Under the pieces are notes generated by a model. It had not been told where the DNA came from. It did not search any database and saw only the letters and a program-made list of their open reading frames with translations. A program made the translations under genes and the position numbers. DNA of 64,000 nucleotides from Qipengyuania flavescens (GTDB lineage Bacteria > Pseudomonadota > Alphaproteobacteria > Sphingomonadales > Sphingomonadaceae), in NCBI RefSeq assembly GCF_029688735.1, contig NZ_JARULD010000001.1, positions 186,001-250,000 on the forward strand, in the 5' to 3' direction. Below are positions 1-64,000 of the stretch, piece after piece. How positions within the stretch are numbered: the stretch's first letter is position 1; every line of letters starts with the position of its first letter.

Positions 1-290
1 GCGACTATTTCAATCCCGGCGGGCAGGACTGGGAGAAATACTGCTCGGTCGCCGGCCAGCGGACCTGGACCTTCATGATCTATCTCAACGATGTGGAGGC
101 CGGGGGCGCGACGCGGTTCAAGGCGATCGGCAAGACCTTCCAGCCCGAAGCGGGCAAGCTGCTCGGCTGGAACAACCGCCGCCCCGACGGCCGAGAGAAC
201 CCGAACACAATCCATCACGGGATGAAGGTGCGGAAGGGCGTGAAATACGTGATCACGAAGTGGTATCGCGAGAAGGAGTGGGGGTGGTGA
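1..290 (+). CDS. 2OG-Fe(II) oxygenase, prolyl 4-hydroxylase type (C-terminal part)
   Basis: The window opens inside this gene. The readable frame begins at base 3 and ends at the TGA at 288-290, giving about 95 C-terminal residues. They match the end of the prolyl 4-hydroxylase alpha-subunit-like fold. There is a strand reading RTWTFMIYLNDVEAGG, then the distal iron-binding His in the NTIHHGMKVRKG segment, followed by the basic residue expected to bind 2-oxoglutarate, and a final KYVITKWYR strand. The family hydroxylates proline or related substrates using Fe(II), O2 and 2-oxoglutarate. The proximal HxD ligands lie upstream of the window, so completeness cannot be judged. The stop overlaps a GTG start of the next small gene by four bases, which suggests translational coupling. 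Confidence 0.8.
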   Translation, partial: DYFNPGGQDWEKYCSVAGQRTWTFMIYLNDVEAGGATRFKAIGKTFQPEAGKLLGWNNRRPDGRENPNTIHHGMKVRKGVKYVITKWYREKEWGW

Positions 291-601
291 GCCGGGAAGG
301 CGTTTGGGGCATCGCTGCAATATTCGGCACAGTTGGCTTGGGTTTTAGTGCCTTCTGGTTTGTGTCCAACTACACGATCTTGCATAATCGACATGACGTC
401 GTGACCGAGGCTCGACTTGTCTGGACTGGAGGCGCAAAACCGATGTCACGCCTCCCTTGGGGCGACTATATCGTGCGGGTTGACGGTGATGCAGGAATCG
501 AAATCACCTGCCGCGATGGAACCGTAACGAACGGTGGCTACGTCACCGGATTGATGGCCGAGGACTACACCGTCACGCGCGACTGCAAAATCATATCGTA
601 A
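287..601 (+). CDS. Small single-span membrane protein of unknown function
   Basis: This is a 104-residue ORF with no family I recognise. I place the start at the GTG at 287, which overlaps the upstream TGA as GTGA and lies 8 bases after AAGGAG (273-278). GTG at 284 is equally close, and an upstream GTG at 260 is less likely. Residues about 5-25 are hydrophobic (WGIAAIFGTVGLGF) and predict one N-terminal membrane span. The remainder is a soluble domain of about 75 residues with two cysteines (in ITCRDG and RDCK), probably periplasmic if the N-terminus stays inside. The overlap puts it in one transcript with the 2OG-Fe(II) oxygenase. Its function is unknown. Confidence 0.55.
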   Translation: MSREGVWGIAAIFGTVGLGFSAFWFVSNYTILHNRHDVVTEARLVWTGGAKPMSRLPWGDYIVRVDGDAGIEITCRDGTVTNGGYVTGLMAEDYTVTRDCKIIS

Positions 602-610
602 CTCAGAATG

Positions 611-636
611 AAAAAAGGCGGCCCCGCAGGACCGCC
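611..636 (-). terminator. Intrinsic terminator of rpmE
   Basis: Read on the minus strand, an 8-pair GC-rich hairpin (arms at 617-624 and 629-636, one mismatch, four-base loop) is followed by six T residues (611-616). It lies about 30 bases after the rpmE stop and fits a rho-independent terminator. Confidence 0.8.
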
Positions 637-666
637 CTCTCGAATACGCGCGACTGGCGCGGGTGC

Positions 667-894
667 TCAGTTCTTCTTGAGCGACAGCCCGCCGAAACGC
701 TTGTTGAAGGCTGCGACGCGGCCGCCTTCCTGAAGCTGCTGCTTGCCGCCGGTCCACGCCGGGTGGCTCGTCGGGTCGATTTCGAGCGTCAGCGTGTCGC
801 CTTCGCTGCCCCAGGTCGAGCGCGTCTGGAATTCGGTGCCATCGGTCATCTTGACCGTGATCATGTGATAATCGGGGTGGCCATCGGTCTTCAT
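667..894 (-). CDS. rpmE: 50S ribosomal protein L31
   Basis: This 75-residue protein is ribosomal protein L31, a component of the large subunit that bridges to the small subunit. It starts [10 protein letters not shown] and contains the family pattern [12 protein letters not shown], then [11 protein letters not shown] and the C-terminal FNKRFGG. It lacks the zinc-binding cysteines of the E. coli type, as is usual for alphaproteobacterial L31. Length and ends fit the family, so the ATG at 894 is secure. It stands alone between its own terminator and fabZ, about 95 bases away on the same strand. Confidence 0.95.
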
Positions 895-988
895 GATAGT
901 CGTCCTTTGAGCTTCGGAGCGGTTCCGACCGGTCCAGCTGTGTTTGGGAAAGGCGCGCGCATAGCGGCGAGCGCCGAGATTGGCAACC

Positions 989-1447
989 TTATTCAGGTGC
1001 GTCGGCGATCATCGCGGTGAAGCTGACCTCGCAAGTCACTTTGCCCTCGACGCTAGCCTCGCCCGCAAACTTGCAGACGCGCGCGCGTTTCTGGACGAAT
1101 TCGGCCTTGAGGTCGAGCAGCACGCCCGGCGTCACGGGCGCGCGAAACTTCGCGTTCTCGATCGCCATGAAATAGACGAGCTTGCCCGATCCCGCGAGGC
1201 CGAGGCTTTCGACCGCGAGTACGCCCGCAGCCTGCGCGAGTGCCTCGATCTGAAGCACGCCGGGCATGATCGGCGAGCCGGGGAAGTGGCCCTGGAAAAA
1301 ATCCTCGTTGAAGCTGACCGCCTTGATCGCGTGTATGCGCTCGTCGACGACCAGCTCTTTCACCCGGTCGACCAGGAGCAGGGGATAGCGATGCGGCAGG
1401 CGCTTGAGAACCTGCACTACGTCGAAACCGGTCGTTTCCTCGCTCAT
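989..1447 (-). CDS. fabZ: 3-hydroxyacyl-[acyl-carrier-protein] dehydratase FabZ
   Basis: FabZ dehydrates 3-hydroxyacyl-ACP to trans-2-enoyl-ACP in fatty acid elongation and, in Gram-negatives, balances lipid A and phospholipid supply. The 152-residue protein has the hotdog-fold signature [11 protein letters not shown] near residues 19-29 and the catalytic His in [20 protein letters not shown]. The frame is open further upstream to 1558 but that part reads through the end of the skp-like gene. The ATG at 1447 gives [10 protein letters not shown] and the normal family length, with GGGAG upstream. It is the last gene of the bamA-skp-fabZ block, the usual proteobacterial order next to lipid A genes. 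No lpx genes follow here. Confidence 0.95.
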
Positions 1448-1469
1448 CGCCCTGCTCCCGTCGTCAGGA

Positions 1470-2159
1470 TCAGCGGCCGGCCGGCTGCTGCTGCGCGGGC
1501 TGCTGGCCCTGCTGCTGCGCGGCTTGCTGGGCGGCCTGCTGTTGCGCGACACCGACAAGGATTTGCGAGACCGTTTGCTGGGTCTGCAGCGATTCCTGGC
1601 GCGGACGCCAGTTCGCCGGCGGCGTGATCTGCACGCTCGGCACGCGCTGGTTCATGACGGTGACGAGATCGTTCGTCACGTTGAGCGTTTCGGGTGCCCA
1701 CTGGACCGCATCCGGCGACAGCAGGAGCTGGATGTTCTTCTGCTGCACGACCTGCTGCTGCACATTGCTGTAGTCGTTGATGAGCTGCTCGATGGCATAG
1801 GTCTGTGCCAGCACGATCGGCTGCGAAGCCTGCTGGATCTGCTGTTCCTTTTGCTGGATCTGCTGCACGACGGAGGGATTGGCCTGCGCTTCGGCCTGGG
1901 TCAGCTGGCCGTCGTTATTGGTGTCGAGGCTCTGCTGCAGCGTCGCTGCTTCCTGGCGCAGGGTGCGTATCTGGGTGAGTTGCGCCGTATATTGCTGCTC
2001 GATCTGCTGGTAGGCGGCGATGCGCGCCTGCGAGCGCACAATCACTGCTTCCGGGCTGCTGGTGGCGATCGCGCCGGTCACCTGCGCGGCGGCGGGCGTG
2101 CTGGCAATAGCCGCGCCTGCGAGAGCCGCGGCAGCGAGAATCTTGGTCTTGCTGGTCAT
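1470..2159 (-). CDS. Skp/OmpH-family periplasmic chaperone with an EF-hand loop
   Basis: This 229-residue exported protein is the OmpH/Skp homologue that follows bamA. Skp holds unfolded outer-membrane proteins in the periplasm. Residues 1-25 form a signal peptide ending ASTPAAAQ. Residues about 45-135 are Gln-rich and predicted coiled coil. In the middle, residues 79-90 ([12 protein letters not shown]) match the 12-residue EF-hand calcium loop at every key position: D1, N3, D5, G6, L8 and E12. The last 37 residues are a Gln/Ala-rich low-complexity tail. The start ATG overlaps the bamA stop by one base (TAATG), so translation is coupled to bamA. The family is clear; calcium binding is inferred from the motif. 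Confidence 0.88.
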
Positions 2160-4807
2160 TAGAATTGCGTTCCTACGTTGAATGAGAAGGTCTTGGTGTC
2201 GTCTCCGACTTCCTTCTTGATGATTTGGGCGAAATCGATCCTGAACGGACCGAAGGGCGAGTTCCAGTTGACGCCGATGCCCGCGGAAATGCGCGGTGCA
2301 GCAGTGTCGCCGACGAAAACTTCGCGATAGAAAGAACTGGCGGGGATGAACGGCAAAAGCGGATTGCCATCGGCGTCGACCGTGTCGGTCGTGGTCAGTC
2401 CGTCTTCATCGATGAAGAGCAACTGACCGTCCTGCGTAGCCTGACGACCGTTGGGCTGATTCACCAATGTGGGCGTCGTAATCGAGAACAACGAACCGAC
2501 ATCGACCCAGACGGACGGGCGCAGACCGAGTTCGCGTGCACCGCTACCGAGCGGGATCTCGAGCTCGGCTCGGCCGAGATAATAGGCCTTGCCGCCGATG
2601 GCATCGTCGAACCGCTGGTCGGACGACAGCGCATCCTCGATCGGCGTGGGAATACGCGGGCCATCGGGATTGTCGGGATCGGTCACGAAATTGAGCCGCA
2701 CGATGCGCGGGCCGATCCCGCGAATGTCGAAGCCGCGCATCTGCGGTTCGCCGAGGAAGAAGCGGTCGGTCAGGCGAATGCTGTCACGTCCGGGTTCCTC
2801 GCTGTCCTCGAGGCCGCGGATCCATCCGCCTTCGCCCGCCAGCGAGAACACGAACCCGCTGCCGATCGACCAGTATTTGGCCATGCGGGCGCGCGATCGG
2901 ATGTATTTCTCCGATCCGCCGAGGCCGGCGAACTCGTTGGTCCAGCTGATTGTTTCGCCGCGGCTCGGCCGCAGCCTGCTGTTGAGCGTGTTGTAGTTCA
3001 GGGTCAGCCCGAGAATCGAGCTCGAACGCTCGCCGATGGCTTCGCACAGGAAGCGCGTTGCGCGGCACTCGCCGTTCTCGAAGAACTCGTCGCCCAGCGA
3101 CACGTCGTCATAGTTGAACGTGTAGCTGCCGATGGCCGAGAGGTATTCGGTCAGCGGGACGCCCGCACGCAGCGAGAAGCCCGTCGTGGACTGCTCGTAC
3201 GTCGTATTGCGTTCGCTGTTGCGGAAGTTGAAGCTGTTGAAATCGCGGCGATAGATGTCGACGCCTGCAGAGATATTGCGGTCGAAAACATAAGGTTCGC
3301 TGAAGCTGATCTGCGCCGATTTGGAATAGCGGGAGTAGTTGACGCTCAGGCCGACCGTCTGCCCGCGACCGCGGAAATTGCGCTGGCGGATAGAGCCTGC
3401 GAGGATGAAGCTTTCGAGCGAGCTGAAGCCCGCCGATAGCTGCAGTTCGCCGGTCGCCTGTTCTTCCACATTCGCTTCGAGCACGATGCGGTCGGGCGCG
3501 CTGCCTTCGACCTGGTTGATCTCGAAGTTTTCCTGGAAATAGCCCAGCGAATTGATGCGCGCAGTGGAGCGGGACACGGCGAGCGAATTGAACGCGTCTC
3601 CTTCGGCGATACGGAATTCGCGGCGGATCACCTTGTCCTGCGTCAGCGTGTTGCCGTTCACGTCGATCCGCTCCACGTAAACGCGGGGCGCCTCGCGCAG
3701 GACGAAATTGACGTCCATCGTCAGATCGTCGGCGTCGCGACGGATTTCCGGGTTCACATCGGCAAAGGCATAGCCGAAGGTGCCGGCAAGTTCGGTCAGC
3801 TGTTCGACCGTGTCTTCGACCTGCTTGGCGTTGTACCAGTCGCCGCTCTTCATGGGAAGCCGTCCGGCCAGCGCATCGCTGTCGAAGTCGCGAATCTGGC
3901 TGTCGACGGTCACTTCGCCGAACTTGTGGCGCTCGCCTTCCTCGACGACATAGGTGATGATGAAATCGCGCTTGTCGGGCGTAAGCTCGGCCACGGCCGA
4001 TACGACGCGGAAATCGGCATAACCTTCGGTCAGGTAAAACAACCGGAGGTTCTGCTGGTCGAACGCGAGACGGTCGGGATCGTAGCTGGTATTGGAACTG
4101 AAGAAGCTCGTGAGGCGCGCCTGCTTGGTCAGCATTTCGCCGCGCAACTCGCCGTCCGAGAAAGCCTCGTTGCCGATGATGTTGATCTGGCGAACCTTGG
4201 ACTTGGGCCCCTCGTTGATCTCGAACACCACGTCGACGCGGTTCTGGCTCAGCTGCACCATCTTGGGCTCGACCGTCGCCGCGAAGCGGCCCTGGCGCTT
4301 GTAGAGCTCGATGATGCGGGCGACGTCCGCGCGAACCTTCGAACGGGTGAAGATCTGGCGCGGCGAGAGCTTGATCTCGGGCAGGATCTTGTCGTTCTTG
4401 ATCCGCTTGTTGCCCTCCAGGATGATGCGGTTGATGACCGGGTTCTCGGTCACCTCGATCACCACATTGCCGCCGTTGTTCACGACGCTGGCATTGGCGA
4501 ACAATTCGGTGGCGTAGAGATCCTTCAGCACCTGGTCGCCGACCGCCTGGGTCCAGACGTCGCCCGGGCGCAGGCGGATGTAGGAGAGGATCGTCTGCGG
4601 CTCGAGGCGCTGGGCCCCGCTCACCGCGATGGTCTGCACCGTCTGCTGCTGGACTGCGGGCGCCGGCGCCGCGGCTTCCGCCTCTTCAGTGTCCTGCGCG
4701 AGCGCGATCTGGGGGATGCCGGCGAGCATGGTTCCGGCGAGAAGGCCCATGGCCAGCCGTGCGGGCGAGGCTTTGCGGCGCGCGGCGGCAGGTGCGAAAT
4801 CAGTCAT
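2159..4807 (-). CDS. bamA: Outer membrane protein assembly factor BamA
   Basis: BamA is the Omp85-family core of the machine that folds beta-barrel proteins into the outer membrane. The 882-residue product has a long signal peptide (about residues 1-38, ending QIALAQ), five POTRA repeats up to about residue 450, and a C-terminal 16-strand barrel ending in phenylalanine (NVGTQF). The barrel carries the lid-loop region around RGFDIRGIGPR, where Omp85 proteins have an RGF motif. I prefer the ATG at 4807. A TTG two codons upstream (4813) is also possible. The gene sits between rseP and skp, as in most proteobacteria. Its order with rseP, dxr, cdsA and uppS suggests envelope-stress-responsive co-expression, but no sigma-E site was identified. 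Confidence 0.97.
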   Translation of the reverse strand: MTDFAPAAARRKASPARLAMGLLAGTMLAGIPQIALAQDTEEAEAAAPAPAVQQQTVQTIAVSGAQRLEPQTILSYIRLRPGDVWTQAVGDQVLKDLYATELFANASVVNNGGNVVIEVTENPVINRIILEGNKRIKNDKILPEIKLSPRQIFTRSKVRADVARIIELYKRQGRFAATVEPKMVQLSQNRVDVVFEINEGPKSKVRQINIIGNEAFSDGELRGEMLTKQARLTSFFSSNTSYDPDRLAFDQQNLRLFYLTEGYADFRVVSAVAELTPDKRDFIITYVVEEGERHKFGEVTVDSQIRDFDSDALAGRLPMKSGDWYNAKQVEDTVEQLTELAGTFGYAFADVNPEIRRDADDLTMDVNFVLREAPRVYVERIDVNGNTLTQDKVIRREFRIAEGDAFNSLAVSRSTARINSLGYFQENFEINQVEGSAPDRIVLEANVEEQATGELQLSAGFSSLESFILAGSIRQRNFRGRGQTVGLSVNYSRYSKSAQISFSEPYVFDRNISAGVDIYRRDFNSFNFRNSERNTTYEQSTTGFSLRAGVPLTEYLSAIGSYTFNYDDVSLGDEFFENGECRATRFLCEAIGERSSSILGLTLNYNTLNSRLRPSRGETISWTNEFAGLGGSEKYIRSRARMAKYWSIGSGFVFSLAGEGGWIRGLEDSEEPGRDSIRLTDRFFLGEPQMRGFDIRGIGPRIVRLNFVTDPDNPDGPRIPTPIEDALSSDQRFDDAIGGKAYYLGRAELEIPLGSGARELGLRPSVWVDVGSLFSITTPTLVNQPNGRQATQDGQLLFIDEDGLTTTDTVDADGNPLLPFIPASSFYREVFVGDTAAPRISAGIGVNWNSPFGPFRIDFAQIIKKEVGDDTKTFSFNVGTQF

Positions 4808-4976
4808 CGACAAGGAAAATCCCGTCCTCGTTAAAATGCTACGGAGCCGGTGGAAGTTGGGCCCATCGGCAAAAGCCGCTGTCTATGCAGCGGCCCGAAA
4901 GTCCCCTGCCCTAAGCGCTTGTGCCAATCAAGCTTTGCAACCGTGAACGCCCGCCTCCGCGCTGTGCTTTCCCCGG

Positions 4977-6110
4977 CTAATTCCCGAAGATCGGGAGACC
5001 GGCCAGGTCGTTGATCGTGACGAATACCATCAGCGCAAGCACGAGGGCCACGCCGGCGCGATACGCCACTTCCGTTCCACGAGGGCCGATGGGTTTCCGG
5101 CGGACTGCTTCTGCCGCGTAGAAAGCCAGGTGCCCGCCGTCGAGCGCGGGAATTGGCAGGAGGTTGATGAATGCCAAGTTAAGCGAAATCAGGGCGACGA
5201 AATTGGTAAAGGCCAGCGCACCCATGCTCAGCTGTTCGCCCGAAAATTTGGCGATCTTGACCGGACCGCCGAGCTCCTGGACCGAGCGTTCTCCGGTAAA
5301 GATCTGTGCGACACCGGTAATCATCATGTCGACCACGCCGATGGAATGATCGACGGCAAGACCGAGGCTGCCGACGATGCCCTGCGGCTCGTAGGTCATT
5401 TCCGCCTCTGCCGCCTGAATTCCGACGAGGCCGATCTTGGACTTGTTACCGAAACCGTCTTCGACCTCGCGGCTTTCGGTGGTGACGGCGAAGGTCTCGC
5501 GCGCTCCGTCGCGCAGGACGGTGATGTCGAGCGTGCGGCCCGGGTACATCATGATCGCGTTCTGGACGTCGCGGAAGCTCTCCATCGCCTCACCTTCAAT
5601 GGAGACAATACGGTCGCCCGCGCGCAGGCCGGCGTCACGCGCGGGCGAAGTTTCTGCGAACTCGGCGATCGTCAGCTGGCTATCCGCATCGGCAGGTACG
5701 GGCTTACCGTAGAAGGCAAAGAAACTCGCGAAGATCGCCAGCGTGACGAGGATGTTGGTCGCCGGTCCTGCGAACACGATCAGAGCGCGCTTCCATAGGG
5801 CAGCATGGTGGAAGCTACCCGCGCGCTCCTCTGCACTTACCTCTTCGGCAGCGGCGGTATCCGGAATGCTCGCCGGGTTCATGTCGCCCTTGAACTGGAC
5901 ATAGCCGCCCAGCGGCAGCGCGCTAAGCTTCCAGCGCGTCCCACGTTTGTCGGTGAAGCCCCAGATTTCCTTGCCGAAACCGATCGAGAAGGCTTCCGCC
6001 TGCACACCGAACCAGCGGCCGACGAGATAATGACCCAGCTCGTGAACGGTGATCAGCGGCCCCAGCAACAGCGGGAAACCGAGGACGTAATAGACCCACA
6101 GGGGCAACAT
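4977..6110 (-). CDS. rseP: RIP metalloprotease RseP (site-2 protease)
   Basis: RseP is an inner-membrane zinc protease that cuts anti-sigma factors and signal-peptide remnants within the membrane. The 377-residue product has the zinc motif HELGH at residues 23-27 in the first membrane span. A periplasmic PDZ domain lies at about 115-200, and the third zinc ligand is in LDGGH at about 323-327 near the C-terminal spans. The start is ambiguous. A TTG at 6119 lies two bases after the dxr stop, but the ATG at 6110 leaves 22 residues before HELGH, like E. coli RseP, and is preferred. It is co-directional with dxr and bamA and probably in one operon. Confidence 0.95.
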   Translation of the reverse strand: MLPLWVYYVLGFPLLLGPLITVHELGHYLVGRWFGVQAEAFSIGFGKEIWGFTDKRGTRWKLSALPLGGYVQFKGDMNPASIPDTAAAEEVSAEERAGSFHHAALWKRALIVFAGPATNILVTLAIFASFFAFYGKPVPADADSQLTIAEFAETSPARDAGLRAGDRIVSIEGEAMESFRDVQNAIMMYPGRTLDITVLRDGARETFAVTTESREVEDGFGNKSKIGLVGIQAAEAEMTYEPQGIVGSLGLAVDHSIGVVDMMITGVAQIFTGERSVQELGGPVKIAKFSGEQLSMGALAFTNFVALISLNLAFINLLPIPALDGGHLAFYAAEAVRRKPIGPRGTEVAYRAGVALVLALMVFVTINDLAGLPIFGN

Positions 6111-6120
6111 GTTTTCCAAG

Positions 6121-7272
6121 TCAGGCGAGCTCCAGCATTTCGGTCGCGCGCTTGCGGGAAGCGTCGTCCACCATCAGCACCTCGTCCAGAGAACGCGGAG
6201 CATCAGGCAGGTTTCCTTCCGAAAGAACGCGCTCGACCAATAGCGGAATGCGGCTGAATGGAATCTTACGGTCGAGGAATGCGGCGACAGCCACTTCGTT
6301 GGCGGCATTCAGCACGGCCGGGGCCGCCCCGCCCGCCTCTGCCGCCTCGCGCGCCAAACGGGTCGCGGGAAAGCGCTGTTCGTCGGGCTGGAAGAAACTG
6401 AGCTCGCCGATGGTCGGCAGGTCCAGCGGCTCGCAGGGCGTATCCATGCGCTGCGGCCAGGCGAGGCAGCTGGCGATGGGCACGCGCATGTCGGACGGGC
6501 CGAGCTGCGCCAGCGTGGATCCGTCGCGATATTCGACCATCGAGTGGATGACGCTCTGCGGATGGACCACGATGCGAATCTTGTCGAGGCCGACCGGGAA
6601 CAGGTGGTGCGCCTCGATCAGCTCCAGCCCCTTGTTGAACATGGTCGCGCTGTCGACGCTGATCTTCGCGCCCATGTCCCAGTTGGGATGCGCCACCGCC
6701 TGCTCGGGGGTGACGGCAGAGAGGTCCTCGACGGCGCGCAACGGGCCGCCGCTGGCGGTGAGCGTGATCCAGCGCACATCCTCGATCCGCCCGCCTTCGA
6801 GGCACTGGAAGATCGCATTGTGCTCGCTGTCGACGGGGAGCAGCGTCGCGCCGTGTTTCGCGACGGCAGCAGTCATCACCTCGCCTGCCGAAACCAGCGC
6901 TTCCTTGTTGGCGAGCGCGATTGTTCCGCCCTGTTCGATCGCCGCCATGACCGGGCCGAGGCCCGCACAGCCGACAATCGCGGCGACGGTGATGTCGACG
7001 GGGCGCGCCGCAGCTTCGCACAGCGCCCGCTTGCCGCCAGCCGCCTCGATCCCCGAACCGTCGAGCGCGGCGCGCAGGTCGTCCAGACAGCTCTCGTCCG
7101 CCACCACGGCAATCTCGGCGCGAAATTCCTTCGCGAGCGCGGCGAGTTCGGCAACGTTGCAATTCGCGGTCAGCGCGACGATGCGCCAATCATCGGGCGC
7201 GCGCCGGATCAGATCGAGCGTCGATGTGCCGACGGAGCCGGTGGCGCCAAGAATGGAGATGGAGCGGGTCAC
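6121..7272 (-). CDS. dxr: 1-deoxy-D-xylulose 5-phosphate reductoisomerase
   Basis: Dxr makes 2-C-methyl-D-erythritol 4-phosphate, the committed step of the MEP isoprenoid pathway. The protein (383 residues) begins VTRSISILGATGSVGTSTLD, with the NADPH-binding GATGSVG loop at residues 9-15. The metal-binding segment LPVDSEHNAIFQCL and the flexible-loop signature with HPNWDMGAKISVDSAT follow. The frame is open upstream to 7491, but only the GTG at 7272 gives a proper N-terminus. That GTG overlaps the cdsA stop as GTGA, so the two genes are translationally coupled. Making isoprenoid precursor next to uppS and cdsA fits a shared role in supplying carrier lipid and membrane. Confidence 0.96.
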   Translation of the reverse strand: MTRSISILGATGSVGTSTLDLIRRAPDDWRIVALTANCNVAELAALAKEFRAEIAVVADESCLDDLRAALDGSGIEAAGGKRALCEAAARPVDITVAAIVGCAGLGPVMAAIEQGGTIALANKEALVSAGEVMTAAVAKHGATLLPVDSEHNAIFQCLEGGRIEDVRWITLTASGGPLRAVEDLSAVTPEQAVAHPNWDMGAKISVDSATMFNKGLELIEAHHLFPVGLDKIRIVVHPQSVIHSMVEYRDGSTLAQLGPSDMRVPIASCLAWPQRMDTPCEPLDLPTIGELSFFQPDEQRFPATRLAREAAEAGGAAPAVLNAANEVAVAAFLDRKIPFSRIPLLVERVLSEGNLPDAPRSLDEVLMVDDASRKRATEMLELA

Positions 7273-7979
7273 AAAGCCGCTCCGAAAGTCGCTGCAGCCA
7301 ACAGAGCTACAGGAACTATCCCATCGGTCCGGTCGAAGACACCGCCGTGACCGGGGATAAGGTTCGAGCTGTCCTTCACCCCAGCTTTGCGCTTGATCCA
7401 GCTCTCGAGAAAATCGCCCGCCTGTGCGGCTACCGCAATCGCGGCCCCGATGCCCCCCAGTTGCAGCCAATCCAGCAAGCGTCCGCTCCATTCGGGACCA
7501 TCGACCGACGCGATGAAATGCAGAAGTCCGAAGACCCAGATCGACGCTCCGACCGTGCCCCCCAGCAGCCCCGCCCAGGTTTTCGATGGACTGATGGCAG
7601 GTGCGATCTTGGGACCGCCAATCGTCCGCCCGAAGAAATAGGCAAAGGTATCGACAAACACGACCGCGCCGATCACCCCAATCACCACGATCAGCGGGAA
7701 ACTCGTAAGGGCATAACCTGCCAGCCCGATGTAGATCGCACCGGCAGTGACGGCTGCCAGCCGGGCACCCTGCCGCTGCGTCGCCTTCAGCACGAGGATC
7801 ACAAACTCCACGAGAGTCGCGAAAGCGACCCCTGCGATGAACAGGTCGAGCCAGATACCGCCGAGCCAGAAAGCCAGCCCGGCCACCGCCACCATGACCA
7901 GCGCCGACGCTGCGCGCACGGGCAGGTCGGCGTTCTTGCCCTTCGCGGGCACCGCTTGTGCTGCTCTACCGTCCACCAA
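7269..7979 (-). CDS. cdsA: Phosphatidate cytidylyltransferase (CDP-diglyceride synthase)
   Basis: CdsA forms CDP-diacylglycerol from phosphatidic acid and CTP at the inner membrane. This is the precursor used by PssA elsewhere in this window. The 236-residue protein has about six membrane spans, and its C-terminal part holds the complete family signature at about residues 193-219 (SWIKRKAGVKD, then PGHGGVFDRTD). The start overlaps the end of uppS by 14 bases, and the stop overlaps dxr by four. It is somewhat shorter than E. coli CdsA but typical for alphaproteobacteria. Confidence 0.95.
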   Translation of the reverse strand: MVDGRAAQAVPAKGKNADLPVRAASALVMVAVAGLAFWLGGIWLDLFIAGVAFATLVEFVILVLKATQRQGARLAAVTAGAIYIGLAGYALTSFPLIVVIGVIGAVVFVDTFAYFFGRTIGGPKIAPAISPSKTWAGLLGGTVGASIWVFGLLHFIASVDGPEWSGRLLDWLQLGGIGAAIAVAAQAGDFLESWIKRKAGVKDSSNLIPGHGGVFDRTDGIVPVALLAAATFGAAL

Positions 7980-8649
7980 AGCGCCTCTCCCGGTCGCCGA
8001 AATCCGCCAGCGCCTGCTTGAACAGCTCGGGCGTGAAATCGGGCCATAGGACGTCGGTGAAGATCATTTCCGCATAGGCCGCCTGCCACAAGAGGAAATT
8101 CGACAGCCGCACTTCGCCACTGGTGCGGATCAGCAGGTCAAGCGGAGGCAGCGGCGCGGTGTAGAGATGCTCGGCAAGGCTTTCTTCGGTGATCTCGCCC
8201 ACAGCCGCAGCTCTGCGCGCAGCCGCCACGATCTCCGCCTGCGCGCCGTAGTTCAGCGCCACCGCCAGCGTGCGCGAGCCCTTACTGGTCTGCTCCAGCG
8301 CATCCTCCAGCATGGCGACGATATCGGGCGCGAGTGCCTGCCAGTCGCCGAGAATATGCAGTTTCACGTCATTGGCAATAAACTCGGGCAGGTCCGACTT
8401 GATGAACTTGCGCATCAGGTCCATCAAATCGTCGACCTCGTCCTCCGGCCGCTTCCAGTTTTCGGAGCTGAAGGCGTAGAGCGTCAGGCATTCGACTTCG
8501 GTGTCCTTGAGGCTGCGCACCAATTCGCGCACCGCCTCCACGCCCTTGCGATGGCCCATCACGCGCGGCAGGTGCCGGCGCTTCGCCCAGCGACCGTTGC
8601 CATCCATGATGATGGCGACATGGCGGGCCTGCTGGCCTTGCGCGCTCAT
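7966..8649 (-). CDS. uppS: Di-trans,poly-cis-undecaprenyl diphosphate synthase
   Basis: UppS elongates farnesyl diphosphate with eight isopentenyl units to make the C55 lipid carrier for peptidoglycan and surface glycans. The 227-residue protein has the catalytic P-loop IIMDGNGRWAK (Asp16) near the N-terminus and the conserved YAFSSENWKRP segment. The C-terminal signature reads DLLIRTSGEVRLSNFLLWQ, with FTDVLWPDF after it. It lies between frr and cdsA in the order common to most bacteria and is tightly packed with both. Confidence 0.96.
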   Translation of the reverse strand: MSAQGQQARHVAIIMDGNGRWAKRRHLPRVMGHRKGVEAVRELVRSLKDTEVECLTLYAFSSENWKRPEDEVDDLMDLMRKFIKSDLPEFIANDVKLHILGDWQALAPDIVAMLEDALEQTSKGSRTLAVALNYGAQAEIVAAARRAAAVGEITEESLAEHLYTAPLPPLDLLIRTSGEVRLSNFLLWQAAYAEMIFTDVLWPDFTPELFKQALADFGDRERRFGGR

Positions 8650-8673
8650 TCCTGCTCCCCGATCCTCACCCGC

Positions 8674-9231
8674 TTACTGGGTCAGGATTTCCTGCGTCTT
8701 CTTCTCGACCGCCTCATCGGTTTCGGCGACGTATTTGTCGGTCAGCTTCTGGACCTCGTCCTCGGACCGCTTGCGGTCATCTTCGGAGATTTCCTTCTTC
8801 TTCTCGTCTTCCTTAAGCGCTTCCATGCCGTCGCGGCGCACGTTGCGAATGGCGATCTTGCCCTTCTCGCCATATTCGCCCGCCAGCTTGGCGAGGTCCT
8901 TGCGGCGTTCCTCGGTCAGGTCGGGCATCGGCAGGCGGATGGTCTGACCATCCTGCATCGGGTTTAGGCCGAGATTGGCCTTGGCGATGCCCTTCTCCAC
9001 TGCGCTCACATTGGCCTTGTCCCATACCTGCACGCTCAGCATGCGCGGTTCGGGTGCGCTGACCGTCGCGACCTGGCTGAGCGGCATCATCGAGCCATAG
9101 ACCTCGACCACGACCGGATCGAGCAGGCTGGTATTCGCGCGGCCGGTGCGCAGGCCCGAAAGATCGCCCTTCAGGCTTTCGACGGCACCCTTCATGCGGC
9201 GCTCGATATCGGCTTTGTCGTATTTGGCCAT
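8674..9231 (-). CDS. frr: Ribosome recycling factor
   Basis: Frr splits the post-termination ribosome together with EF-G. The product is 185 residues, the standard length. It begins [20 protein letters not shown] and has the [15 protein letters not shown] segment and the [10 protein letters not shown] region of domain I. It is 12 bases downstream of pyrH and about 25 bases upstream of uppS on the minus strand, so the three are very likely cotranscribed. Confidence 0.97.
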
Positions 9232-9243
9232 GATGGCTTCCTC

Positions 9244-9969
9244 TTAGCTTTTTTCGTTGGTGACGACCGTCTGCACGCCCTCGCCCTTGAGAACGCGGGC
9301 CAGATTGCCCTTCTCGCGGATCGAGAACACGACGATCGGAATATTATTATCGCGGCACAGGGCCACGGCGCTGGCGTCCATCACCTTGAGATCATCTGCC
9401 AGCACGCGGCTGTAAGTGACGGTGTCGAAACGCTTTGCCTCGGCGTTCTTCTTTGGGTCGCTGTCATACACCCCGTCGACGCTGGTGCCCTTGAGCAGCG
9501 CATCGCAATTCATTTCCGCCGCCCGCAGCGCCGCGCCACTGTCAGTGGTGAAATAGGGCGCGCCCACACCGGCGGCGAAGATCACCACACGACCTTTTTC
9601 GAGGTGACGTTCGGCCCGGCGGCGGATCACCGGCTCGCATACCTGGTCCATCTGCACCGCGCTCTGCACGCGGGTCTGCACGCCCAACTGCTCCAGCGCG
9701 TTCTGCATCGCCAGCGCATTCATGACGGTCGCCAGCATGCCCATGTAATCAGCCTGCGCGCGGTCCATTCCCTGCGCCGCGCCCGCCATGCCGCGAAAGA
9801 TATTGCCGCCGCCGATGACGAGGCAGATTTCGAGGCCGGTTTCCTTCGCCGCCTTTACCTCTTGTGCGAGTTCCATAACGAATGCCGGGTCGATCCCGAA
9901 CGGCCCCTCGCCCATGAGCACCTCGCCCGAGAGCTTGAGCAGGACGCGCTTCATCGTGGAAAAGGGCAT
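9244..9969 (-). CDS. pyrH: Uridylate kinase (UMP kinase)
   Basis: PyrH phosphorylates UMP to UDP and belongs to the amino-acid-kinase fold. The sequence shows [14 protein letters not shown] at the N-terminus, the GGGNIFRG nucleotide-binding loop, the [14 protein letters not shown] helix, and the [14 protein letters not shown] segment ([14 protein letters not shown]). The frame starts at 9969 (MPFSTMKRV). The Met at 9954 ([10 protein letters not shown]) is an equally plausible start and gives 236 residues. The upstream ribosome-binding site is weak for both. It is the first gene of the pyrH-frr-uppS group, separated from tsf by about 700 bases. Confidence 0.96.
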
Positions 9970-10371
9970 GGAGACGAAGAATCCGTGTTGCGTGAGGGGC
10001 CTGCGGCTCCTTAGCCATGATGCATGGCGCGCGCTAGGGGGAAGGGACTATCGTTGTAGTCCATACCCTCTTGATCGAAAGGGCGGCTAGCCTATCGAAC
10101 TTCGCGCTTACGATAGACGTCTGCCTGCGTTATCCATGGTGAACGGTCCTGCAAAAATCTGACAAGCAGATTATTTGACGTCACCCTACGACGCCCTTCG
10201 TTTTTCCAGCACAGCTTATAATGGTTTCAGGGACAGGGCTGAGGGAGAGATTAGGCCCGCTCATAATGGTCGATACTAATGCCCGCCAGAGGTGCTCCTT
10301 TAAGACTGGCGACTAGGCTTTGAACAAAAGAGCAAGCCGACGAATGGGATGGAGCCTGCGGCTTGGACCGA
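9970..10371. other. Intergenic region upstream of pyrH, no gene seen
   Basis: These 400 bases carry no ORF with family resemblance or a convincing ribosome-binding site. The region lies between pyrH and the small membrane gene at 10372-10551 and should hold the pyrH promoter on the minus strand. A perfect TATAAT occurs on the plus strand at 10217-10222, but no -35 element sits at the right distance and no plus-strand gene follows. Confidence 0.5.
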
Positions 10372-10551
10372 TCAGAGATCCATGTTCTTGTGCGGTTTTT
10401 CAGCGATTTCCTCGCGCAGGTCGCGCGCGCCCTCGTCGGCCTTGCGTTCAAGTCGGTCGGACGTATTGCGATTCCTAAACCAGGCAAATATAATTACGCC
10501 AATGAGCAAGATTGGGCCAATGATTATCGCGAGGGACCATACGCTTCCCAT
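10372..10551 (-). CDS. Small single-span membrane protein
   Basis: The product is 59 residues and not a family I can name. The frame is open upstream to 10638. The Met at 10551 is preferred because GGAG lies six bases upstream and the chain then starts directly with a membrane span (residues about 3-23, SVWSLAIIIGPILLIGVIIFAWF). A strongly charged cytoplasmic tail follows, rich in Arg, Glu and Asp (residues 24-59), with high helix propensity. It lies between the tsf terminator and pyrH, interrupting the usual tsf-pyrH linkage. It may be a small envelope protein, but nothing in the sequence assigns a function. Confidence 0.6.
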   Translation of the reverse strand: MGSVWSLAIIIGPILLIGVIIFAWFRNRNTSDRLERKADEGARDLREEIAEKPHKNMDL

Positions 10552-10650
10552 GAGTTTCTCCAATAAGTTCGCGTGAGCATCCACTGAAGAAGTGATGGCA
10601 GGCCCGGCTCGTTCCCTAAAACGATCATTGGTACGCATTAGTGTCGGACG

Positions 10651-10681
10651 AAAAAGGCCGCCGAAGCGAACTCCGGCGGCC
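10651..10681 (-). terminator. Intrinsic terminator of rpsB-tsf
   Basis: On the minus strand, a stem of eight GC-rich pairs (10656-10663 with 10674-10681), extended by further pairs, is closed by a UUCG tetraloop and followed by five T residues (10651-10655). It lies 25 bases after the tsf stop. This is a textbook rho-independent terminator. Confidence 0.9.
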
Positions 10682-10706
10682 CATTTTCGTAGGATGTGGG
10701 GCTTGT

Positions 10707-11633
10707 TCAGCCGCCGACGGCAGCGGCCACTTCGGCAGCGAAGTCGCTCTCTTCCTTCTCGATGCCTTCACCCAGCTGGAAACGGACATAGTCCACCAGC
10801 TCGACCTTGGCGCCGACGTCCTTGCCGGCAGCTTCCACGACCTGCGCGATCGGGGTCTTGTTGTCGATCACGTAGACCTGGCTGAGCAGCGCGTTTTCCT
10901 TGGCGTATTTGTTGACCGCGCCTTCGACCATCTTTTCCTGGACGTTCTCGGGCTTGCCGCTTTCGGCGGCCTTTTCCTTGGCGATAGCGCGCTCGCGCTC
11001 GATCACTTCGGCGTCGAGGCCCTCGGCGGTCAGCGCCTGCGGGAAAGCAGCGGCGATATGCATGCCGAGCTTCTTGCCCAGCTCTTCCAGCTTGGCCTTG
11101 TCGCCTTCGCTTTCGAGAGCAACCAAGACGCCGATCTTGCCGAGGTCCGGCGCGACGGCGTTGTGCATGTAAGGCACGATCACGCCGTTGGTGACCGAGA
11201 CGGTCTTGATGCGGCGGATCTGCTGGTTCTCGCCGATGGTGGCGACATTATCGGTCAGCTTGTCGGACACGGTGCCGCCATCGGGATAGGCAGCGGCCTT
11301 GAGCGTATCGACATCGTCACCGTCGGTGCCGAGCGCGACCTGCGTGGTCTTGCGCACGAAATCCTGGAACTTGTCGTTCTTGGCGACGAAGTCCGTTTCC
11401 GAGTTCACTTCGACGGCAACACCCTTTATGCCTTCGACGGCAATGCCGACGAGACCTTCGGCCGCAGTGCGGCTCGATTTCTTCTGGGCAGTGGCGAGAC
11501 CCTTGGCGCGCAGTGCGTCGACTGCGGCTTCGATATCGCCGTTCGCGGCTTCGAGCGCCTTCTTGGCGTCCATCATGCCCGCGCCGGTCTTCTCGCGCAG
11601 GGCCTTTACGTCAGCAGCAGTGAATGCAGCCAT
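10707..11633 (-). CDS. tsf: Translation elongation factor Ts
   Basis: EF-Ts exchanges GDP for GTP on EF-Tu. The 308-residue product starts [20 protein letters not shown] and contains both family signatures ([16 protein letters not shown] and the [13 protein letters not shown] stretch). The frame extends upstream to 11735 but only the ATG at 11633 fits the family, with AAGGAAAT before it. It follows rpsB by 117 bases, a spacer holding two strong hairpins, and ends at its own terminator. Confidence 0.97.
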
Positions 11634-11668
11634 GATGATTTCCTTCTTGGTATCTTGAATGCGGGGCA

Positions 11669-11745
11669 CCGGGCCTGCTGGTATCAGCGGCCCGGCGCAT
11701 AATTCGCCTGTGTGACGGGAGAATTGCGCTCCCAAGTCACGAATT
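11669..11745 (-). promoter_or_regulatory. Two stem-loops in the rpsB-tsf spacer
   Basis: The spacer between the rpsB stop and the tsf start folds into two hairpins. The first (11701-11745) pairs AATTCG, GTGAC and GGGAG with CTCCC, GTCAC and GAATT around a seven-base loop, with small bulges, and begins six bases after the rpsB stop. The second (11669-11695) pairs CCGGGCC and GCTG with CAGC and GGCCCGG around GTAT. Neither is followed by a T-run on the minus strand, so a complete terminator is unlikely. Attenuation, transcript processing or mRNA stabilisation is possible and is inferred only from the structure. Confidence 0.55.
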
Positions 11746-11750
11746 GGGCA

Positions 11751-12500
11751 TTAAGCCGCGGCTTCTTCCGGCGGATTTTCCATTGCGCCGACGTCTGCAC
11801 CGCTGTCCTGCACGCCTTCGCCCTTGCCGGTGCGAGCCGCTTCGGCAACCGCATCGCAATAGAGCTTGATAGCGCGGCTGGCGTCGTCGTTGCCCGGGAT
11901 CGGGAAGGCGATGCCTTCGGGATCGACATTGGTGTCGAGCACGGCGACGACCGGGATGCCGAGGACGTTGGCTTCCTTGATGGCGAGGTCTTCCATGTTC
12001 GCATCGATCACGAACATCACGTCGGGAATACCGCCCATGTCGCGGATGCCGCCAAGACTCATTTCAAGCTTGTCGCGCTTGCGCGTGAGGTCGAGGACTT
12101 CCTTCTTGGTCAGGCCCTGCGTGTCGCCCGAAAGACGCTCGTCGAGCGTCTTGAGGTACTTGATACGCTCGCTGATCGTCTTCCAGTTGGTGAGCATGCC
12201 GCCCAGCCAGCGGTGGTTGACGAAGTGCTGGCCCGAGGCGAGCGCGGCTTCGCGGATCGCGTCCTGAGCCTGACGCTTGGTGCCGACGAACAGCACCTTG
12301 CCGCCCGAACGGGCAGTCTGGCTGATGAAGTCGAGCGCGCGAGCGAACAGCGGCACGGACTGCGACAGGTCGATGATGTGGATGCCGTTGCGCGCGCCGA
12401 AGATATACGGCTTCATGCGCGGGTTCCAACGGTGGGTCTGGTGGCCGAAGTGCGCGCCGGCCTCGATCAATTGCTGCATCGTGACGGTAGGAGCCGCCAT
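11751..12500 (-). CDS. rpsB: 30S ribosomal protein S2
   Basis: S2 is a small-subunit protein. The 249-residue product begins [20 protein letters not shown] and has the signature [15 protein letters not shown], the [13 protein letters not shown] segment and the PDVMFVID and [11 protein letters not shown] strands. A Glu/Ala-rich tail ends the protein. It is the first gene of the rpsB-tsf operon. The 350 bases upstream should contain its promoter and also hold a LexA box that more probably serves the divergent small gene at 12853. Confidence 0.97.
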
Positions 12501-12733
12501 AGTGTAATTCCTTTCCGGTTATGCCTCTGGAAAGCTGGAACCCGAATGCGGTCTTGTCCCGCGACGGGCACCGGTATGTGCGCCTTCCATGTGGATTTGC
12601 CCGCCTGACGAAACGCCCGAACTGGCCGAATCTACTGCGGACCGCGCGCCTGTAGCCGGTGGAGCGCGACAAATCCACCCTCCATTCGCCGCAAAATAAT
12701 GCAGCTTCGGCTCGAAAAGCGCTTGACTAGCGA

Positions 12734-12748
12734 GAACAAAAAGAGAAC
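12734..12748 (+). promoter_or_regulatory. LexA (SOS) box, GAAC-N7-GAAC
   Basis: The sequence GAAC, seven bases, GAAC is on the opposite strand GTTC-N7-GTTC, the direct-repeat LexA operator known from alphaproteobacteria. It overlaps a perfect 15-base palindrome (12743-12757, GAGAACA T TGTTCTC). A possible -35 element TTGACT (12723-12728) lies just upstream on the plus strand, with a weak -10 (AACATT, 12746-12751) inside the operator, so bound LexA would block it. The box is 105 bases before the ATG of the small membrane gene at 12853 and 234 bases upstream of rpsB. The motif match is exact; regulation is inferred. Confidence 0.65.
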
Positions 12749-12852
12749 ATTGTTCTCGTCGCCGGAACGTCCGGCGGGCAATCAGGGTTTTCCACTAGTT
12801 ATCCCCGGCCTGTCAACAGTGATCTGAACAGTAAGGGGCAGGAGAATTAGAG

Positions 12853-13095
12853 ATGTTCGCATGGTTCCTTGTCGCACTCGTCGCCCTCACGGCTGTCGTA
12901 GCATTGGGCGTGCTCGCCGATAGCGGACTGCGCTGGTGGTCTGCTTTCGGCCAGTTGCGGCGCGAAACGAAGCGAACTTCGGTGATCGCCGAGCTCCCCG
13001 CATTTCGCGCAGGGATTGCGCAAGGTGGTGCGGCTTTCGGTCGCTTGCCCTCGCGGCCGGACGTGATTGTCCGGCCGGCTACGCGCGCCGCTTGA
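12853..13095 (+). CDS. Small membrane protein, candidate SOS-induced
   Basis: This is an 80-residue protein with no family I can name. Residues 3-22 (AWFLVALVALTAVVALGVLA) form one membrane span. A basic amphipathic segment (LRWWSAFGQLRRETKR) and a C-terminal tail rich in Arg, Ala and Gly follow. The start ATG has GGAG eight bases upstream. The last 17 bases overlap the convergent pssA gene. A LexA box lies 105 bases upstream on a candidate promoter. SOS-controlled small membrane proteins such as Caulobacter SidA block cell division, so such a role is worth testing, but this is inference from context. It could also be a non-functional ORF. Confidence 0.55.
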   Translation: MFAWFLVALVALTAVVALGVLADSGLRWWSAFGQLRRETKRTSVIAELPAFRAGIAQGGAAFGRLPSRPDVIVRPATRAA

Positions 13096-13906
13096 TGCGT
13101 GAATACCGCAGCAGGGTGAACGGTAGCAGGGCGAGGTAGCCTATCCCGATAGCGCTCAGGGTCCACCACGGCTCGACGAGTAGCGCAGCGAACAGCAAGC
13201 CGACGAAGGCCAGTACCCACAACCGGATGCCGCGACGCGGACGCAGCGAGGTCCAGCTTGGCGTGGCCATGCTCGAAATCATCAGCAGCGCAGTTGCCAA
13301 CAACCACGGTGCGACGAAAGCCGGCTCGCGAAAGAAGTCGATCCCGGTCGCCGACCACACGAAGAATGGCATGAAGGCGAGCCCCGCCCCCATGGGCGCG
13401 GGAACACCGGTCAGGAAACCGAGCGATTTGTGCGGCTGGTCCTCGGTGTCGATCTGCGCATTGAAGCGCGCGAGACGAAGCGCGCAGCAAATTGCCAATG
13501 CGAGTGCCGCGAACCAGCCCCAGCGCGGCTCGTTCTGCAGCGACCAGAGGTACAGGATGATGGCAGGCGCTGTGCCGAAACTCAGCGAATCGGCAAGGCT
13601 GTCCAACTCCGCACCAAAACGCGATTGCGCCTTCAGCAAGCGCGCGATCCGCCCATCCATCCCGTCGAGAATGCCCGCGATGATGATGGCCACGGCGGCA
13701 GCCGCCCATTGCTCGGAAATCGCGAACCGTATGCCGGTCAGGCCCGAACAGAGCGCCGCTGCGGTGATCGCATTGGGGGCCATCGCCCGAAGTGAAAGGC
13801 CCCGACCGGATGGACCCAGCACGGGCTTTTCGTCCTCCGCCGCCTTCGGCCCCAACCGGGCGCGTTCCTCATGCTGGTCCGTCCCGTTGCGAGGTTCGAA
13901 ATTCAT
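13079..13906 (-). CDS. pssA: CDP-diacylglycerol-serine O-phosphatidyltransferase
   Basis: PssA transfers phosphatidate from CDP-diacylglycerol to serine, the first step to phosphatidylethanolamine. The 275-residue membrane protein carries the CDP-alcohol phosphotransferase motif D-G-x2-A-R-x8-G-x3-D-x3-D at residues 84-106, with all key residues present. It has about eight hydrophobic segments after an N-terminal charged stretch of some 40 residues. The start overlaps the psd stop as ATGA, so the two enzymes of the pathway are translationally coupled. The end overlaps a small plus-strand ORF by 17 bases. Confidence 0.95.
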
Positions 13907-14655
13907 TGCGACACACCTTCCAGAAGCTTGCGCGCGCCAAGGCGCGCGATAACCGTTTCACCCGCAACGACGCGTTGACCGAGCAGCACGTCCGATCCGG
14001 TCCCCGCAGGCAGATAGATGTCGACCCGACTGCCGAACCGGATCAGTCCGACCCTCTGCCCCGCCCCGAGCGTATCGCCGGGTTTTACGAACGGCACGAT
14101 CCGCCGCGCCACAAGGCCGGCGATCTGGGTGAAGCCGACCTTGGTGCCGTCGCTCCGCTCGACAAGGATATGCTGTCGTTCGTTTTCTTCGCTTGCCTTG
14201 TCGAGACCGGCATCGGCGAAACTTCCGGGAATATAGACGACACGTTGCACGGTACCTGCGATCGGCGTGCGGTTGATATGGACGTCGAACACCGACAGGA
14301 AGATCGACACGCGCGTCACCGTGTCCGGTGACAATCCGCCGATACCGCTGCCATCGTCGATGACCAGCTCGCGCGGCGGCTCGACTTCGACAATCATGGT
14401 CACCTGACCGTCGGCCGGTGAGAGAATTGCGGAATCGTCTTGCGGAACGACGCGTTCGGGGTCCCGGAAGAAGGCGAATATACCTGCGCTAAGGGCAAGT
14501 AGCGGCCAGCCGACGATCTCCCAGTCGAGACCGACAAGGAAAACCAGGCTTACCGCCAAAGCGATCAGGCCGTATTTGCGCCCCTCGGGATGGATTGGCG
14601 GCAGCGACCACCGGACGTCGCCGCGGCCCTGATTGTCGAGGAGGTCACCTGCCAT
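13903..14655 (-). CDS. psd: Phosphatidylserine decarboxylase proenzyme
   Basis: Psd converts phosphatidylserine to phosphatidylethanolamine using a pyruvoyl group formed by self-cleavage. The 250-residue protein is of the short type. Two hydrophobic helices (about residues 28-63) are followed by FFRDPER and SPADGQV. The catalytic region DVHINRTP comes next, and the cleavage site Gly208-Ser209 lies in RFGSRVD, which would release a small alpha chain of about 42 residues. It is directly coupled to pssA (ATGA overlap). Confidence 0.95.
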
Positions 14656-14694
14656 CGGATAAGCCTACGCGCCGCATGGCGGCGTCACAAGGCG

Positions 14695-15837
14695 TCACGC
14701 GGCCTTACGCACGAACACGGTTCCCGCAGAGTACCCCGCTCCGAAGCTGCAGATCAGCCCCGTGTCCCCCTCCGCCAGATCCTCGCTGTGGAGGTGGAAG
14801 GCGATGATCGACCCGGCGCTGGAGGTGTTGCCATAGGTATCGAGCACGGTTGGACTCTCGTCGGCATCGGCTTCGTGGCCGAGCACGCGATGGGCGATCA
14901 ACCGGTTCATGCCGGCATTTGCCTGGTGCAGCCAGAGGCGCCGCAGGCTCTGCGGGTCGATGCCGAGCCGGTCCGCCTCGCCGATGATCATTTCGGCCAC
15001 CATCGGCACCACTTCCTTGAACACCTTGCGGCCTTCCTGCACGAAGAGCTTGTCCGCCTTGCCGACGCCTTCGGGCGCAGCCCGGTTGAGGAAGCCGAAA
15101 TTGTTGCGGATGTTGTTCGAGAATACCGTCTTCAACTTGGTGCCGAGAATGTCCCAATGCTCCACCGGAGCGATTGCCGCATCCTCGACCAGCACGGCAG
15201 TCGCCACGTCTCCGAAAATGAAATGGCTGTCGCGGTCGCGCCAGTTCAAATGGCCGCTCGTAATTTCCGGACTGACAACGAGCACGCTCTTCGCATTGCC
15301 CGACCGGATGTAATCTGCCGCGGTCTGGATGCCGAAGGTGGCCGAGGAGCATGCGACATTCATGTCGAACCCGAAGCCATCGATTCCCAGCGCCTGCTGG
15401 ATTTCGATCGCCATGGCCGGATAGGGCCGCTCCATATTCGACGCTGCACAGAGCACGGCATCGACGTCCGCAGCTTCGCGACCCGCCCGTTCGAGCGCCT
15501 GGCGGCACGCTGCCACGCCGATCTCCGCCATCTGCGACAGCTCGTCGTTGTCGCGTTCTTTCAGGCGAGGCTCCATGATCGCGGGGTCGAGTATCGGTTC
15601 TTTCGACAAGACGTGGCGCGCCTTGATCCCGCTCGCCTTCTCGATGAATTCTACCGAACTCGGGTGCAGCGCTTCGACCTCGCCCGCAGCGATCGCATCG
15701 GCGTTCTGCGCGTTGAACCGCTCGACGAAGGCGTTGAAGCTTGCGACCAGTTCTTCGTTGCTGATGCTCTGCTCGGGCGTGAACAGGCCGGTGGCGGAAA
15801 TGACGGGGCGACCGGTCATCGATGTCTGTTGTGTCAT
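14695..15837 (-). CDS. Beta-ketoacyl-ACP synthase III-like enzyme
   Basis: The 380-residue protein has the thiolase fold and the KAS III triad: Cys163 in NVACSSATFG, His304 in LHQANAG and Asn337 in YGNTSSAG. KAS III enzymes condense acetyl-CoA or another acyl-CoA with malonyl-ACP to start fatty acid synthesis. It is longer than E. coli FabH (about 317 residues), mainly through an N-terminal extension of about 60 residues (residues 30-90), as in FabH-like proteins with other starter substrates. The start at 15837 (MTQQTSMTGRP) is preferred over an upstream Met at 15879. It ends 39 bases before psd on the same strand, which suggests coupling of acyl-chain and phospholipid supply. The exact substrate is unknown. 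Confidence 0.85.
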   Translation of the reverse strand: MTQQTSMTGRPVISATGLFTPEQSISNEELVASFNAFVERFNAQNADAIAAGEVEALHPSSVEFIEKASGIKARHVLSKEPILDPAIMEPRLKERDNDELSQMAEIGVAACRQALERAGREAADVDAVLCAASNMERPYPAMAIEIQQALGIDGFGFDMNVACSSATFGIQTAADYIRSGNAKSVLVVSPEITSGHLNWRDRDSHFIFGDVATAVLVEDAAIAPVEHWDILGTKLKTVFSNNIRNNFGFLNRAAPEGVGKADKLFVQEGRKVFKEVVPMVAEMIIGEADRLGIDPQSLRRLWLHQANAGMNRLIAHRVLGHEADADESPTVLDTYGNTSSAGSIIAFHLHSEDLAEGDTGLICSFGAGYSAGTVFVRKAA

Positions 15838-15900
15838 GGCGCGAGGGATTAAGCCGAGCGGTGGCCTTGGGCAAGCCACCCGACTTGTTTTGGGCTGAAG

Positions 15901-17121
15901 CTACTCGTCTTCGGCCTCGAGCACCGCCGCCATCGGCGTGGTGCGCGGAAGGCTCTGGAAGGCCTGCTGCTCGGCGGAAGGCACCGGTGCGCTGCGTGCC
16001 ATGCGCCAGAAGCCGTAAAGGGCACCAATCAAGGCGAGCACTCCGATCACGACGAACAGTCCGGATGGCCCCATGATGCTCATTCCGGTTGAGCCGACGA
16101 TCGGCCCAGTCATGGCACCCGCCGAGTATGTCAGGACCAAGCCTCCGCTCGCCCCCACCCGCTCGTCTTCGCCCAGATGGTCGTTGGAATGGGCGACGCA
16201 CAGCGGGTAGAGAGCGAAGGCGAAGCCGCCGAAAAATGCACCTGTGACAATGATCCCGAGCGCGGGCAGCGGGGCGAAAGCCAGGACTGCGCAGATCGCC
16301 GCCACTGCCGCCAAACATGCGATGATCACACGTCGGCGATCGAAGCGGTCGGAGAGCTGGCCGAGCGGATATTGCAGGGCCACGCCGCCCGCGATCACCA
16401 TCGAGGTAAACAACGCGACTTGCGATAAGCCCAGGCCGGTCCGTTGCACGTAAACAGCACCCAGCGCGTAGAAGGCCCCGAGGATGGCCCCCGTAACCAG
16501 TGTTCCGACCATCCCAAGCGGAGACGCCGAAAACAGCCGTTTGATGGAGAAGGATTCCACGCGTTCGATCCGCGGCTGCTCCATCTTGGTGAGCAGGACG
16601 GGGAGCAATGCGATCGAAAGAAGGATCGCAGACAGCATGAAGGGCAAGTCGGGCGAAATCTCCGCGGTGTTCAGCAGGAACTGTCCGACCGCCTGCCCCA
16701 AGTAAAGAGCGATCATGTAAGCGGCGAGGATGCCGCTGCGATTGTGGGGCTGTGCTTGCTGGTTGAGCCAGCTTTCGAGGCAAACGAAAACGCCCGCCAT
16801 CGCAAACCCGTCGATGAGTCGCAGGCCAATCCAGAGTGCCGGGAGATCGATTATTGCATAGGCGAGGCTGCTGGCGGAGAACACGGTCACGAATGCGGCG
16901 AACGCCCGGATGTGACCGATGCGTGAAATCAGGGCCGCGACCCTGACCGAGCCCACCGTCAGTCCGGCGAAATAGGCTGTCGCGACGAGGCCGATGAGCA
17001 GAGAACTCGCCCCGCCCTGTTCCAGACGGATGGCGATCAAGGTCGACAGGAATCCGCTCCCCGCCATGAGGATGAAGATCGCCGCGAGGATCGTGCGAAC
17101 GGAGATGGCGGCCGCTATCAT
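15901..17121 (-). CDS. MFS transporter
   Basis: This 406-residue protein has twelve predicted membrane spans in two halves. It contains the MFS motif between spans 2 and 3 (GSVRVAALISRIGHIRAF) and a second-half counterpart (GQLSDRFDRRRV). The overall layout resembles the YcaD/CsbX-like branch of sugar and drug transporters. The frame continues upstream to 17313, but the ATG at 17121 (MIAAAISVRTIL) starts right before span 1. A cytoplasmic tail of about 35 residues ends EAEDE. It is divergent from csaA (92 bases apart). The substrate cannot be told from the sequence. Confidence 0.85.
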   Translation of the reverse strand: MIAAAISVRTILAAIFILMAGSGFLSTLIAIRLEQGGASSLLIGLVATAYFAGLTVGSVRVAALISRIGHIRAFAAFVTVFSASSLAYAIIDLPALWIGLRLIDGFAMAGVFVCLESWLNQQAQPHNRSGILAAYMIALYLGQAVGQFLLNTAEISPDLPFMLSAILLSIALLPVLLTKMEQPRIERVESFSIKRLFSASPLGMVGTLVTGAILGAFYALGAVYVQRTGLGLSQVALFTSMVIAGGVALQYPLGQLSDRFDRRRVIIACLAAVAAICAVLAFAPLPALGIIVTGAFFGGFAFALYPLCVAHSNDHLGEDERVGASGGLVLTYSAGAMTGPIVGSTGMSIMGPSGLFVVIGVLALIGALYGFWRMARSAPVPSAEQQAFQSLPRTTPMAAVLEAEDE

Positions 17122-17212
17122 TCTCGCGCCCTTAGCACCGCGATTTTGCCGCGCAATCTTTGTGGCTCGGCGGCAATGGACACAGGCGCTTGTAACCCAT
17201 ACCCATGCGACC

Positions 17213-17551
17213 ATGGACCAGATCGACATCGCCGACTTCCTCAGGGTCGATATTCGCAGCGGGACTGTGATCCGCGCCGAGCCTTTTCCCGAAGCGCGCA
17301 AGCCCGCAATCAAGCTGTGGATCGACTTCGGTGACGAGATCGGTCAGCGCAAGACCTCCGCGCAAATCGCCGACCTCTACGATCCGGCTACGCTGCCCGG
17401 TCGCAAGGTCATGGCGGTGGTCAATTTCCCGCCGCGCCAGATCGGGCCGTTCATGTCCGAAGTGCTGGTGCTGGGCTTTCCCGATGCCGAGGGACGGATC
17501 GTCCTCGCTTCACCGGGGGAGACCGTGCCTAACGGCGCGCGAATGAGCTAG
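17213..17551 (+). CDS. csaA: tRNA-binding protein of the CsaA family
   Basis: The 112-residue protein is a stand-alone OB-fold tRNA-binding domain (Trbp111/CsaA type), which binds tRNA and was described in Bacillus as a secretion-related chaperone. It starts MDQIDIADFLRVDIRSGTV, has the substrate-edge motifs KLWIDFG and GRKVMAVVNF, and ends with SPGETVPNGARM, all typical of the family. The frame is open further upstream, but the ATG at 17213 gives the family start. The TAG stop shares the tetranucleotide CTAG (17548-17551) with the stop of the convergent sulfotransferase gene. Confidence 0.9.
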   Translation: MDQIDIADFLRVDIRSGTVIRAEPFPEARKPAIKLWIDFGDEIGQRKTSAQIADLYDPATLPGRKVMAVVNFPPRQIGPFMSEVLVLGFPDAEGRIVLASPGETVPNGARMS

Positions 17552-19515
17552 GTCGCGAGCGGACCCAGCGCGTCTTTCAGGTCACCGAGCCACGGCTCAT
17601 ACGGCTTCCACGCGCCCTGCCCCTTGCGGTTGATCGGCTGACGCACCTGCTCGCTGCTCGCGGTTCTCACGGCGCGGTCGGTCTTGTGAAAGTCCAGGCA
17701 GGCCTCTTCGAAGTCGAGGCCGCAGTGATCGAGCATACACCGGACCTGCCCTTCCAGATCGTCGAGCACATCCTCATGCCGGACGCGCAGAACCTTGCCC
17801 GGAAGAACCTCGTCCCAGTGGTCCATCAGATCGACGTAGTCCGCATAATAGCGGCCGACCTCGGTCAGCCCGTAAGTGAACTCCTGTCCCTCTGCGAAGA
17901 GCTGCTTGAAGCCGGAGAAACAGCAATCCATCGGATCGCGGCGCGCGTCGATGATTTTCGCGTTCGGCAGGATCAGGTGGATCAGCCCGATGTGCCGGAA
18001 ATTGTTCGGCATCTTGTCGATGAAGAAGGGTGCACCCTGCCGGTGGACGCGCGTATCCTCGATGAATTGCCGGCCGAACTTCGACAGCTGCTCGGCGGAT
18101 AGTTCATGCAGCACTTCGGGGTAGCGCGACTGGCCTGCCTTGCGGCCACGCAGACGGTGGGCAAGCGCAAGGATGTTCGGCAGTTCCAGCGTGCCGTCCA
18201 CCTGGCTGTGGCTGGCAAGAATTTGTTCGAGCAGCGTCGATCCAGCCCGCGGAAGACCGAGAATGAAGATCGGATCCGGAGACTGATCGCCTGCGCCCTC
18301 ATGCTTTGCGAACAGATCTCGTGTGCAGACCTCTTTCTGGCGCGCCAGTTCCTCCGACATGCCATCTGCGCTGTAACGGGTCTGGGCGCGCTTCAGTGAA
18401 TTCCCGGTCTCGTAGAAGCCGAAGCTGTCGCCGTACTCCTTGCGGTCCTCAAGAGCCTTGCCGAGCGCGAAGCTTAGGTGAACGCGATCCATGAAAGCCA
18501 GATCTTCACGCGCGGTTTGCTCGCGCATCCCGATTATCTCGTCGTCGGTGAAGCTATAGGTCTTGAGATTGGCGAGCGCATACCAGGCGTCGCCGTGATC
18601 GGGCTTCGCCGCGACGGCAGCGCGGTAGCTCACAACCGCCTCCTCCTGCGCGCCGGTCGTCTTCAGCGCGTGTCCCTTGCTTGTCAGCGTTGCGACATCT
18701 CCGGGGAGCCGATCGAGGACCGCATCGAAAAGTTCGAATGCACGGCCATAATCGCCTGTCTGCATGCTTTCGATGGCAAAATGCGACTGGAACAGCGGAT
18801 TTGCCGGGTCGCGCGCATGCAGCGCTTCCGCCTCCTCGCGCGCTCGATCGAACTTCTGGCGCCGCCGCAGCGCGTCGATATAGTCGAGCTGGACCTGAAT
18901 ATTGTCCGGCTCGAAGGCCCGCGCGCTCTCCAGTAGGAATTCCGCATCGTCGAGTATGCCGAGCTTGATGCCGATCTGGGCGAGCAGGCGCATGCCTTCG
19001 ACATTGCGAGGATTGGCGCGCAGGAAGCGCCGGCAAATCTCTTCGGCGCGAAGAACGCGCCCTTCGTGCAGGTGATGGGTGACCGCGACGAGTTCGCGCG
19101 GCAGCGCCGCAATTCTGCGAGCTTGCGCCTGCGCCGCTTGCGCCTCCGCGCCGTTGCCACGCGCCGCCTCGATCTCCGCCAACGCACGCCAGCTGGCATC
19201 CAGCGCGGGGTTGAAGCGGGTGGCTCTGGCGTAGGCCGCGATGGCGCGATCCGTGTCACCGCGCGCGCGTGCCAGATGGCCCGCCTCCTGCCACGCACGT
19301 CCGTACTCGGGCATGGCGGCGTGAAGGCGCGAAAGGTGCTCGTCGGCCTGCTCGAACCGTTCGAGATACCGCGCGGCTACCGCGGCGATATAAAGTGCTT
19401 CGGCGTCGCCAGGATCGGCTTGTAGCAAAGCTTCGGCAATCTGGAGGCCACGCGCGAAGTCTCCCACCTGCAACGCCTTTTGCGCTGAACCCAGATGCTC
19501 TTCCCGTGACGCCAT
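17548..19515 (-). CDS. TPR-repeat sulfotransferase
   Basis: The 655-residue protein has an N-terminal half (residues about 1-360) of some nine tetratricopeptide repeats, then a sulfotransferase domain. The 5'-phosphosulfate loop LPRAGSTLLEQILASH lies at 421-436. The 3'-phosphate-binding region (DARRDPMDCCFSGF) lies at about 523-536. Such proteins are thought to transfer sulfate from PAPS to a protein or glycan brought by the TPR part. It lacks a signal peptide, so a cytoplasmic location is expected. The gene lies 79 bases downstream of a TonB receptor in the same direction, a pairing that suggests cotranscription. The substrate is unknown. Confidence 0.9.
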   Translation of the reverse strand: MASREEHLGSAQKALQVGDFARGLQIAEALLQADPGDAEALYIAAVAARYLERFEQADEHLSRLHAAMPEYGRAWQEAGHLARARGDTDRAIAAYARATRFNPALDASWRALAEIEAARGNGAEAQAAQAQARRIAALPRELVAVTHHLHEGRVLRAEEICRRFLRANPRNVEGMRLLAQIGIKLGILDDAEFLLESARAFEPDNIQVQLDYIDALRRRQKFDRAREEAEALHARDPANPLFQSHFAIESMQTGDYGRAFELFDAVLDRLPGDVATLTSKGHALKTTGAQEEAVVSYRAAVAAKPDHGDAWYALANLKTYSFTDDEIIGMREQTAREDLAFMDRVHLSFALGKALEDRKEYGDSFGFYETGNSLKRAQTRYSADGMSEELARQKEVCTRDLFAKHEGAGDQSPDPIFILGLPRAGSTLLEQILASHSQVDGTLELPNILALAHRLRGRKAGQSRYPEVLHELSAEQLSKFGRQFIEDTRVHRQGAPFFIDKMPNNFRHIGLIHLILPNAKIIDARRDPMDCCFSGFKQLFAEGQEFTYGLTEVGRYYADYVDLMDHWDEVLPGKVLRVRHEDVLDDLEGQVRCMLDHCGLDFEEACLDFHKTDRAVRTASSEQVRQPINRKGQGAWKPYEPWLGDLKDALGPLAT

Positions 19516-19594
19516 CCCTCGCCCCTATCAAAGCGAACGGCGGAGGCGAAGCCTTGCTTCACCCCCGCCGCCCGGATTTCGTGATTGCGAACGA

Positions 19595-22240
19595 TCAGTA
19601 GTCGTAGGAGACCCTGAGGCCGACCGTCAGCGGACGGTTGGTGGCGATCCGCGCACGGTCGTTCACGTAATTGCCCGAGATTTGCGCGCGCTCGTCGAAC
19701 AGGTTCTCGCCGAACAGCTCGAACTTCCAGTTCGCCGAGGTGATACCCGCGGCCAGATCGAACAGCGTGTAGCCGTCGAGCCTGAGCTTGTTGATCTCGA
19801 TCACATCGGTGAACTTCGAGGCCGAATGCGTGACCTGCGGCTGGATATAGGCACCCAGCGTATCGTTGAGATCCCACTCGTAGCGTACGCGGATATTACC
19901 CTGGAAGGACGGAGCGAACGCCAGATCGGAACCTTCGACGACATCGTCGGTCGGGATCAGCACGTCGGTGATCTCGGTGTCGAGGATCGAGAATGCACCC
20001 GCGACCGTCAGACCCGGAGCCGAATAAGGCGCGACGGTGAAGTCCGCCTCCAGCCCCTTGATCTCCGCATCCGCCGCATTGGCCGAGAAGAACAGGTTGG
20101 TGATCGACGGATCGAAGATCGTCGTCTGCAACCGGCTGATATCGACGTAGAACGCGCTACCGTTGAAGCGGAACTGCCCGTCGAGCAGGTCCATCTTCCA
20201 GCCGAGCTCGTAGTTCTTCACTTCGTCGGTCTCGAGCTCGAACGGGACGGTGAAGCCCGCGCCGTTGGTCGCGCCGCCCGGGCGATTCAGCAATCCAGGG
20301 CGGAAGCCTTCCGAATAGGTCGCGTAGAACAGCAGGTCTTCGGTCGGGGTCAGCGTCAGCGTGCCCTTGTAGATGAACCCATCGGTCGAGGCCGTGTCCG
20401 GTGCGCGCACCGCGTTGAACACCTGCTGCGCCTGAGAAGCGCTGAGGCCGGCATCCTGAATGTCCTGCAGGCTGTCATCCAGCGTGAAGGTCTGGCGCAG
20501 GTCCGCGTTGCACGAGCCGATGAAGGTGTAGCTACCGTCGCCATCGTACAGATCGTTGAGGTCCGTCCCGAAGGCATTGGCATCCTCGGCTGCGCCGCTG
20601 TTGCAGAAGCTGCCGTTGGCGCTGCCCTCGAAGTCGACTTCGATATCGTAATACCGCGCGCCCAGCGTCACCGTCAGCAGGTCGGGCACGATGTCGAACG
20701 CCGCTTCGCCGAAGATGCCGAACTGTTCGTCCGTGCGGCGAATATCGTTGCGGAAGATGGTGTCTGCAGGGAACGGCCCGGGCTGGCTGGTATAGCCTTC
20801 CTGCGGGAAGTTCGGTGCGAACGGGCCGAAGGGCTGTGCGATGACATTCCCGGGATAGTTGAAGTCGTTGCGTTCCTTCAGCTCGAGGTCGGAGTAAAAC
20901 CCGCCCGCGGTCACCCGCCAGCGGTTTTCCGCCGGCGTGCTGAAGCGGAGTTCCTGGGTGAAGACGGTCGTTTCACTGTCCGACGTCACGTAGAGGTTCG
21001 GCGCCTGACAAGTGCCGCTGGGATCAGCCGAACCGGGATAGCTCACCGAGCCATCGCAGATGTAATACGGCAGGTACTGGCCGACGAAGAGGTAGTCGGT
21101 GTAGTCGACCCGCTGCTCCGTCTCGCGGTCGGTATAAGCGCCGGTGTAGACGATATCGAGCATCGCGAGGCGGCCTTCGACCGTCCAGCTGGTGTTCGAG
21201 AAGTCGTCCTCGAGGCGGTCTTCCTCGTAACGCTGGATTTCGAGGTCATCCAAACCGCCGAGTTCGGGGTCGGCGAAGAACACGCCGTCGCTCTCGATGC
21301 TCTGGCGCGAATGGGCGACCGTCACGCGCCAGTCGGGCGTGATTTCCCACAGCGCAGTAGCTCGGAAGCCGGAATATTGCGTGTCGTTGAAATCTTCCTC
21401 GACGAGGCCGGCATTGTCGGCATCGAGGAAAGTGACATCGCTCAAATCGGCGGTCGACTGGAAGCCGGCGCGCAGCGGGCTGACTGGCACGCCGTTTGAA
21501 CGGACGGTGCCGGCCGGGCGGAAGCGCGCACTGTCGCGCAGGTTCTGCGTGCCCGGCACATTGTCGATGTAACCACCCTGGTCGTCGAGGTAGAAGACGC
21601 CGCGCAGGCCGAAAGTATCGGTGACCGGCACGTTCAGCATGGCTTCCGCCTTGTAGCTGGTCTCGCCGCCTTTGGTGAAGGACACGCCGGCGCTCGCCCC
21701 GGCATCGAAGCCGCCGAGGTCGGGCTTGTTGGTGATGAGGCGAACGACGCCTGCCTGCGAGCTTGCGCCAAACAGCGTTCCCTGCGGACCCGAGAGCACT
21801 TCGATGCGCTCGAGATCGGCGGCGTAGACGTCGAGGTTGCGGCCGGGCTGCGCCAGCGGCTGCTCGTCGAGATAGAGCGCGACATTCGGCGCGAGGCCGG
21901 CGACGCCGGCCGTCGTCAGGTTCGGCGTCGTCGATGCGAGGCCGCGAATGTAGATCGTGCTCTGGCCCGGTCCGCTACCGCCGGCGGTGACCGTCGGCAG
22001 CTGGTCGAGATAATCTTCGAACGTGTCGATGTTGAGCTCTTCGAGCCCTTCTTCGCCCAGTGCCTGGACCGAGACGGGCACGTCCTGCAGATCCTCGCTG
22101 CGCTTCTGCGCTGTCACGACGATCACGTCGACGCCGCCGCGGCGTTCCTGCGCTACGGGCGCAGCATCCTGCGCCATCGCGGGAGTTGCAAGTGCCACAG
22201 CCAGCGCACCAGCCGATGCGCCGCTAACAAACTTCTTCAT
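19595..22240 (-). CDS. TonB-dependent receptor
   Basis: The 881-residue outer-membrane protein has a signal peptide (residues 1-23, ending TPAMAQ) and a TonB-box-like VDVIVVTAQKR at about 38-48. A plug domain (about 50-170) carries the IYIRGLAS and VLSGPQGTLFGASSQAG motifs. A 22-strand barrel ends in RVSYDY. The plug and barrel type is the one abundant in Sphingomonadales and used for complex organic substrates rather than siderophores, but the ligand is not evident. It is followed by the TPR-sulfotransferase. The promoter should lie in the AT-rich region 22241-22604. Confidence 0.95.
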   Translation of the reverse strand: MKKFVSGASAGALAVALATPAMAQDAAPVAQERRGGVDVIVVTAQKRSEDLQDVPVSVQALGEEGLEELNIDTFEDYLDQLPTVTAGGSGPGQSTIYIRGLASTTPNLTTAGVAGLAPNVALYLDEQPLAQPGRNLDVYAADLERIEVLSGPQGTLFGASSQAGVVRLITNKPDLGGFDAGASAGVSFTKGGETSYKAEAMLNVPVTDTFGLRGVFYLDDQGGYIDNVPGTQNLRDSARFRPAGTVRSNGVPVSPLRAGFQSTADLSDVTFLDADNAGLVEEDFNDTQYSGFRATALWEITPDWRVTVAHSRQSIESDGVFFADPELGGLDDLEIQRYEEDRLEDDFSNTSWTVEGRLAMLDIVYTGAYTDRETEQRVDYTDYLFVGQYLPYYICDGSVSYPGSADPSGTCQAPNLYVTSDSETTVFTQELRFSTPAENRWRVTAGGFYSDLELKERNDFNYPGNVIAQPFGPFAPNFPQEGYTSQPGPFPADTIFRNDIRRTDEQFGIFGEAAFDIVPDLLTVTLGARYYDIEVDFEGSANGSFCNSGAAEDANAFGTDLNDLYDGDGSYTFIGSCNADLRQTFTLDDSLQDIQDAGLSASQAQQVFNAVRAPDTASTDGFIYKGTLTLTPTEDLLFYATYSEGFRPGLLNRPGGATNGAGFTVPFELETDEVKNYELGWKMDLLDGQFRFNGSAFYVDISRLQTTIFDPSITNLFFSANAADAEIKGLEADFTVAPYSAPGLTVAGAFSILDTEITDVLIPTDDVVEGSDLAFAPSFQGNIRVRYEWDLNDTLGAYIQPQVTHSASKFTDVIEINKLRLDGYTLFDLAAGITSANWKFELFGENLFDERAQISGNYVNDRARIATNRPLTVGLRVSYDY

Positions 22241-22604
22241 GGTGGATAGCCCCTAGCCAAACTACATTCAGAGACAGCGACGCGTCAGACAATGCGGCGC
22301 ATCGCATGAGAATAGTCCCGCTTTCGGAAAATCAACGAAAGCGACGGGGGGCGATAGCAATCGAAAATTGCGCAGGCCACCGGCGCCGGGGAGAATTGCG
22401 GAATGCAACCCAGCCTGTTGCAAAGAGTCCACACGCCACAAATTTAATCGAATAGTGTTCGATGCCGTGTGACTATTATAAACTACGGTGTGAGCTTATC
22501 TTTGGGTATTCTTTTTCTCTCTAAACGCTTTCAACAGTAAAACTTAAGTATCGAAATTTTTCACTTCGAATGGCTGAAGGCTAGCTCGGCTCGATACTGT
22601 TTTC
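22241..22604. other. AT-rich intergenic region between TonB receptor and BCCT genes
   Basis: No gene is visible in these 364 bases. The segment 22430-22570 is clearly richer in A and T than its surroundings and probably holds the promoter of the TonB receptor (minus strand). A seven-base inverted repeat, AGTATCG at 22547-22553 and CGATACT at 22592-22598, lies just beyond the BCCT stop with a smaller CGAA/TTCG pair inside. It may help end the BCCT transcript, although no clean T-run follows. Confidence 0.5.
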
Positions 22605-24290
22605 CTACTCTCCTCGAGCGAGATCAGCGCAACCTTCCGCAGTAGTCGGTACGCCATGACGCTTCCGGACCAGATCGAATGCGATCGCCTTGAGGATTGC
22701 GACAGCCATCAGCGCCACGACAAAGGAAAACGGAAGAGCGCCGATGATCATGGTAATGCGGATCGCGTCGATCCCGCCGAGGATCAGCATGCTACCGACG
22801 ACAAAGGCCAGCGCCCCGCCCCAGAACAGGATGTGGTGTCGGCGCTCCCCGTCGGTTTCGCCTGCGCCATTGATCGTGTTGACGATCAGGATGGCGCTGT
22901 CAGCAGACGTGATGAGGTAGGTCATCAGCAAGATCACGACGAGGCCGGATACCAGGCTGGCGACGGCCGGGTCCAGCAGAACGGCAAGCGTCGCATAGAG
23001 CTGGTCGGATATGCCGGTCTCGACGATGGTCCCGCCCGCGACGCCGCTCAGCTCAAGGTTGATCGCCGTACCACCGACGATGGCCATCCAGACGAAACAC
23101 ATCAGCGACGGCACAAGGACCACGCCGAAGACGTATTCGCGCACGGTCCGCCCGCGCGAGATCCGCGCAATGAACATGCCGACGAACGGTGCGAAGGCTA
23201 TCCACCACGCCCAGTAGAACACCGACCAGTCGAGCTGCCACTGCAGCAGCGCCTGCGCCGTCTCACCCTGCACATCAGGAAACAACCGCAGCGAGTTGGG
23301 CACGAGGGTGACGAAATAGTCCCACAGCGCTGTCCCCAGAAGGCCCAGCCCGTACAGGCCCGAGCCGACGATGGCGAACAGCGCGAGCAAAGCGAAGGAC
23401 AGACCCATGTTCAGGTTGGAGAGCCATTTGATGCCCTTCCCCACGCCAGACAGCGCGCTGAGCGTCGATGCGCCGACCAGGAGCATCAGCGCCAATATGA
23501 TGGCTATCACCGACGATCTGCCGTCTTCGGCCAGCAGCCAGTCACCCAGACCGAGTCGCGCCAGGCCGGCGATGAACTGCTCGACGCCGAGGCCCATGGT
23601 AACCGCCACACCGAGGATCGTCGCCACGACTGCGACGATATCGACCAGATGGCCGGAGAAACCGGAAAGGACGCGCCCGAACAGCGGCGCGAGAGCCGAG
23701 CGGATGGTCAGCGGCAAGCCCCGGCGATAGGCGACATAGCCAATCGCCAGCCCGACCAGCGCATAGGTACCCCAGGCGGCAAATCCCCAGTGCAGGAAGG
23801 TATAGATATAGGCCGGCCGAACCGCCTCCTGCGATAGCGGCTCGATCGTTCCGCGGATGATGTCGGGATTGTTCGCGAAATGCGCGAGAGGCTCCCCGGT
23901 GGAATAGGTCAGCATGCCGATGCCGATCCCCGCGCCGAACAGCATCGCGAACCACGAGAAGCGCCCAAACTCGGGCTTCTCGTCCGGGGGGCCGATGCGC
24001 AGGCGGCCCGACTGCGGGATGACCGCCACCATGAAGCACGCGAACATCAGGAAGGCCACAAGATAGACGTACCAGCCGGCGAAGGCGCGGATAATCGTGG
24101 AATTGGCAGCTGTTAGCGTTTCGTTCGCACTGACCGGGAAGAAGATCGCCCACATGATGATGAGCGAGACGATGATCTTGGAAGGGATCGTAACCGCCCG
24201 GCTGAAGCCGTCGTAAAAACCGCGGTTCGCAGTCCGGATCGGGAGATCGACTAGCGGCGGATCGATCGGTGCGTCGTTGGTGCTGCTCAT
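22605..24290 (-). CDS. BCCT family transporter (betaine/choline/carnitine type)
   Basis: This 561-residue protein has twelve predicted membrane spans. The glycine-rich segment of span 3 is present (GAGIGIGMLTYSTGEPLAH). The BCCT signature in span 8 and the following loop reads YWAWWIAFAPFVGMFIARIS then RGRTVREYV. BCCT carriers move quaternary ammonium compounds, most often with sodium, for osmoprotection or nutrition. The Gly-rich span without a Met-motif is compatible with sodium coupling, but the substrate is not certain. It is a single gene with wide flanking gaps, next to a TonB receptor and a tRNA. Confidence 0.93.
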   Translation of the reverse strand: MSSTNDAPIDPPLVDLPIRTANRGFYDGFSRAVTIPSKIIVSLIIMWAIFFPVSANETLTAANSTIIRAFAGWYVYLVAFLMFACFMVAVIPQSGRLRIGPPDEKPEFGRFSWFAMLFGAGIGIGMLTYSTGEPLAHFANNPDIIRGTIEPLSQEAVRPAYIYTFLHWGFAAWGTYALVGLAIGYVAYRRGLPLTIRSALAPLFGRVLSGFSGHLVDIVAVVATILGVAVTMGLGVEQFIAGLARLGLGDWLLAEDGRSSVIAIILALMLLVGASTLSALSGVGKGIKWLSNLNMGLSFALLALFAIVGSGLYGLGLLGTALWDYFVTLVPNSLRLFPDVQGETAQALLQWQLDWSVFYWAWWIAFAPFVGMFIARISRGRTVREYVFGVVLVPSLMCFVWMAIVGGTAINLELSGVAGGTIVETGISDQLYATLAVLLDPAVASLVSGLVVILLMTYLITSADSAILIVNTINGAGETDGERRHHILFWGGALAFVVGSMLILGGIDAIRITMIIGALPFSFVVALMAVAILKAIAFDLVRKRHGVPTTAEGCADLARGE

Positions 24291-24447
24291 GTGCGGAATC
24301 GTGCTCGCTTTCCTGGCGCCCGTGCGTTCATGCTGTCGGCTGATGCGTAGGGAGAGCCCCCCCGCGGTTCACGGGCCAGCATAGGAAAAGGGCCGCGGAA
24401 TGCAAATCGCGCTGCCGGATTTCTGCGGTTGGAGATGTGAAGCGAGG

Positions 24448-24533
24448 TGGTGGACAGGGCTGGATTCGAACCAGCGTACGCTTGCGCGGGCAGATTTACA
24501 GTCTGCTGCCTTTAACCACTCGGCCACCTGTCC
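24448..24533 (-). tRNA. tRNA-Tyr (anticodon GTA)
   Basis: Read on the minus strand, a class II tRNA with a long variable arm is seen. The acceptor stem GGACAGG (24533-24527) pairs with CCTGTCC (24458-24452), with discriminator A and an encoded CCA (24450-24448). The anticodon loop TGTAAAT carries GTA at 24499-24497, the T-loop is TTCGAAT, and the D-arm starts GGCCGAGTGG. Confidence 0.95.
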
Positions 24534-24682
24534 ACACGGGCTCGCTCAGTCTCTATCGAGAGAGAAATGCTGGGGAAGCCGCATGGCTCCCCGGCCGAGA
24601 GGCGCCCCTTTGGCGAAGCGGCGCTTGCCTGTCAATGCCCTCGCTGGCAGGAGCCGCAGCCAATGCTTCAGACAGGACGGAT

Positions 24683-25480
24683 ATGATGGCCAAAGGCGAA
24701 CGGAAAAGGGCCCTGCGTGGGCGAGCAGGCAGGATGAAAGGCGGGCGCGGCAGTGGCCGGGCCAGCACGGGTCATGTGCGTCTGTGGGGTCGCCATGCGG
24801 TGGAGGCCGCGTTGAAAAACCCTGACCGGGTGCACCGTAAGCTATGGGCCACGCGTGAGGGCATCGAGACCCTCGATGGCGAACTGCCCGCAGATTTCCC
24901 GGTCGAATATGCCGATGTCGCGGATCTCGCGCCTCTGGTGGCAAAGGACGCCCCGCATCAGGGTCTGGTGCTCGAATGCGCGGCGCTGGAAGATGTGCAT
25001 CTCGATGAGGTCATAGGCGGCGAGGCTGATGCGCCGTTGGTCTTTCTCGACCAGGTCACCGATCCGCACAACGTCGGCGCGATCATGCGCTCTGCGGCCG
25101 CTTTCGGCGCCGCGGCAATCGTCACCCAGGATCGGCACGCTCCACCGGAAGGCGGCGTGGTTGCCAAGTCCGCCTCGGGTGCGCTCGAAACCGTGCCGTG
25201 GGTTCGCGTGGTAAATCTTGCTCGCGCGCTCGAGCAGGCAGCCGATGCGGGGTACTGGCGGATCGGGCTAACCGGAGCGGCGGACGCCACACTGGCCGAA
25301 GCTTTGCCGGCAGGGCCGGTGGCGCTGGTCCTTGGCGCGGAGGGTCCGGGCATGCGCCATAATATCGAGGTGCATTGCGACGCGCTGGCCCGCCTCCCGA
25401 TCGGCGATGCGGTCGAAAGCCTCAACGTCTCGAACGCCGCCGCGATCGCGCTTTATGCGATCGCTACGCGGCAAGCCTAG
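24683..25480 (+). CDS. rlmB: 23S rRNA (guanosine-2'-O-)-methyltransferase RlmB-like, TrmH/SpoU family
   Basis: The 265-residue protein has an N-terminal basic tail (residues 1-30), a substrate-binding domain with LWGRHAVEAALKNPDR, and the SPOUT knot domain. The three SpoU motifs are present: DPHNVGAIMRSA, ALVLGAEGPGM and ESLNVSNAAAIALY. RlmB methylates the ribose of G2251 in 23S rRNA; assignment to RlmB rather than another TrmH-type enzyme rests on overall arrangement. The frame runs upstream through the tRNA complement. The start is the ATG at 24683 or 24686, with AGGA five or eight bases before. It is convergent with HU. Confidence 0.88.
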   Translation: MMAKGERKRALRGRAGRMKGGRGSGRASTGHVRLWGRHAVEAALKNPDRVHRKLWATREGIETLDGELPADFPVEYADVADLAPLVAKDAPHQGLVLECAALEDVHLDEVIGGEADAPLVFLDQVTDPHNVGAIMRSAAAFGAAAIVTQDRHAPPEGGVVAKSASGALETVPWVRVVNLARALEQAADAGYWRIGLTGAADATLAEALPAGPVALVLGAEGPGMRHNIEVHCDALARLPIGDAVESLNVSNAAAIALYAIATRQA

Positions 25481-25483
25481 ACC

Positions 25484-25520
25484 AAAACAAAAACGCCGCG
25501 CCCCTTTCGAGACGCGGCGT
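25484..25520 (-). terminator. Intrinsic terminator of the HU gene
   Basis: On the minus strand, ACGCCGCG (25520-25513) pairs perfectly with CGCGGCGT (25500-25493) around a 12-base loop and is followed by TTTTTGTTTT. It is 59 bases beyond the HU stop and only four bases after the convergent rlmB stop. Confidence 0.88.
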
Positions 25521-25578
25521 AATTTGCATCTCCGGCCGCTGCCGAGGCGTTGGCAGGTCCGGACAGATCGTCGATCGC

Positions 25579-25851
25579 TTAGTTGACCGCGTCCTTGAGG
25601 CCCTTGCCGGCCTTGAACTTCGGCTGGTTCGATGCCTTGATGGTCATCGGTTCGCCGGTACGGGGATTGCGGCCGGTCGAAGCCTTGCGCTTGGCAACCG
25701 AAAAGGTGCCGAAGCCGACGAGGCGAACTTCGTCGCCGCTCGACAGTGCCTTGCTGATCGAATCGAAAACGCCTTCGACGGCGCTCGATGCATCGCTCTT
25801 GGAAAGGCCGCTCGCATCGGCAACCGCGCTGATCAGGTCGTTCTTGTTCAT
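25579..25851 (-). CDS. hupB: DNA-binding protein HU
   Basis: HU is the small nucleoid protein that bends and wraps DNA. The 90-residue product begins MNKNDLISAVADASGLSKSD and has the VRLVGFGTFSVAKR strands. The DNA-contacting arm with the family signature (GRNPRTGEPMTIKAS) and the C-terminal FKAGKGLKDAVN follow. The start at 25851 is chosen over an open upstream frame because it matches the family N-terminus. It lies downstream of lon in the same direction, an arrangement widely conserved in proteobacteria, with a 250-base gap that should hold its own promoter. Confidence 0.96.
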   Translation of the reverse strand: MNKNDLISAVADASGLSKSDASSAVEGVFDSISKALSSGDEVRLVGFGTFSVAKRKASTGRNPRTGEPMTIKASNQPKFKAGKGLKDAVN

Positions 25852-26103
25852 TCTGGGAACCCCCTCAATATAATTTTGAAAACTGTTCGGTGAATCGCCT
25901 CTCCGAAGGCGCACGAATTGAGAGAGTTTTCCGGGCTCTGTCAAAGGCAAATATGGCCAAAATGCGCGATTTTTCGGGCGAAATTCGCCGCGAACACGGT
26001 TAACGGCGCATTCACCGGTCGCGGCGGTGACGCAGTCCTTGTTTGCAACTCAAAATGATCGTGCTCGCAACCGACGAGTCGCTGCGACGCAATATATCTT
26101 TTG

Positions 26104-28497
26104 TTAGTGTGCTGTCGCGGAAGGGCCGCCGTTCTGACCATGGTCGGGCTGGCTGGCGAGATCGTCGGCTTCGGACCATTCGATCGGCTCGGGCAGCTCG
26201 CAAAGAGCGTGCGCAAGGACCTCGTCGACATGGCTCACCGGAACGATCTCGAGACCTTCCTTCACATTATCGGGAATTTCCGCGAGGTCCTTCACATTCT
26301 CTTCCGGGATCAGCACTTTCTTGATCCCGCCGCGGAGTGCTGCGAGCAGCTTCTCCTTGAGGCCGCCGATGGCGAGCACCCGACCGCGCAGCGTGACCTC
26401 GCCCGTCATCGCGACATCCGCCCGCACGGGAATGCCCGACAGCGTCGAGACGATCGAGGTGACCATGCCGACACCGGCGCTCGGCCCGTCCTTCGGCACC
26501 GCGCCTTCGGGCAAGTGGATGTGGATGTTGCGGCGATGGAAGAGGCTCGGGCGGATGCCGTAATGTGGCGCCCTTGCCTTCACGAAACTGAAGGCTGCCG
26601 CGACGCTCTCGTTCATAACGTCGCCGAGCTTGCCGGTCGTCTTGACCTCGCCCTTCCCCAGCGTGGTGACGCTCTCGATGGTCAGCAGCTCGCCGCCGAC
26701 TTCGGTCCACGCCAGACCGGTGACGGCGCCAACCTGCGGCTCGTCTTCGCTCATGCCATGCTTGAACTTGCGGACCCCAGCGAAGTCGCTGAGGTTGTCC
26801 GGTGTAATGGTAACGCTTTCCGCCTTGCCCTCGAGGATCTTGCGCAGGCTCTTGCGCGCAAGCCGCGCCAATTCGCGTTCGAGCGTGCGAACGCCGGCCT
26901 CGCGGGTGTAATAGCGGATGAGATCGCGCAGACCGTCTTCGGTCAGCTCGAACTCGTCATCCTTGAGCCCATGGTCCTTGACCTGCTTGGGCAGGAGGTG
27001 GCGCGTGGCGATCTCCACCTTCTCATCCTCGGTGTAGCCCTCCAGCCGGATGATCTCCATCCTGTCGAGCAGCGGCTGCGGCAGGTTCAGGCTGTTGGCG
27101 GTGGTCACGAACATGATGTCCGACAGGTCGAGATCGAGTTCCAGATAGTGATCCTGGAACTTGCTGTTCTGTTCCGGATCGAGCACTTCGAGTAGCGCCG
27201 AAGCCGGGTCTCCGCGGAAATCCTGACCGAGCTTGTCGATCTCGTCGAGCAGGAACAGCGGGTTGATCTTGCCGGCCTTCTTGAGATTGCTGACGATCTT
27301 GCCCGGCAGCGAGCCGATATAGGTACGCCGGTGGCCGCGGATTTCCGCTTCGTCGCGCACGCCGCCCAGCGACTGGCGCACGAATTCGCGGCCCGTTGCC
27401 TTGGCGATCGACTTGCCGAGACTGGTCTTGCCGACACCCGGCGGGCCGACGAGGCACAGGATCGGCCCTTTCAGCTTTCGCGTGCGCGCTTGCACGGCGA
27501 GATATTCGATGATCCGGTCCTTGACCTTCTCGAGGCCGTAGTGATCGGCATCGAGGACCTTCTGGGCCTCGCCGATATCTTTCTTGACCTTGCTTTTCTT
27601 GCCCCAGGGCAGGCCAAGCAGCACGTCGAGATAATTGCGGATCACGGTCGCTTCCGCGCTCATCGGCTGCATGCTCTTAAGCTTCTTGAGCTCGCTTTCA
27701 GCCTTCTCGCGCGCTTCCTTCGACAGCTTTGTCTTGCCGATCTTCTCGGTCAGTTCGGCGATCTCGTTGCCGCCGTCCTCGTCGCCATCGCCCAGCTCGT
27801 TCTGGATCGCCTTGAGCTGTTCGTTGAGGTAATATTCGCGCTGGGTCTTCTCCATCTGGCGCTTCACGCGGCCACGGATGCGCCGCTCCACCTGCAGCAC
27901 CGACAGCTCGCCTTCCATGAAGGACATGACCATTTCGAGGCGTTTCAGCGGATCGTGCTCGACCAGCAGGGCCTGCTTGTCCGAAACCTTGGCGTTGACG
28001 GCGGCGGCGATCGTGTCGGCCAGTTCGCCGGCGTCGTCGATATCGGCCAGCTGGTCGGCTGCGTCCTCACCGATCTTCTTGTTGAGCTTGGCATATTCGC
28101 CGAACTGTTCGACCACCTGGCGCATCATGGCCATTACTTCGCTGCCCGAGGCAGTCATCGGATCGCGCGACGAAACCTCGGCGATCACGTGATCATCCTG
28201 CTCGACCAATGCCTCGAGCGTAGCACGGCGCGTACCTTCGACGAGAACGCGCACCGTCCCGTCGGGCAGCTTCAGCAATTGCAGCACCTGCGCCACCACG
28301 CCGACCTCGTAGAGATCGCTGCGCTCAGGATCGTCACAGCCCGGATCGAGCTGCGCGAGCAGGAAGATGTCCTTCGATCCTTCCATCGCCACTTCGAGCG
28401 CCGCGACCGATTTATCGCGGCCCACGAACAGCGGCACGACCATACCGGGAAACACCACGATGTCGCGCAGGGGAAGGAGGGGAAAAGCGTTGCTCAT
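26104..28497 (-). CDS. lon: Endopeptidase La (ATP-dependent Lon protease)
   Basis: Lon degrades misfolded and regulatory proteins in the cytosol; in Caulobacter and relatives it removes cell-cycle regulators. The 797-residue product has the N-terminal substrate domain ([18 protein letters not shown] at the start), a coiled-coil region, and the AAA+ module with Walker [14 protein letters not shown] and Walker B FLLDEIDK. The protease domain contains the catalytic Ser in [10 protein letters not shown] and the Lys in [10 protein letters not shown]. It is followed by HU. Confidence 0.97.
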
Positions 28498-28627
28498 AGA
28501 AATATTCCGTCATGTGGCCGAAGCCGTTCCGAGGGAATATGGTGACGCAACCGCCCTTTCGCAACGCAGTGCGGGCAGAAGAGTGTGGACGGCAGAGCCC
28601 GCCGTGCGCAGGCTCCGCCGAGCCGAA

Positions 28628-28963
28628 TTACATTCCGGGAAGCTTCATACCCGGCGGAAGGCCCATGCCTTGCTGGACCTTGGCCATTTCCTCGCCAGAA
28701 ACGCGGTCCGCCTTGTCGCGCGCATCGTTGAACGCAGCGGCCACCAAGTCCTCGACCATTTGCTTTTCTTCCGGCTTCATCATGCTTTCGTCGATCGTTA
28801 CACCGATGATGCGGCCGCGGGCAGTGGCGCGAACCTTTACAAGTCCACCGCCGGCCGTCCCCTCGACTTCAATCTCGTCGAGCTTCGCCTGTGTTTCGTT
28901 CATCTGCTTCTGGATCGTCTCGGCGGCTTTCTGCGCCTGAGCCAGCATTTCTTCCATATCCAT
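28628..28963 (-). CDS. YbaB/EbfC family nucleoid-associated protein
   Basis: The 111-residue protein starts MDMEEMLAQAQKAAETIQKQM, a helix typical of the family. It has the core VRATARGRIIGVTID and ends in the Gly/Met/Pro-rich tail GMGLPPGMKLPGM. YbaB/EbfC proteins form dimers that bind DNA. The gene starts one base after the dnaX stop, the conserved dnaX-ybaB pairing, usually followed by recR, which is not present here. Confidence 0.93.
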   Translation of the reverse strand: MDMEEMLAQAQKAAETIQKQMNETQAKLDEIEVEGTAGGGLVKVRATARGRIIGVTIDESMMKPEEKQMVEDLVAAAFNDARDKADRVSGEEMAKVQQGMGLPPGMKLPGM

Positions 28964-28964
28964 C

Positions 28965-30806
28965 TTACGCGTTCCTACTCCAGGGTATTTCGCGCCGCGA
29001 GGGGGGAGCGGCGCCGTCTTCGATCAGTTCGGCATCGGGAAATGCCTCGAATGCGGCCTTTACCAGCGGATGCGCGCGAAGTGCAGCCGCGTCCGCATCA
29101 CGCTGTGCGATTTCCTGCTCGACCAGCGAAGGAGCGCCCTCTCCGCCAGGCACTTCCTCGACATCCCAGCGCTTGCCGGTGTGGCGGAATAGCGTGTCCT
29201 TGACGATCGGCAGAATTTCGTCGCCGAATTTCGCATCGCGGCCATAGCGTAGCATACCGTCGCCGAGTTCCACCACGCGGACCTGCAGGCGCAGGACATT
29301 TGCTTCCTGCATCATCCCGCTGGCGTCGATCGCCTCGACCAGCGCACGCCAGTCCGGCCTCGCCTCGGCGCGCGGCGCAGTTTGCTCGGACGCGGTGGAA
29401 GGCGTCGAGATCGTGGCCGGCGCGCGCTCCGCCAGCGTCTCGAGCTTCTTCGCGAGCTTGCCGGGATCGGGCATCTGCCCGGCATGGAGCACGCGCAGCA
29501 AGGCCATCCGCAGCGATACCAGCGGGTCAGGCGCAAGGCGGACTTCTTCGTGTCCTTTCAGCAGCAACTGCCACAGCCGGTGCACCTGCCCCACATCGAG
29601 CCGGGTGGCCCACTCGCCCAGCGCCTCGCGCTCGTCTTGCGACGCGCCCTCGACTTCTCCCCCCGATACCTGCGCCAGGGCGATCCGGTGCGCGAGATCC
29701 ATTTGCGCGCGCATGAGCGCCAGCGGCTCGACGCCCAGCGCGTATTGTTCGTCGATAGCTGCAAGCAGCGCAGCGCCGTCGCCTTCTAGGATATGCCCGA
29801 ACAGGCGGCGCTGGGCGGATTTGTCGGCGAGCCCGAGCATATCGCGAACGCGCTCGGCGGAGACCTTGCCCTCGGTGTCGAGATCGGCATGGGCGATGGC
29901 CTGGTCGAGGATCGACAGCCCGTCGCGCACCGATCCTTCCGCCGCACCGGCGATGATGTGCAGCGCCTCCTCGTCGGCCTCGACGCCTTCCTTGCGGCAG
30001 ATCTCGGCGAAGTGCGACTGGAGCAGCTCCGCCGGAATCCGGCGCAAGTCGAAGCGCTGGGTCCGGCTGAGCACGGTGACGGGAAGCTTCTCGACCTCGG
30101 TGGTCGCGAAGAGGAACTTCACATGCGCGGGCGGTTCCTCAAGTGTCTTGAGCAAGGCATTGAAAGCATTGCGCGACAGCATGTGAACTTCGTCGATGAT
30201 GTAGATCTTGTAGCGCGCCGAGACGGCGGCATAGCGTACCGCCTCGATGATCTCGCGCACGTCGTCGACGCCGGTGTGGCTGGCGGCATCCATCTCGATC
30301 ACATCGATGTGCCGGCCTTCCGCAATTGCGCGGCACGGCTCGCATTCGCCGCACGGGCTGATCGTCGGCCCGCCCTGCCCGTCGGGACCGATACAGTTGA
30401 GCGCCTTGGCGATCAGCCGCGCTGTCGAGGTCTTCCCAACTCCGCGCACGCCGGTCATCAGGAAGGCATGCGCCAGCCGGTCGCGCGCGATGGCATTGGC
30501 CAGCGTGCGTACCATGGCATCCTGCCCGATCAACTCGGCGAAGGTCTGCGGACGGTATTTGCGTGCCAGCACGCGATAGGGCTGCTGCGCAGTGGTGGCG
30601 GGAGGCGCGGCGCGAGTTTCTGCGGGAGGGGGCGGCACGACCGGCGCGGGAGCGGCCGCCACCTCTGCGGGAGGGGCCGGATCCGCTACCGCGTCACCGA
30701 ACATCGAATTCTGCCCCGCGGCCTCCAATTCGGCAGCGCTCGGCGCGGCCTCTTCGGCCTCGCTTTCCCATGGCAGCGAGTCGGGATTGTCCGGTGAATC
30801 ACCCAT
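28965..30806 (-). CDS. dnaX: DNA polymerase III subunit gamma/tau
   Basis: DnaX is the clamp-loader ATPase of the replicase. The 613-residue protein has an unusual N-terminal region of about 80 residues rich in Ala, Pro and Glu. The AAA+ module then begins at ARKYRPQTFAELIGQ. Walker A is GVRGVGKTSTARL, the zinc-type cysteines are in PCGECEPCR, and the DEVHMLS and SRTQRFDLRRI segments follow. A C-terminal tau-like domain runs from about residue 430. Alphaproteobacterial DnaX often has such an extension. No obvious poly-A frameshift site was seen. The SRP RNA gene lies just upstream, a common alphaproteobacterial linkage. Confidence 0.95.
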   Translation of the reverse strand: MGDSPDNPDSLPWESEAEEAAPSAAELEAAGQNSMFGDAVADPAPPAEVAAAPAPVVPPPPAETRAAPPATTAQQPYRVLARKYRPQTFAELIGQDAMVRTLANAIARDRLAHAFLMTGVRGVGKTSTARLIAKALNCIGPDGQGGPTISPCGECEPCRAIAEGRHIDVIEMDAASHTGVDDVREIIEAVRYAAVSARYKIYIIDEVHMLSRNAFNALLKTLEEPPAHVKFLFATTEVEKLPVTVLSRTQRFDLRRIPAELLQSHFAEICRKEGVEADEEALHIIAGAAEGSVRDGLSILDQAIAHADLDTEGKVSAERVRDMLGLADKSAQRRLFGHILEGDGAALLAAIDEQYALGVEPLALMRAQMDLAHRIALAQVSGGEVEGASQDEREALGEWATRLDVGQVHRLWQLLLKGHEEVRLAPDPLVSLRMALLRVLHAGQMPDPGKLAKKLETLAERAPATISTPSTASEQTAPRAEARPDWRALVEAIDASGMMQEANVLRLQVRVVELGDGMLRYGRDAKFGDEILPIVKDTLFRHTGKRWDVEEVPGGEGAPSLVEQEIAQRDADAAALRAHPLVKAAFEAFPDAELIEDGAAPPSRREIPWSRNA

Positions 30807-30902
30807 GCGACATTAGGTAGGCACTGGCGCGCCGAATGTCATGTAGACATCTCATCCAACATGTGGGTGAATGGGAGCGGTTCCGATCGTAGCTCCTCAC
30901 GA

Positions 30903-30994
30903 GAAGGAGCCGGGCGACCCGCCGCAATTCACCTGGGCTGCTTCCTTCCGGACCTGACCCGGTGAGCGAACGCAAACGTCCACCCGACTCCCGG
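30903..30994 (-). ncRNA. ffs: Signal recognition particle RNA (small bacterial 4.5S type)
   Basis: On the minus strand the invariant SRP RNA core GGTCAGGTCCGGAAGGAAGC is present, complementary to 30938-30959, with the GGAA tetraloop and the asymmetric loop that binds Ffh M domain. The flanking strands close a helix, for example GGAGTCGGG (30991-30983) with CCCGGCTCC (30914-30906), containing one G-U pair. The ends are approximate, within about 5 bases. The gene sits just upstream of dnaX. Confidence 0.93.
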
Positions 30995-31052
30995 CGCGCC
31001 ATATGGAGTCCTCAAGTGGTTTTGTCCAGCCCTCCAGCTGGCCACGGTTCCA

Positions 31053-31124
31053 GCCCGACTCCCCCGCCCAGCCACCCGATAGCCTGCCGATACTGGATCG
31101 GGTGGCTGGGCGGGGGAGTCGGGC
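31053..31124. repeat. Perfect 28-bp inverted repeat, 16-base spacer
   Basis: The arms 31053-31080 and 31097-31124 are exact reverse complements over 28 bases, very GC-rich, with a 16-base spacer (31081-31096). It lies 43 bases after the NDUFS4-like gene and about 60 bases upstream of the SRP RNA on the minus strand. No T-run follows on either strand, so it is not a standard intrinsic terminator. Its arm contains the nonamer GGAGTCGGG, which is also part of the 5' strand of the SRP RNA. The structure is read directly from the sequence; its role is unknown. Confidence 0.9.
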
Positions 31125-31167
31125 CGGCACCGCGCGAGGTCATCCGCCAGGATGACCGGTCAACGCA

Positions 31168-31446
31168 TCAACGGAAATTATCCGCGTAGGCTTGCAGCTT
31201 GAGGCTCTTGGGCGGCGTCGCGTGGACGCGGGCGGTGATGCCGTATTTTTCAGCGTAGGCCTTGGCCGCATCCTTGCTCGGGAAGGTCAGCTGCACCTGC
31301 GCCTGCGTATCGCCGCTGCCGGTCCAGCCCATCAGCGGATCGGGGCGGCGCGCTTCGGACTGCTCGAATTCGAGCACCCATTCGTCCGCCCGGGCCTTGC
31401 CGGACTGCATTGCGCTCTTGGGTCGCTGGAAGATACGTGCTGCCAT
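31168..31446 (-). CDS. NDUFS4-like ETC complex I accessory subunit
   Basis: The 92-residue protein belongs to the family of the mitochondrial complex I 18-kDa subunit (NDUFS4), also found in alphaproteobacteria. It begins MAARIFQRPKSAMQSG and has the diagnostic GWTGSGDTQAQVQLTF segment followed by DAAKAYAEKYGI. In the family, it stabilises the NADH-oxidising arm of NADH:quinone oxidoreductase. As in other alphaproteobacteria, it is away from the nuo operon. It lies 116 bases downstream of hrpB on the same strand. Confidence 0.92.
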   Translation of the reverse strand: MAARIFQRPKSAMQSGKARADEWVLEFEQSEARRPDPLMGWTGSGDTQAQVQLTFPSKDAAKAYAEKYGITARVHATPPKSLKLQAYADNFR

Positions 31447-31562
31447 TCTTTTTGTCCCTCAGACGCCGGGCGGTGGCCATCCGGCCACCTTGGCTTCCTC
31501 GCATTGGCTCGGGCGGGCGGTCGCCCTTGCCTCCCGCCGTGCGGTCGGAAATGCCCTCTAAT

Positions 31563-34004
31563 TCAGCCGCCCGATTTTTGGAAGGCGTTCTTGGTCTTCA
31601 AACTTGGCTTTTCGGTCCAGGGTTCCTCGGGCCAGCGGTGCTTGGGATAGCGGCCCTTCATGTCCTTACAGACATCCGCCCAACTGCCGCGCCAGAAGCC
31701 CGGCAGGTCGCGCGTCGCCTGGATCGGGCGGCCGGCGGGGCTGGTCAGCTTGAGCAGCAGCGGCGTCTCTCCGATCATCGGATGGCGGTCGTGGCCGAAC
31801 AGGGCCTGCACCCGCACCTCGACGCTCGGCGCGTCGTCGCCGGTATAGTCGATTGCGTGGTGCGTGCCCGCAGGCGACACGAACTCGCGCGGGGCCAGCC
31901 GCTCGAGCGCCTGCCGCGCATCCCAATCGAGCTGGCCGAGAAGCGCATCGACCACCTTGCCTTTGGGAACCGCGAGATCGCGCCTTCCGGCCATCAGCGG
32001 CGCGAGCCAGAGCTCGGCTGTTTCGGCCAGCCGCTCCGGCGCCAGTGCATCGACCCCGGCGTAGCCCGCCCGCGCCAACAGCGCCTGCGGAATGAGTTTT
32101 GCCGGGTTTTCCAGAGCCTTTTCCACAAGCATGTCCACGATCGCACCCTCGTCTGGGTCGGGATCCGGTCCCTTGGAGAGGAGGATCGCTCCAAGCCGCC
32201 GCTCGCTCAGCGCCTCGACCCGCTGGCCGGTCCAGCGCAGGACAGCGCGCCGCTCGATCCGGTCGGCGAACCATTCCTCTACCTCTGCAAGCCCAAGCGC
32301 CGCGGCCGATGTGATCCGCGCGCCCTTGGCCTGGCCCTGCGCATCGCCGATGGCGAGGAATTCTGCGCGGGCCAGCGGTGACGCAGGGTCGAGCTGGAAC
32401 CCCCGTCCGCCAGCCGCGATCCATTGCTCGCCCGTCGCATCGCGCCGTTTCGCGAGAAACTGAGGGCGACCTGCGGCGAGGATGACGCCTGCCGACGGCT
32501 CGACTCCGCCTTCCTCTTCCACCAGCTTGCGTGCCGTGTTCGCCCAACGCTCGGCAAGTTTGCGGCTGGCCCGTGCGCGCTGGTTGCGATCACCGTTCCA
32601 GCGCGAGAGCCGCGTTTCGATATCCTCGCCGCGTCCGCCCAGCCCGCGCTCCTGCAACAGCAGGGCAATCTGCGCTGCCCTCTCCGCCGCACCGTGCCGC
32701 GCCCCGAACAGGACCATCGCCGCACTCTGCGGATCGAGCGGAAGCTGCGCCAGCCGCTCGCCCTGCGGCGTGATGCGCCCATCCCCATCGAGTGCGCCGA
32801 GCGCGGTAAGCGTCTCGCGCGCCGCAGCCACCGAAGGCTCCGGCGGGCTGTCGAGCCACGCGAGCGTTCCGGGATCGGTCGTCCCCCAGCGCGCCAAGCC
32901 GAGCACCAGCGGTGCGAGATCGCTGGTCGTGATCTCCGGCGGATCGTAGGCTGGTCGCCCGGCGTGGCCGCCCTCCTCCCACAGGCGATAAGCCACGCCC
33001 GGCCCCTGCCGCGCGGCTCGCCCCACCCGCTGAATCGCGGCGGCCTGGCTGGCGCGGTGGGTGACGAGATGCGTCGTTCCCGCAGCCCGATCGAACTCGG
33101 CACGGCGCGAGAGGCCGGAATCGACGACCACCGAAACGCCGTCCAGCGTAAGCGATGTTTCCGCAATCGCCGTCGCCAGTACAATGCGCCTGCGCCCCTC
33201 GGGATCGCGGCGAATGGCGGCGCGCTGGTCGGCCGGCTGGACCTGACCGTGCAGCGGCAGAATTAGCGCGGTCGGCAATCGCTCTTCCAGCCGCTCGCGG
33301 GTCCGCTCGATCTCGCCGACGCCCGGCAGGAAGGCGAGGATATCGCCCTCCTCTTCGCGCCAGGCAGTCGCGATCGCTGCCGTCATGGCGTCCTCGATCC
33401 GTGCCTGCGGGGACGAGCCGAGCCAGCGAATGTCGAGTGGATGCGCCCGGCCCTCGCTTTCGATCACCGGCGCATCGCTACCGAGCAGCTCCGCGAAGCG
33501 CGCACCGTCGATGGTGGCGGACATAACCAGCACTCGAAGGTCATCGCGCAGAACCGCCCGGCTTTCGAGCGCCAGCGCCAGGCCGAGGTCGCTGTCGAGA
33601 TGCCGTTCATGCGCCTCGTCGAACAGCACGGCGGAGATGCCGTCCAGCTCCGCATCGGCCAGGATCATGTTCACGAAAATCGCCTCGGTCACCACCAGCA
33701 CGCGGGTTTTCGCCGTGCGCTTGCTGTCGAGGCGAGTGACATAGCCGATGGTCTCGCCGGGTTTTTCGCCAAGCGCTTCCGCCATCCGCTCGGCCGCTGC
33801 GCGCGCGGCAACGCGGCGGGGAGATGTCAGGATCACGGTGCCGCTGCACCAGTCCTCGCCGATCAATGCCGGGGCGACGGCGGTGGTCTTGCCGGCACCC
33901 GGCGGCGCTACCAGCACCGCTGCGGTGCCCTGGCTTAGTGCTGCGAGGACATCCGGCAGAACGGCTTGGATGGGAAGCTCTGGCACGGGGCGCACATCTA
34001 CCAT
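31563..34004 (-). CDS. hrpB: ATP-dependent RNA helicase HrpB
   Basis: HrpB is a DExH-box helicase of bacteria with an unclear role in RNA metabolism. The 813-residue protein has Walker A APPGAGKTT near residue 35-43, motif Ia TSPRRVAARAAAERMAE, motif II DEAHERHLDSD and motif III SATIDG. The motif VI region is QRVGRAARQGPGVAYRLW. The HA2/winged region follows, and the C-terminal HrpB domain ends near WRGSWADVCKDMKGRYPKHRWP, which is diagnostic for HrpB. Length fits the family. It is 37 bases downstream of the polyprenyl synthase. Confidence 0.95.
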   Translation of the reverse strand: MVDVRPVPELPIQAVLPDVLAALSQGTAAVLVAPPGAGKTTAVAPALIGEDWCSGTVILTSPRRVAARAAAERMAEALGEKPGETIGYVTRLDSKRTAKTRVLVVTEAIFVNMILADAELDGISAVLFDEAHERHLDSDLGLALALESRAVLRDDLRVLVMSATIDGARFAELLGSDAPVIESEGRAHPLDIRWLGSSPQARIEDAMTAAIATAWREEEGDILAFLPGVGEIERTRERLEERLPTALILPLHGQVQPADQRAAIRRDPEGRRRIVLATAIAETSLTLDGVSVVVDSGLSRRAEFDRAAGTTHLVTHRASQAAAIQRVGRAARQGPGVAYRLWEEGGHAGRPAYDPPEITTSDLAPLVLGLARWGTTDPGTLAWLDSPPEPSVAAARETLTALGALDGDGRITPQGERLAQLPLDPQSAAMVLFGARHGAAERAAQIALLLQERGLGGRGEDIETRLSRWNGDRNQRARASRKLAERWANTARKLVEEEGGVEPSAGVILAAGRPQFLAKRRDATGEQWIAAGGRGFQLDPASPLARAEFLAIGDAQGQAKGARITSAAALGLAEVEEWFADRIERRAVLRWTGQRVEALSERRLGAILLSKGPDPDPDEGAIVDMLVEKALENPAKLIPQALLARAGYAGVDALAPERLAETAELWLAPLMAGRRDLAVPKGKVVDALLGQLDWDARQALERLAPREFVSPAGTHHAIDYTGDDAPSVEVRVQALFGHDRHPMIGETPLLLKLTSPAGRPIQATRDLPGFWRGSWADVCKDMKGRYPKHRWPEEPWTEKPSLKTKNAFQKSGG

Positions 34005-34041
34005 GTCGTCGTCCCAGCAAAAGCCGGGATGACGGAACGGA

Positions 34042-35058
34042 TCAGTAACCCCGCGCCACTGCGAACAGCGCAGCCTCGGTCATCGCGCGGCGGGCCTGGC
34101 CGTCGGGAAAGATCGAGAGCGCATCGATCGCGCGCTGCGCGAAATGGCGGGCGCGCAGCTTGGTGTCCGCAACCGCATCGTGCCGCTCGATCAGCGCGAT
34201 GGCGTGGTCGAGATCCTCGTCCGACGTTTTGAATCCGCCGATCGCCTGCTTCCAGAACGCGCGCTCTTCCTCGTCGCCACGCGCATAGGCGAGGATCACC
34301 GGCAGCGTCATCTTGCCTTCGCGGAAGTCGTCGCCCCGGTCCTTGCCCATGGCAACGGCATTGGAATCGTAGTCCAGCGCGTCGTCGACCAGCTGGAACG
34401 CCACGCCGAGATTGCGGCCGTATTCGTCGAGCGCCTGCTCCTGCTCCTCGCTGCATTCGGCCACCACGGCGGCGATACGGCTGGCAGCGGCGAACAGGGC
34501 CGCGGTCTTGGCGCGGATGATGTGGAGGTAGCGTTCCTCGCTGGTGTCGATCTTGCGCTGGGCGGTCAGCTGGTCGACCTCGCCCTCGGCAATGATCGCC
34601 GAAGCGCCGGAGAGAATCTTTAGCACCTTCAGGCTGCCGTCTTCCGTCATCAGCTCGAACGACCGGCTGAACAGGAAATCGCCGACCAGCACGGTGGCGG
34701 GATTACCGAAGATGATGTTGGCCGCCGCCTTGCCGCGCCTGAGATCGCTGCCATCGACGACATCGTCATGCAGCAGCGTCGCCGTGTGAATGAACTCGAC
34801 CGCGGCAGCGAGCTTGTGGTGGCGCGTGCCGCTGTAACCCACCAGCTCGGCCCCGGCGAGCGTCAGCATCGGGCGCAGGCGCTTGCCACCGCCCGAGATC
34901 AGATGCCCCGCCAGCGCCGGGATCAGCGGCACCTCGCTCTGCATCCGGTCGAGGATGACCTGATTGACCTGGTTCATGCCCTGCGCTGTCAGGGCGAGCA
35001 TCGGTTCGATCGAGCCCTCGGGCTGTCGGCGCGGCAATTGTACGACGTCGGCTGTCAT
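34042..35058 (-). CDS. ispB: Polyprenyl diphosphate synthase (long-chain, trans)
   Basis: The enzyme builds the long isoprenoid tail of ubiquinone from farnesyl and isopentenyl diphosphate. The 338-residue protein has the first Asp-rich motif DDVVDGSDLRRG and the second DDALDYD, and the GGGKRLRPML substrate loop. Alphaproteobacteria of this group usually make a ten-unit side chain, so it is probably a decaprenyl synthase. Chain length cannot be read reliably from the sequence, and the ispB symbol is used for the family. It is divergent from the chorismate mutase gene, 64 bases away. That is a neat link, because chorismate also feeds ubiquinone, though this may be chance. Confidence 0.92.
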   Translation of the reverse strand: MTADVVQLPRRQPEGSIEPMLALTAQGMNQVNQVILDRMQSEVPLIPALAGHLISGGGKRLRPMLTLAGAELVGYSGTRHHKLAAAVEFIHTATLLHDDVVDGSDLRRGKAAANIIFGNPATVLVGDFLFSRSFELMTEDGSLKVLKILSGASAIIAEGEVDQLTAQRKIDTSEERYLHIIRAKTAALFAAASRIAAVVAECSEEQEQALDEYGRNLGVAFQLVDDALDYDSNAVAMGKDRGDDFREGKMTLPVILAYARGDEEERAFWKQAIGGFKTSDEDLDHAIALIERHDAVADTKLRARHFAQRAIDALSIFPDGQARRAMTEAALFAVARGY

Positions 35059-35122
35059 TTCGGCTTGGCCATGCTCTTGCTATGCTTTCTTGGCAAGAGA
35101 ACGATTGGCGTTAATCTGGCAA

Positions 35123-35434
35123 ATGATGACGCAGGACGTGCAACAATCGGGATCGGAAGACGCGACGCTGGCGGGCTTCCGCAAGAGCATCGACAATATC
35201 GATGCCGCGCTGGTCCACATGCTGGCCGAACGGTTCCGCATCACGCAGGCCGTGGGCGAGTACAAGGCGAAGACCGCTCTGCCCCCCGCCGATCCGGGCC
35301 GCGAGAAGGAACAGATCGCGCGGCTGCGGCGGCTAGCCGAGGAAAGCGAGCTCGATCCCGAATTCAGCGAGAAATTCCTGCGCTTCATCATCGACGAGGT
35401 CATCCGCCACCACGAACGGGCACGGGAAAGCTAG
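35123..35434 (+). CDS. Chorismate mutase, AroQ type
   Basis: The 103-residue protein is a stand-alone AroQ-fold mutase that converts chorismate to prephenate for Phe and Tyr. It shows the family pattern FRKSIDNIDAALVHMLAERF, then VGEYKA, and a C-terminal helix with FLRFIIDEVIRHH. The catalytic Arg and Lys (in FRKSID and EYKAKT) are present. Two ATG codons in tandem (35123, 35126) are possible starts, with a weak ribosome-binding site. The stop TAG shares CTAG (35431-35434) with the stop of the convergent histidine kinase gene. Confidence 0.9.
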   Translation: MMTQDVQQSGSEDATLAGFRKSIDNIDAALVHMLAERFRITQAVGEYKAKTALPPADPGREKEQIARLRRLAEESELDPEFSEKFLRFIIDEVIRHHERARES

Positions 35435-36831
35435 ATACCGGCGCGCGGCAGGGTAAGCTTCACCAGCAGGCCGCCCAGATCCTCGCTTTCGTCCAGTTCG
35501 ACCGAGCCGCCGTAGATTTCCGCGACATCGCGCACGATTGCAAGGCCGAGGCCGGTGCCCGGCTTGCCCGTGTCCAGCCGCGCGCCGCGATCGAAGATAC
35601 GGCTGCGTTCGCTTGCGGGAATGCCCATGCCATCGTCCTCGACCCAGATGGTGCAGCACTCTGCCTCGGGTTCAGCATCGATGGTGACGAAGACGCTGCC
35701 GCCGCCGTATTTGGCGGCATTCTCGATCAGATTGCCGAGGATTTCATCGAGGTCCTGACGTTCTATCGAAACAGCGGCGAGCTTTTTGCCGTCGAGATCG
35801 AAGCGGGTGTCTTCGTAAATGCGCGTGACGGCGCGAAGGACGCTTTCGGCGCTTGGCCAGACGTCGGCACGACTATGCCCCGAAGCGCGGCGACCGACGG
35901 CGCGGGCGCGAGCGAGGTGGTGCTCCACATGCCGCTGCATCGTCTTGGTTTCGCGGAAAACGAGGCTGGCGAGCTGCGGATCGCGGGCCGTCGCAGCGTT
36001 GGTCAGCACGGTCAGCGGGGTTTTCAGCGCATGGGCGAGATTGCCGGCATGCATGCGCGCTTCTTCGGCCTGCCTTTCGGTATGGGCGAGCAGCGCGTTG
36101 ATTTCCTCGACCAGCGGTTCGACCTCGAGCGGCAGCGGCTCGGTAATGCGATTGCTGCCCTGGCTGCGCATTGACTGAATCGCGGCGCGCACCCGGCGCA
36201 GCGGGGATAAGCCGTAATAGCTCTGCACCATCGCCATCGCCATCAGACCGAGGGCGAGCAGGGCGAAGCTCCAGATCAGGATCGAGCGGATGCGGCTGAT
36301 CTGGAAATCCAGTTCCTCGCGCGCCGAGGCGACGGCGAAGGTCCAGCGCGTATCGCTGTCGGGCAGCAGCACGGTGCGCTCGACGATGCGGAGCGGTTCG
36401 GCGTCGAACTGGGCGGAATCGTAGAAATGCGGTTCCATGTCGAGATGATCGGCCTGAAGTTCGAGCTGCGTGTCCCATAGCGAGCGCGACGGTGTGTCGA
36501 GCTGCCCCGCCCCGCTGATCTGCCAGTAGAGGCCGCTATTCGGCTCGAGGAATCGCGGCTCGCCCAAAGGACGGTTGAAATACACCTCGCCATCCGGGCC
36601 GATCTCGGCCGTGACGATCATCGCGTTGAGGAGGTATTCGAGCTGGTCGTCGAAATTGCTTTCGACCATGCGAGCCAGCGTACGATCGAGCGCAAAGCCG
36701 CCGCCGAGCAGCAGAACGCCGATCCACAGCGCGGCGATCGCCATCATGCGCGCGGCAAGGCTGCGGCGCGCAGGTTTCGGCGTGTCTATCGTGACGGGCG
36801 CATCCGCAGGCTCGCCAGCCCGCGCAGCCAT
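35431..36831 (-). CDS. Sensor histidine kinase
   Basis: The 466-residue inner-membrane kinase has two transmembrane segments around residues 33-55 and 225-250, with a periplasmic sensor region of about 170 residues between them. A HAMP segment follows, then HisKA with the phospho-acceptor in NLAHALKTPLTVL, and an ATPase domain with N box NLIENAAKYG, G1 VEDDGMGIPAS and G2 GTGLGLAIV. The frame is open upstream to 36933, overlapping the regulator gene by 74 bases. The ATG at 36831, after the regulator stop, is more likely. Its layout resembles PhoQ-like kinases, and the signal is unknown. Confidence 0.9.
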   Translation of the reverse strand: MAARAGEPADAPVTIDTPKPARRSLAARMMAIAALWIGVLLLGGGFALDRTLARMVESNFDDQLEYLLNAMIVTAEIGPDGEVYFNRPLGEPRFLEPNSGLYWQISGAGQLDTPSRSLWDTQLELQADHLDMEPHFYDSAQFDAEPLRIVERTVLLPDSDTRWTFAVASAREELDFQISRIRSILIWSFALLALGLMAMAMVQSYYGLSPLRRVRAAIQSMRSQGSNRITEPLPLEVEPLVEEINALLAHTERQAEEARMHAGNLAHALKTPLTVLTNAATARDPQLASLVFRETKTMQRHVEHHLARARAVGRRASGHSRADVWPSAESVLRAVTRIYEDTRFDLDGKKLAAVSIERQDLDEILGNLIENAAKYGGGSVFVTIDAEPEAECCTIWVEDDGMGIPASERSRIFDRGARLDTGKPGTGLGLAIVRDVAEIYGGSVELDESEDLGGLLVKLTLPRAGI

Positions 36832-36859
36832 TGCCTCGCTTCCCGAAGGAGCGTCGGCG

Positions 36860-37537
36860 TCAGGCGCGCGGCTGGTCGGCGGGGTCGTCGAGGCTGTAAC
36901 CGAGTCCACGGATGGTCGTGATGACTTCCGCACCCAGCTTCTTGCGGATGCGGGTGACGAAGACCTCGATCGTGTTCGAATCGCGGTCGAAATCCTGATC
37001 GTAGATGTGTTCGATCAGTTCGGTGCGGCTGACCACCTTGCCCTTGTGGTGCATGAGGTAGCTCAGCAGCTTGTATTCCTGCGCGGTCAGCTTGACCGGC
37101 TCCCCCGCCAACGTGACGCGGCCCGAGCGCGTATCGAGGCGCACGTCACCGGCGGTCAGCTCGGAGGAGGTATTGCCAGATGCACGGCGGATGAGTGCGC
37201 GCAGGCGGGCGATCAGCTCTTCGGTCTGGAACGGCTTGGCGAGGTAATCGTCGGCGCCTGCATCGAGGCCGGCAACCTTGTCGCTCCAGCTGTCACGCGC
37301 GGTGAGCACGAGGACGGGAAAATCGCGCCCTTCCTTGCGCCACATGCCGAGCACGGTCAGCCCGTCGATCTCCGGCAGGCCGAGATCGAGGATCACCGCG
37401 TCGTAATCCTCGGTGCTGCCGAGGAAATGGCCGTCCTCGCCATCGGCCGAGAGGTCGACGGCGTAACCGTTCTGCTCCAACGTCGATTTCAACTGCTGGC
37501 CGAGCGTGGGCTCGTCTTCGACAATCAGGATTCTCAT
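36860..37537 (-). CDS. Response regulator, OmpR/PhoB family
   Basis: The 225-residue protein has a receiver domain with the acidic pocket in VEDEP and the phosphorylated Asp in AVILDLGLPEIDG. The conserved Thr and Lys follow in VLTARDS and YLAKPF. The C-terminal winged-helix DNA-binding domain contains SRTELIEHIYDQDFDRDSN and IEVFVTRIRKKLG. It precedes its kinase and follows a PepSY gene by 97 bases, so PepSY-regulator-kinase form one likely operon. Confidence 0.95.
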   Translation of the reverse strand: MRILIVEDEPTLGQQLKSTLEQNGYAVDLSADGEDGHFLGSTEDYDAVILDLGLPEIDGLTVLGMWRKEGRDFPVLVLTARDSWSDKVAGLDAGADDYLAKPFQTEELIARLRALIRRASGNTSSELTAGDVRLDTRSGRVTLAGEPVKLTAQEYKLLSYLMHHKGKVVSRTELIEHIYDQDFDRDSNTIEVFVTRIRKKLGAEVITTIRGLGYSLDDPADQPRA

Positions 37538-37634
37538 GAAGGCTTTGTCCCTGTTTCGTTGCGACGCGTGTCGTTCATGTAGATGAACGCGTCAACCTGA
37601 ACGGGGTTTCTGCGCATGAAAAGCGGCGCCGGGA

Positions 37635-37937
37635 TCAGCGACTGCGACGCAGGATGCGACCGGTGCGCGCATCGACATCGACGAAGATCACGCGGCCCTT
37701 CTTGATGAACTTGAGGCGATAGGCCTTGGCCGTCGGATCATAGGCTGGGCCGAGATATTCGGCATCGCCCATCGTCGGCACCACGCGACGTTCGATATCG
37801 CGCAGCTTCATCGCATTGCCCGCGCTCATCTCGCGGCGTGCCTCGCCCTGCTCGCTACGCTGCGCGAAGGCAGGCGCAGAGGCGATCGGACCGGCCACGA
37901 GACCGGCTGCGAGGATCGAGGCTAGGATGCGTTTCAT
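37635..37937 (-). CDS. Periplasmic PepSY-domain protein
   Basis: The 100-residue protein has a signal peptide (residues 1-25, ending SAPAFAQ) and one PepSY-like domain: a helix (MKLRDIERRVVP), then strands KAYRLKFIKKGRVIFVDVDA and a terminal TGRILRRSR. PepSY proteins often sit beside two-component systems, and single-domain forms are thought to inhibit or modulate periplasmic functions. Here it heads the regulator-kinase operon and could take part in sensing. That role is inferred from position. Confidence 0.85.
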   Translation of the reverse strand: MKRILASILAAGLVAGPIASAPAFAQRSEQGEARREMSAGNAMKLRDIERRVVPTMGDAEYLGPAYDPTAKAYRLKFIKKGRVIFVDVDARTGRILRRSR

Positions 37938-38009
37938 GATGCCGTCCTGCCTAAGACTAACCTATTGAACAAGGTGTGAATGTTCTCTCTCGCCCGAGTT
38001 CAGCCTGGA

Positions 38010-38738
38010 TCAGCGCGTCATTTCGTAGGTCAATGCGATGCCTACTCCGGTCGAGACGACGCCAGGGGCGACCGGCGGCGGTGGTGCGGCAGCCATGCGC
38101 GACCCGGACACCAGGATCGCCTCGTCCTTGGCCATCGGGCCGCTCGACCCGCGTATGGCTTCGGCAACTTGCAGCAGGCGAACGCCCGAATATCCCGCCA
38201 GCCGCGCATATTCCTCTGCCTGTGCGCGTCCGCGCTCCAGCGCATTGCTCCGCGCCTGCGCCTTGGCCGCCTCGTCGTCCTCGATGGAGAACTGAGGCCC
38301 GTTGATATTCGTCGCACCCGCTTCGACCATCGCGTCCAGCACCTCGCCCACACGGTCGAGATCGCGCAGCTTCACCGTCACCTGATTGCTGGCCTGATAG
38401 CCGAGGAAGCGCGGCGGCTGATCGCCGCGATTGTTGTAGTCGTAACGCGGGTTGAGATTGATACTCGCCGTCTGGATATCGCGCGCCGGAATGCCTAGTG
38501 CGCGGATCAGCGCGACCAGCCGCTCCATTTCCGCTGAATTGCGGCGCAGTGCCTCGACCGCCGTGTCCGCGTCGGTCTGCACGCCGGTCGAGATCGTTGC
38601 CATGTCCGGCTCGACCTCGATCTGCTCGAACACCGACAGTTCGATCACCGGGTTCTGCGTGGTAATCTGAACCTCCGCAGCCTGCGCCGGAGCGGCGATG
38701 GCGGTTGCGGCGAGCAGGGCTATGGCGAAACGTTTCAT
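38010..38738 (-). CDS. SIMPL-domain (DUF541) periplasmic protein
   Basis: The 242-residue protein has a signal peptide (about residues 1-20, ending PAQAAE) and a SIMPL/DUF541 domain over most of its length. Typical segments are SVFEQIEVEPDMATISTGV, RALGIPARDIQTASINLNP and GYQASNQVTVKLRDL. The related E. coli YggE lowers oxidative stress in the cell, but the biochemical activity of the family is unknown. It lies 72 bases upstream of the PepSY gene, on the same strand, and is divergent from the amidohydrolase gene. Confidence 0.9.
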   Translation of the reverse strand: MKRFAIALLAATAIAAPAQAAEVQITTQNPVIELSVFEQIEVEPDMATISTGVQTDADTAVEALRRNSAEMERLVALIRALGIPARDIQTASINLNPRYDYNNRGDQPPRFLGYQASNQVTVKLRDLDRVGEVLDAMVEAGATNINGPQFSIEDDEAAKAQARSNALERGRAQAEEYARLAGYSGVRLLQVAEAIRGSSGPMAKDEAILVSGSRMAAAPPPPVAPGVVSTGVGIALTYEMTR

Positions 38739-38879
38739 CGGCGGATCTCCTTTTCGGTGCGCATGGTCGGCCCGCCCTTGTTACAGCTGACTGAACGAGC
38801 GGTTCCCCGCCGCGTATCGTTGCAAGCTTCACAGCCCCCTTCTCCTGATCTAGGGCGCAAGACAGGCAGGGAGAAATCG

Positions 38880-40445
38880 ATGACATTCCGCAAACTGGCA
38901 CTCGCGGCGCTGCTGGCGCTCGCCCCGGCAGCCCTATCCGCGCAGCAGATGGATGCCGTGCCCGACCGCGCGGCCGGCGAAGGCGAAGGGCCGTTCCCGC
39001 GCATGCTGATTGCGGGTGCTACAGTAATCGAAGGCAGCGGTGCGCCGCCCGCCGGACCGATCGATATTCTCATCGAGAACAACCGCATCGCCGCCCTCTA
39101 TCCTGGCGGCGCGCCTGCCAATGTCCGCAGCTCTGCCAGCAAGGTGGTCGAGGCGGGCGGAATGTATGTCCTTCCCGGCTTCGTCGACACGCATGGCCAC
39201 AATGGCGATCCGTCGAAAGCCAACCAGCCGTCCTACGGCTACAAGCTGTGGCTGGCCCATGGAGTGACGACCGTGCGCGGGGTCAGTTTCTATTTCGGCC
39301 CGAACCAGCCCGATCTGACCGACACCGCCCGTAGCGCGGCAAACACGATCGCCGCACCGCGGCTGATCCCCTATGCCGTGTTCGGCGACAAATGGTCGCG
39401 CGGTGCGCCCGATACGCCTGCCAAGGCGCGCGAGTGGGTCCGCTGGGCCAAGGCGCAGGGGTATTGGGGCATCAAGTTCTTCAACTCCGCCACTCCCGAT
39501 GTGCTGGAGGCTGCGCTGGATGAGGCGGAGACGCAGCAGATGGGAACCGTTGCCCACCTCGCGCAGACCGGCGTCGCCGAAATGAACGCGGGTGAAGCCG
39601 TCGATCTCGGCCTCGATGGGGTCACCCATTTCTACGGCCATTTCGAGAGCCTGCTGAAAGACGGCGCGCTTCCCTATTACCCGGAAGACTACAATTACTT
39701 CGACGAGCAATCGCGCTTCGGCTGGGTCGCACGGCTGGCCCCGCAGGCCGTCCAACCTGGCAGCGACGAATGGGAGACCTATGTCGACGCGCTGGTCGAA
39801 AGCGGCGTGACGCTCAGCCCCACCTTCAACATCTATTCCGCCAGCCGCGATGTCATGGCAGCCAAGAACCGTGACTGGCATGCGCGCTACAGCCTGCCGT
39901 CGCTGATGGATTTCTACGCTCCCAGCGCCACCAACCACGGAAGCTACTACAAGGATTGGAGCACCGAAGACGAGGTCGCCTGGCGCAATTTTTATGACAA
40001 GTGGTTCCGGCTGACGAAGGACTTCCACCGCAAGGGCGGCCGCGTCACCGCCGGCTCGGACCCCGGCTATATCTACCAGACCTGGGGTTTCGCCTATATC
40101 GGCGAGTTGGAAATGCTGCGCGAGGCAGGGCTCGCGCCGCTCGAAGTGATCCGCGCCGCGACGCTCGATGGCGCGCGCGAAATCTACGAGCCGCGAGGTA
40201 TCGAGCCGCCGATGGGCCGTATCGCGGTTGGCCAGCTGGCCGATCTCGTGATCGTGCCGGAAAACCCGCTCGCCAATCTCAAGGTGCTGTACGGTACCGG
40301 CCACACGCGGTTGAATTACGAGACCGGGGCGATCGAGCAGGTCGGCGGGGTGCGCTGGACCGTCAAGGACGGCATCGTCTACGACGCGCCCCAGCTGCTC
40401 GAAAGCGTCGCCGCAATGGTCGAGGCGCAGAAGGCGGCGCGCTAA
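38880..40445 (+). CDS. Exported amidohydrolase-family protein
   Basis: The 521-residue protein has a signal peptide (residues 1-21, ending PAALSA) and an amidohydrolase TIM barrel. The first metal ligands are His105 and His107 in GFVDTHGHNG. Later ligands are probably in GTVAHLAQT and THFYGHF, and the catalytic Asp in TAGSDPGYIY. The C-terminal part has the usual VGQLADLVIVPENPLANL segment. It is therefore a metal-dependent hydrolase acting outside the cytoplasm. The family includes dipeptidases and cyclic amide or imide hydrolases, and the substrate is not evident. GGGAG lies five bases before the ATG. It stands at the start of a plus-strand run and is divergent from the SIMPL gene. Confidence 0.85.
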   Translation: MTFRKLALAALLALAPAALSAQQMDAVPDRAAGEGEGPFPRMLIAGATVIEGSGAPPAGPIDILIENNRIAALYPGGAPANVRSSASKVVEAGGMYVLPGFVDTHGHNGDPSKANQPSYGYKLWLAHGVTTVRGVSFYFGPNQPDLTDTARSAANTIAAPRLIPYAVFGDKWSRGAPDTPAKAREWVRWAKAQGYWGIKFFNSATPDVLEAALDEAETQQMGTVAHLAQTGVAEMNAGEAVDLGLDGVTHFYGHFESLLKDGALPYYPEDYNYFDEQSRFGWVARLAPQAVQPGSDEWETYVDALVESGVTLSPTFNIYSASRDVMAAKNRDWHARYSLPSLMDFYAPSATNHGSYYKDWSTEDEVAWRNFYDKWFRLTKDFHRKGGRVTAGSDPGYIYQTWGFAYIGELEMLREAGLAPLEVIRAATLDGAREIYEPRGIEPPMGRIAVGQLADLVIVPENPLANLKVLYGTGHTRLNYETGAIEQVGGVRWTVKDGIVYDAPQLLESVAAMVEAQKAAR

Positions 40446-40487
40446 CCGCTTGCAGCATTGGGGCCGCGCGCCTACCTCGCGCGGCCT

Positions 40488-42293
40488 ATGGCACAGCCCC
40501 CGATCCTCAGCCTCGAAGGCATGGCCCTGCAGCAGGGCGGCAAATGGCTGTTCGGCGGTCCCGACCACGACGCGCTCGACCTCCACATCGGTCCGCGTGA
40601 CCGGCTCGCGCTGATCGGCCGCAACGGCGTCGGCAAGACGACGCTGTTCCGCATGATCGACGGCCAGATCGAGACCGATGCAGGCGAGCGCAAGATCAAG
40701 CCCGGCACGCGGATCGTGCTGCTGGAACAGGATCCGGACCTTACCGGCCATGCGACGCTGATGGAGTGGGCGCTCGACGGCACGCACGCGCCGCAAGAGC
40801 ACGAGGTGGAGGCCATCGCCGGCCAGCTCGGCATCGACATGAGCCGGGAGACGAAGGGCGCCAGCGGCGGCGAGAAGCGCCGCGCCGCCATCGCCCGCGC
40901 GTTGGCGCAGGATCCCGACCTGCTGCTGATGGACGAGCCGACCAACCATCTGGATCTCGGCGCGATCGACTGGCTGGAAGGCTGGCTCGACCGCTACAAG
41001 GGCGCCTTCGTCGTCATCAGCCACGACCGGACGTTTTTGAAGCGCCTCACCCGCGCGACCATCTGGCTCGACCGCGGCAGCCTGCGCCGCAAGGAAGTCG
41101 GCTTCGGCGGTTACGAGGCCTGGGAAGAACAGGTCTATGCCAAGGAAGCGCGCGCGGCGGAAAAGCTCGATGCAAAACTGAAGCTGGAGGCGCACTGGTT
41201 AGAGCGCGGCGTGACCGCACGGCGCAAGCGCAACCAGGGGCGGCTGGAAAAGCTGTGGCAGATGCGCGCCCAGCGGGCTTCGATGATTTCGGCGGGCGGC
41301 ACGGCCAAGCTGAAGCTGGCGACCGAAGAGGACTTCAAATCGAAGTCGGTCATCGTCGCGGAGAACATCACCAAGAGCTATGACGATCGCACGATCATCA
41401 AGCCCTTCAGCCTGCGCATACAACGCGGCGACCGGATCGGCATCGTCGGCGCGAACGGCGCGGGCAAGACGACGCTGCTCAAGATGCTTACGGGCGAACT
41501 GGAGCCCGACAGCGGCACGGTGGAGATCGCCAAGACGCTGACCGGCGTGATGATCGACCAGCAGCGCCAGCTCCTCACTGCCGACAAGACCGTGCGGCAG
41601 GTTCTGGCCGAAGGCGGCGACTGGATCGACGTGCGCGGCAATCGCAAGCATGTGCAGGGCTATCTCAAGGAGTTCCTGTTCGATCCCAAGATCGTCGACA
41701 TGAAGGTGGCGGTGCTGTCGGGCGGCGAACGCAGCCGTCTCTTGCTGGCGCGCGAATTCGCCAAGGCCTCGAACCTGCTGGTGCTGGACGAGCCGACCAA
41801 CGATCTCGACCTCGAAACGCTCGACCTGCTGCAGGAAGTGATCGCGGATTACGAGGGCACGGTGCTGATCGTAAGCCACGACCGAGACTTCCTCGACCGG
41901 ACGGTGACGGTGACGCTGGGCCTCGACGGCACGGGCCGCGTCGATGTGGTCGCGGGCGGATACGAGGACTGGCAGGCGAAGCGGCAGAAGCCGGTCGAAA
42001 GCAAGACGAAATCCGACAAGTCGGAGAGCGCACCCTCTCCTCCCCCGCCGCCGCAGAAGCCGACCAAACTGAGCTACAAGGACCAGCGCGACTTCGAGCA
42101 ATTGCCCGCGCGGATCGAGGAACTGGAAGCCGCCATCGCGAAAGGCGAGACGATCCTGTCCGACCCCGACCTCTACACCTCCGACCCGCAGCGTTTCGCG
42201 ACTATCTCGCGAGGCATTGAGAATGCGCGGACCGAGAAGGACGCGGCGGAAGAACGCTGGCTGACGCTGGCCGAGCAGGTCGAGGCGATGTGA
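40488..42293 (+). CDS. ABC-F family ATPase (Uup-like)
   Basis: The 601-residue protein has two ABC domains on one chain. Walker A sites are GRNGVGKTTLF and GANGAGKTTLL, signatures SGGEKRR and SGGERSR, and Walker B sites LLMDEPTNHLD and LVLDEPTNDLD. A P-site tRNA-interaction linker lies between them, and a C-terminal coiled coil (about residues 530-600) is typical of Uup. ABC-F proteins act on the ribosome rather than as transporters. The ATG at 40488 is chosen over a TTG upstream. The stop overlaps the next gene as ATGA. A second ABC-F (EttA) is present in the same window. Confidence 0.92.
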   Translation: MAQPPILSLEGMALQQGGKWLFGGPDHDALDLHIGPRDRLALIGRNGVGKTTLFRMIDGQIETDAGERKIKPGTRIVLLEQDPDLTGHATLMEWALDGTHAPQEHEVEAIAGQLGIDMSRETKGASGGEKRRAAIARALAQDPDLLLMDEPTNHLDLGAIDWLEGWLDRYKGAFVVISHDRTFLKRLTRATIWLDRGSLRRKEVGFGGYEAWEEQVYAKEARAAEKLDAKLKLEAHWLERGVTARRKRNQGRLEKLWQMRAQRASMISAGGTAKLKLATEEDFKSKSVIVAENITKSYDDRTIIKPFSLRIQRGDRIGIVGANGAGKTTLLKMLTGELEPDSGTVEIAKTLTGVMIDQQRQLLTADKTVRQVLAEGGDWIDVRGNRKHVQGYLKEFLFDPKIVDMKVAVLSGGERSRLLLAREFAKASNLLVLDEPTNDLDLETLDLLQEVIADYEGTVLIVSHDRDFLDRTVTVTLGLDGTGRVDVVAGGYEDWQAKRQKPVESKTKSDKSESAPSPPPPPQKPTKLSYKDQRDFEQLPARIEELEAAIAKGETILSDPDLYTSDPQRFATISRGIENARTEKDAAEERWLTLAEQVEAM

Positions 42294-42868
42294 GCGCCGA
42301 GGCGCTCAAACGCGAAATCCGCGGCTGCACGCTGTGCGCGGAGCACCTGCCGCTCGGCCCTAAACCCATCGTCCAGTTCAGCGTGACCAGCCGCGTCGTC
42401 GTGATCGGGCAGGCACCGGGACGGATCACGCACCAGGCAGGCCTCGCCTTCGACGACAAGTCCGGGCAGCGGCTGGCCGAATGGCTCGGCGTGGGTTTCG
42501 ATACGCTCCACGATCCGGAGCTTTTCGCCATCGTCTCGATGGGCTTCTGCTATCCCGGCAAGGCGAGCGGAGGCGACAAGCCACCCCGCCCCGAATGCGC
42601 GCCCACATGGCATGAGCGGGTGTGGGAAGAATTGCCCGCCGACCGCCTGACGCTGCTCGTCGGCACCTACGCCCAGCGCGCCTACCTGCCCGAGACCAAG
42701 AGCTGGACCATGGTCGAGCGCATGCGGCGCTGGCGAGACTTCCTGCCGCAGTTCCTGCCCCTCCCCCACCCCGCCTGGCGTAGCACGCTGTTCATGCGCG
42801 ACCATCCGTGGTTCGAGGCGGAAGTGCTGCCCGCTCTGCGCCGAGAAATCGCTCAGCGGATCCGGTAG
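42290..42868 (+). CDS. Uracil-DNA glycosylase family protein (probable Fe-S type)
   Basis: The 192-residue protein has the uracil-DNA glycosylase fold: the water-activating loop GQAPGRITHQAG (residues about 40-51) and a C-terminal HPAWRS motif near the leucine loop. Four cysteines at 13, 16, 87 and 103 fit the C-x2-C ... C-x14-17-C pattern of iron-sulfur UDG families 4 and 5. The motif A sequence is not the usual one of family 1 (Ung). It overlaps the ABC-F stop (ATGA) and ends 16 bases inside the convergent DUF6456 gene. Removal of uracil from DNA is inferred from the family. Confidence 0.82.
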   Translation: MSAEALKREIRGCTLCAEHLPLGPKPIVQFSVTSRVVVIGQAPGRITHQAGLAFDDKSGQRLAEWLGVGFDTLHDPELFAIVSMGFCYPGKASGGDKPPRPECAPTWHERVWEELPADRLTLLVGTYAQRAYLPETKSWTMVERMRRWRDFLPQFLPLPHPAWRSTLFMRDHPWFEAEVLPALRREIAQRIR

Positions 42869-43326
42869 AAATCCGCCACCCTATCGAGCGCGAGCTTGAG
42901 GACCAGCTTGCCGCTGCGCGCGGGCCATTCGAGCGCCTGTTCCGCATCGGGCAACCCCTCGCAGGCGCAGGCGACGCGCCAGAGGATGTCCTTCAGCCCC
43001 GGTCCCACTTCCGCCATCGCGCCATCGAAGCGCGACTTGGCCGACAATTGCCGCTCCGATGGCGTCAAGCCGTCGCCACCGCCGCCATCGACGCGGACCG
43101 GGTCCCAGCGCATGGTCACCGATGGCGAGAGCTGTGCCCGCTCGTAATCCGCGCGTAGCCGCTCGCCGGCATCGAACTGGCGATCGGACAAATGTCCGCG
43201 CGAATGGAGCCAGGTCAACGGCGATTCAGCGTGGTTCACGGTGACACTTCGGCGGCGGGCTCGGGCGCTGCCTGCACGACGCGGACCCTCGGGCGTGAGT
43301 TCGCGTTCGACGAGTTTACGGGGCAT
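42853..43326 (-). CDS. DUF6456 domain-containing protein
   Basis: The 157-residue protein matches the alphaproteobacterial DUF6456 type. It starts MPRKLVERELTPEGPRRAG, then has ESPLTWLHSRGHLSDRQFDAGERLR and a C-terminal VGPGLKDILWRVACACEGLP followed by EWPARSGKLVLKLALDR. The start at 43326 has AGGAGA directly upstream. Longer frames upstream run into the regulator region. The fold and function are unknown, although the C-terminal helices resemble regulatory domains. It is divergent from an XRE regulator (88 bases). Confidence 0.78.
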   Translation of the reverse strand: MPRKLVERELTPEGPRRAGSARARRRSVTVNHAESPLTWLHSRGHLSDRQFDAGERLRADYERAQLSPSVTMRWDPVRVDGGGGDGLTPSERQLSAKSRFDGAMAEVGPGLKDILWRVACACEGLPDAEQALEWPARSGKLVLKLALDRVADFYRIR

Positions 43327-43414
43327 CGGTTTCTCCTGTGGTTGGAAAAACCGCTTGCGTCGGAGAGCTTCGTGTAGGAAAGTCGAAAAACCAAATCGGT
43401 TATTGGGACAGGCG

Positions 43415-43987
43415 ATGATCAACCGCATACGCGACATCCGCAGGCAAAAGGGCATGACGCTCGCCGATCTCGCGGTGGCCTGCGATCCGCCTACGACCCC
43501 GCAGACTGTCGGGCGACTCGAGACGGGGATGCGCAACCTTTCCATCAAGTGGATGGACCGCATCGCAGCCGCGCTCGACGTCGATCCGGAGCTGCTGGTC
43601 CGCTCGGAGAAGGCAGCGCAGCCGCAGATCGTGGCGTCGCTCGAGAAAGCCGGACCCGAAGCGCTCGCTTCACCTCGGGACGCAATCCTCGCTACCGATC
43701 TGGGCAGCGAAGGCGCGCTCATGGTGCTCGACATCGCCTACCCCCATGGCGAATACCGACCCGGCGACCAGCTATGGCTGCGGCAGCTCGACCCGTCCGA
43801 GGCCGCCCGCGCGATCAATCGTGATGTGCTGGTGCCGAAGAAGGGCGGCCGCTTCGCCTTCGGGCGGCTGATCGACCGACAGGGCGATCTGCTCGGCGTA
43901 CTGCCGCCGGGACAGGGGCAGAAGCAAGACGTCATCAAGGATGCGCCCTGGATTGCCGTCGCCGAAATGCTGGTCCGCAAGCTGTGA
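43415..43987 (+). CDS. XRE-family regulator with S24-like C-terminal domain
   Basis: The 190-residue protein has an N-terminal helix-turn-helix of the XRE type (RDIRRQKGMTLADLAVACD, then QTVGRLETGMRNLS) in residues 3-65. The C-terminal part (about 95-190) contains GDQLWLRQLDPS and RFAFGRLIDRQGDLL, which resembles the peptidase S24/LexA-type fold. I do not see a clear catalytic Ser-Lys pair. Such proteins act as repressors. The stop overlaps the next gene as GTGA. Its operator may lie in the 88-base divergent region with the DUF6456 gene. Confidence 0.78.
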   Translation: MINRIRDIRRQKGMTLADLAVACDPPTTPQTVGRLETGMRNLSIKWMDRIAAALDVDPELLVRSEKAAQPQIVASLEKAGPEALASPRDAILATDLGSEGALMVLDIAYPHGEYRPGDQLWLRQLDPSEAARAINRDVLVPKKGGRFAFGRLIDRQGDLLGVLPPGQGQKQDVIKDAPWIAVAEMLVRKL

Positions 43988-45174
43988 GTGTCATCAAGAC
44001 CCGCCGGGTTCTCTCGCTCTCGACCCTGTTCCCCAACGCCGCCCAGCCCCGCTTCGGCATCTTCGTCGCGAAATCGCTCGCAGCGCTTCAGCGCGACACG
44101 CATTGGGAGGTCACGCTCGTCAACCCGATCGGACTGCCGCCAGTCGTATTCGGCCATTATCGCGACCTGCGCGAGGCTGCCGTCGAAAGCGAAGAGTTCG
44201 GCCTGCCCGTACATCGCCCGACCTTCCGGCTCATCCCCAAGGTCGGCGGGCGGCTCAACCCCGCAAGCATCGCCCGCGCCGTGTTGCCGCTGGTCGAGCG
44301 GCTCCATCGCGAGAACCCGTTCGATCTGGTCGATGCGCAATTCTTCTATCCCGACGGGCCGGCGGCGATGGCAATTGCCGAAGCGCTGGGCCTGCCCTTC
44401 ACCGTGAAGGCGCGCGGGGCGGACATCCATTACTGGGGCTCGCGCAATTACGGGCGCAAGGCGCTGCTCGAGACCGGAAAGCGCGCAACAGGTTTGCTCG
44501 CGGTGTGCAAGGCGCTGGTCGACGACATGGCATCGCTGGGCATGCAGCGCGAATCGATTGCCATCCACTACACGGGTCTCGACCGCGATCTCTTTCGCCC
44601 GCTGGACCACACGGGGTTGCGGCGTACGATCGCCGAGACCTACGGCTTTCCCTACGATCCGAAGGAGCGGCTGCTAGTCACCGTCGGCGCGCTGATCGAG
44701 CGCAAGGGTCAAGGCATCGTGATGAAAGCGCTGGGCGACCTGCCCGACGCGCGGCTCCTTCTGGTCGGCAAGGGCGAGGAGGAAGACTGCCTCAGAAAGC
44801 TCGCAGTCGAACTCGGCATTGCCGACCGGGTGCATTTCCTCGGCAGCCAGCCGCCATCGAGCCTGCCGCCGATCCTGTCGGCAGCCGACGCCATGGTGCT
44901 GCCGTCGAGCAGCGAGGGACTGGCCAACGCCTGGATCGAGGCGCTCGCCTGCGGCACTCCGCTGGTCATCACCGACGCCGGAGGCGCGCGCGAGGTGGTG
45001 CAGTCGCCCGATGCGGGGGTGATCGTCGCCCGCACACCCCGCGCCGTGCGCGAAGGCATCCATCGCGTTCTCGATCGGCCGCGCGATCCGCAAAAGGTCG
45101 CGCAGACGGTCGAGAATTTCAGCTGGGAGGCCAATGGCAAGGCCTTGGCCGTCTATTACGATACGCTGGTTTAG
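43984..45174 (+). CDS. Glycosyltransferase family 4
   Basis: The 396-residue protein is a GT-B fold glycosyltransferase. The N-terminal acceptor domain begins SVIKTRRVLSLSTLFPN, and the donor domain has GRKALLETGKR and the E-x7-E segment SSSEGLANAWIEALACG. It uses a nucleotide-sugar donor, probably for exopolysaccharide or a lipid-linked glycan. The GTG start at 43984 overlaps the regulator stop (GTGA), so expression is coupled to the XRE regulator. The acceptor is unknown. It is convergent with secF, 9 bases apart. Confidence 0.88.
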   Translation: MSVIKTRRVLSLSTLFPNAAQPRFGIFVAKSLAALQRDTHWEVTLVNPIGLPPVVFGHYRDLREAAVESEEFGLPVHRPTFRLIPKVGGRLNPASIARAVLPLVERLHRENPFDLVDAQFFYPDGPAAMAIAEALGLPFTVKARGADIHYWGSRNYGRKALLETGKRATGLLAVCKALVDDMASLGMQRESIAIHYTGLDRDLFRPLDHTGLRRTIAETYGFPYDPKERLLVTVGALIERKGQGIVMKALGDLPDARLLLVGKGEEEDCLRKLAVELGIADRVHFLGSQPPSSLPPILSAADAMVLPSSSEGLANAWIEALACGTPLVITDAGGAREVVQSPDAGVIVARTPRAVREGIHRVLDRPRDPQKVAQTVENFSWEANGKALAVYYDTLV

Positions 45175-45183
45175 ACCCGCACC

Positions 45184-46161
45184 CTAGACGACGCCGCGTG
45201 CCTTCTTCTCCTGCACGTCGGCAACCGTTTCCTCCGGCACGAAGCTGTCGCTGGTAACTCCCAGCCAGACCAGGATCGGCGCGGCCATATAGACCGAGCT
45301 ATAGGTACCTACGAACAGGCCGAGCGTGATGCCTGCAACCATGCCGAACAGGCTTGCCGGACCGAACATCAACAGCGGCAACAGCGCAACGAACAGCGTC
45401 AGCGAGGTCATCACGGTACGCGCCAGCGTCTCGTTCACCGAGAGGTCCAGCAGCTCGGGCAGCGGCATCTTGCGATACTTCTTCAGGTTCTCGCGGATAC
45501 GGTCGTAGACGACGATGGTATCGTTCAGCGAATAACCGATAATCGCGAGGATCGCGGCAATGATCTGGAGGCTGAATTCCAGCTGGAAGAGCGCGAACAT
45601 GCCCAGCGTCAGGCTGACGTCGTGAAACAGTGCGAACAGCGCGCCGACGCCGAATTGCCATTCGAAACGGATCCAGATGTAGAGTGCGATCGCGGCCATC
45701 GCAGCCAGCAACGCATAGATCGCGGTCATGCGGAACTCGCCCGACACCTTGCCGGACACATTGTCGTTCCCGTCGAGGCGGAAGTCGGGATATTCCGCCT
45801 GCAACGTGCTCACGACCTTATTGGCGGCTTCCTGCGCGGCTTCCTGATCGGCAGCAACATCGTCGGGCAAGCGCACGCGGATCGAGACCTGGTTGTCCTC
45901 GCCGAAGCGCTGGACGACGGGGGAACCATAGCCGAGCGCTTCCACGTCGTCGCGCAGCTGCGCGACCGGCGCTTCCGCGCTTTGCGTGAAGGTTGCGCGC
46001 ACTTCCAGACCGCCAGCGAAATCGACGCCGTAATTGAGGCCCTTGGTCATCACCAGCGCCCAGCTCGCCGCGATCAGCAGGATGCTGACCACGAAGAACG
46101 GGATGCGCCACTTGAGGAACTTGATGTTCGTATTGTCGGGGACGAGTTTCAGAAGTCGCAT
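45184..46161 (-). CDS. secF: Protein translocase subunit SecF
   Basis: SecF, with SecD and YajC, uses the proton-motive force to pull proteins through the Sec channel. The 325-residue protein has six membrane spans, the GLNYGVDFAGGLEVRATF segment near the N-terminus and the IGYSLNDTIVVYDRIREN motif of the RND-type core. It follows secD by 13 bases. The last spans end near VTSDSFVPEE and a short cytoplasmic tail. Confidence 0.96.
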   Translation of the reverse strand: MRLLKLVPDNTNIKFLKWRIPFFVVSILLIAASWALVMTKGLNYGVDFAGGLEVRATFTQSAEAPVAQLRDDVEALGYGSPVVQRFGEDNQVSIRVRLPDDVAADQEAAQEAANKVVSTLQAEYPDFRLDGNDNVSGKVSGEFRMTAIYALLAAMAAIALYIWIRFEWQFGVGALFALFHDVSLTLGMFALFQLEFSLQIIAAILAIIGYSLNDTIVVYDRIRENLKKYRKMPLPELLDLSVNETLARTVMTSLTLFVALLPLLMFGPASLFGMVAGITLGLFVGTYSSVYMAAPILVWLGVTSDSFVPEETVADVQEKKARGVV

Positions 46162-46174
46162 ATCTCGCCTCCTC

Positions 46175-47773
46175 CTATAGGTTCAGATCGCTGGGCCGCG
46201 CCTTGCGCAGCCAGGCGGCGACCCACATGCGGGTGAGCGTCACCGCGGTGAAGACGCTGGTGAACAGGCCGATGACCAGCACCACCGCGAAGCCGCGGAT
46301 CGGGCCGGAGCCGAACAGGAACAGCAACACACCGGCGATGAAGTTGGTGACATTCGCATCGTAAATAGCGCGGCTGGCTTCCTTGTAGCCGGTCTCGACC
46401 GCAGCGACCACGCGGCGGCCACGCGCGCGTTCTTCGCGAATACGCTCGTTGATCAGCACGTTGGCGTCCACCGCCGCGCCGATCGTCAGCACGAAGCCGG
46501 CGATGCCCGGCAGGGTCAACGTAGTACCAAGGCCGGCCATGATACCGAGCAACATCAGTATGTTAATGACCAGAGCTATCGTCGCATAGACCCCGAAGCG
46601 GCCGTAGCTCGCGATCATCAGCGCGATGACCAGCAGCGAGCCAATGGCCATCGCCAGCATGCCGCTGCGGATCGAGTCGGCGCCAAGATCGGGTCCGACG
46701 GTGCGTTCCTCGACCACTGCCAGCTCCACCGGCAGTGCGCCGGAGCGCAGCGAGATGGCGAGGCGGTTAGCCGTTTCGACGCTGAATCCACCGGAAATCT
46801 GCGCGGTCCCGCCACGGATCGGTTCGTTGATATTGGGGGCGGACAAGACCTGCCCATCGAGTATGATAGCGAAGGGTTTACCGACGTTTTCGGTCGTCAG
46901 CTTGGCAAAACGACGGCCGCCATCGCTATCGAACTGGATCGTAACCACAGGCTCGTTGGTCTGCGGATCGAAGCTTTGCTGCGCGCCGGTGAGATTGTCG
47001 CCGCGGATACCGCCGAGGCGACGCACGGCGAGATTCTGCCCGGCAAAGTCGGAGGTCGCGGCGTATGGATAAATCTCGCTTCCCGGAGGCGCGCGGCCCT
47101 CGGCCACATCGCTCGGCAGGGCGTTCTGGTCGACCAGCTTGAATTCCAGCTCGGCCGTTTCGCCCAGCAGAGCTTTCAACTGTTCGGGATCTTCGAGACC
47201 CGGCACCTGAACCACGATACGCGTGTCGCCCTGGCGGATAATCGTCGGTTCGCGCGTGCCGAGCTCGTCGATACGCTTGCGGATGACTTCGATCGCGCTT
47301 TCCATCGCGTCGTTCACGGCAGTATCGGTGCCGTCTGCCGTGGGCGAGAGGATCATGCGGTTGCCGTCCTCCATCGTCAGATCCCACTCGCGCACCAGGC
47401 CGGTGCCGTTGATCGACGGCAGCATGACTTCGCGCGCCTGGTCCATCTGCGAGGGATCGTCGAGGATGAAGCTCAGCTGCCCGCCACGGGTCGAGACATC
47501 GCCGATGCGGATGCGCGGTTCGGCATTGCGCATCAGGCTGCGGACGTTCTCCTCCATGTTCTCGAGCCGCTGCGCCGCGACATCGGCGGGATCGGCTTCC
47601 AGAAGGATGTGGCTACCGCCGGCAAGGTCGAGGCCGAGATTGACCATCGGCTGCGGCAAAGCATCGGGCCAGCGGACACTGGTCGCCGACAGCAGCGAGG
47701 GCAGCGCGGCGAGCATGGCGATGATCGCGATCGACCACAGCCAGACCTTACGCCAGGTGGGAAAATCGAGCAT
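46175..47773 (-). CDS. secD: Protein translocase subunit SecD
   Basis: The 532-residue SecD has an N-terminal span, a large periplasmic P1 domain that binds the translocating chain, and five C-terminal spans with the GAAVDANVLINERIREER motif. The LGLDLAGGSHILLEAD segment and the signature GRFGVYATIALVINI are typical. Length fits the family. It lies between yajC and secF on the same strand, forming the yajC-secD-secF operon. Confidence 0.96.
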   Translation of the reverse strand: MLDFPTWRKVWLWSIAIIAMLAALPSLLSATSVRWPDALPQPMVNLGLDLAGGSHILLEADPADVAAQRLENMEENVRSLMRNAEPRIRIGDVSTRGGQLSFILDDPSQMDQAREVMLPSINGTGLVREWDLTMEDGNRMILSPTADGTDTAVNDAMESAIEVIRKRIDELGTREPTIIRQGDTRIVVQVPGLEDPEQLKALLGETAELEFKLVDQNALPSDVAEGRAPPGSEIYPYAATSDFAGQNLAVRRLGGIRGDNLTGAQQSFDPQTNEPVVTIQFDSDGGRRFAKLTTENVGKPFAIILDGQVLSAPNINEPIRGGTAQISGGFSVETANRLAISLRSGALPVELAVVEERTVGPDLGADSIRSGMLAMAIGSLLVIALMIASYGRFGVYATIALVINILMLLGIMAGLGTTLTLPGIAGFVLTIGAAVDANVLINERIREERARGRRVVAAVETGYKEASRAIYDANVTNFIAGVLLFLFGSGPIRGFAVVLVIGLFTSVFTAVTLTRMWVAAWLRKARPSDLNL

Positions 47774-47792
47774 GTTGGCTTGCGTCCCCGGC

Positions 47793-48119
47793 TCAGTCGT
47801 TTGCAGCGGGCTTGCCGCGCGAGGACAGCACTTCGCCGATGGTGGTGCGGACTGCTTTCACGGTCATGCCCTTGGCCAGTTCGACGTGGACGAAGTGATC
47901 CTCGACCTTGGTGATCTTGCCGACAAGGCCGCCCTGCGTGACGACTTCATCGCCCTTCTGCAGCCCCGCAACGCGTTCGCGATGCTGCTTCTGCTGGCGC
48001 ATCTGCGGCCGGATGATCAGGAACCAGAGGATCAGCAGCATGCCGAGCGGCAGGATCCAGCCGGTCCATGCGGGAGGCGCGCTTCCAGCGGAACCGGCGG
48101 CGGCAAGAAGATCGAGCAT
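47793..48119 (-). CDS. yajC: Preprotein translocase subunit YajC
   Basis: The 108-residue protein has one membrane span (WILPLGMLLILWFLIIRP at about residues 20-37) and the downstream QMRQQKQHRERVAGLQKGDEV and TKVEDHFVHVELA segments of YajC. YajC is an accessory subunit of SecDF. The frame is open upstream to 48185, but the ATG at 48119 gives the family start (MLDLLAAAGSA). The gap to secD is 19 bases, and it heads the operon. Confidence 0.93.
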   Translation of the reverse strand: MLDLLAAAGSAGSAPPAWTGWILPLGMLLILWFLIIRPQMRQQKQHRERVAGLQKGDEVVTQGGLVGKITKVEDHFVHVELAKGMTVKAVRTTIGEVLSSRGKPAAND

Positions 48120-48351
48120 TGAAATATACCTGTCGAAATGAATGAACGACCGGTCGCAGATGGGCGGCGAATGCAGGCCGTTCAAGCCCGCCCCGCACCC
48201 TCACGTCCGAAGTGCGGGCGCGGTTAGCAGCAATGCCGGGCACTAGCAACGAATTGGACGCACACTGCGTGCAAACTTGCGTGAGAGCTTGAGTCAGACT
48301 GGCGCTTGCCATGCACGGGCGTGCCGCCTATAGGGCCGCCTCCACTGGTTT

Positions 48352-48428
48352 CGGGATGTAGCGCAGCCTGGTAGCGCACCATACTGGGGGTGTGGGGGTC
48401 GCTGGTTCGAATCCAGTCATCCCGACCA
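48352..48428 (+). tRNA. tRNA-Pro (anticodon GGG)
   Basis: A complete cloverleaf: acceptor CGGGATG pairs with CATCCCG, discriminator A, encoded CCA. D-arm GCGC/GCGC, anticodon stem CCATA/TGTGG with one G-U pair, anticodon loop CTGGGGG giving GGG, T-arm GCTGG TTCGAAT CCAGT (one G-U pair). It is similar in form to the second tRNA-Pro at 57680. Confidence 0.95.
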
Positions 48429-48562
48429 GTGGTTTCCCTCCTGACGAACCGGTTTTCGCGGCAGTCTCGCACTGCGTGCGCGCTCACGGCTTCGGGACCT
48501 CTTTCCTACACGAACCGATCTGGTTAGCTGTTGCGCCGTTCCTAACCGACGGAGACCGCGCC

Positions 48563-48976
48563 ATGCCCCTCATCGATTCGCTTATCGGCCCCATCGCTTC
48601 GATCATCGACAAGGTGATCCCGGACAAGGAAGCGCGTGCCAAGGCCAAGCTCGAACTCATCGCGCTGGAGGGTACGCAGGAACTGAAGACCATCGAAGCG
48701 CGCCTCTCCGCCATCGTCGCCGAAGCGCAAAGCGCCGACCCCTGGACCAGCCGCGCGCGCCCCAGCTTCCTCTATGTGATGTATGCGCTGATCCTGTTCA
48801 GCGTGCCGATGGGCGTGATCGCCGCCTTCGTCGCGCAGACCGCGCACGACATCGGCACCGGAATGACGCACTATCTCGCGGCACTGCCGGACGCGCTTTA
48901 TGCCCTATTTGGTACTGGGTATCTTGGATATACGGCGGCGCGTCAGTGGGGGAAGGTAAAGGGGAGCGATCAGTAG
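48563..48976 (+). CDS. Holin-like protein, 3-TM holin family
   Basis: The 137-residue protein starts MPLIDSLIGPIASIIDKVIP, has a charged helical segment (KARAKAKLELIALEGTQEL), the segment DPWTSRARPSFLYVMYALIL, and a C-terminal span region ending GTGYLGYTAARQW. These match the 3TM-holin family found in phages and alphaproteobacterial gene transfer agents. GGAG lies nine bases before the ATG. No endolysin, capsid or terminase genes are nearby, so it may be a remnant or a domesticated gene beside tRNA-Pro. Membrane-pore function is inferred from the family only. Confidence 0.8.
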   Translation: MPLIDSLIGPIASIIDKVIPDKEARAKAKLELIALEGTQELKTIEARLSAIVAEAQSADPWTSRARPSFLYVMYALILFSVPMGVIAAFVAQTAHDIGTGMTHYLAALPDALYALFGTGYLGYTAARQWGKVKGSDQ

Positions 48977-49016
48977 TGCTGCCCCTCAAGGGCGGCGTTT
49001 GGGTGGTTTGCTGAAG

Positions 49017-49250
49017 CTAGTAATAGCTCTCTACGAAGCGAAAAATTTTCATGCAGAAAAACCACACACCATAGCCGAATGTCGCCATCAATGGCGCCGC
49101 CCAGAGTATTTTCGGGTCAGCGTTCCATCCGAGTGCGAATGCCCAATCCAGCGCTGCCCAGAGCCGGAACATCAGCAGGCCAGCCACGATCAGACCAAAT
49201 AGAAAATTGACTGTATTGCGCTGCTGCGAAACGAACTCTTTCGTGCTCAT
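49017..49250 (-). CDS. Small two-span membrane protein
   Basis: The 77-residue protein has two predicted membrane spans, NFLFGLIVAGLLMFRLW and APLMATFGYGVWFFCMKIF, and ends FVESYY. The Met at 49250 (MSTKEFVSQQRN) is preferred. The frame is open to 49325, but that extension translates the repeat at 49278. Ribosome binding is weak. Base composition is lower in GC than the neighbours. No family is recognised. Confidence 0.5.
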   Translation of the reverse strand: MSTKEFVSQQRNTVNFLFGLIVAGLLMFRLWAALDWAFALGWNADPKILWAAPLMATFGYGVWFFCMKIFRFVESYY

Positions 49251-49277
49251 GAGTGACAGATTACAGATAATTATAAC

Positions 49278-49302
49278 GTCCGCAATCGGGTCGTTAGCGG
49301 AC
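49278..49302 (+). repeat. Dispersed repeat, copy A
   Basis: The 21-mer GTCCGCAATCGGGTCGTTAGC (49278-49298, first 20 bases GTCCGCAATCGGGTCGTTAG) is found again as an exact reverse complement at 62965-62985. Here it is extended by GGAC, so that GTCCGC (49278-49283) and GCGGAC (49297-49302) form a six-base stem. It lies between two genes, ahead of aroQ. Copy B forms a longer hairpin. The recurrence is directly visible; how many copies exist in the genome is unknown. Confidence 0.75.
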
Positions 49303-49344
49303 AGGCCGCTTCTCACCCGCCCCAAGTCCCGCTAACCCTCCCCC

Positions 49345-49779
49345 ATGACCGCAACCGTCTTCGTCCTCAACGGACCCAACCTCAACCTCCTGGGCACGCG
49401 GGAGCCGGAGATTTACGGCTCGGACACGCTCGACGATATCGGCCGGATGCTTGATGCCAAGGCGCAGGACCTCGGCCTTGCCATCGACATGCGACAAACC
49501 AATCACGAGGGCGTCTTGGTCGACTGGCTGCACGAGGCGCGCGAGGTCGGGGCGAAGGCGGTGCTGCTCAATGCGGGGGCCTATACTCACACCTCCATCG
49601 CGCTGCTCGATGCGATCAAGGCGATCGGCGTGCCGGTGATCGAAGTGCACCTCTCCGACCCCGCGAAACGCGAGGAATTCCGCCACATATCCTATGTCGG
49701 CATGGGCGCGGTGGACGAGGTCAAAGGCCTGGGCCCCCGCGGCTATGCCGTAGCGTTGGAGAAGGCTGCGGCGCTCTAA
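49345..49779 (+). CDS. aroQ: 3-dehydroquinate dehydratase, type II
   Basis: The enzyme removes water from 3-dehydroquinate to form 3-dehydroshikimate in the shikimate pathway. The 144-residue protein has the signature [20 protein letters not shown] and the catalytic-loop Tyr in this region. [27 protein letters not shown] ([19 protein letters not shown]) and the VEVHLS-type [15 protein letters not shown] follow. The ATG at 49345 is at the family start. It leads a plus-strand run into accB and accC, an arrangement known in many proteobacteria. Confidence 0.96.
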
Positions 49780-49852
49780 AACACGCCTGCCACCCCTTGT
49801 CTTGCGCGCCGCTGCGGCGCATAGGCGCTGCAAAGCTACAACAAGGGTAACC

Positions 49853-50347
49853 ATGGCCGATCACAAGGGCAGCGCCGGCAAGTCCGGTATGAACATCGAC
49901 ATCGCAATGGTCCGCGAACTGGCGGAAATGCTGGCCGACACCGGCCTCACCGAAATCGAGGTGGAAGACGGCGACCGCATGATCCGCGTTTCGCGCGGCG
50001 GCGGCCTGGCGATGGCCCCGGCGCAGGTGGCCGCTCCGGCAGCGGCACCCGCAGCCGCTCCGGTCCCTGCATCTGCCGCTCCCACCCCCGACGCGGCGCC
50101 CGCTGCGGACCATGCCGGTGCGATCAAGTCGCCCATGGTCGGCACCGTCTATCTCGCGCCCGAGCCGGGAGCATCGGACTTCGTCAAGGTCGGCGACAGC
50201 GTGAAGGAAGGCCAGACCCTCGTCATCGTCGAGGCGATGAAGGTGATGAACCCGATCACCGCCGACAAGGCCGGAACGGTCAAGGCGATCCTCGTCGAGA
50301 ACGCCCAGCCGGTCGAATTCGACCAGCCTCTCGTCGTCATCGGCTGA
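49853..50347 (+). CDS. accB: Biotin carboxyl carrier protein of acetyl-CoA carboxylase
   Basis: AccB carries the carboxyl group during malonyl-CoA synthesis. The 164-residue protein has an N-terminal dimerising helix ([20 protein letters not shown]), an Ala/Pro-rich linker (about 55-88) and the biotinyl domain with Lys130 in VEAMKVMN. The start ATG at 49853 has AGGGTAA upstream. It precedes accC by 9 bases, so the pair is cotranscribed. Confidence 0.96.
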
Positions 50348-50356
50348 GGTTTCCAA

Positions 50357-51709
50357 GTGGCCGATATCAAACGTATCCTCATCGCCAATCGCGGCGAAAT
50401 CGCGCTGCGCATCCACCGTGCGGCGCATGAAATGGGCATCGAGACGGTCGCGGTGCACTCCACCGCAGACGCCGATGCCATGCACGTCCGCCTCGCCGAC
50501 CATGCGATCTGCATCGGCCCGCCGAGCGCAACCGACAGCTACCTCAACATCGCCAACATCATCTCGGCCGCGGAAATCGCCGAGGCCGATGCGATCCACC
50601 CGGGCTACGGCTTCCTCTCCGAGAACGCCAAGTTCGCCGAGATCGTCGAAGCGCACGACATCAAGTGGATCGGCCCGAGGCCCGAACATATCCGTACCAT
50701 GGGCGACAAGGTCGCGGCCAAGAAGAGTGCCGGCGACCTCGGCCTGCCGCTGGTGCCCGGCTCCGCAGGCGCAGTCTCCGACATCGCCGAGGCGCGCGAG
50801 ATCGCCGAGGAGATCGGCTATCCCGTCATCATCAAAGCCGCCAGCGGCGGCGGCGGGCGCGGGATGAAGGTCTGCGAGAGCGAGGACCAGCTTGAAACGC
50901 TGATGCAGCAGGCCGGCAGCGAGGCGAAAGCCGCCTTCGGCGATGCGACCGTCTATATCGAAAAATACCTCGGCAATCCGCGTCACATCGAATTCCAGGT
51001 GTTCGGCGACGGCGAAGGCAATGCGATCCACTTGGGCGAGCGCGACTGTTCGCTCCAGCGGCGGCACCAGAAGGTGCTGGAGGAAGCGCCCTCCCCCGTC
51101 ATCACGCATGAAGAGCGTATGCGCATGGGCGAGGTCTGCTCGAAGGCGATGCGCGACATGGGCTATCGCGGCGCGGGCACAATCGAGTTCCTGTGGGAAA
51201 ACGGCGAGTTCTACTTCATCGAGATGAACACTCGCCTGCAGGTGGAGCATCCCGTGACCGAGGCGATTACCGGCGTCGACCTGGTGCGCGAACAGATCCG
51301 CATAGCGGCGGGCAAGTCCCTGTCGGTCACCCAGGACGAGATCGAGTTCAAGGGCCACGCTATCGAATGCCGCATCAATGCGGAAGACCCGTTCACCTTC
51401 ACGCCCAGCCCCGGCAAGGTCACCTATTACCACCCGGCCGGCGGCATGCATGTGCGCGTCGATAGCGGGCTCTACGCCGGCTATTCGATCCCGCCCTATT
51501 ACGACAGCATGATCGCCAAGCTAATCGTCTACGGCCGCGACCGCGACCGCTGCATGATGCGCCTCAAGCGTGCACTGGACGAAATGGTGGTCGAAGGCGT
51601 GAAGACGAACATCCCTCTGCATCAGGAACTGCTGCTGCAAGAGGACGTCCGGACCGGCGACTACACCATCAAGTGGCTCGAGGACTGGCTGAAGGAGCGT
51701 GTGGGCTGA
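50357..51709 (+). CDS. accC: Biotin carboxylase of acetyl-CoA carboxylase
   Basis: AccC carboxylates the biotin of AccB using ATP and bicarbonate. The 450-residue protein has the N-terminal [19 protein letters not shown] and the [15 protein letters not shown] segment. The ATP-grasp glycine loop [12 protein letters not shown] and the catalytic [14 protein letters not shown] are present. It starts with GTG at 50357, nine bases after accB. Length is the normal one for the family. The stop TGA is part of a CTGA in which the next gene may start. Confidence 0.97.
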
Positions 51710-52443
51710 ACAGCGAGGTCATCGAGGCCGTTTATCGCGCATTCGCAGACGAGACGCGTCCAAGCTATCTCGACCGATCCCCCCATCGTGATTCCGATGA
51801 AGATCGCGTGCTTGGCAAACTGGTATCAGTCGACCTGCGCGAGCTTCCAAATGAGGTAATAGGTCCATACGCAGGTTGGGCGATGACCACCGTCGGGGGC
51901 TCGGGAGAATATCGGTATTTTCTGCCGCGCATCCTGCAACTAGCAATCGAAGATCCGACATGGCTTGGCCTTGAGCCGCCCCTGCTTGCATGGCGCATCC
52001 GGAAAAGCGGCTGGTCCAATTTCAGCCGGGAAAAACGAGAGGCTGTGTCGAGGCTTTTCGCCCATGCGTTGGCTACAGGTGTTTCTGCGCATCCGTTCGG
52101 CGATACTAGCTATCTCTCATGGTGGAGCGGCGCGGCAGCCCTCGATTGGCCGGTGGAGCGCGGGTATGAAATTATCCGAGGCATTCACGGCCACAACGTC
52201 GCACTGCAGCTCGCTACTTCTATCGTCGACGAATACCCCACTCTCTTAAAGAAGGGCCGCCTTAAAGCGCAGTTTGCTGACGAGTATGAGGGCGACGCCG
52301 CGTTGAATGCGATGACCCGCTTCCTCCTGTCGGATGAGACCGAGGCTAGGATCATCGAAGCTTCAAGCAGCGCGAGCGACTACGAGGTCTCGATGATACT
52401 CGAGCCTGCCTTGACCTATATCGAGCTGATTCGGTCTACCTGA
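51706..52443 (+). CDS. Unrecognised protein downstream of accC
   Basis: The 245-residue protein belongs to no family I recognise. It has no signal peptide or membrane span. Helical regions with many Trp and Tyr occur (for example [16 protein letters not shown], then [14 protein letters not shown]). The start is odd. No ATG, GTG or TTG lies in the frame near the accC stop except a GTG at 51673, 37 bases inside accC and without a ribosome-binding site. The CTG at 51706 overlaps the accC stop as CTGA and has AAGGAG eight bases upstream. Base composition is lower in GC than accC. It could be an acquired gene. Confidence 0.6.
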
Positions 52444-52455
52444 CCGGACCTCACA

Positions 52456-53250
52456 TCAATCCCGGAAACTCGGATCGATCCGGTCGAGCTTGCGCAGCAG
52501 CGCAGGCCAGGCGAGCCCGTCTGCGACCATGCCCATGCCGGCGGCGGGCGTCTGCGATTGAACCTTTTGCGGCGTGCCCTGCGGGGGATTGTTGAGGTTC
52601 TCGCGGCCCGCGCTCAGCATGCGGACCTGCGCGGTGCAAGCGCGCTCGATGAAATAGAGGCGCAGGAAACACTGGGCCACCGTCTTGCCGATCGCCAGCG
52701 TGCCATGGTTGCGCAGGATCATGGCGTGCTTGTCGCCCATATCCTGGACCAGCCGCTCGCGCTCTTCGAGATCGGTCGCGATGCCTTCGTACTCGTGATA
52801 GGCGATGTCGTGGCGTGCGATCATGCCGGTTTGCGTGTGCTCCATCAGCCCTTCGGACATTGCGCTCACTGCCTGCCCGTCTGGTGTGTGGAGGTGCATC
52901 ACGGCATGCGCATCCTCGCAATTCATGTGCAGCGCGGAATGGATGGTGAAGCCCGCCGGATTGACCGGATGCGTGGTCTCGATCACCGGCTGGCCCTCGG
53001 TGTCGATCTTGACGAGGCTGGAAGCGGTGATCTCCTCGAACATCATGTCGTAGGGGTTGATCAGGAAGTGATGCTCCGGCCCCGGCACACGCGCGGACAG
53101 GTGCGTGAAGATCAGATCGTCCCAGCCGTAGAGCGCCACCAGCCGGTAGGCCGCCGCGAGATCGACGCGGACCGCCCATTCCTCTTCGCTGACCGAGCCG
53201 CGGATGTGGCTGTCGTCATTGGCGGATTTGGTTTCGAGTACGGTGGCCAT
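52456..53250 (-). CDS. Class II aldolase/adducin family protein
   Basis: The 264-residue protein has the class II aldolase/adducin fold. Its zinc-binding histidines are in HAVMHLHTPDG (His119 and His121), with a further candidate His in ILRNHGTLAIGKT, and a FTHLSARVPG segment lies near the N-terminus. Members include fuculose-phosphate aldolase and ribulose-phosphate 4-epimerase, and many act on unknown substrates. The ATG at 53250 has GGAG upstream. It is convergent with the accC-linked gene and reads away from GFA. The substrate is not assignable. Confidence 0.85.
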   Translation of the reverse strand: MATVLETKSANDDSHIRGSVSEEEWAVRVDLAAAYRLVALYGWDDLIFTHLSARVPGPEHHFLINPYDMMFEEITASSLVKIDTEGQPVIETTHPVNPAGFTIHSALHMNCEDAHAVMHLHTPDGQAVSAMSEGLMEHTQTGMIARHDIAYHEYEGIATDLEERERLVQDMGDKHAMILRNHGTLAIGKTVAQCFLRLYFIERACTAQVRMLSAGRENLNNPPQGTPQKVQSQTPAAGMGMVADGLAWPALLRKLDRIDPSFRD

Positions 53251-53566
53251 GGGTCTCTCTCCGGATGTAGCTTTGTGCGCACCGTACACATCGGCGCTGC
53301 CCTGCTCAAATCCAAACCTTCGCGAATCATGCCGCGAATTGGTGGTTCGACATGCAGGACCCTAAAAACCACTAGCCTTCATGCGTTTCGACGACACGCC
53401 CGCCCCAAGACCTGTTGGTCAAACTGCGCGCCGACAAGTCAGAGGGTATCGACCTAATATCAAAGGTATCGAACTCATATCGGGCGAGGACGGCCTGCAG
53501 TGGCTAGCCGCCTTTTACGACGCCCACCCCAACCGACCGGATCTGTCCACTATCGAGCAGTTGCGC
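53251..53566. other. Intergenic region between aldolase and GFA genes
   Basis: No gene was recognised in this 316-base gap. It should hold the aldolase promoter (minus strand). Near its right end it contains an imperfect tandem repeat at 53445-53481, listed separately. Short frames that resemble each other because of that repeat were not considered genes. Confidence 0.5.
53445..53481. repeat. Two 17-base imperfect direct repeats, 20-base period
   Basis: GGTATCGACCTAATATC at 53445-53461 and GGTATCGAACTCATATC at 53465-53481 differ at two positions and are spaced 20 bases, about two helical turns. Each unit is also close to a palindrome. They might be regulator sites for the aldolase gene, about 200 bases away, but could be chance. 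Confidence 0.5.
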
Positions 53567-53995
53567 TCAGTCGAAGGTGAAGCCTGCCGCTTCGGCCTCG
53601 GCGATGACCTCGGCGCCGGTCTGGCGGGGATGATCGCCTTGGATGCGGCACCAATCCGCCGCTTCGTCGACGAAAATTTCCTTCTCGATCGTGTGCGACG
53701 CGGCGGCATCGAACAGGCCGGCGGAGAAGCTGCGATTGCCGGTGGGCAGGAAGCGGAACCACAGGTGGCTGCCGCACGTCCCGCAAAAGGCTCGCTCTGC
53801 CCAGTCGCTCGAGCGGTAGACGCTGGCCTTGTCCTCGCCCTCGATCATGACCGATTTACCCGTCTGTGCGGTGTAGATGGCTCCGCTCCAGCGGCGGCAC
53901 ATGTTGCATTGGCAGATTTCGATCTCGTGGGCGGGTCCTTCGATGGTGATCCCGACCGCGCCGCACAGGCAATGGCCCTGTATCGTGTCGGTCAT
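53567..53995 (-). CDS. GFA family protein (glutathione-dependent formaldehyde-activating type)
   Basis: The 142-residue protein carries the complete cysteine pattern of the GFA fold: Cys9 and Cys11, Cys28, Cys30 and Cys33, and Cys71 and Cys74. These bind zinc, and the fold binds glutathione in the founding enzyme Gfa. The short GHCLCGAV, CQCNMCRRWSGA and FCGTCGSHLW motifs are clear. Many members do not act on formaldehyde, so the substrate is open. It is 12 bases downstream of an Lrp-family regulator on the same strand. Confidence 0.9.
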   Translation of the reverse strand: MTDTIQGHCLCGAVGITIEGPAHEIEICQCNMCRRWSGAIYTAQTGKSVMIEGEDKASVYRSSDWAERAFCGTCGSHLWFRFLPTGNRSFSAGLFDAAASHTIEKEIFVDEAADWCRIQGDHPRQTGAEVIAEAEAAGFTFD

Positions 53996-54007
53996 CGCAG
54001 CGCCTCC

Positions 54008-54475
54008 TTATTTACCCAGCGGCACGCCAGGCTCACTCTTGCTGGTGCGGATCGTCAGCGATGTCTTCACACTCGCCACATTGGGCGCCGGAGTCAGCTT
54101 GCTGGTAAGGAATTCCTGGAAGCTTTGCAGATCCTTGCTGACGATTTTGATGATGAAATCGATCTCGCCGTTAAGCATGTGCACCTCGCGCACTTCCGGC
54201 AGGTCCCGCATAGCTTCTTCGAACTCGCGCAGCGCGTCTTCGGCCTGGCTCTTCAGGCTGACCATGGCGAATACCGTGATCGAGAAGCCTAGCTTCCCCG
54301 GATCGAGATCGGCGTGGTAGCCCTTGATCACGCCCTCGTCCTCCAACGCGCGGACGCGGCGCAGGCACGGCGGAGCGGTCAGGCCGACCCGGTGGGCCAG
54401 CTCGACATTGGTAATGCGCCCTTCGGCCTGCAATTCGCCCAGCAGCTTGCGATCGATTTCGTCGAGATTGGCCAT
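54008..54475 (-). CDS. Lrp/AsnC family transcriptional regulator
   Basis: The 155-residue protein has an N-terminal helix-turn-helix (LDEIDRKLLGELQAEGRITNVELAHRVGL, with the recognition helix PPCLRRVRALEDEGVI). The C-terminal RAM domain binds amino acids and oligomerises (SLKSQAEDALREFEE and GEIDFIIKIVSKDL). The ATG at 54475 gives the normal start. It is 12 bases ahead of the GFA gene and may regulate it, itself, or the divergent kinase-like gene at 54706. Confidence 0.92.
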   Translation of the reverse strand: MANLDEIDRKLLGELQAEGRITNVELAHRVGLTAPPCLRRVRALEDEGVIKGYHADLDPGKLGFSITVFAMVSLKSQAEDALREFEEAMRDLPEVREVHMLNGEIDFIIKIVSKDLQSFQEFLTSKLTPAPNVASVKTSLTIRTSKSEPGVPLGK

Positions 54476-54705
54476 GACCCATGAGCCCCTAAAATGCGTT
54501 TGTCCGTTATCCCGGTCCGGCATGCATCGCGAAATGTTAACAACGCATCTGGAGCCTCTTGGCTAACATTATTATCTTTGCCAGCAATTGTCCCGCTTTG
54601 CAACGCGAAGGCAAGTTTCCGTTCATCGTAAACCTTACACGGATAGAAAGCGAAAAAGTGTCATGGTTTACCCTTCGCAAACCTTGATGCCGCACCGGAG
54701 TATCC

Positions 54706-56481
54706 ATGCATTTTGACGACCGCCTTGCCACAGTGTTGCGCCACCGCGCGACGGGCGAGCGTGCGGGCAAGACGCAGTTTCGCCAACTGATCGACCTGCT
54801 GGGCGAGCGGCCGCAGGCGGGCGACCCGGCGTTGAAGGCGGCGGCATATCTGCGTCTGATCGCATTGGCGGAGATGATCCCGGTCGATGAGCGCGCACGT
54901 ATCGTAGGCGAGAACGGCTGGCGGTTCCGCAATCCCGAACTTGTGAAATGGTTCGGCGAGGCGCATCCGAAGATCGCCGCCGCGGCGCTCTATCGCGCGC
55001 ATTTGACGGGTGAGGAATGGGAGAGTCTCATCCCCCGCCTGCCGATCCGCGCGCGCGGTTTCCTTCGGCACCGTCGCGACCTGCCCGAAGCTGCCGTACG
55101 CGTGCTCGACCGGCTGGGCGTGCAGGACCGCGCATTGCCCCTACCCGACATGCTGGAGCTGCTGGACGAGGCGGAGCCGACCGAAGCGATCAAGGCTGAC
55201 CTGCCCGCGGAGCCACCGCCGCTGGTGCTGTCGGCAGCGAACGATGGCGACGACACGAACACCGATGTCCCGCCGGATGGAGAGCCTGAAGAGGACGTTC
55301 CCGCCGCTACTCCCGCCCCCTCTCCCGCCACGACCGGCGGCATCCGCGCCCTCGTCGACCGGATCGAGGCGTACAAGCGCAACCGCGGAAGCACCGGCGG
55401 CGAGGCCCCGTCCCTGCCGCTGGGCGATCCGGAACCGGCGGTGCAGCGCAAGCCGGTCGCCAGCTTCCTGTTCGGCACCGATGCCGAGGGCCGAATCGAC
55501 TGGGCAGAAGACGGGATCGCGCCCATGGTGGTCGGCACCGCGCTCGCCCAGCGGCGCGGCGATGGCGCGGGCGGAGACGATTTCGCTGCTGCTTTCCTCA
55601 ATCGCAGGCCTGTTCGCAGCGCCATGCTGACGCTGCGCGGCGGCGAGGCCATCGCGGGCGAATGGACGGTCGATGCCGCGCCCCGCTTCACGCGCGGCGA
55701 GGGCCGGTTCTACGGCTATGTCGGGCGCTTCCGCCGGGCTGTCGCGGCGAGCGACGACCGCCGCCATGACAGCGCTGATCGCCTGCGCCAGCTCCTCCAC
55801 GAACTGCGCACGCCGGTTAATGCTATGCAGGGCAATGCGGAGGTCATCCAGCAACAGGTCTTCGGCCCCACGCCGCACGAATATCGCGCGCTGGCCGCTT
55901 CGATTGCCGGGGACAGCGCACGCATCCTCGCGGGCTTCGACGAACTCGACCGGCTGGCACGGCTCGAAACCGGCACGCTGGAATTGGAGCCCGGAACGGC
56001 GGATTTCGCCGCCATCGCGCATGCGCAGATCGACCAGCTGCAATCGGTCCTGAAACCGCGCGTCGCCAGCTTCGCCACGCAGCTGGAAGCCGATGCCGCG
56101 CTGCTGCCGATAACGAGCGGCGATGCAGAGATGCTCGCCTGGCGCGTATTGGCCACGATCGCGGGCGCGACCGGTGCGGGCGAGACGATCAAGCTCTACT
56201 TGCGCACGGAAGACGGGCAGGCGACCCTGCGCGCCCAATTGCCGGCTACGCTGGCCAGCGCAAACGACGTCTTCTCTCACGAAGCGCGCGGCGGTACCGG
56301 AGCGGTCAGCGCCGGGATCTTCGGCGCGGGCTTCTCCCTCCGTCTTGCCCGCGCGGAGGCGCGCGCAGCGGGCGGCGAATTGTCGCGCGACGACCAGTGG
56401 TTGATCCTCTCGCTGCCGCTCTTGACCGGGGAAGAGGCGCTGCCTAGCCCAGCCAATACGCCGGGTCGCGCGGCGGGCTGA
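54706..56481 (+). CDS. Histidine kinase-like protein with degenerate ATPase domain
   Basis: The 591-residue protein has an N-terminal helical region of about 150 residues of unknown type, then a Pro/Asp-rich linker (about 160-205). A PAS-like stretch (about 251-345, FLFGTDAEGRIDWAEDG) and a HisKA region with the phospho-acceptor His365 in LLHELRTPVNAMQGN follow. The C-terminal third has the length of an ATPase domain, but no N box Asn, no DxGxG and no clear G2 were found; the segment SGIFGAGFSLRLARAEA is the closest. It has no membrane span. It may be a scaffold or phosphotransfer partner. The gene overlaps a CTGA with the next gene. It is divergent from the Lrp gene. Confidence 0.8.
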   Translation: MHFDDRLATVLRHRATGERAGKTQFRQLIDLLGERPQAGDPALKAAAYLRLIALAEMIPVDERARIVGENGWRFRNPELVKWFGEAHPKIAAAALYRAHLTGEEWESLIPRLPIRARGFLRHRRDLPEAAVRVLDRLGVQDRALPLPDMLELLDEAEPTEAIKADLPAEPPPLVLSAANDGDDTNTDVPPDGEPEEDVPAATPAPSPATTGGIRALVDRIEAYKRNRGSTGGEAPSLPLGDPEPAVQRKPVASFLFGTDAEGRIDWAEDGIAPMVVGTALAQRRGDGAGGDDFAAAFLNRRPVRSAMLTLRGGEAIAGEWTVDAAPRFTRGEGRFYGYVGRFRRAVAASDDRRHDSADRLRQLLHELRTPVNAMQGNAEVIQQQVFGPTPHEYRALAASIAGDSARILAGFDELDRLARLETGTLELEPGTADFAAIAHAQIDQLQSVLKPRVASFATQLEADAALLPITSGDAEMLAWRVLATIAGATGAGETIKLYLRTEDGQATLRAQLPATLASANDVFSHEARGGTGAVSAGIFGAGFSLRLARAEARAAGGELSRDDQWLILSLPLLTGEEALPSPANTPGRAAG

Positions 56482-57518
56482 TCATTCGCCATTGGACACG
56501 CCGGGGGGCAAGCGACATTCAACACGCGAATCTTCTCCATCCGCCGTCGCGCAATCAGACCGTCAGCTTTGCACCCGATTTCGGGCAGCGGGCGCTTCTG
56601 ACCGTCGATGCCGAGGAGGAATTCGACTGGACGGGCGACTTCTCGCGCCAGGGTTATACGCTCGACCACGTGCCGCGGATCGCGAAGTTCCAGCAGTTCT
56701 GCGGTTCGCTTGGCATTTCGCCGGTCTATCTGATCGACTGGCCCATCGCGCAGTCACCGATCGCGCAAGACATTATCGGTGGTGCTGTGGCCAAGGGCGA
56801 GGCCGAGGTGGGCGTCCAGCTGCATCCGTGGGTCAATCCCCCCTTCGACGAAGAACTGACCCGCCGCACCAGCTTTTCCGGCAATCTGCCTCCCGACCTC
56901 GAGCGCGCCAAATTCCGGGCCTTGCGCGATCTTATCGAGGAAAAATTCGGCGCCGTCCCCCGCATCTACCGCGCAGGCCGCTATGGCGTGGGGCCTGCAA
57001 CCGCCGCGATGCTTTCGGAGACCGGCATCGCCATCGACAGTTCGGTGCGCTGCCGCTTCGATTACAGCGCCGAAGGCGGGCCCGATTTCCGCGCCCATCC
57101 TTGCACACCCTATTGGACCGACACGCAGCGCAAGCTGCTCGAGTTGCCATTGACCACGGTCTACTGGGGCATGCTGCGCAAACAGGGCGACGCTCTGTTT
57201 CCGCTCGCCCGGAACTCGGCGATGCTCACAAGCCTTTTTTCGCGCCTCGGCCTGCTCGAGCGCATCGCGCTCACACCCGAAGGCACGTCGGCAGAGGAAG
57301 CCCTCAAGGCCTTGGACATCGCGCTCGACGATGGGCTGCCGGTGCTCACGCTCAGCTTCCACAGCCCGTCATTGTCGCCCGGCCACACACCTTATGTGCG
57401 CAGCGAAGACGACCTCGACCGCTTCTACGACTGGTTGCGGACCGTTTACGCCTACCTCGACCAGCGCGGTGTTCGGTCGACGACGGTTGCGGAAATCATC
57501 GATTCCGTCGTTGTCTAG
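56478..57518 (+). CDS. WalW-type polysaccharide deacetylase
   Basis: The protein has the NodB-related deacetylase fold. From base 56478 it reads about 346 residues. The conserved motif RALLTVDAEEEFDW lies in residues 46-59. The GVQLHPWVNPPFDEE segment with the metal-binding His and the GVGPATAAMLSETGIAID segment follow. No ATG, GTG or TTG is in frame before a GTG at 56667-56669, which would remove the N-terminal motif. The CTG at 56478, overlapping the previous stop as CTGA, is the best start, but this is inferred. The enzyme probably deacetylates a surface polysaccharide, acting with an unidentified partner. Confidence 0.8.
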   Translation: MIIRHWTRRGASDIQHANLLHPPSRNQTVSFAPDFGQRALLTVDAEEEFDWTGDFSRQGYTLDHVPRIAKFQQFCGSLGISPVYLIDWPIAQSPIAQDIIGGAVAKGEAEVGVQLHPWVNPPFDEELTRRTSFSGNLPPDLERAKFRALRDLIEEKFGAVPRIYRAGRYGVGPATAAMLSETGIAIDSSVRCRFDYSAEGGPDFRAHPCTPYWTDTQRKLLELPLTTVYWGMLRKQGDALFPLARNSAMLTSLFSRLGLLERIALTPEGTSAEEALKALDIALDDGLPVLTLSFHSPSLSPGHTPYVRSEDDLDRFYDWLRTVYAYLDQRGVRSTTVAEIIDSVVV

Positions 57519-57575
57519 CGGCTTGCCAGTCCGGCGCCGTGCCGCTAGGCGCTTGCCTCCGCATGCGGTGCATGG

Positions 57576-57652
57576 GGGCCTGTAGCTCAGTTGGTTAGAG
57601 CTGGCCGCTCATAACGGCTAGGTCGCGGGTTCGAGTCCTGCCGGGCCCACCA
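57576..57652 (+). tRNA. tRNA with CAT anticodon (Met elongator or Ile2)
   Basis: Complete cloverleaf with acceptor GGGCCTG and CGGGCCC (one G-U pair), discriminator A and encoded CCA. The anticodon loop CTCATAA carries CAT at 57610-57612. The anticodon stem is GGCCG/CGGCT, so it is not the initiator, which needs three G-C pairs. Without the lysidine determinants I cannot separate elongator Met from Ile2. Confidence 0.93.
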
Positions 57653-57679
57653 TCTACAGCAAATTGCGGGACATCCGGT

Positions 57680-57756
57680 CGGGGAGTGGCGCAGCCTGGT
57701 AGCGCACTTGTTTTGGGTACAAGGGGTCGCTGGTTCGAATCCAGTCTCCCCGACCA
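57680..57756 (+). tRNA. tRNA-Pro (anticodon TGG)
   Basis: Complete cloverleaf: acceptor CGGGGAG with CTCCCCG, discriminator A, encoded CCA. Anticodon stem CTTGT/ACAAG and loop TTTGGGT giving TGG (57714-57716). It is 27 bases downstream of the CAT tRNA and probably cotranscribed. It shares its D and T arms with the tRNA-Pro at 48352. Confidence 0.95.
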
Positions 57757-57790
57757 TTTGTCTCTTGTCTTGGTCAAGCAGAGCGCACGC

Positions 57791-58414
57791 TTAAACGGAC
57801 TTCATGTCCTGCCGGGAAAGGGCCAACTTGACGCCCTCGTCCTCCTGCATGCGGTCGCGGAATGCCCGCAGGGTCGGGTAGTCGTCGATCGACAGCGGGG
57901 TCTGCTCGATCCACCGCGTGACGACATAGAGATAGGCATCGGCGAAGCTGCGCTCGGATAGATACCACTCGCTATCGGTCTCCTGGAAATTGGCTTCCAA
58001 GCGCTCGAAATGTTTGCGCAGCTTGTCGTAAGCCGCTGCCTTCACTTCGTCTTGCGTGTCCTTGCTCTCGGCGTAGGTCTTCGCAGCGAAATGCGGTCCG
58101 AAATCGGCATGCACTTCGCTCGTGAGGTAGGATAGCGCTTCGGCTTCCTTGCGCCCCAAGACCTTGTCGCGTGCATAGTCCTCGGTCCCGTATTCCGCGC
58201 CGAGCCAGCTCAGGATTGCTGCGGCCTCGGTCAGGACGTCGCCGTCTTCGAACGCGACTGCAGGCACCTTCCCCTTGGGATTGATCGCGAGATACTCGTC
58301 CTTCTTGTGGTCGCCATAGGCCATGTTCTTGACCTCGACCGGAGCATCCAGCCACGCGACCGCAATATTGGTGGCAAGGGCACAGGTGCCGGGCATCGTG
58401 TAAAGTGTGGGCAT
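57791..58414 (-). CDS. Glutathione S-transferase family protein
   Basis: The 207-residue protein has the thioredoxin-like N-terminal domain ([21 protein letters not shown], with [15 protein letters not shown] and the glutathione gamma-Glu contact in [11 protein letters not shown]) and an all-helical C-terminal domain ([13 protein letters not shown]). The short GTCALATN start resembles beta/bacterial GSTs with a Cys or Ser in the active site. The ATG at 58414 has GAGGA upstream and is preferred over 58450. It is divergent from MATE, the two starts being 62 bases apart. Confidence 0.88.
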
Positions 58415-58475
58415 ATCATCGTCCTCGGGTTTCGGTGGTCTTGCGTTCAATGGCCCGCTCCTGTCTCAAGTTCCG

Positions 58476-59816
58476 GTGAGCGCGACGACACCTGCCAAAC
58501 TCGATCGGACGGCGATCCTGGCGATCTGGGCCATCGCCCTGCCTGCAATGGTCACCAATGTCGCGACTGCGCTGATCGGGATCGGCGACATGTGGATTGT
58601 CGGCCAGCTTGGCGACGCCCCCACGCAAGGTGCGGTCGATGTCGGCGCCAAGCTTTTCGCAGCGCTGTTCACGGTCATGAATTTCCTGAAGACCGGCACG
58701 ACCGGCCTCGTCGCGCAAGCCGGCACTCGGTCGGGTCCGGCAGAACAGGTCGCCGTGATGATCCGCGGATTGGTGGTCGGACTCGCCATTGCCGCGTTGC
58801 TGCTGATGGCCAAGCCGATCCTGCTGCCCGCGCTGCTCGACGCGCTGGGCGCACAGGGCGAGGTCCGCACTGCTGCCGTAATCTATGCCGACATCCGCTA
58901 TTGGAGCGCGCCAGCGGTGCTCGCTAATTTCGCCATGGTCGGCTTCCTAGTCGGGCGGCGGCGGATGAAGACGGTGCTGGCGATCGAGGTGGCCTACAAC
59001 CTGCTCAATGTTGCGCTCGGGCTGTGGTTGGCCCTGGGGCTGGACTGGGGCATTGCCGGGATCGGCTGGTCCAGCTTTATCGCGGAATTCGCCAAGCTGG
59101 TTGCCTGTGTCGCCATCGTCGTTGCACTCGCCGGATCGGACCTTCGCGACGCAGTCCGTGACCGTGCTTCGATCTCGCTTGCGGCGCTTAAGCCCTTTCT
59201 CTCGGTCAATCGCGACCTGTTCCTGCGGACCGTGATCCTGATGGTCGCAATCTCGGCCCTCACGCGGCTCGGCGCAGAGCGCGGTGCAGTGGTGCTGGCC
59301 GCCAATGGTATCCTCTATCAGCTGTTCGTGTTCTCCGCGCTGTTGCTAGACGGGTTCGAGAATGCGGCACAGGTACTCAACGGCGAGCGGCATGGAGATG
59401 ACGACCGCGACGGCTTTCTCGCCTACATGCGCGCCATCCTGCTGCGTGGGCTCGGCATTGCCGCAATCCTGGCCGGAGTTTTCGCCGTGGCCGGCGGCTC
59501 GATCCTCGAGTCATTTGCAGCGACCGAGGCAGTGGCTGTCGAGGCTCGCGCTCTCGTGCCGTGGCTGGTGATCATACCCTTCGCAGGGGTCGCCGGATTC
59601 GTACTCGACGGCGTGTTCGTCGGGGCCAGCTGGACGCGCGCCCTGCTGCTCAGCATGGCCGGAGCGTGCGTGGGCTATGCGCTATTGCTGTGGCTGACCT
59701 GGCCGCTGGGGAACGACGGCTTGTGGCTGTCTTTCGTGGCGTTTCTGGTGCTCAGAGCGGTGCTGCAGCTGGCCCTGATCCCTCGGCTTATGCGCGCTGG
59801 GCGTCCTTCGACCTGA
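58476..59816 (+). CDS. MATE family efflux transporter
   Basis: The 446-residue protein has twelve predicted spans in two halves, typical of the DinF-like branch of MATE antiporters. Segments such as ALPAMVTNVATALIGIGDM and VMNFLKTGTTGLVAQA in the first half are characteristic. The family exports drugs or metabolites with sodium or protons. The GTG at 58476 is preferred, because an earlier in-frame Met would run into the GST region; its ribosome-binding site is weak. The last 29 bases overlap the convergent diguanylate cyclase gene. The substrate is unknown. Confidence 0.85.
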   Translation: MSATTPAKLDRTAILAIWAIALPAMVTNVATALIGIGDMWIVGQLGDAPTQGAVDVGAKLFAALFTVMNFLKTGTTGLVAQAGTRSGPAEQVAVMIRGLVVGLAIAALLLMAKPILLPALLDALGAQGEVRTAAVIYADIRYWSAPAVLANFAMVGFLVGRRRMKTVLAIEVAYNLLNVALGLWLALGLDWGIAGIGWSSFIAEFAKLVACVAIVVALAGSDLRDAVRDRASISLAALKPFLSVNRDLFLRTVILMVAISALTRLGAERGAVVLAANGILYQLFVFSALLLDGFENAAQVLNGERHGDDDRDGFLAYMRAILLRGLGIAAILAGVFAVAGGSILESFAATEAVAVEARALVPWLVIIPFAGVAGFVLDGVFVGASWTRALLLSMAGACVGYALLLWLTWPLGNDGLWLSFVAFLVLRAVLQLALIPRLMRAGRPST

Positions 59817-60981
59817 ACTCGGTCACGACGTTCGCCATCTCCTCGCGGCAGACGCGGTTGCGACCGCTTTCCTTCGCACGGTAAAGCTCGGCATCGGCGC
59901 GTGCGAACAGCTTGCCATAGCCCTCGCCCGCCTCGCGCGCCGCAACGCCGAAGCTGGCAGACAGGCGGTTGTTGCTCGGCATGCCCGACACCGCTGTCTC
60001 CGAGAAACGCCGGCGGACGCGCTCGGCCATCGCCTCCGCCCGTTCATCATCGCAATTCCATGCGAGGATACAGAACTCCTCGCCGCCGATGCGCCCGGCG
60101 ATGTCGCTGTTGCGGATCATGTCGGCAATGACGCCGCCGAACGCCGCGATCGCCTTGTCGCCGACCTGGTGGCCATAGACGTCGTTCACCGCCTTGAAGT
60201 GATCGATATCGGCGACCACCAGCCCCACCGGGACGCCTTCCTGCTTGGCCCGTTCGATGATGGCAATCGCGTCCTGCTCGAAGGCCCGGCGCGCGCGCAG
60301 GCCGGTGAGCATGTCGCGTTCCCCGCGCTCACGCTCGGCTATCACCATGTCCCATGCGCAGGCCCCGATCAGGGCCACGCCGGTCATCAGCGAAGCGACC
60401 GTCACCGCGACGCTCAACACCGAGTAGTAGATGGATTCGCGATAGGCGGAAGCGTCAGACCCGCCCGCGATGATCAGCGTCAATACCGGCCGGACGAGAA
60501 AATTGACGGCTGCCAGCGCGAACAGCACGGCGATCAGCGTGTCGATCGCATTGCGGCGCTGCACGTTGAACAGCGCCATCGTTCCGATGACCATCATCAC
60601 GCCATAGCCCGTATTGATGATGTAAAGCCGCGGCCCCGTATCGTTCGACAGGAATATAGCGGCGGCCAGCGTGAGGGCGGAGATCGCGTAGACCACGGCC
60701 AGCGCCCGGATCGAGACATGCTGCCCCACCCGCTTCGCCGCTGCCCAGATCAAAGCGCCCGTCCCCAGCGTATAGAGCACCTGCGTCGCGTGAAAAACGT
60801 AGAACGCTCCCGGATCGGGCACGAGATGCGTGACCAAGAAACCGAGGCCGAGGCAGAAATAGGCGGCCGCAAAGCCGAGCACATAGGACCCCATGTTCCC
60901 GCGCTTCCACAGCACGAGAAACATCGCCATGAAAATCAATGCCATGGCAGGTGTAATAAGTCCGAGTATCTGCTCGCGCAT
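59788..60981 (-). CDS. Membrane-bound diguanylate cyclase (GGDEF protein)
   Basis: The 397-residue protein has an N-terminal region with about seven membrane spans (residues 5-215), then a GGDEF domain. The active site GGEEF lies at 299-303. The inhibitory I-site R-x-x-D (RNSD, 290-293) is five residues before it, so product inhibition is likely intact. The substrate-binding segment GLVVADIDHFKAVNDVYGHQVGD is present. It should make cyclic di-GMP from GTP to control motility and surface attachment. The sensed signal is unknown. It is convergent with MATE (29-base overlap). Confidence 0.93.
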   Translation of the reverse strand: MREQILGLITPAMALIFMAMFLVLWKRGNMGSYVLGFAAAYFCLGLGFLVTHLVPDPGAFYVFHATQVLYTLGTGALIWAAAKRVGQHVSIRALAVVYAISALTLAAAIFLSNDTGPRLYIINTGYGVMMVIGTMALFNVQRRNAIDTLIAVLFALAAVNFLVRPVLTLIIAGGSDASAYRESIYYSVLSVAVTVASLMTGVALIGACAWDMVIAERERGERDMLTGLRARRAFEQDAIAIIERAKQEGVPVGLVVADIDHFKAVNDVYGHQVGDKAIAAFGGVIADMIRNSDIAGRIGGEEFCILAWNCDDERAEAMAERVRRRFSETAVSGMPSNNRLSASFGVAAREAGEGYGKLFARADAELYRAKESGRNRVCREEMANVVTEFRSKDAQRA

Positions 60982-61259
60982 GATGTCGCGTAAAAACCCC
61001 CTGCCGGGGTCCTAGAGACCGTTACTTAATAAGTCCTCACTTTTTTCTTGGGTTTGTCCGGAAATCCCGAACTAAATCAGTGGCTGCATGCAACCCGATG
61101 CAAGCTCGCGCCGCAAGAACGTCCGACGCCTTGTGATATCGAGCAGCGGTTCTCGCACACCGCGCTTGCCCCTGCGCCCCGTGACCATTATCTGCGCCAC
61201 CATACCTGCCGGGCGCGCGCCGCCCGCTTATTCCAACCCGATCACGAAGGACCCGCCCG

Positions 61260-62933
61260 ATGGCCGCGCAATACGCATTCGTCATGAAGGACATGACCAA
61301 GACATTCCCCGGCGCGCAGAAGCCGGTGCTGAGCAATATCAACCTACAATTCTATCGCGGGGCGAAGATCGGCATCGTCGGGCCGAACGGCGCGGGCAAG
61401 TCCACCCTCATCAAGATCATGGCCGGCATCGACACCGACATTTCGGGCGAGGCCTGGCCGGGCGAGAACATCACCGTCGGCTATCTGGAGCAGGAACCCG
61501 AGCTGGACGAGAGCAAGACCGTGCTCGAAAATGTCAAGGACGGTGCCCGCGACATCGCCGACAAGGTCGATGAATACAACGCGATCGCCGCGCAGATGGC
61601 CGAACCCGATGCCGATTTCGAAGCGCTGGGTGACAAGATGGCCGCGCTGCAGACCGAGATCGACGCCGTCGACGGCTGGACCCTCGACAACCAGCTCGAA
61701 ATCGCGATGGAGGCCCTGCGCTGCCCGCCGGGCGACAGCCCCGTCACCGATCTTTCGGGCGGCGAGAAGCGCCGTGTCGCGCTGACCCGCCTGCTGATCC
61801 AGAAGCCCGACATCCTGTTGCTGGACGAGCCGACCAACCACCTCGATGCCGAAAGCGTCGAATGGCTCGAAAACCACCTCAAGGAATATGCCGGCGCCGT
61901 GCTGATGATCACCCACGACCGCTACTTCCTCGACAATGTGGTGGAATGGATCCTCGAACTCGACCGCGGCAGCTACTACCCCTACGAGGGCAATTACTCG
62001 ACCTATCTCGAGAAGAAAGCGAAGCGCCTCGAGCAGGAAAGCCGCGAGGAAAGCGGGCGGCAGAAGTCGCTCAGCCGCGAGCTCGAATGGATCCGGCAGA
62101 CGCCGTCCGCGCGCCAGACCAAGTCCAAGGCACGTATCCGCAAGTTCGAGGAACTCCAGGAAAGCCAGAAGGACCGCAAGCCGGGCAAGGCGCAGATCGT
62201 CATCCAGGTGCCCGAACGGCTCGGCGGCAAGGTGATCGAGGCCAAGGGCCTGACCAAGTCGTACGGCGACAAGCTGCTCTTCGAAAACCTCGATTTCATG
62301 CTGCCCCCGGGCGGCATCGTCGGCGTGATCGGGCCGAACGGCGCGGGCAAATCCACCCTGTTCAAGATCATCACCGGGCAGGAAGAGCCCGACAGCGGCA
62401 GCATAGAGATCGGCAGCACCGTCCACCTCGGCTATGTCGACCAGAGCCGCGACGACCTGAACCCGAAGAACAACGTGTGGGAGGAAATCTCCGACGGCCT
62501 CGACTACATGAAGGTCAACGGCCACGACACCTCCACGCGCGCTTACGTGGGCGCGTTCAATTTCAAGGGCGCGGACCAGCAGAAGAACGTCGGCAAGCTT
62601 TCGGGCGGCGAACGCAACCGCGTGCACATGGCCAAGATGCTCAAGGAAGGCGGCAACGTGCTGCTGCTGGACGAGCCGACCAACGACCTCGACGTGGAAA
62701 CGCTGGGCGCGCTGGAAGAGGCGATTGAGAACTTCGCCGGCTGCGCCGTGGTCATCTCGCACGACCGCTTCTTCCTCGACCGGCTTGCAACGCACATCCT
62801 CGCCTTCGAAGGCAACAGCCATGTGGAGTGGTTCGAGGGCAATTTCGAGGCTTACGAAGAGGACAAGCGGCGCAGGCTGGGCGATGCAGCGGATCGGCCG
62901 ACACGGCTGGCGTACAAGAAGCTGACGCGATAA
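61260..62933 (+). CDS. ettA: Energy-dependent translational throttle protein EttA
   Basis: EttA is an ABC-F ATPase that gates the ribosomal E site under low energy. The 557-residue protein has two ABC domains, with Walker A GPNGAGKSTLI and GPNGAGKSTLF, signatures SGGEKRRVAL and SGGERNRVHM, and Walker B LLLDEPTNHLD and LLLDEPTNDLD. The P-site arm between them contains RQTKSKARIRKFEEL, and an EttA-like first-domain arm (residues about 90-140) is also present. The protein begins MAAQYAFVMKDMTKTFPGAQ. The stop is followed ten bases on by a hairpin repeat. Confidence 0.95.
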   Translation: MAAQYAFVMKDMTKTFPGAQKPVLSNINLQFYRGAKIGIVGPNGAGKSTLIKIMAGIDTDISGEAWPGENITVGYLEQEPELDESKTVLENVKDGARDIADKVDEYNAIAAQMAEPDADFEALGDKMAALQTEIDAVDGWTLDNQLEIAMEALRCPPGDSPVTDLSGGEKRRVALTRLLIQKPDILLLDEPTNHLDAESVEWLENHLKEYAGAVLMITHDRYFLDNVVEWILELDRGSYYPYEGNYSTYLEKKAKRLEQESREESGRQKSLSRELEWIRQTPSARQTKSKARIRKFEELQESQKDRKPGKAQIVIQVPERLGGKVIEAKGLTKSYGDKLLFENLDFMLPPGGIVGVIGPNGAGKSTLFKIITGQEEPDSGSIEIGSTVHLGYVDQSRDDLNPKNNVWEEISDGLDYMKVNGHDTSTRAYVGAFNFKGADQQKNVGKLSGGERNRVHMAKMLKEGGNVLLLDEPTNDLDVETLGALEEAIENFAGCAVVISHDRFFLDRLATHILAFEGNSHVEWFEGNFEAYEEDKRRRLGDAADRPTRLAYKKLTR

Positions 62934-62943
62934 CCGGCCTGTG

Positions 62944-62985
62944 CGGGTCGTTAGCAGACTGGCAGCTAACGACCCGATTGCGGAC
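62944..62985 (-). repeat. Dispersed repeat, copy B, with 12-bp hairpin
   Basis: CGGGTCGTTAGC (62944-62955) and GCTAACGACCCG (62965-62976) form a perfect 12-base stem with a nine-base loop. The right arm continues to give, on the minus strand, the exact 21-mer of copy A (62965-62985). It lies ten bases after the ettA stop and may also limit read-through, but no T-run follows. Confidence 0.78.
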
Positions 62986-62989
62986 ATCG

Positions 62990-63313
62990 TCATTTGGTTT
63001 TCCTTAAGCGTGCTTTGTGGGACTTCCATTCCGGTACATTAATGCACCTTACCAAATGCCGCTCGAACTCACCGATCTCGATGGCTCTTGTGCTTATCGA
63101 CGAGCTGCCATTTCGCAGTGCACGTTTGGCGCGGTCGTGGAGAGCAGTGTGAAAACACCATGCAGATAGCTGGAGCCATTCATCCCTTCCCGACGTGGCA
63201 TCTACCGCCTTATAGTGCTCCCAAAGCGACCAGATCACACCATCGCGCACAGTGAGGGCGATCTGAAATGGCCACAAAGGCCTGACTTTCGCGAATAGCA
63301 TTCGGGCATCCAT
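62990..63313 (-). CDS. Hypothetical protein, doubtful
   Basis: A 107-residue ORF in a gene-poor area. It contains GVIWSLWEHYKAVD and AWCFHTALHDRAKRAL, a composition that could be a real helical protein, and many Trp and Cys. Codon use is richer in A and T than in neighbouring genes. No ribosome-binding site or family is convincing. It may be a decayed or acquired gene, or a chance frame. Confidence 0.3.
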   Translation of the reverse strand: MDARMLFAKVRPLWPFQIALTVRDGVIWSLWEHYKAVDATSGRDEWLQLSAWCFHTALHDRAKRALRNGSSSISTRAIEIGEFERHLVRCINVPEWKSHKARLRKTK

Positions 63314-63881
63314 CTTGTTGCGTTACCAAACGGTCCTGCCTCGGCAACCGCTATGACCGCTTTCCACCCACACGCAGACATTGGGAAGAATCGGTCGTCT
63401 ACCTGAGAGCGGACATTAGGTTTGCGCTTCGGCATAACAGGCCACTTTCGCCTTCGGCCCGCGTTAGTTGATCCTCGCAAACCAAACGTGGTCTCCACTC
63501 GTCCATCCTCTTTAATCAGGGCGCCGCTTTCCTACCTGGCGGCTCGCTGATACCGAGGTAATCCTCTTTGGCAGACGAGGTCTGTATTCGTGACACCAAT
63601 GCTCGCCCCCCCCCCGGGGGGGGGAGATCGAAGTTTGGCACGCTGCGAATTGAACTATTCTATTGTTTACGAACGATTTTTTGGGCGATCGCAATTTGCG
63701 ACAGGGTGTCGCCTTTGTCGCCTCTGTGTCGCTTTCGCCCCGCTCTCCGAACTCGCTCCGCCGCTGCGTTTGACTCACCCCACCCCGGTTTGACACAATA
63801 GCGCGCAACGTGCCCGACACGCGGGCGCATTCCCGGTGGCGCATTTCCTCGCGCCGCGAACACGAAATTCAAAGGAATACC
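63314..63881. other. Gene-poor region before the FKBP gene
   Basis: No convincing gene is seen. Frames here read as shadows. The sequence contains fragments such as GAGCGGACATTAGG (63407-63420) that resemble the dispersed repeat family and a C10G9 tract at 63606-63624. The promoter of the FKBP gene must lie near 63800-63880. Confidence 0.55.
63606..63624. repeat. Symmetrical C10-G9 homopolymer tract
   Basis: Ten C residues (63606-63615) are directly followed by nine G residues (63616-63624). The 18 central bases are a perfect palindrome. Such a tract is prone to slippage and hard to sequence or assemble, so it may be biological or an artefact. Confidence 0.9.
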
Positions 63882-64000
63882 ATGACGACACCCAGCAACG
63901 GTGACACCGTGACCATCGACTACGTCCTCAAGCGCGGCGACGGGCAGGAAATCGGCAATACGTCCGAAGTCGGCCCGCAGACCGTCCAGCTTGGCGCTGG
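63882..64000 (+). CDS. FKBP-type peptidyl-prolyl isomerase (N-terminal part)
   Basis: The window ends inside this gene. The first 39 residues begin MTTPSNGDTVTIDYVLKRGDG, with AAGGA seven bases before the ATG. The pattern DTVTIDYVLKRGDGQEIGNTSE resembles the FKBP or SlyD-like isomerase N-terminus, which speeds cis-trans isomerisation of proline bonds. The catalytic core is outside the window, so subtype and completeness cannot be judged. Confidence 0.7.
   Translation, partial: MTTPSNGDTVTIDYVLKRGDGQEIGNTSEVGPQTVQLGA

Follow-up and report, generated by a model that had tools for sequence, protein, structure and literature searches.

How do bacteria that lack SulA hold back division while their DNA is being repaired? 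To our knowledge, the way in which SulA-less bacteria do so under DNA damage has been worked out for only a few species (PMC6051672). The family model of SulA (PF03846) finds nothing in 61 genomes, although it does match E. coli among 14 control genomes, in keeping with an earlier sequence-only reading of this locus which noted that no sulA homologue is known in the group. That reading covered a 64,000-nucleotide stretch of the Qipengyuania flavescens genome (the window), in which a LexA-type direct repeat lies between rpsB and a small open reading frame (ORF). It proposed that the repeat controls the ORF and that the 80-residue product could be an SOS-induced division inhibitor, and named as alternatives that the repeat serves rpsB or is fortuitous. 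Here, we use conservation across the Sphingomonadaceae to ask which gene the repeat belongs to, what kind of protein the ORF encodes and how it might act.

The positions that had been given for the repeat, the TTGACT, a palindrome and the ORF are all correct (Table 1). The motif GAAC-N7-GAAC, which we take to be the LexA motif of Alphaproteobacteria, also occurs at recA and lexA of the same genome, in the orientation opposite to the gene. In the window there is one match compared with 1.92 expected from shuffles, which is not significant; a single box in 64 kb is at chance level, and the claim is therefore not carried by the window sequence alone. Across the whole genome there are 84 matches, compared with 50 for the reversed control, and we judge the box to be real because it is conserved across loci. 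Scored with a matrix derived from other genera, the box at 12734 tops all 84 in its own genome with 30.6 (lexA 16.8, recA 14.2), a rank that is partly circular given that the matrix comes from orthologous promoters. Other high-scoring boxes in this genome (L002, L017, L030 and L282) lie at genes for a radical-SAM protein, an SNase-type nuclease, an S24-peptidase protein and a glyoxalase-family member, which are likely to be further SOS genes. The 15-base palindrome was considered as a second operator and rejected, being perfect in just nine of the 30 loci from the genus and two of the 114 from the family.

Table 1 Features of the locus, in positions of the window.
Feature	Position	Strand	Remark
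rpsB	11751..12500	-	Divergent neighbour; Pfam PF00318
-35 element CTTGACT (TTGACT at 12723-12728)	12722..12728	+	CTTGAC 6 bp ahead of the first GAAC
LexA-type direct repeat GAAC-N7-GAAC, GAACAAAAAGAGAAC	12734-12748	+	Part 12734..12749 with the trailing A
15-base palindrome GAGAACATTGTTCTC	12743-12757		7+1+7
Candidate -10 element AACATT	12746..12751	+	17 bp past the -35, overlaps the second half-site; assigned from spacing and the conservation of GAACAT
Three 9-mers with 2-bp gaps, TTTTCCACT, TTATCCCCG, CTGTCAACA	12788..12818	+	Degenerate 11-bp-phased array
Ribosome-binding site AGGAGA	12840-12845	+	Called from sequence
Small membrane protein gene, 80 aa	12853-13095	+	ATG start
Juxtamembrane motif codons, LADSGLRWWSAF	12913..12948	+	Best conserved part of the protein (alignment A1, 19 genus sequences)
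C-terminal Ala-Ala codons and stop	13087..13095	+	Possible ssrA-like degron
pssA (CDP-alcohol phosphatidyltransferase)	13079..13906	-	Convergent; Pfam PF01066

Within the genus, the ORF is present in 36 of 37 genomes, its own included, and is missing from one that is 75% complete (G013); a row with two in-frame stops (G044) is excluded from this count. Six of the seven named relatives of the ORF belong to different Qipengyuania species, and the seventh comes from an Erythrobacter MAG. Aligning box and ORF in relatives had been put forward as a check on the original proposal, and both are kept in 30 of 30 same-genus loci, with further matches in G001, G004, G010, G018, G022 and G024 standing outside this count. 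Read from the upstream side, the alignment of the 30 loci consists of an invariant CTTGAC, six further bases, GAACA, an invariant second GAAC, a leader of approximately 100 bases and the ORF. This invariant CTTGAC-N6-GAAC-N7-GAAC layout places the box between the -35 and -10 elements of a promoter that faces the ORF.

The protein evolves too fast to be relied on for searches across the family, and we therefore used rpsB as the anchor, taking the 931 bases upstream of it (fewer in two cases, at contig ends) from 149 genomes in 96 genera. A box faces away from rpsB in 114 of the 149 regions and towards it in 3. TTGAY precedes the box by 2–7 bp in 103 of the 114 loci, and an A follows directly in 113. 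With a looser criterion, a small ORF with a hydrophobic N-terminus comes after 112 of the 114 boxes; with a strict one (complete, 50–115 aa, with a membrane span) the figure is 110 of 114, compared with 2 of 570 dinucleotide shuffles. A reverse-complement control (101 of 114 matches) is invalid, because reading the opposite strand picks up the membrane spans of pssA. Counting exact and one-mismatch boxes together with a small ORF with an N-terminal span, 130 of the 149 genomes have the pair: 112 near rpsB, one in G031, nine outside the rpsB stretch, four with a one-mismatch box that retains TTGAC (G130, G154, G061 and G083) and four found by anchoring on pssA instead. The last four (G080, G090, G112 and G160) are from six family genomes that had been negative before; the ORF of G090 has 35 codons only, and no pair was found at pssA in the other two, G100 and G110. 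Among the other 19 genomes, 15 were covered to 931 bp of rpsB and by the exact promoter signature described below, two were negative at pssA too and two have a box without such an ORF. In G031 (L104, C1 745,300–746,500) there is approximately 0.9 kb of extra DNA and a gap of approximately 1.2 kb between rpsB and the box, with the box–ORF unit undisturbed.

These family counts rest on rpsB anchoring, pssA anchoring and the promoter signature. A profile search with the genus alignment (A1) yielded at least 36 of 249 and at least 27 of 196 genomes, which are lower bounds because such a search scores just part of the candidates of each genome. Beyond the family, rpsB anchoring in 22 genomes from other families of the order gave no pair. 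With pssA as the anchor, two of 24 genomes from other families in the order (a pssA match was available for 23) have a box ahead of a small hydrophobic ORF, L418 in G060 and L431 in G037. Both are from family f2, where the box is 0.7–1.1 kb from pssA and no TTGAC is in place; from these two weak single observations, the gene may predate the family.

The full promoter signature, TTGAC-N6-GAACA-N6-GAACA, is present in 81 of the 149 family genomes, and its reversed control has one match. Of its 116 sites, 57 lie within 5.5 kb of rpsB and 59 are farther away or on other contigs. We inspected 28 sites outside the 931-base stretches (26 among the 59 and 2 nearer rpsB): 16 precede uvrA, nine another small ORF with a membrane span, two a short gene and one a 471-residue ORF. 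Seven of the nine extra small-ORF sites belong to the 59, and those in G146 and G196 are 2–5 kb from rpsB. The short gene (L363 in G182, L364 in G103) resembles one for a 2'-5' RNA ligase, although Pfam returned no match over the 80 residues submitted, and it is not a usual SOS gene.

UvrA identity is confirmed by Pfam at L367, and the other loci share its N-terminal sequence; in 15 of the 16 (L327, L328, L331, L333, L341, L342 and L365–L374) the box is 24–26 bases before the script-called start. That a classic SOS gene has the identical geometry of -35 element and box argues, more strongly than anything else outside an experiment, that the promoter is LexA's. In Caulobacter, LexA control extends to both sidA and uvrA (PMC12700426). 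Taken with its conservation, this promoter architecture makes it very probable that the gene at 12853-13095 is under LexA control. The SOS rows in Table 1 of a paper on anoxia in Sphingopyxis granuli, the portion of that paper available here, contain no obvious copy of the small gene (PMC6472365).

The encoded protein consists of an N-terminal span, the motif LADSGLRWWSAFGxLR, an Arg-rich tail and a C-terminal Ala-Ala. Across the 19 sequences of alignment A1 the motif is kept right after the span, the tail is variable and the span is without charged residues. AlphaFold predicts for the 19 sequences one helix (residues 2–45) and a disordered tail, at a mean pLDDT of 66.3. Hydrophobicity, charge and this prediction agree with the single membrane span and basic region that had been proposed from the window. 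A charge within the first five residues occurs in only 6 of the 110 family ORFs, and the median net charge past residue 24 is +7; under the positive-inside rule, this charge pattern suggests an N-out/C-in topology. By its substitution ratios the ORF is under purifying selection as a protein: pN/pS lies between 0 and 0.29 for the nine closest pairs and is 0.71 for the tenth, and over 423 pairs the median is 0.71 with all values below 1. The median is 0.54 for the N-terminal half and 0.83 for the C-terminal half.

Searches for relatives gave no match in Pfam for the protein and ten relatives, none in NCBIfam for the protein itself and none in a PDB sequence search with the 19-member profile. PADLOC and PHROGs returned nothing useful for the 19 members (a single PHROG with an E-value of 0.025, for 1 of 19). 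The literature within reach, which includes PMC6472365 and PMC13384398 in part and mostly does not extend to subscription journals, yielded no paper on the small gene or on a sphingomonad LexA regulon.

An Ala-Ala end is found in 98 of the 110 family ORFs, compared with 2 of the window's 45 coding-like ORFs and 5 of 57 at other loci of the same genome, and the organism's own tmRNA tag ends in ALAA. The entropies of the last two codons are, by position, 0.22, 0.25 and 1.32, and 0.36, 0.45 and 0.87; the first two positions are near-fixed and the third varies, as expected if the frame of the small ORF is the constrained one. The pssA residues opposite these codons are also conserved (Arg/Lys, Arg, Gln/Arg, Arg). 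Since the tail is antisense to the basic 3' end of pssA, both its composition and the Ala-Ala partly reflect a shared constraint. The specificity of ClpXP and FtsH would fit removal through an Ala-Ala end once repair is over, and a C-terminal degron is our guess here, one that we hold with some doubt.

Between promoter and start codon, the family leaders contain words that resemble the DnaA box TTATCCACA. Exact TTWTNCACA words on the coding strand occur in 35 of the 114 family leaders (0.8 expected from shuffles), and 75 words differ from it by one base at most, compared with 8.9 in shuffles; same-sized control stretches contain one exact word on the rpsB side and none 400 bases downstream. 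The words are phased: 58 pairs are 11 bases apart, the next most common distance is 2 (25 pairs, from overlapping words) and there is a rise at 22–23, which corresponds to 9-mers in the same direction with 2-bp gaps. Leaders of 108–140 bases have a word in 51 of 60 loci and those shorter than 97 bases in 2 of 35. Searched genome-wide, TTWTCCACA-N6-CCACA has 37 sites in 34 of the 149 genomes and none for the control, with 14 of them at the small-ORF locus. We inspected 18 of the 23 array sites elsewhere; 12 have varied neighbours, and no LexA box lies within 200 bases of any of the 18. The other six, in six family genomes (L384, L389, L394, L402, L403 and L404), lie just before dnaB, which is confirmed by Pfam in five of them.

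In Caulobacter, dnaB depends on DnaA, and DnaA boxes have been predicted for it, according to the accessible part of PMC8203912. This dependence, together with the position of the array before dnaB, makes DnaA the likely reader of the array, and the array before dnaB is itself likely to be a site bound by DnaA. In the window, the words TTTTCCACT, TTATCCCCG and CTGTCAACA have 1, 2 and 3 mismatches to TTWTNCACA. Among the same-genus leaders, 2 of 30 have an exact box (0.3 in shuffles) and there are 25 words with at most one mismatch (2.6 in shuffles), with TTTTCCCGT at the first array position in many. Given the mismatched words of the window and TTTTCCCGT in the genus, the case for DnaA is a strong one in other genera and a weak one in Qipengyuania flavescens: we consider an input from DnaA probable in the family and a possibility somewhat short of even odds in Qipengyuania flavescens. 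An RNA element was rejected for the leader of Qipengyuania flavescens, whose fold is not unusual (z -1.39). In E. coli, uvrB, recN and dinJ are repressed jointly by LexA and DnaA, as reported in the available portion of PMC6015884. The present locus resembles them in having a LexA box and DnaA-type boxes at one promoter region, and differs in that the boxes form an 11-bp-phased array in a leader that belongs to a gene for a small membrane protein, where an action of DnaA is a prediction.

SulA is a soluble FtsZ inhibitor, with which the 80-residue protein would share only the functional idea of an SOS division block, and SosA of Staphylococcus is said to be another SOS-induced division inhibitor. 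Other counterparts are found in Caulobacter crescentus, namely SidA, which binds FtsW and FtsN, and DidA, which binds FtsN. According to the accessible part of PMC4211646, SidA (29 aa) is SOS-induced and DidA (71 aa) is independent of the SOS response, and both stop division via FtsW, FtsI and FtsN. Like SidA, the protein is alphaproteobacterial, small and predicted to be membrane-bound, and its gene is predicted to be LexA-controlled; unlike SidA, it has 80 residues, a basic tail and the motif LADSGLRWWSAF, a distinction that is drawn from the description of SidA and not from its sequence. It is similar to DidA in size and in its single span, whereas the presence of a LexA box sets its gene apart from the SOS-independent didA. 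In Bacillus, the SOS division inhibitor YneA has one N-terminal span, is mostly outside the cell and is cleared by proteases (PMC6051672, in part); the same paper, from 2018, states that the recovery step was unknown in the cases studied earlier. The N-terminal span is shared with YneA, but the charge pattern here suggests that the tail is cytoplasmic. Promoter, size and predicted topology are those expected of a sphingomonad counterpart of SidA or YneA, whereas the larger size than SidA, the fast-evolving tail and the lack of a sequence relative of known function speak against a role in division. By analogy, that the protein works like SidA is our best guess, and we do not claim that it is a SidA.

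From promoter geometry, conservation, translation-type selection and the array, all read at the level of sequence, and from the predicted single helix, we infer a course of events that adds binding by LexA and DnaA, a topology, a division target and proteolysis. LexA would sit between the -35 and -10 elements and keep the promoter of 12853-13095 off. DNA damage would then lead, through RecA-driven LexA cleavage, to a short burst of an 80-residue single-span protein of the inner membrane, probably inserted N-out/C-in with its basic Arg/Pro-rich tail in the cytoplasm. Septation would most likely be held back via contact with divisome proteins in the membrane, as with SidA, DidA and YneA, and the protein would afterwards be cleared, perhaps by ClpXP or FtsH acting on its Ala-Ala C-terminus. 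The DnaA-box-like array in the transcribed leader of many relatives would probably add an input from the state of replication. We assign a probability of about 0.5 to 12853-13095 being an SOS gene for a division inhibitor of the SidA/YneA kind. A more elaborate version, a family-wide two-signal checkpoint in which LexA gates on damage, a cooperative DnaA array in the leader gates on the state of replication initiation and the Ala-Ala tag clears the protein, appears rather unlikely to us. Equally speculative is its corollary, that division would be held only if DNA damage coincided with an unfavourable state of replication, by a separately evolved sphingomonad counterpart of SulA or SidA.

That the box regulates rpsB would be in line with its being adjacent to this divergent gene. 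However, within 55 bases around the box, TTGAY on the rpsB strand occurs just 10 times in the 114 loci, compared with 103 of 114 facing the ORF, and across 110 loci the distance from box to ORF (median 115, sd 22.5) is tighter than that from box to rpsB (median 223, sd 51.0). The pair also persists away from rpsB: box and ORF are on a contig other than that of rpsB, or far away from it, in seven genomes and 2–5 kb off in two more. In seven of the nine cases outside the rpsB stretch the pair is beside pssA and psd, and by synteny the box–ORF unit travels with the pssA end and not with rpsB. Promoter direction, spacing and synteny hence contradict a role of the box at rpsB, which we regard as very improbable. 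Still less credit is due to a chance box ahead of a spurious ORF; one or two boxes per 64 kb are indeed expected, but conservation over the sampled genera, codon-level selection and the shuffles all contradict this reading, and its probability is close to nil. The link from box to small gene, which the sequence-only reading had inferred, gains strong support from there being one promoter that faces the ORF and from the pair being kept without an adjacent rpsB.

With LexA control granted, the protein could still act elsewhere than at the divisome. Tail to tail, the small ORF and the 3' end of pssA share 17 bp (13079-13095), and of the 106 family loci (of 114) in which pssA could be located, 105 have such an overlap; because this arrangement is conserved, an SOS transcript may run antisense into pssA. 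The transcript, or the protein by adjusting phosphatidylserine synthase, would in that case act on pssA–psd and slow membrane synthesis during repair, for which both the overlap and the adjoining pssA in seven of the nine cases outside the rpsB stretch would speak. Yet the constraint is at the protein level and stronger in the N-terminal half (0.54) than in the C-terminal half that meets pssA (0.83), G196 and G146 have no pssA within the 2–3 kb examined, and tail-to-tail synteny can last without function, all of which makes an effect on pssA–psd quite improbable. A better, though still unlikely, candidate is a LexA-controlled membrane peptide that slows growth, like TisB, a dormancy-inducing membrane toxin according to the title of PMC11575346, or a helper in envelope stress. 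Small size, a hydrophobic span, basic character and an SOS promoter would all fit, but the uncharged span, the conserved juxtamembrane motif and the long basic tail suggest a partner-binding anchor more than a pore, and the single leader fold, at z -1.39, is not unusual. A divisome inhibitor of the SidA/YneA kind is the reading that we prefer.

For the Sphingomonadaceae, the locus provides a defined and conserved candidate division inhibitor across the family, present in 130 of 149 sampled genomes and without a Pfam match in the 11 members tried. It also shows that a promoter can lead to a small gene whose protein evolves very fast, where the protein itself would not serve as the guide. What is new is the 11-bp-phased DnaA-box-like array in the leaders of many relatives, which is also present before dnaB and through which the candidate division inhibitor may have a second control by the replication initiator DnaA.
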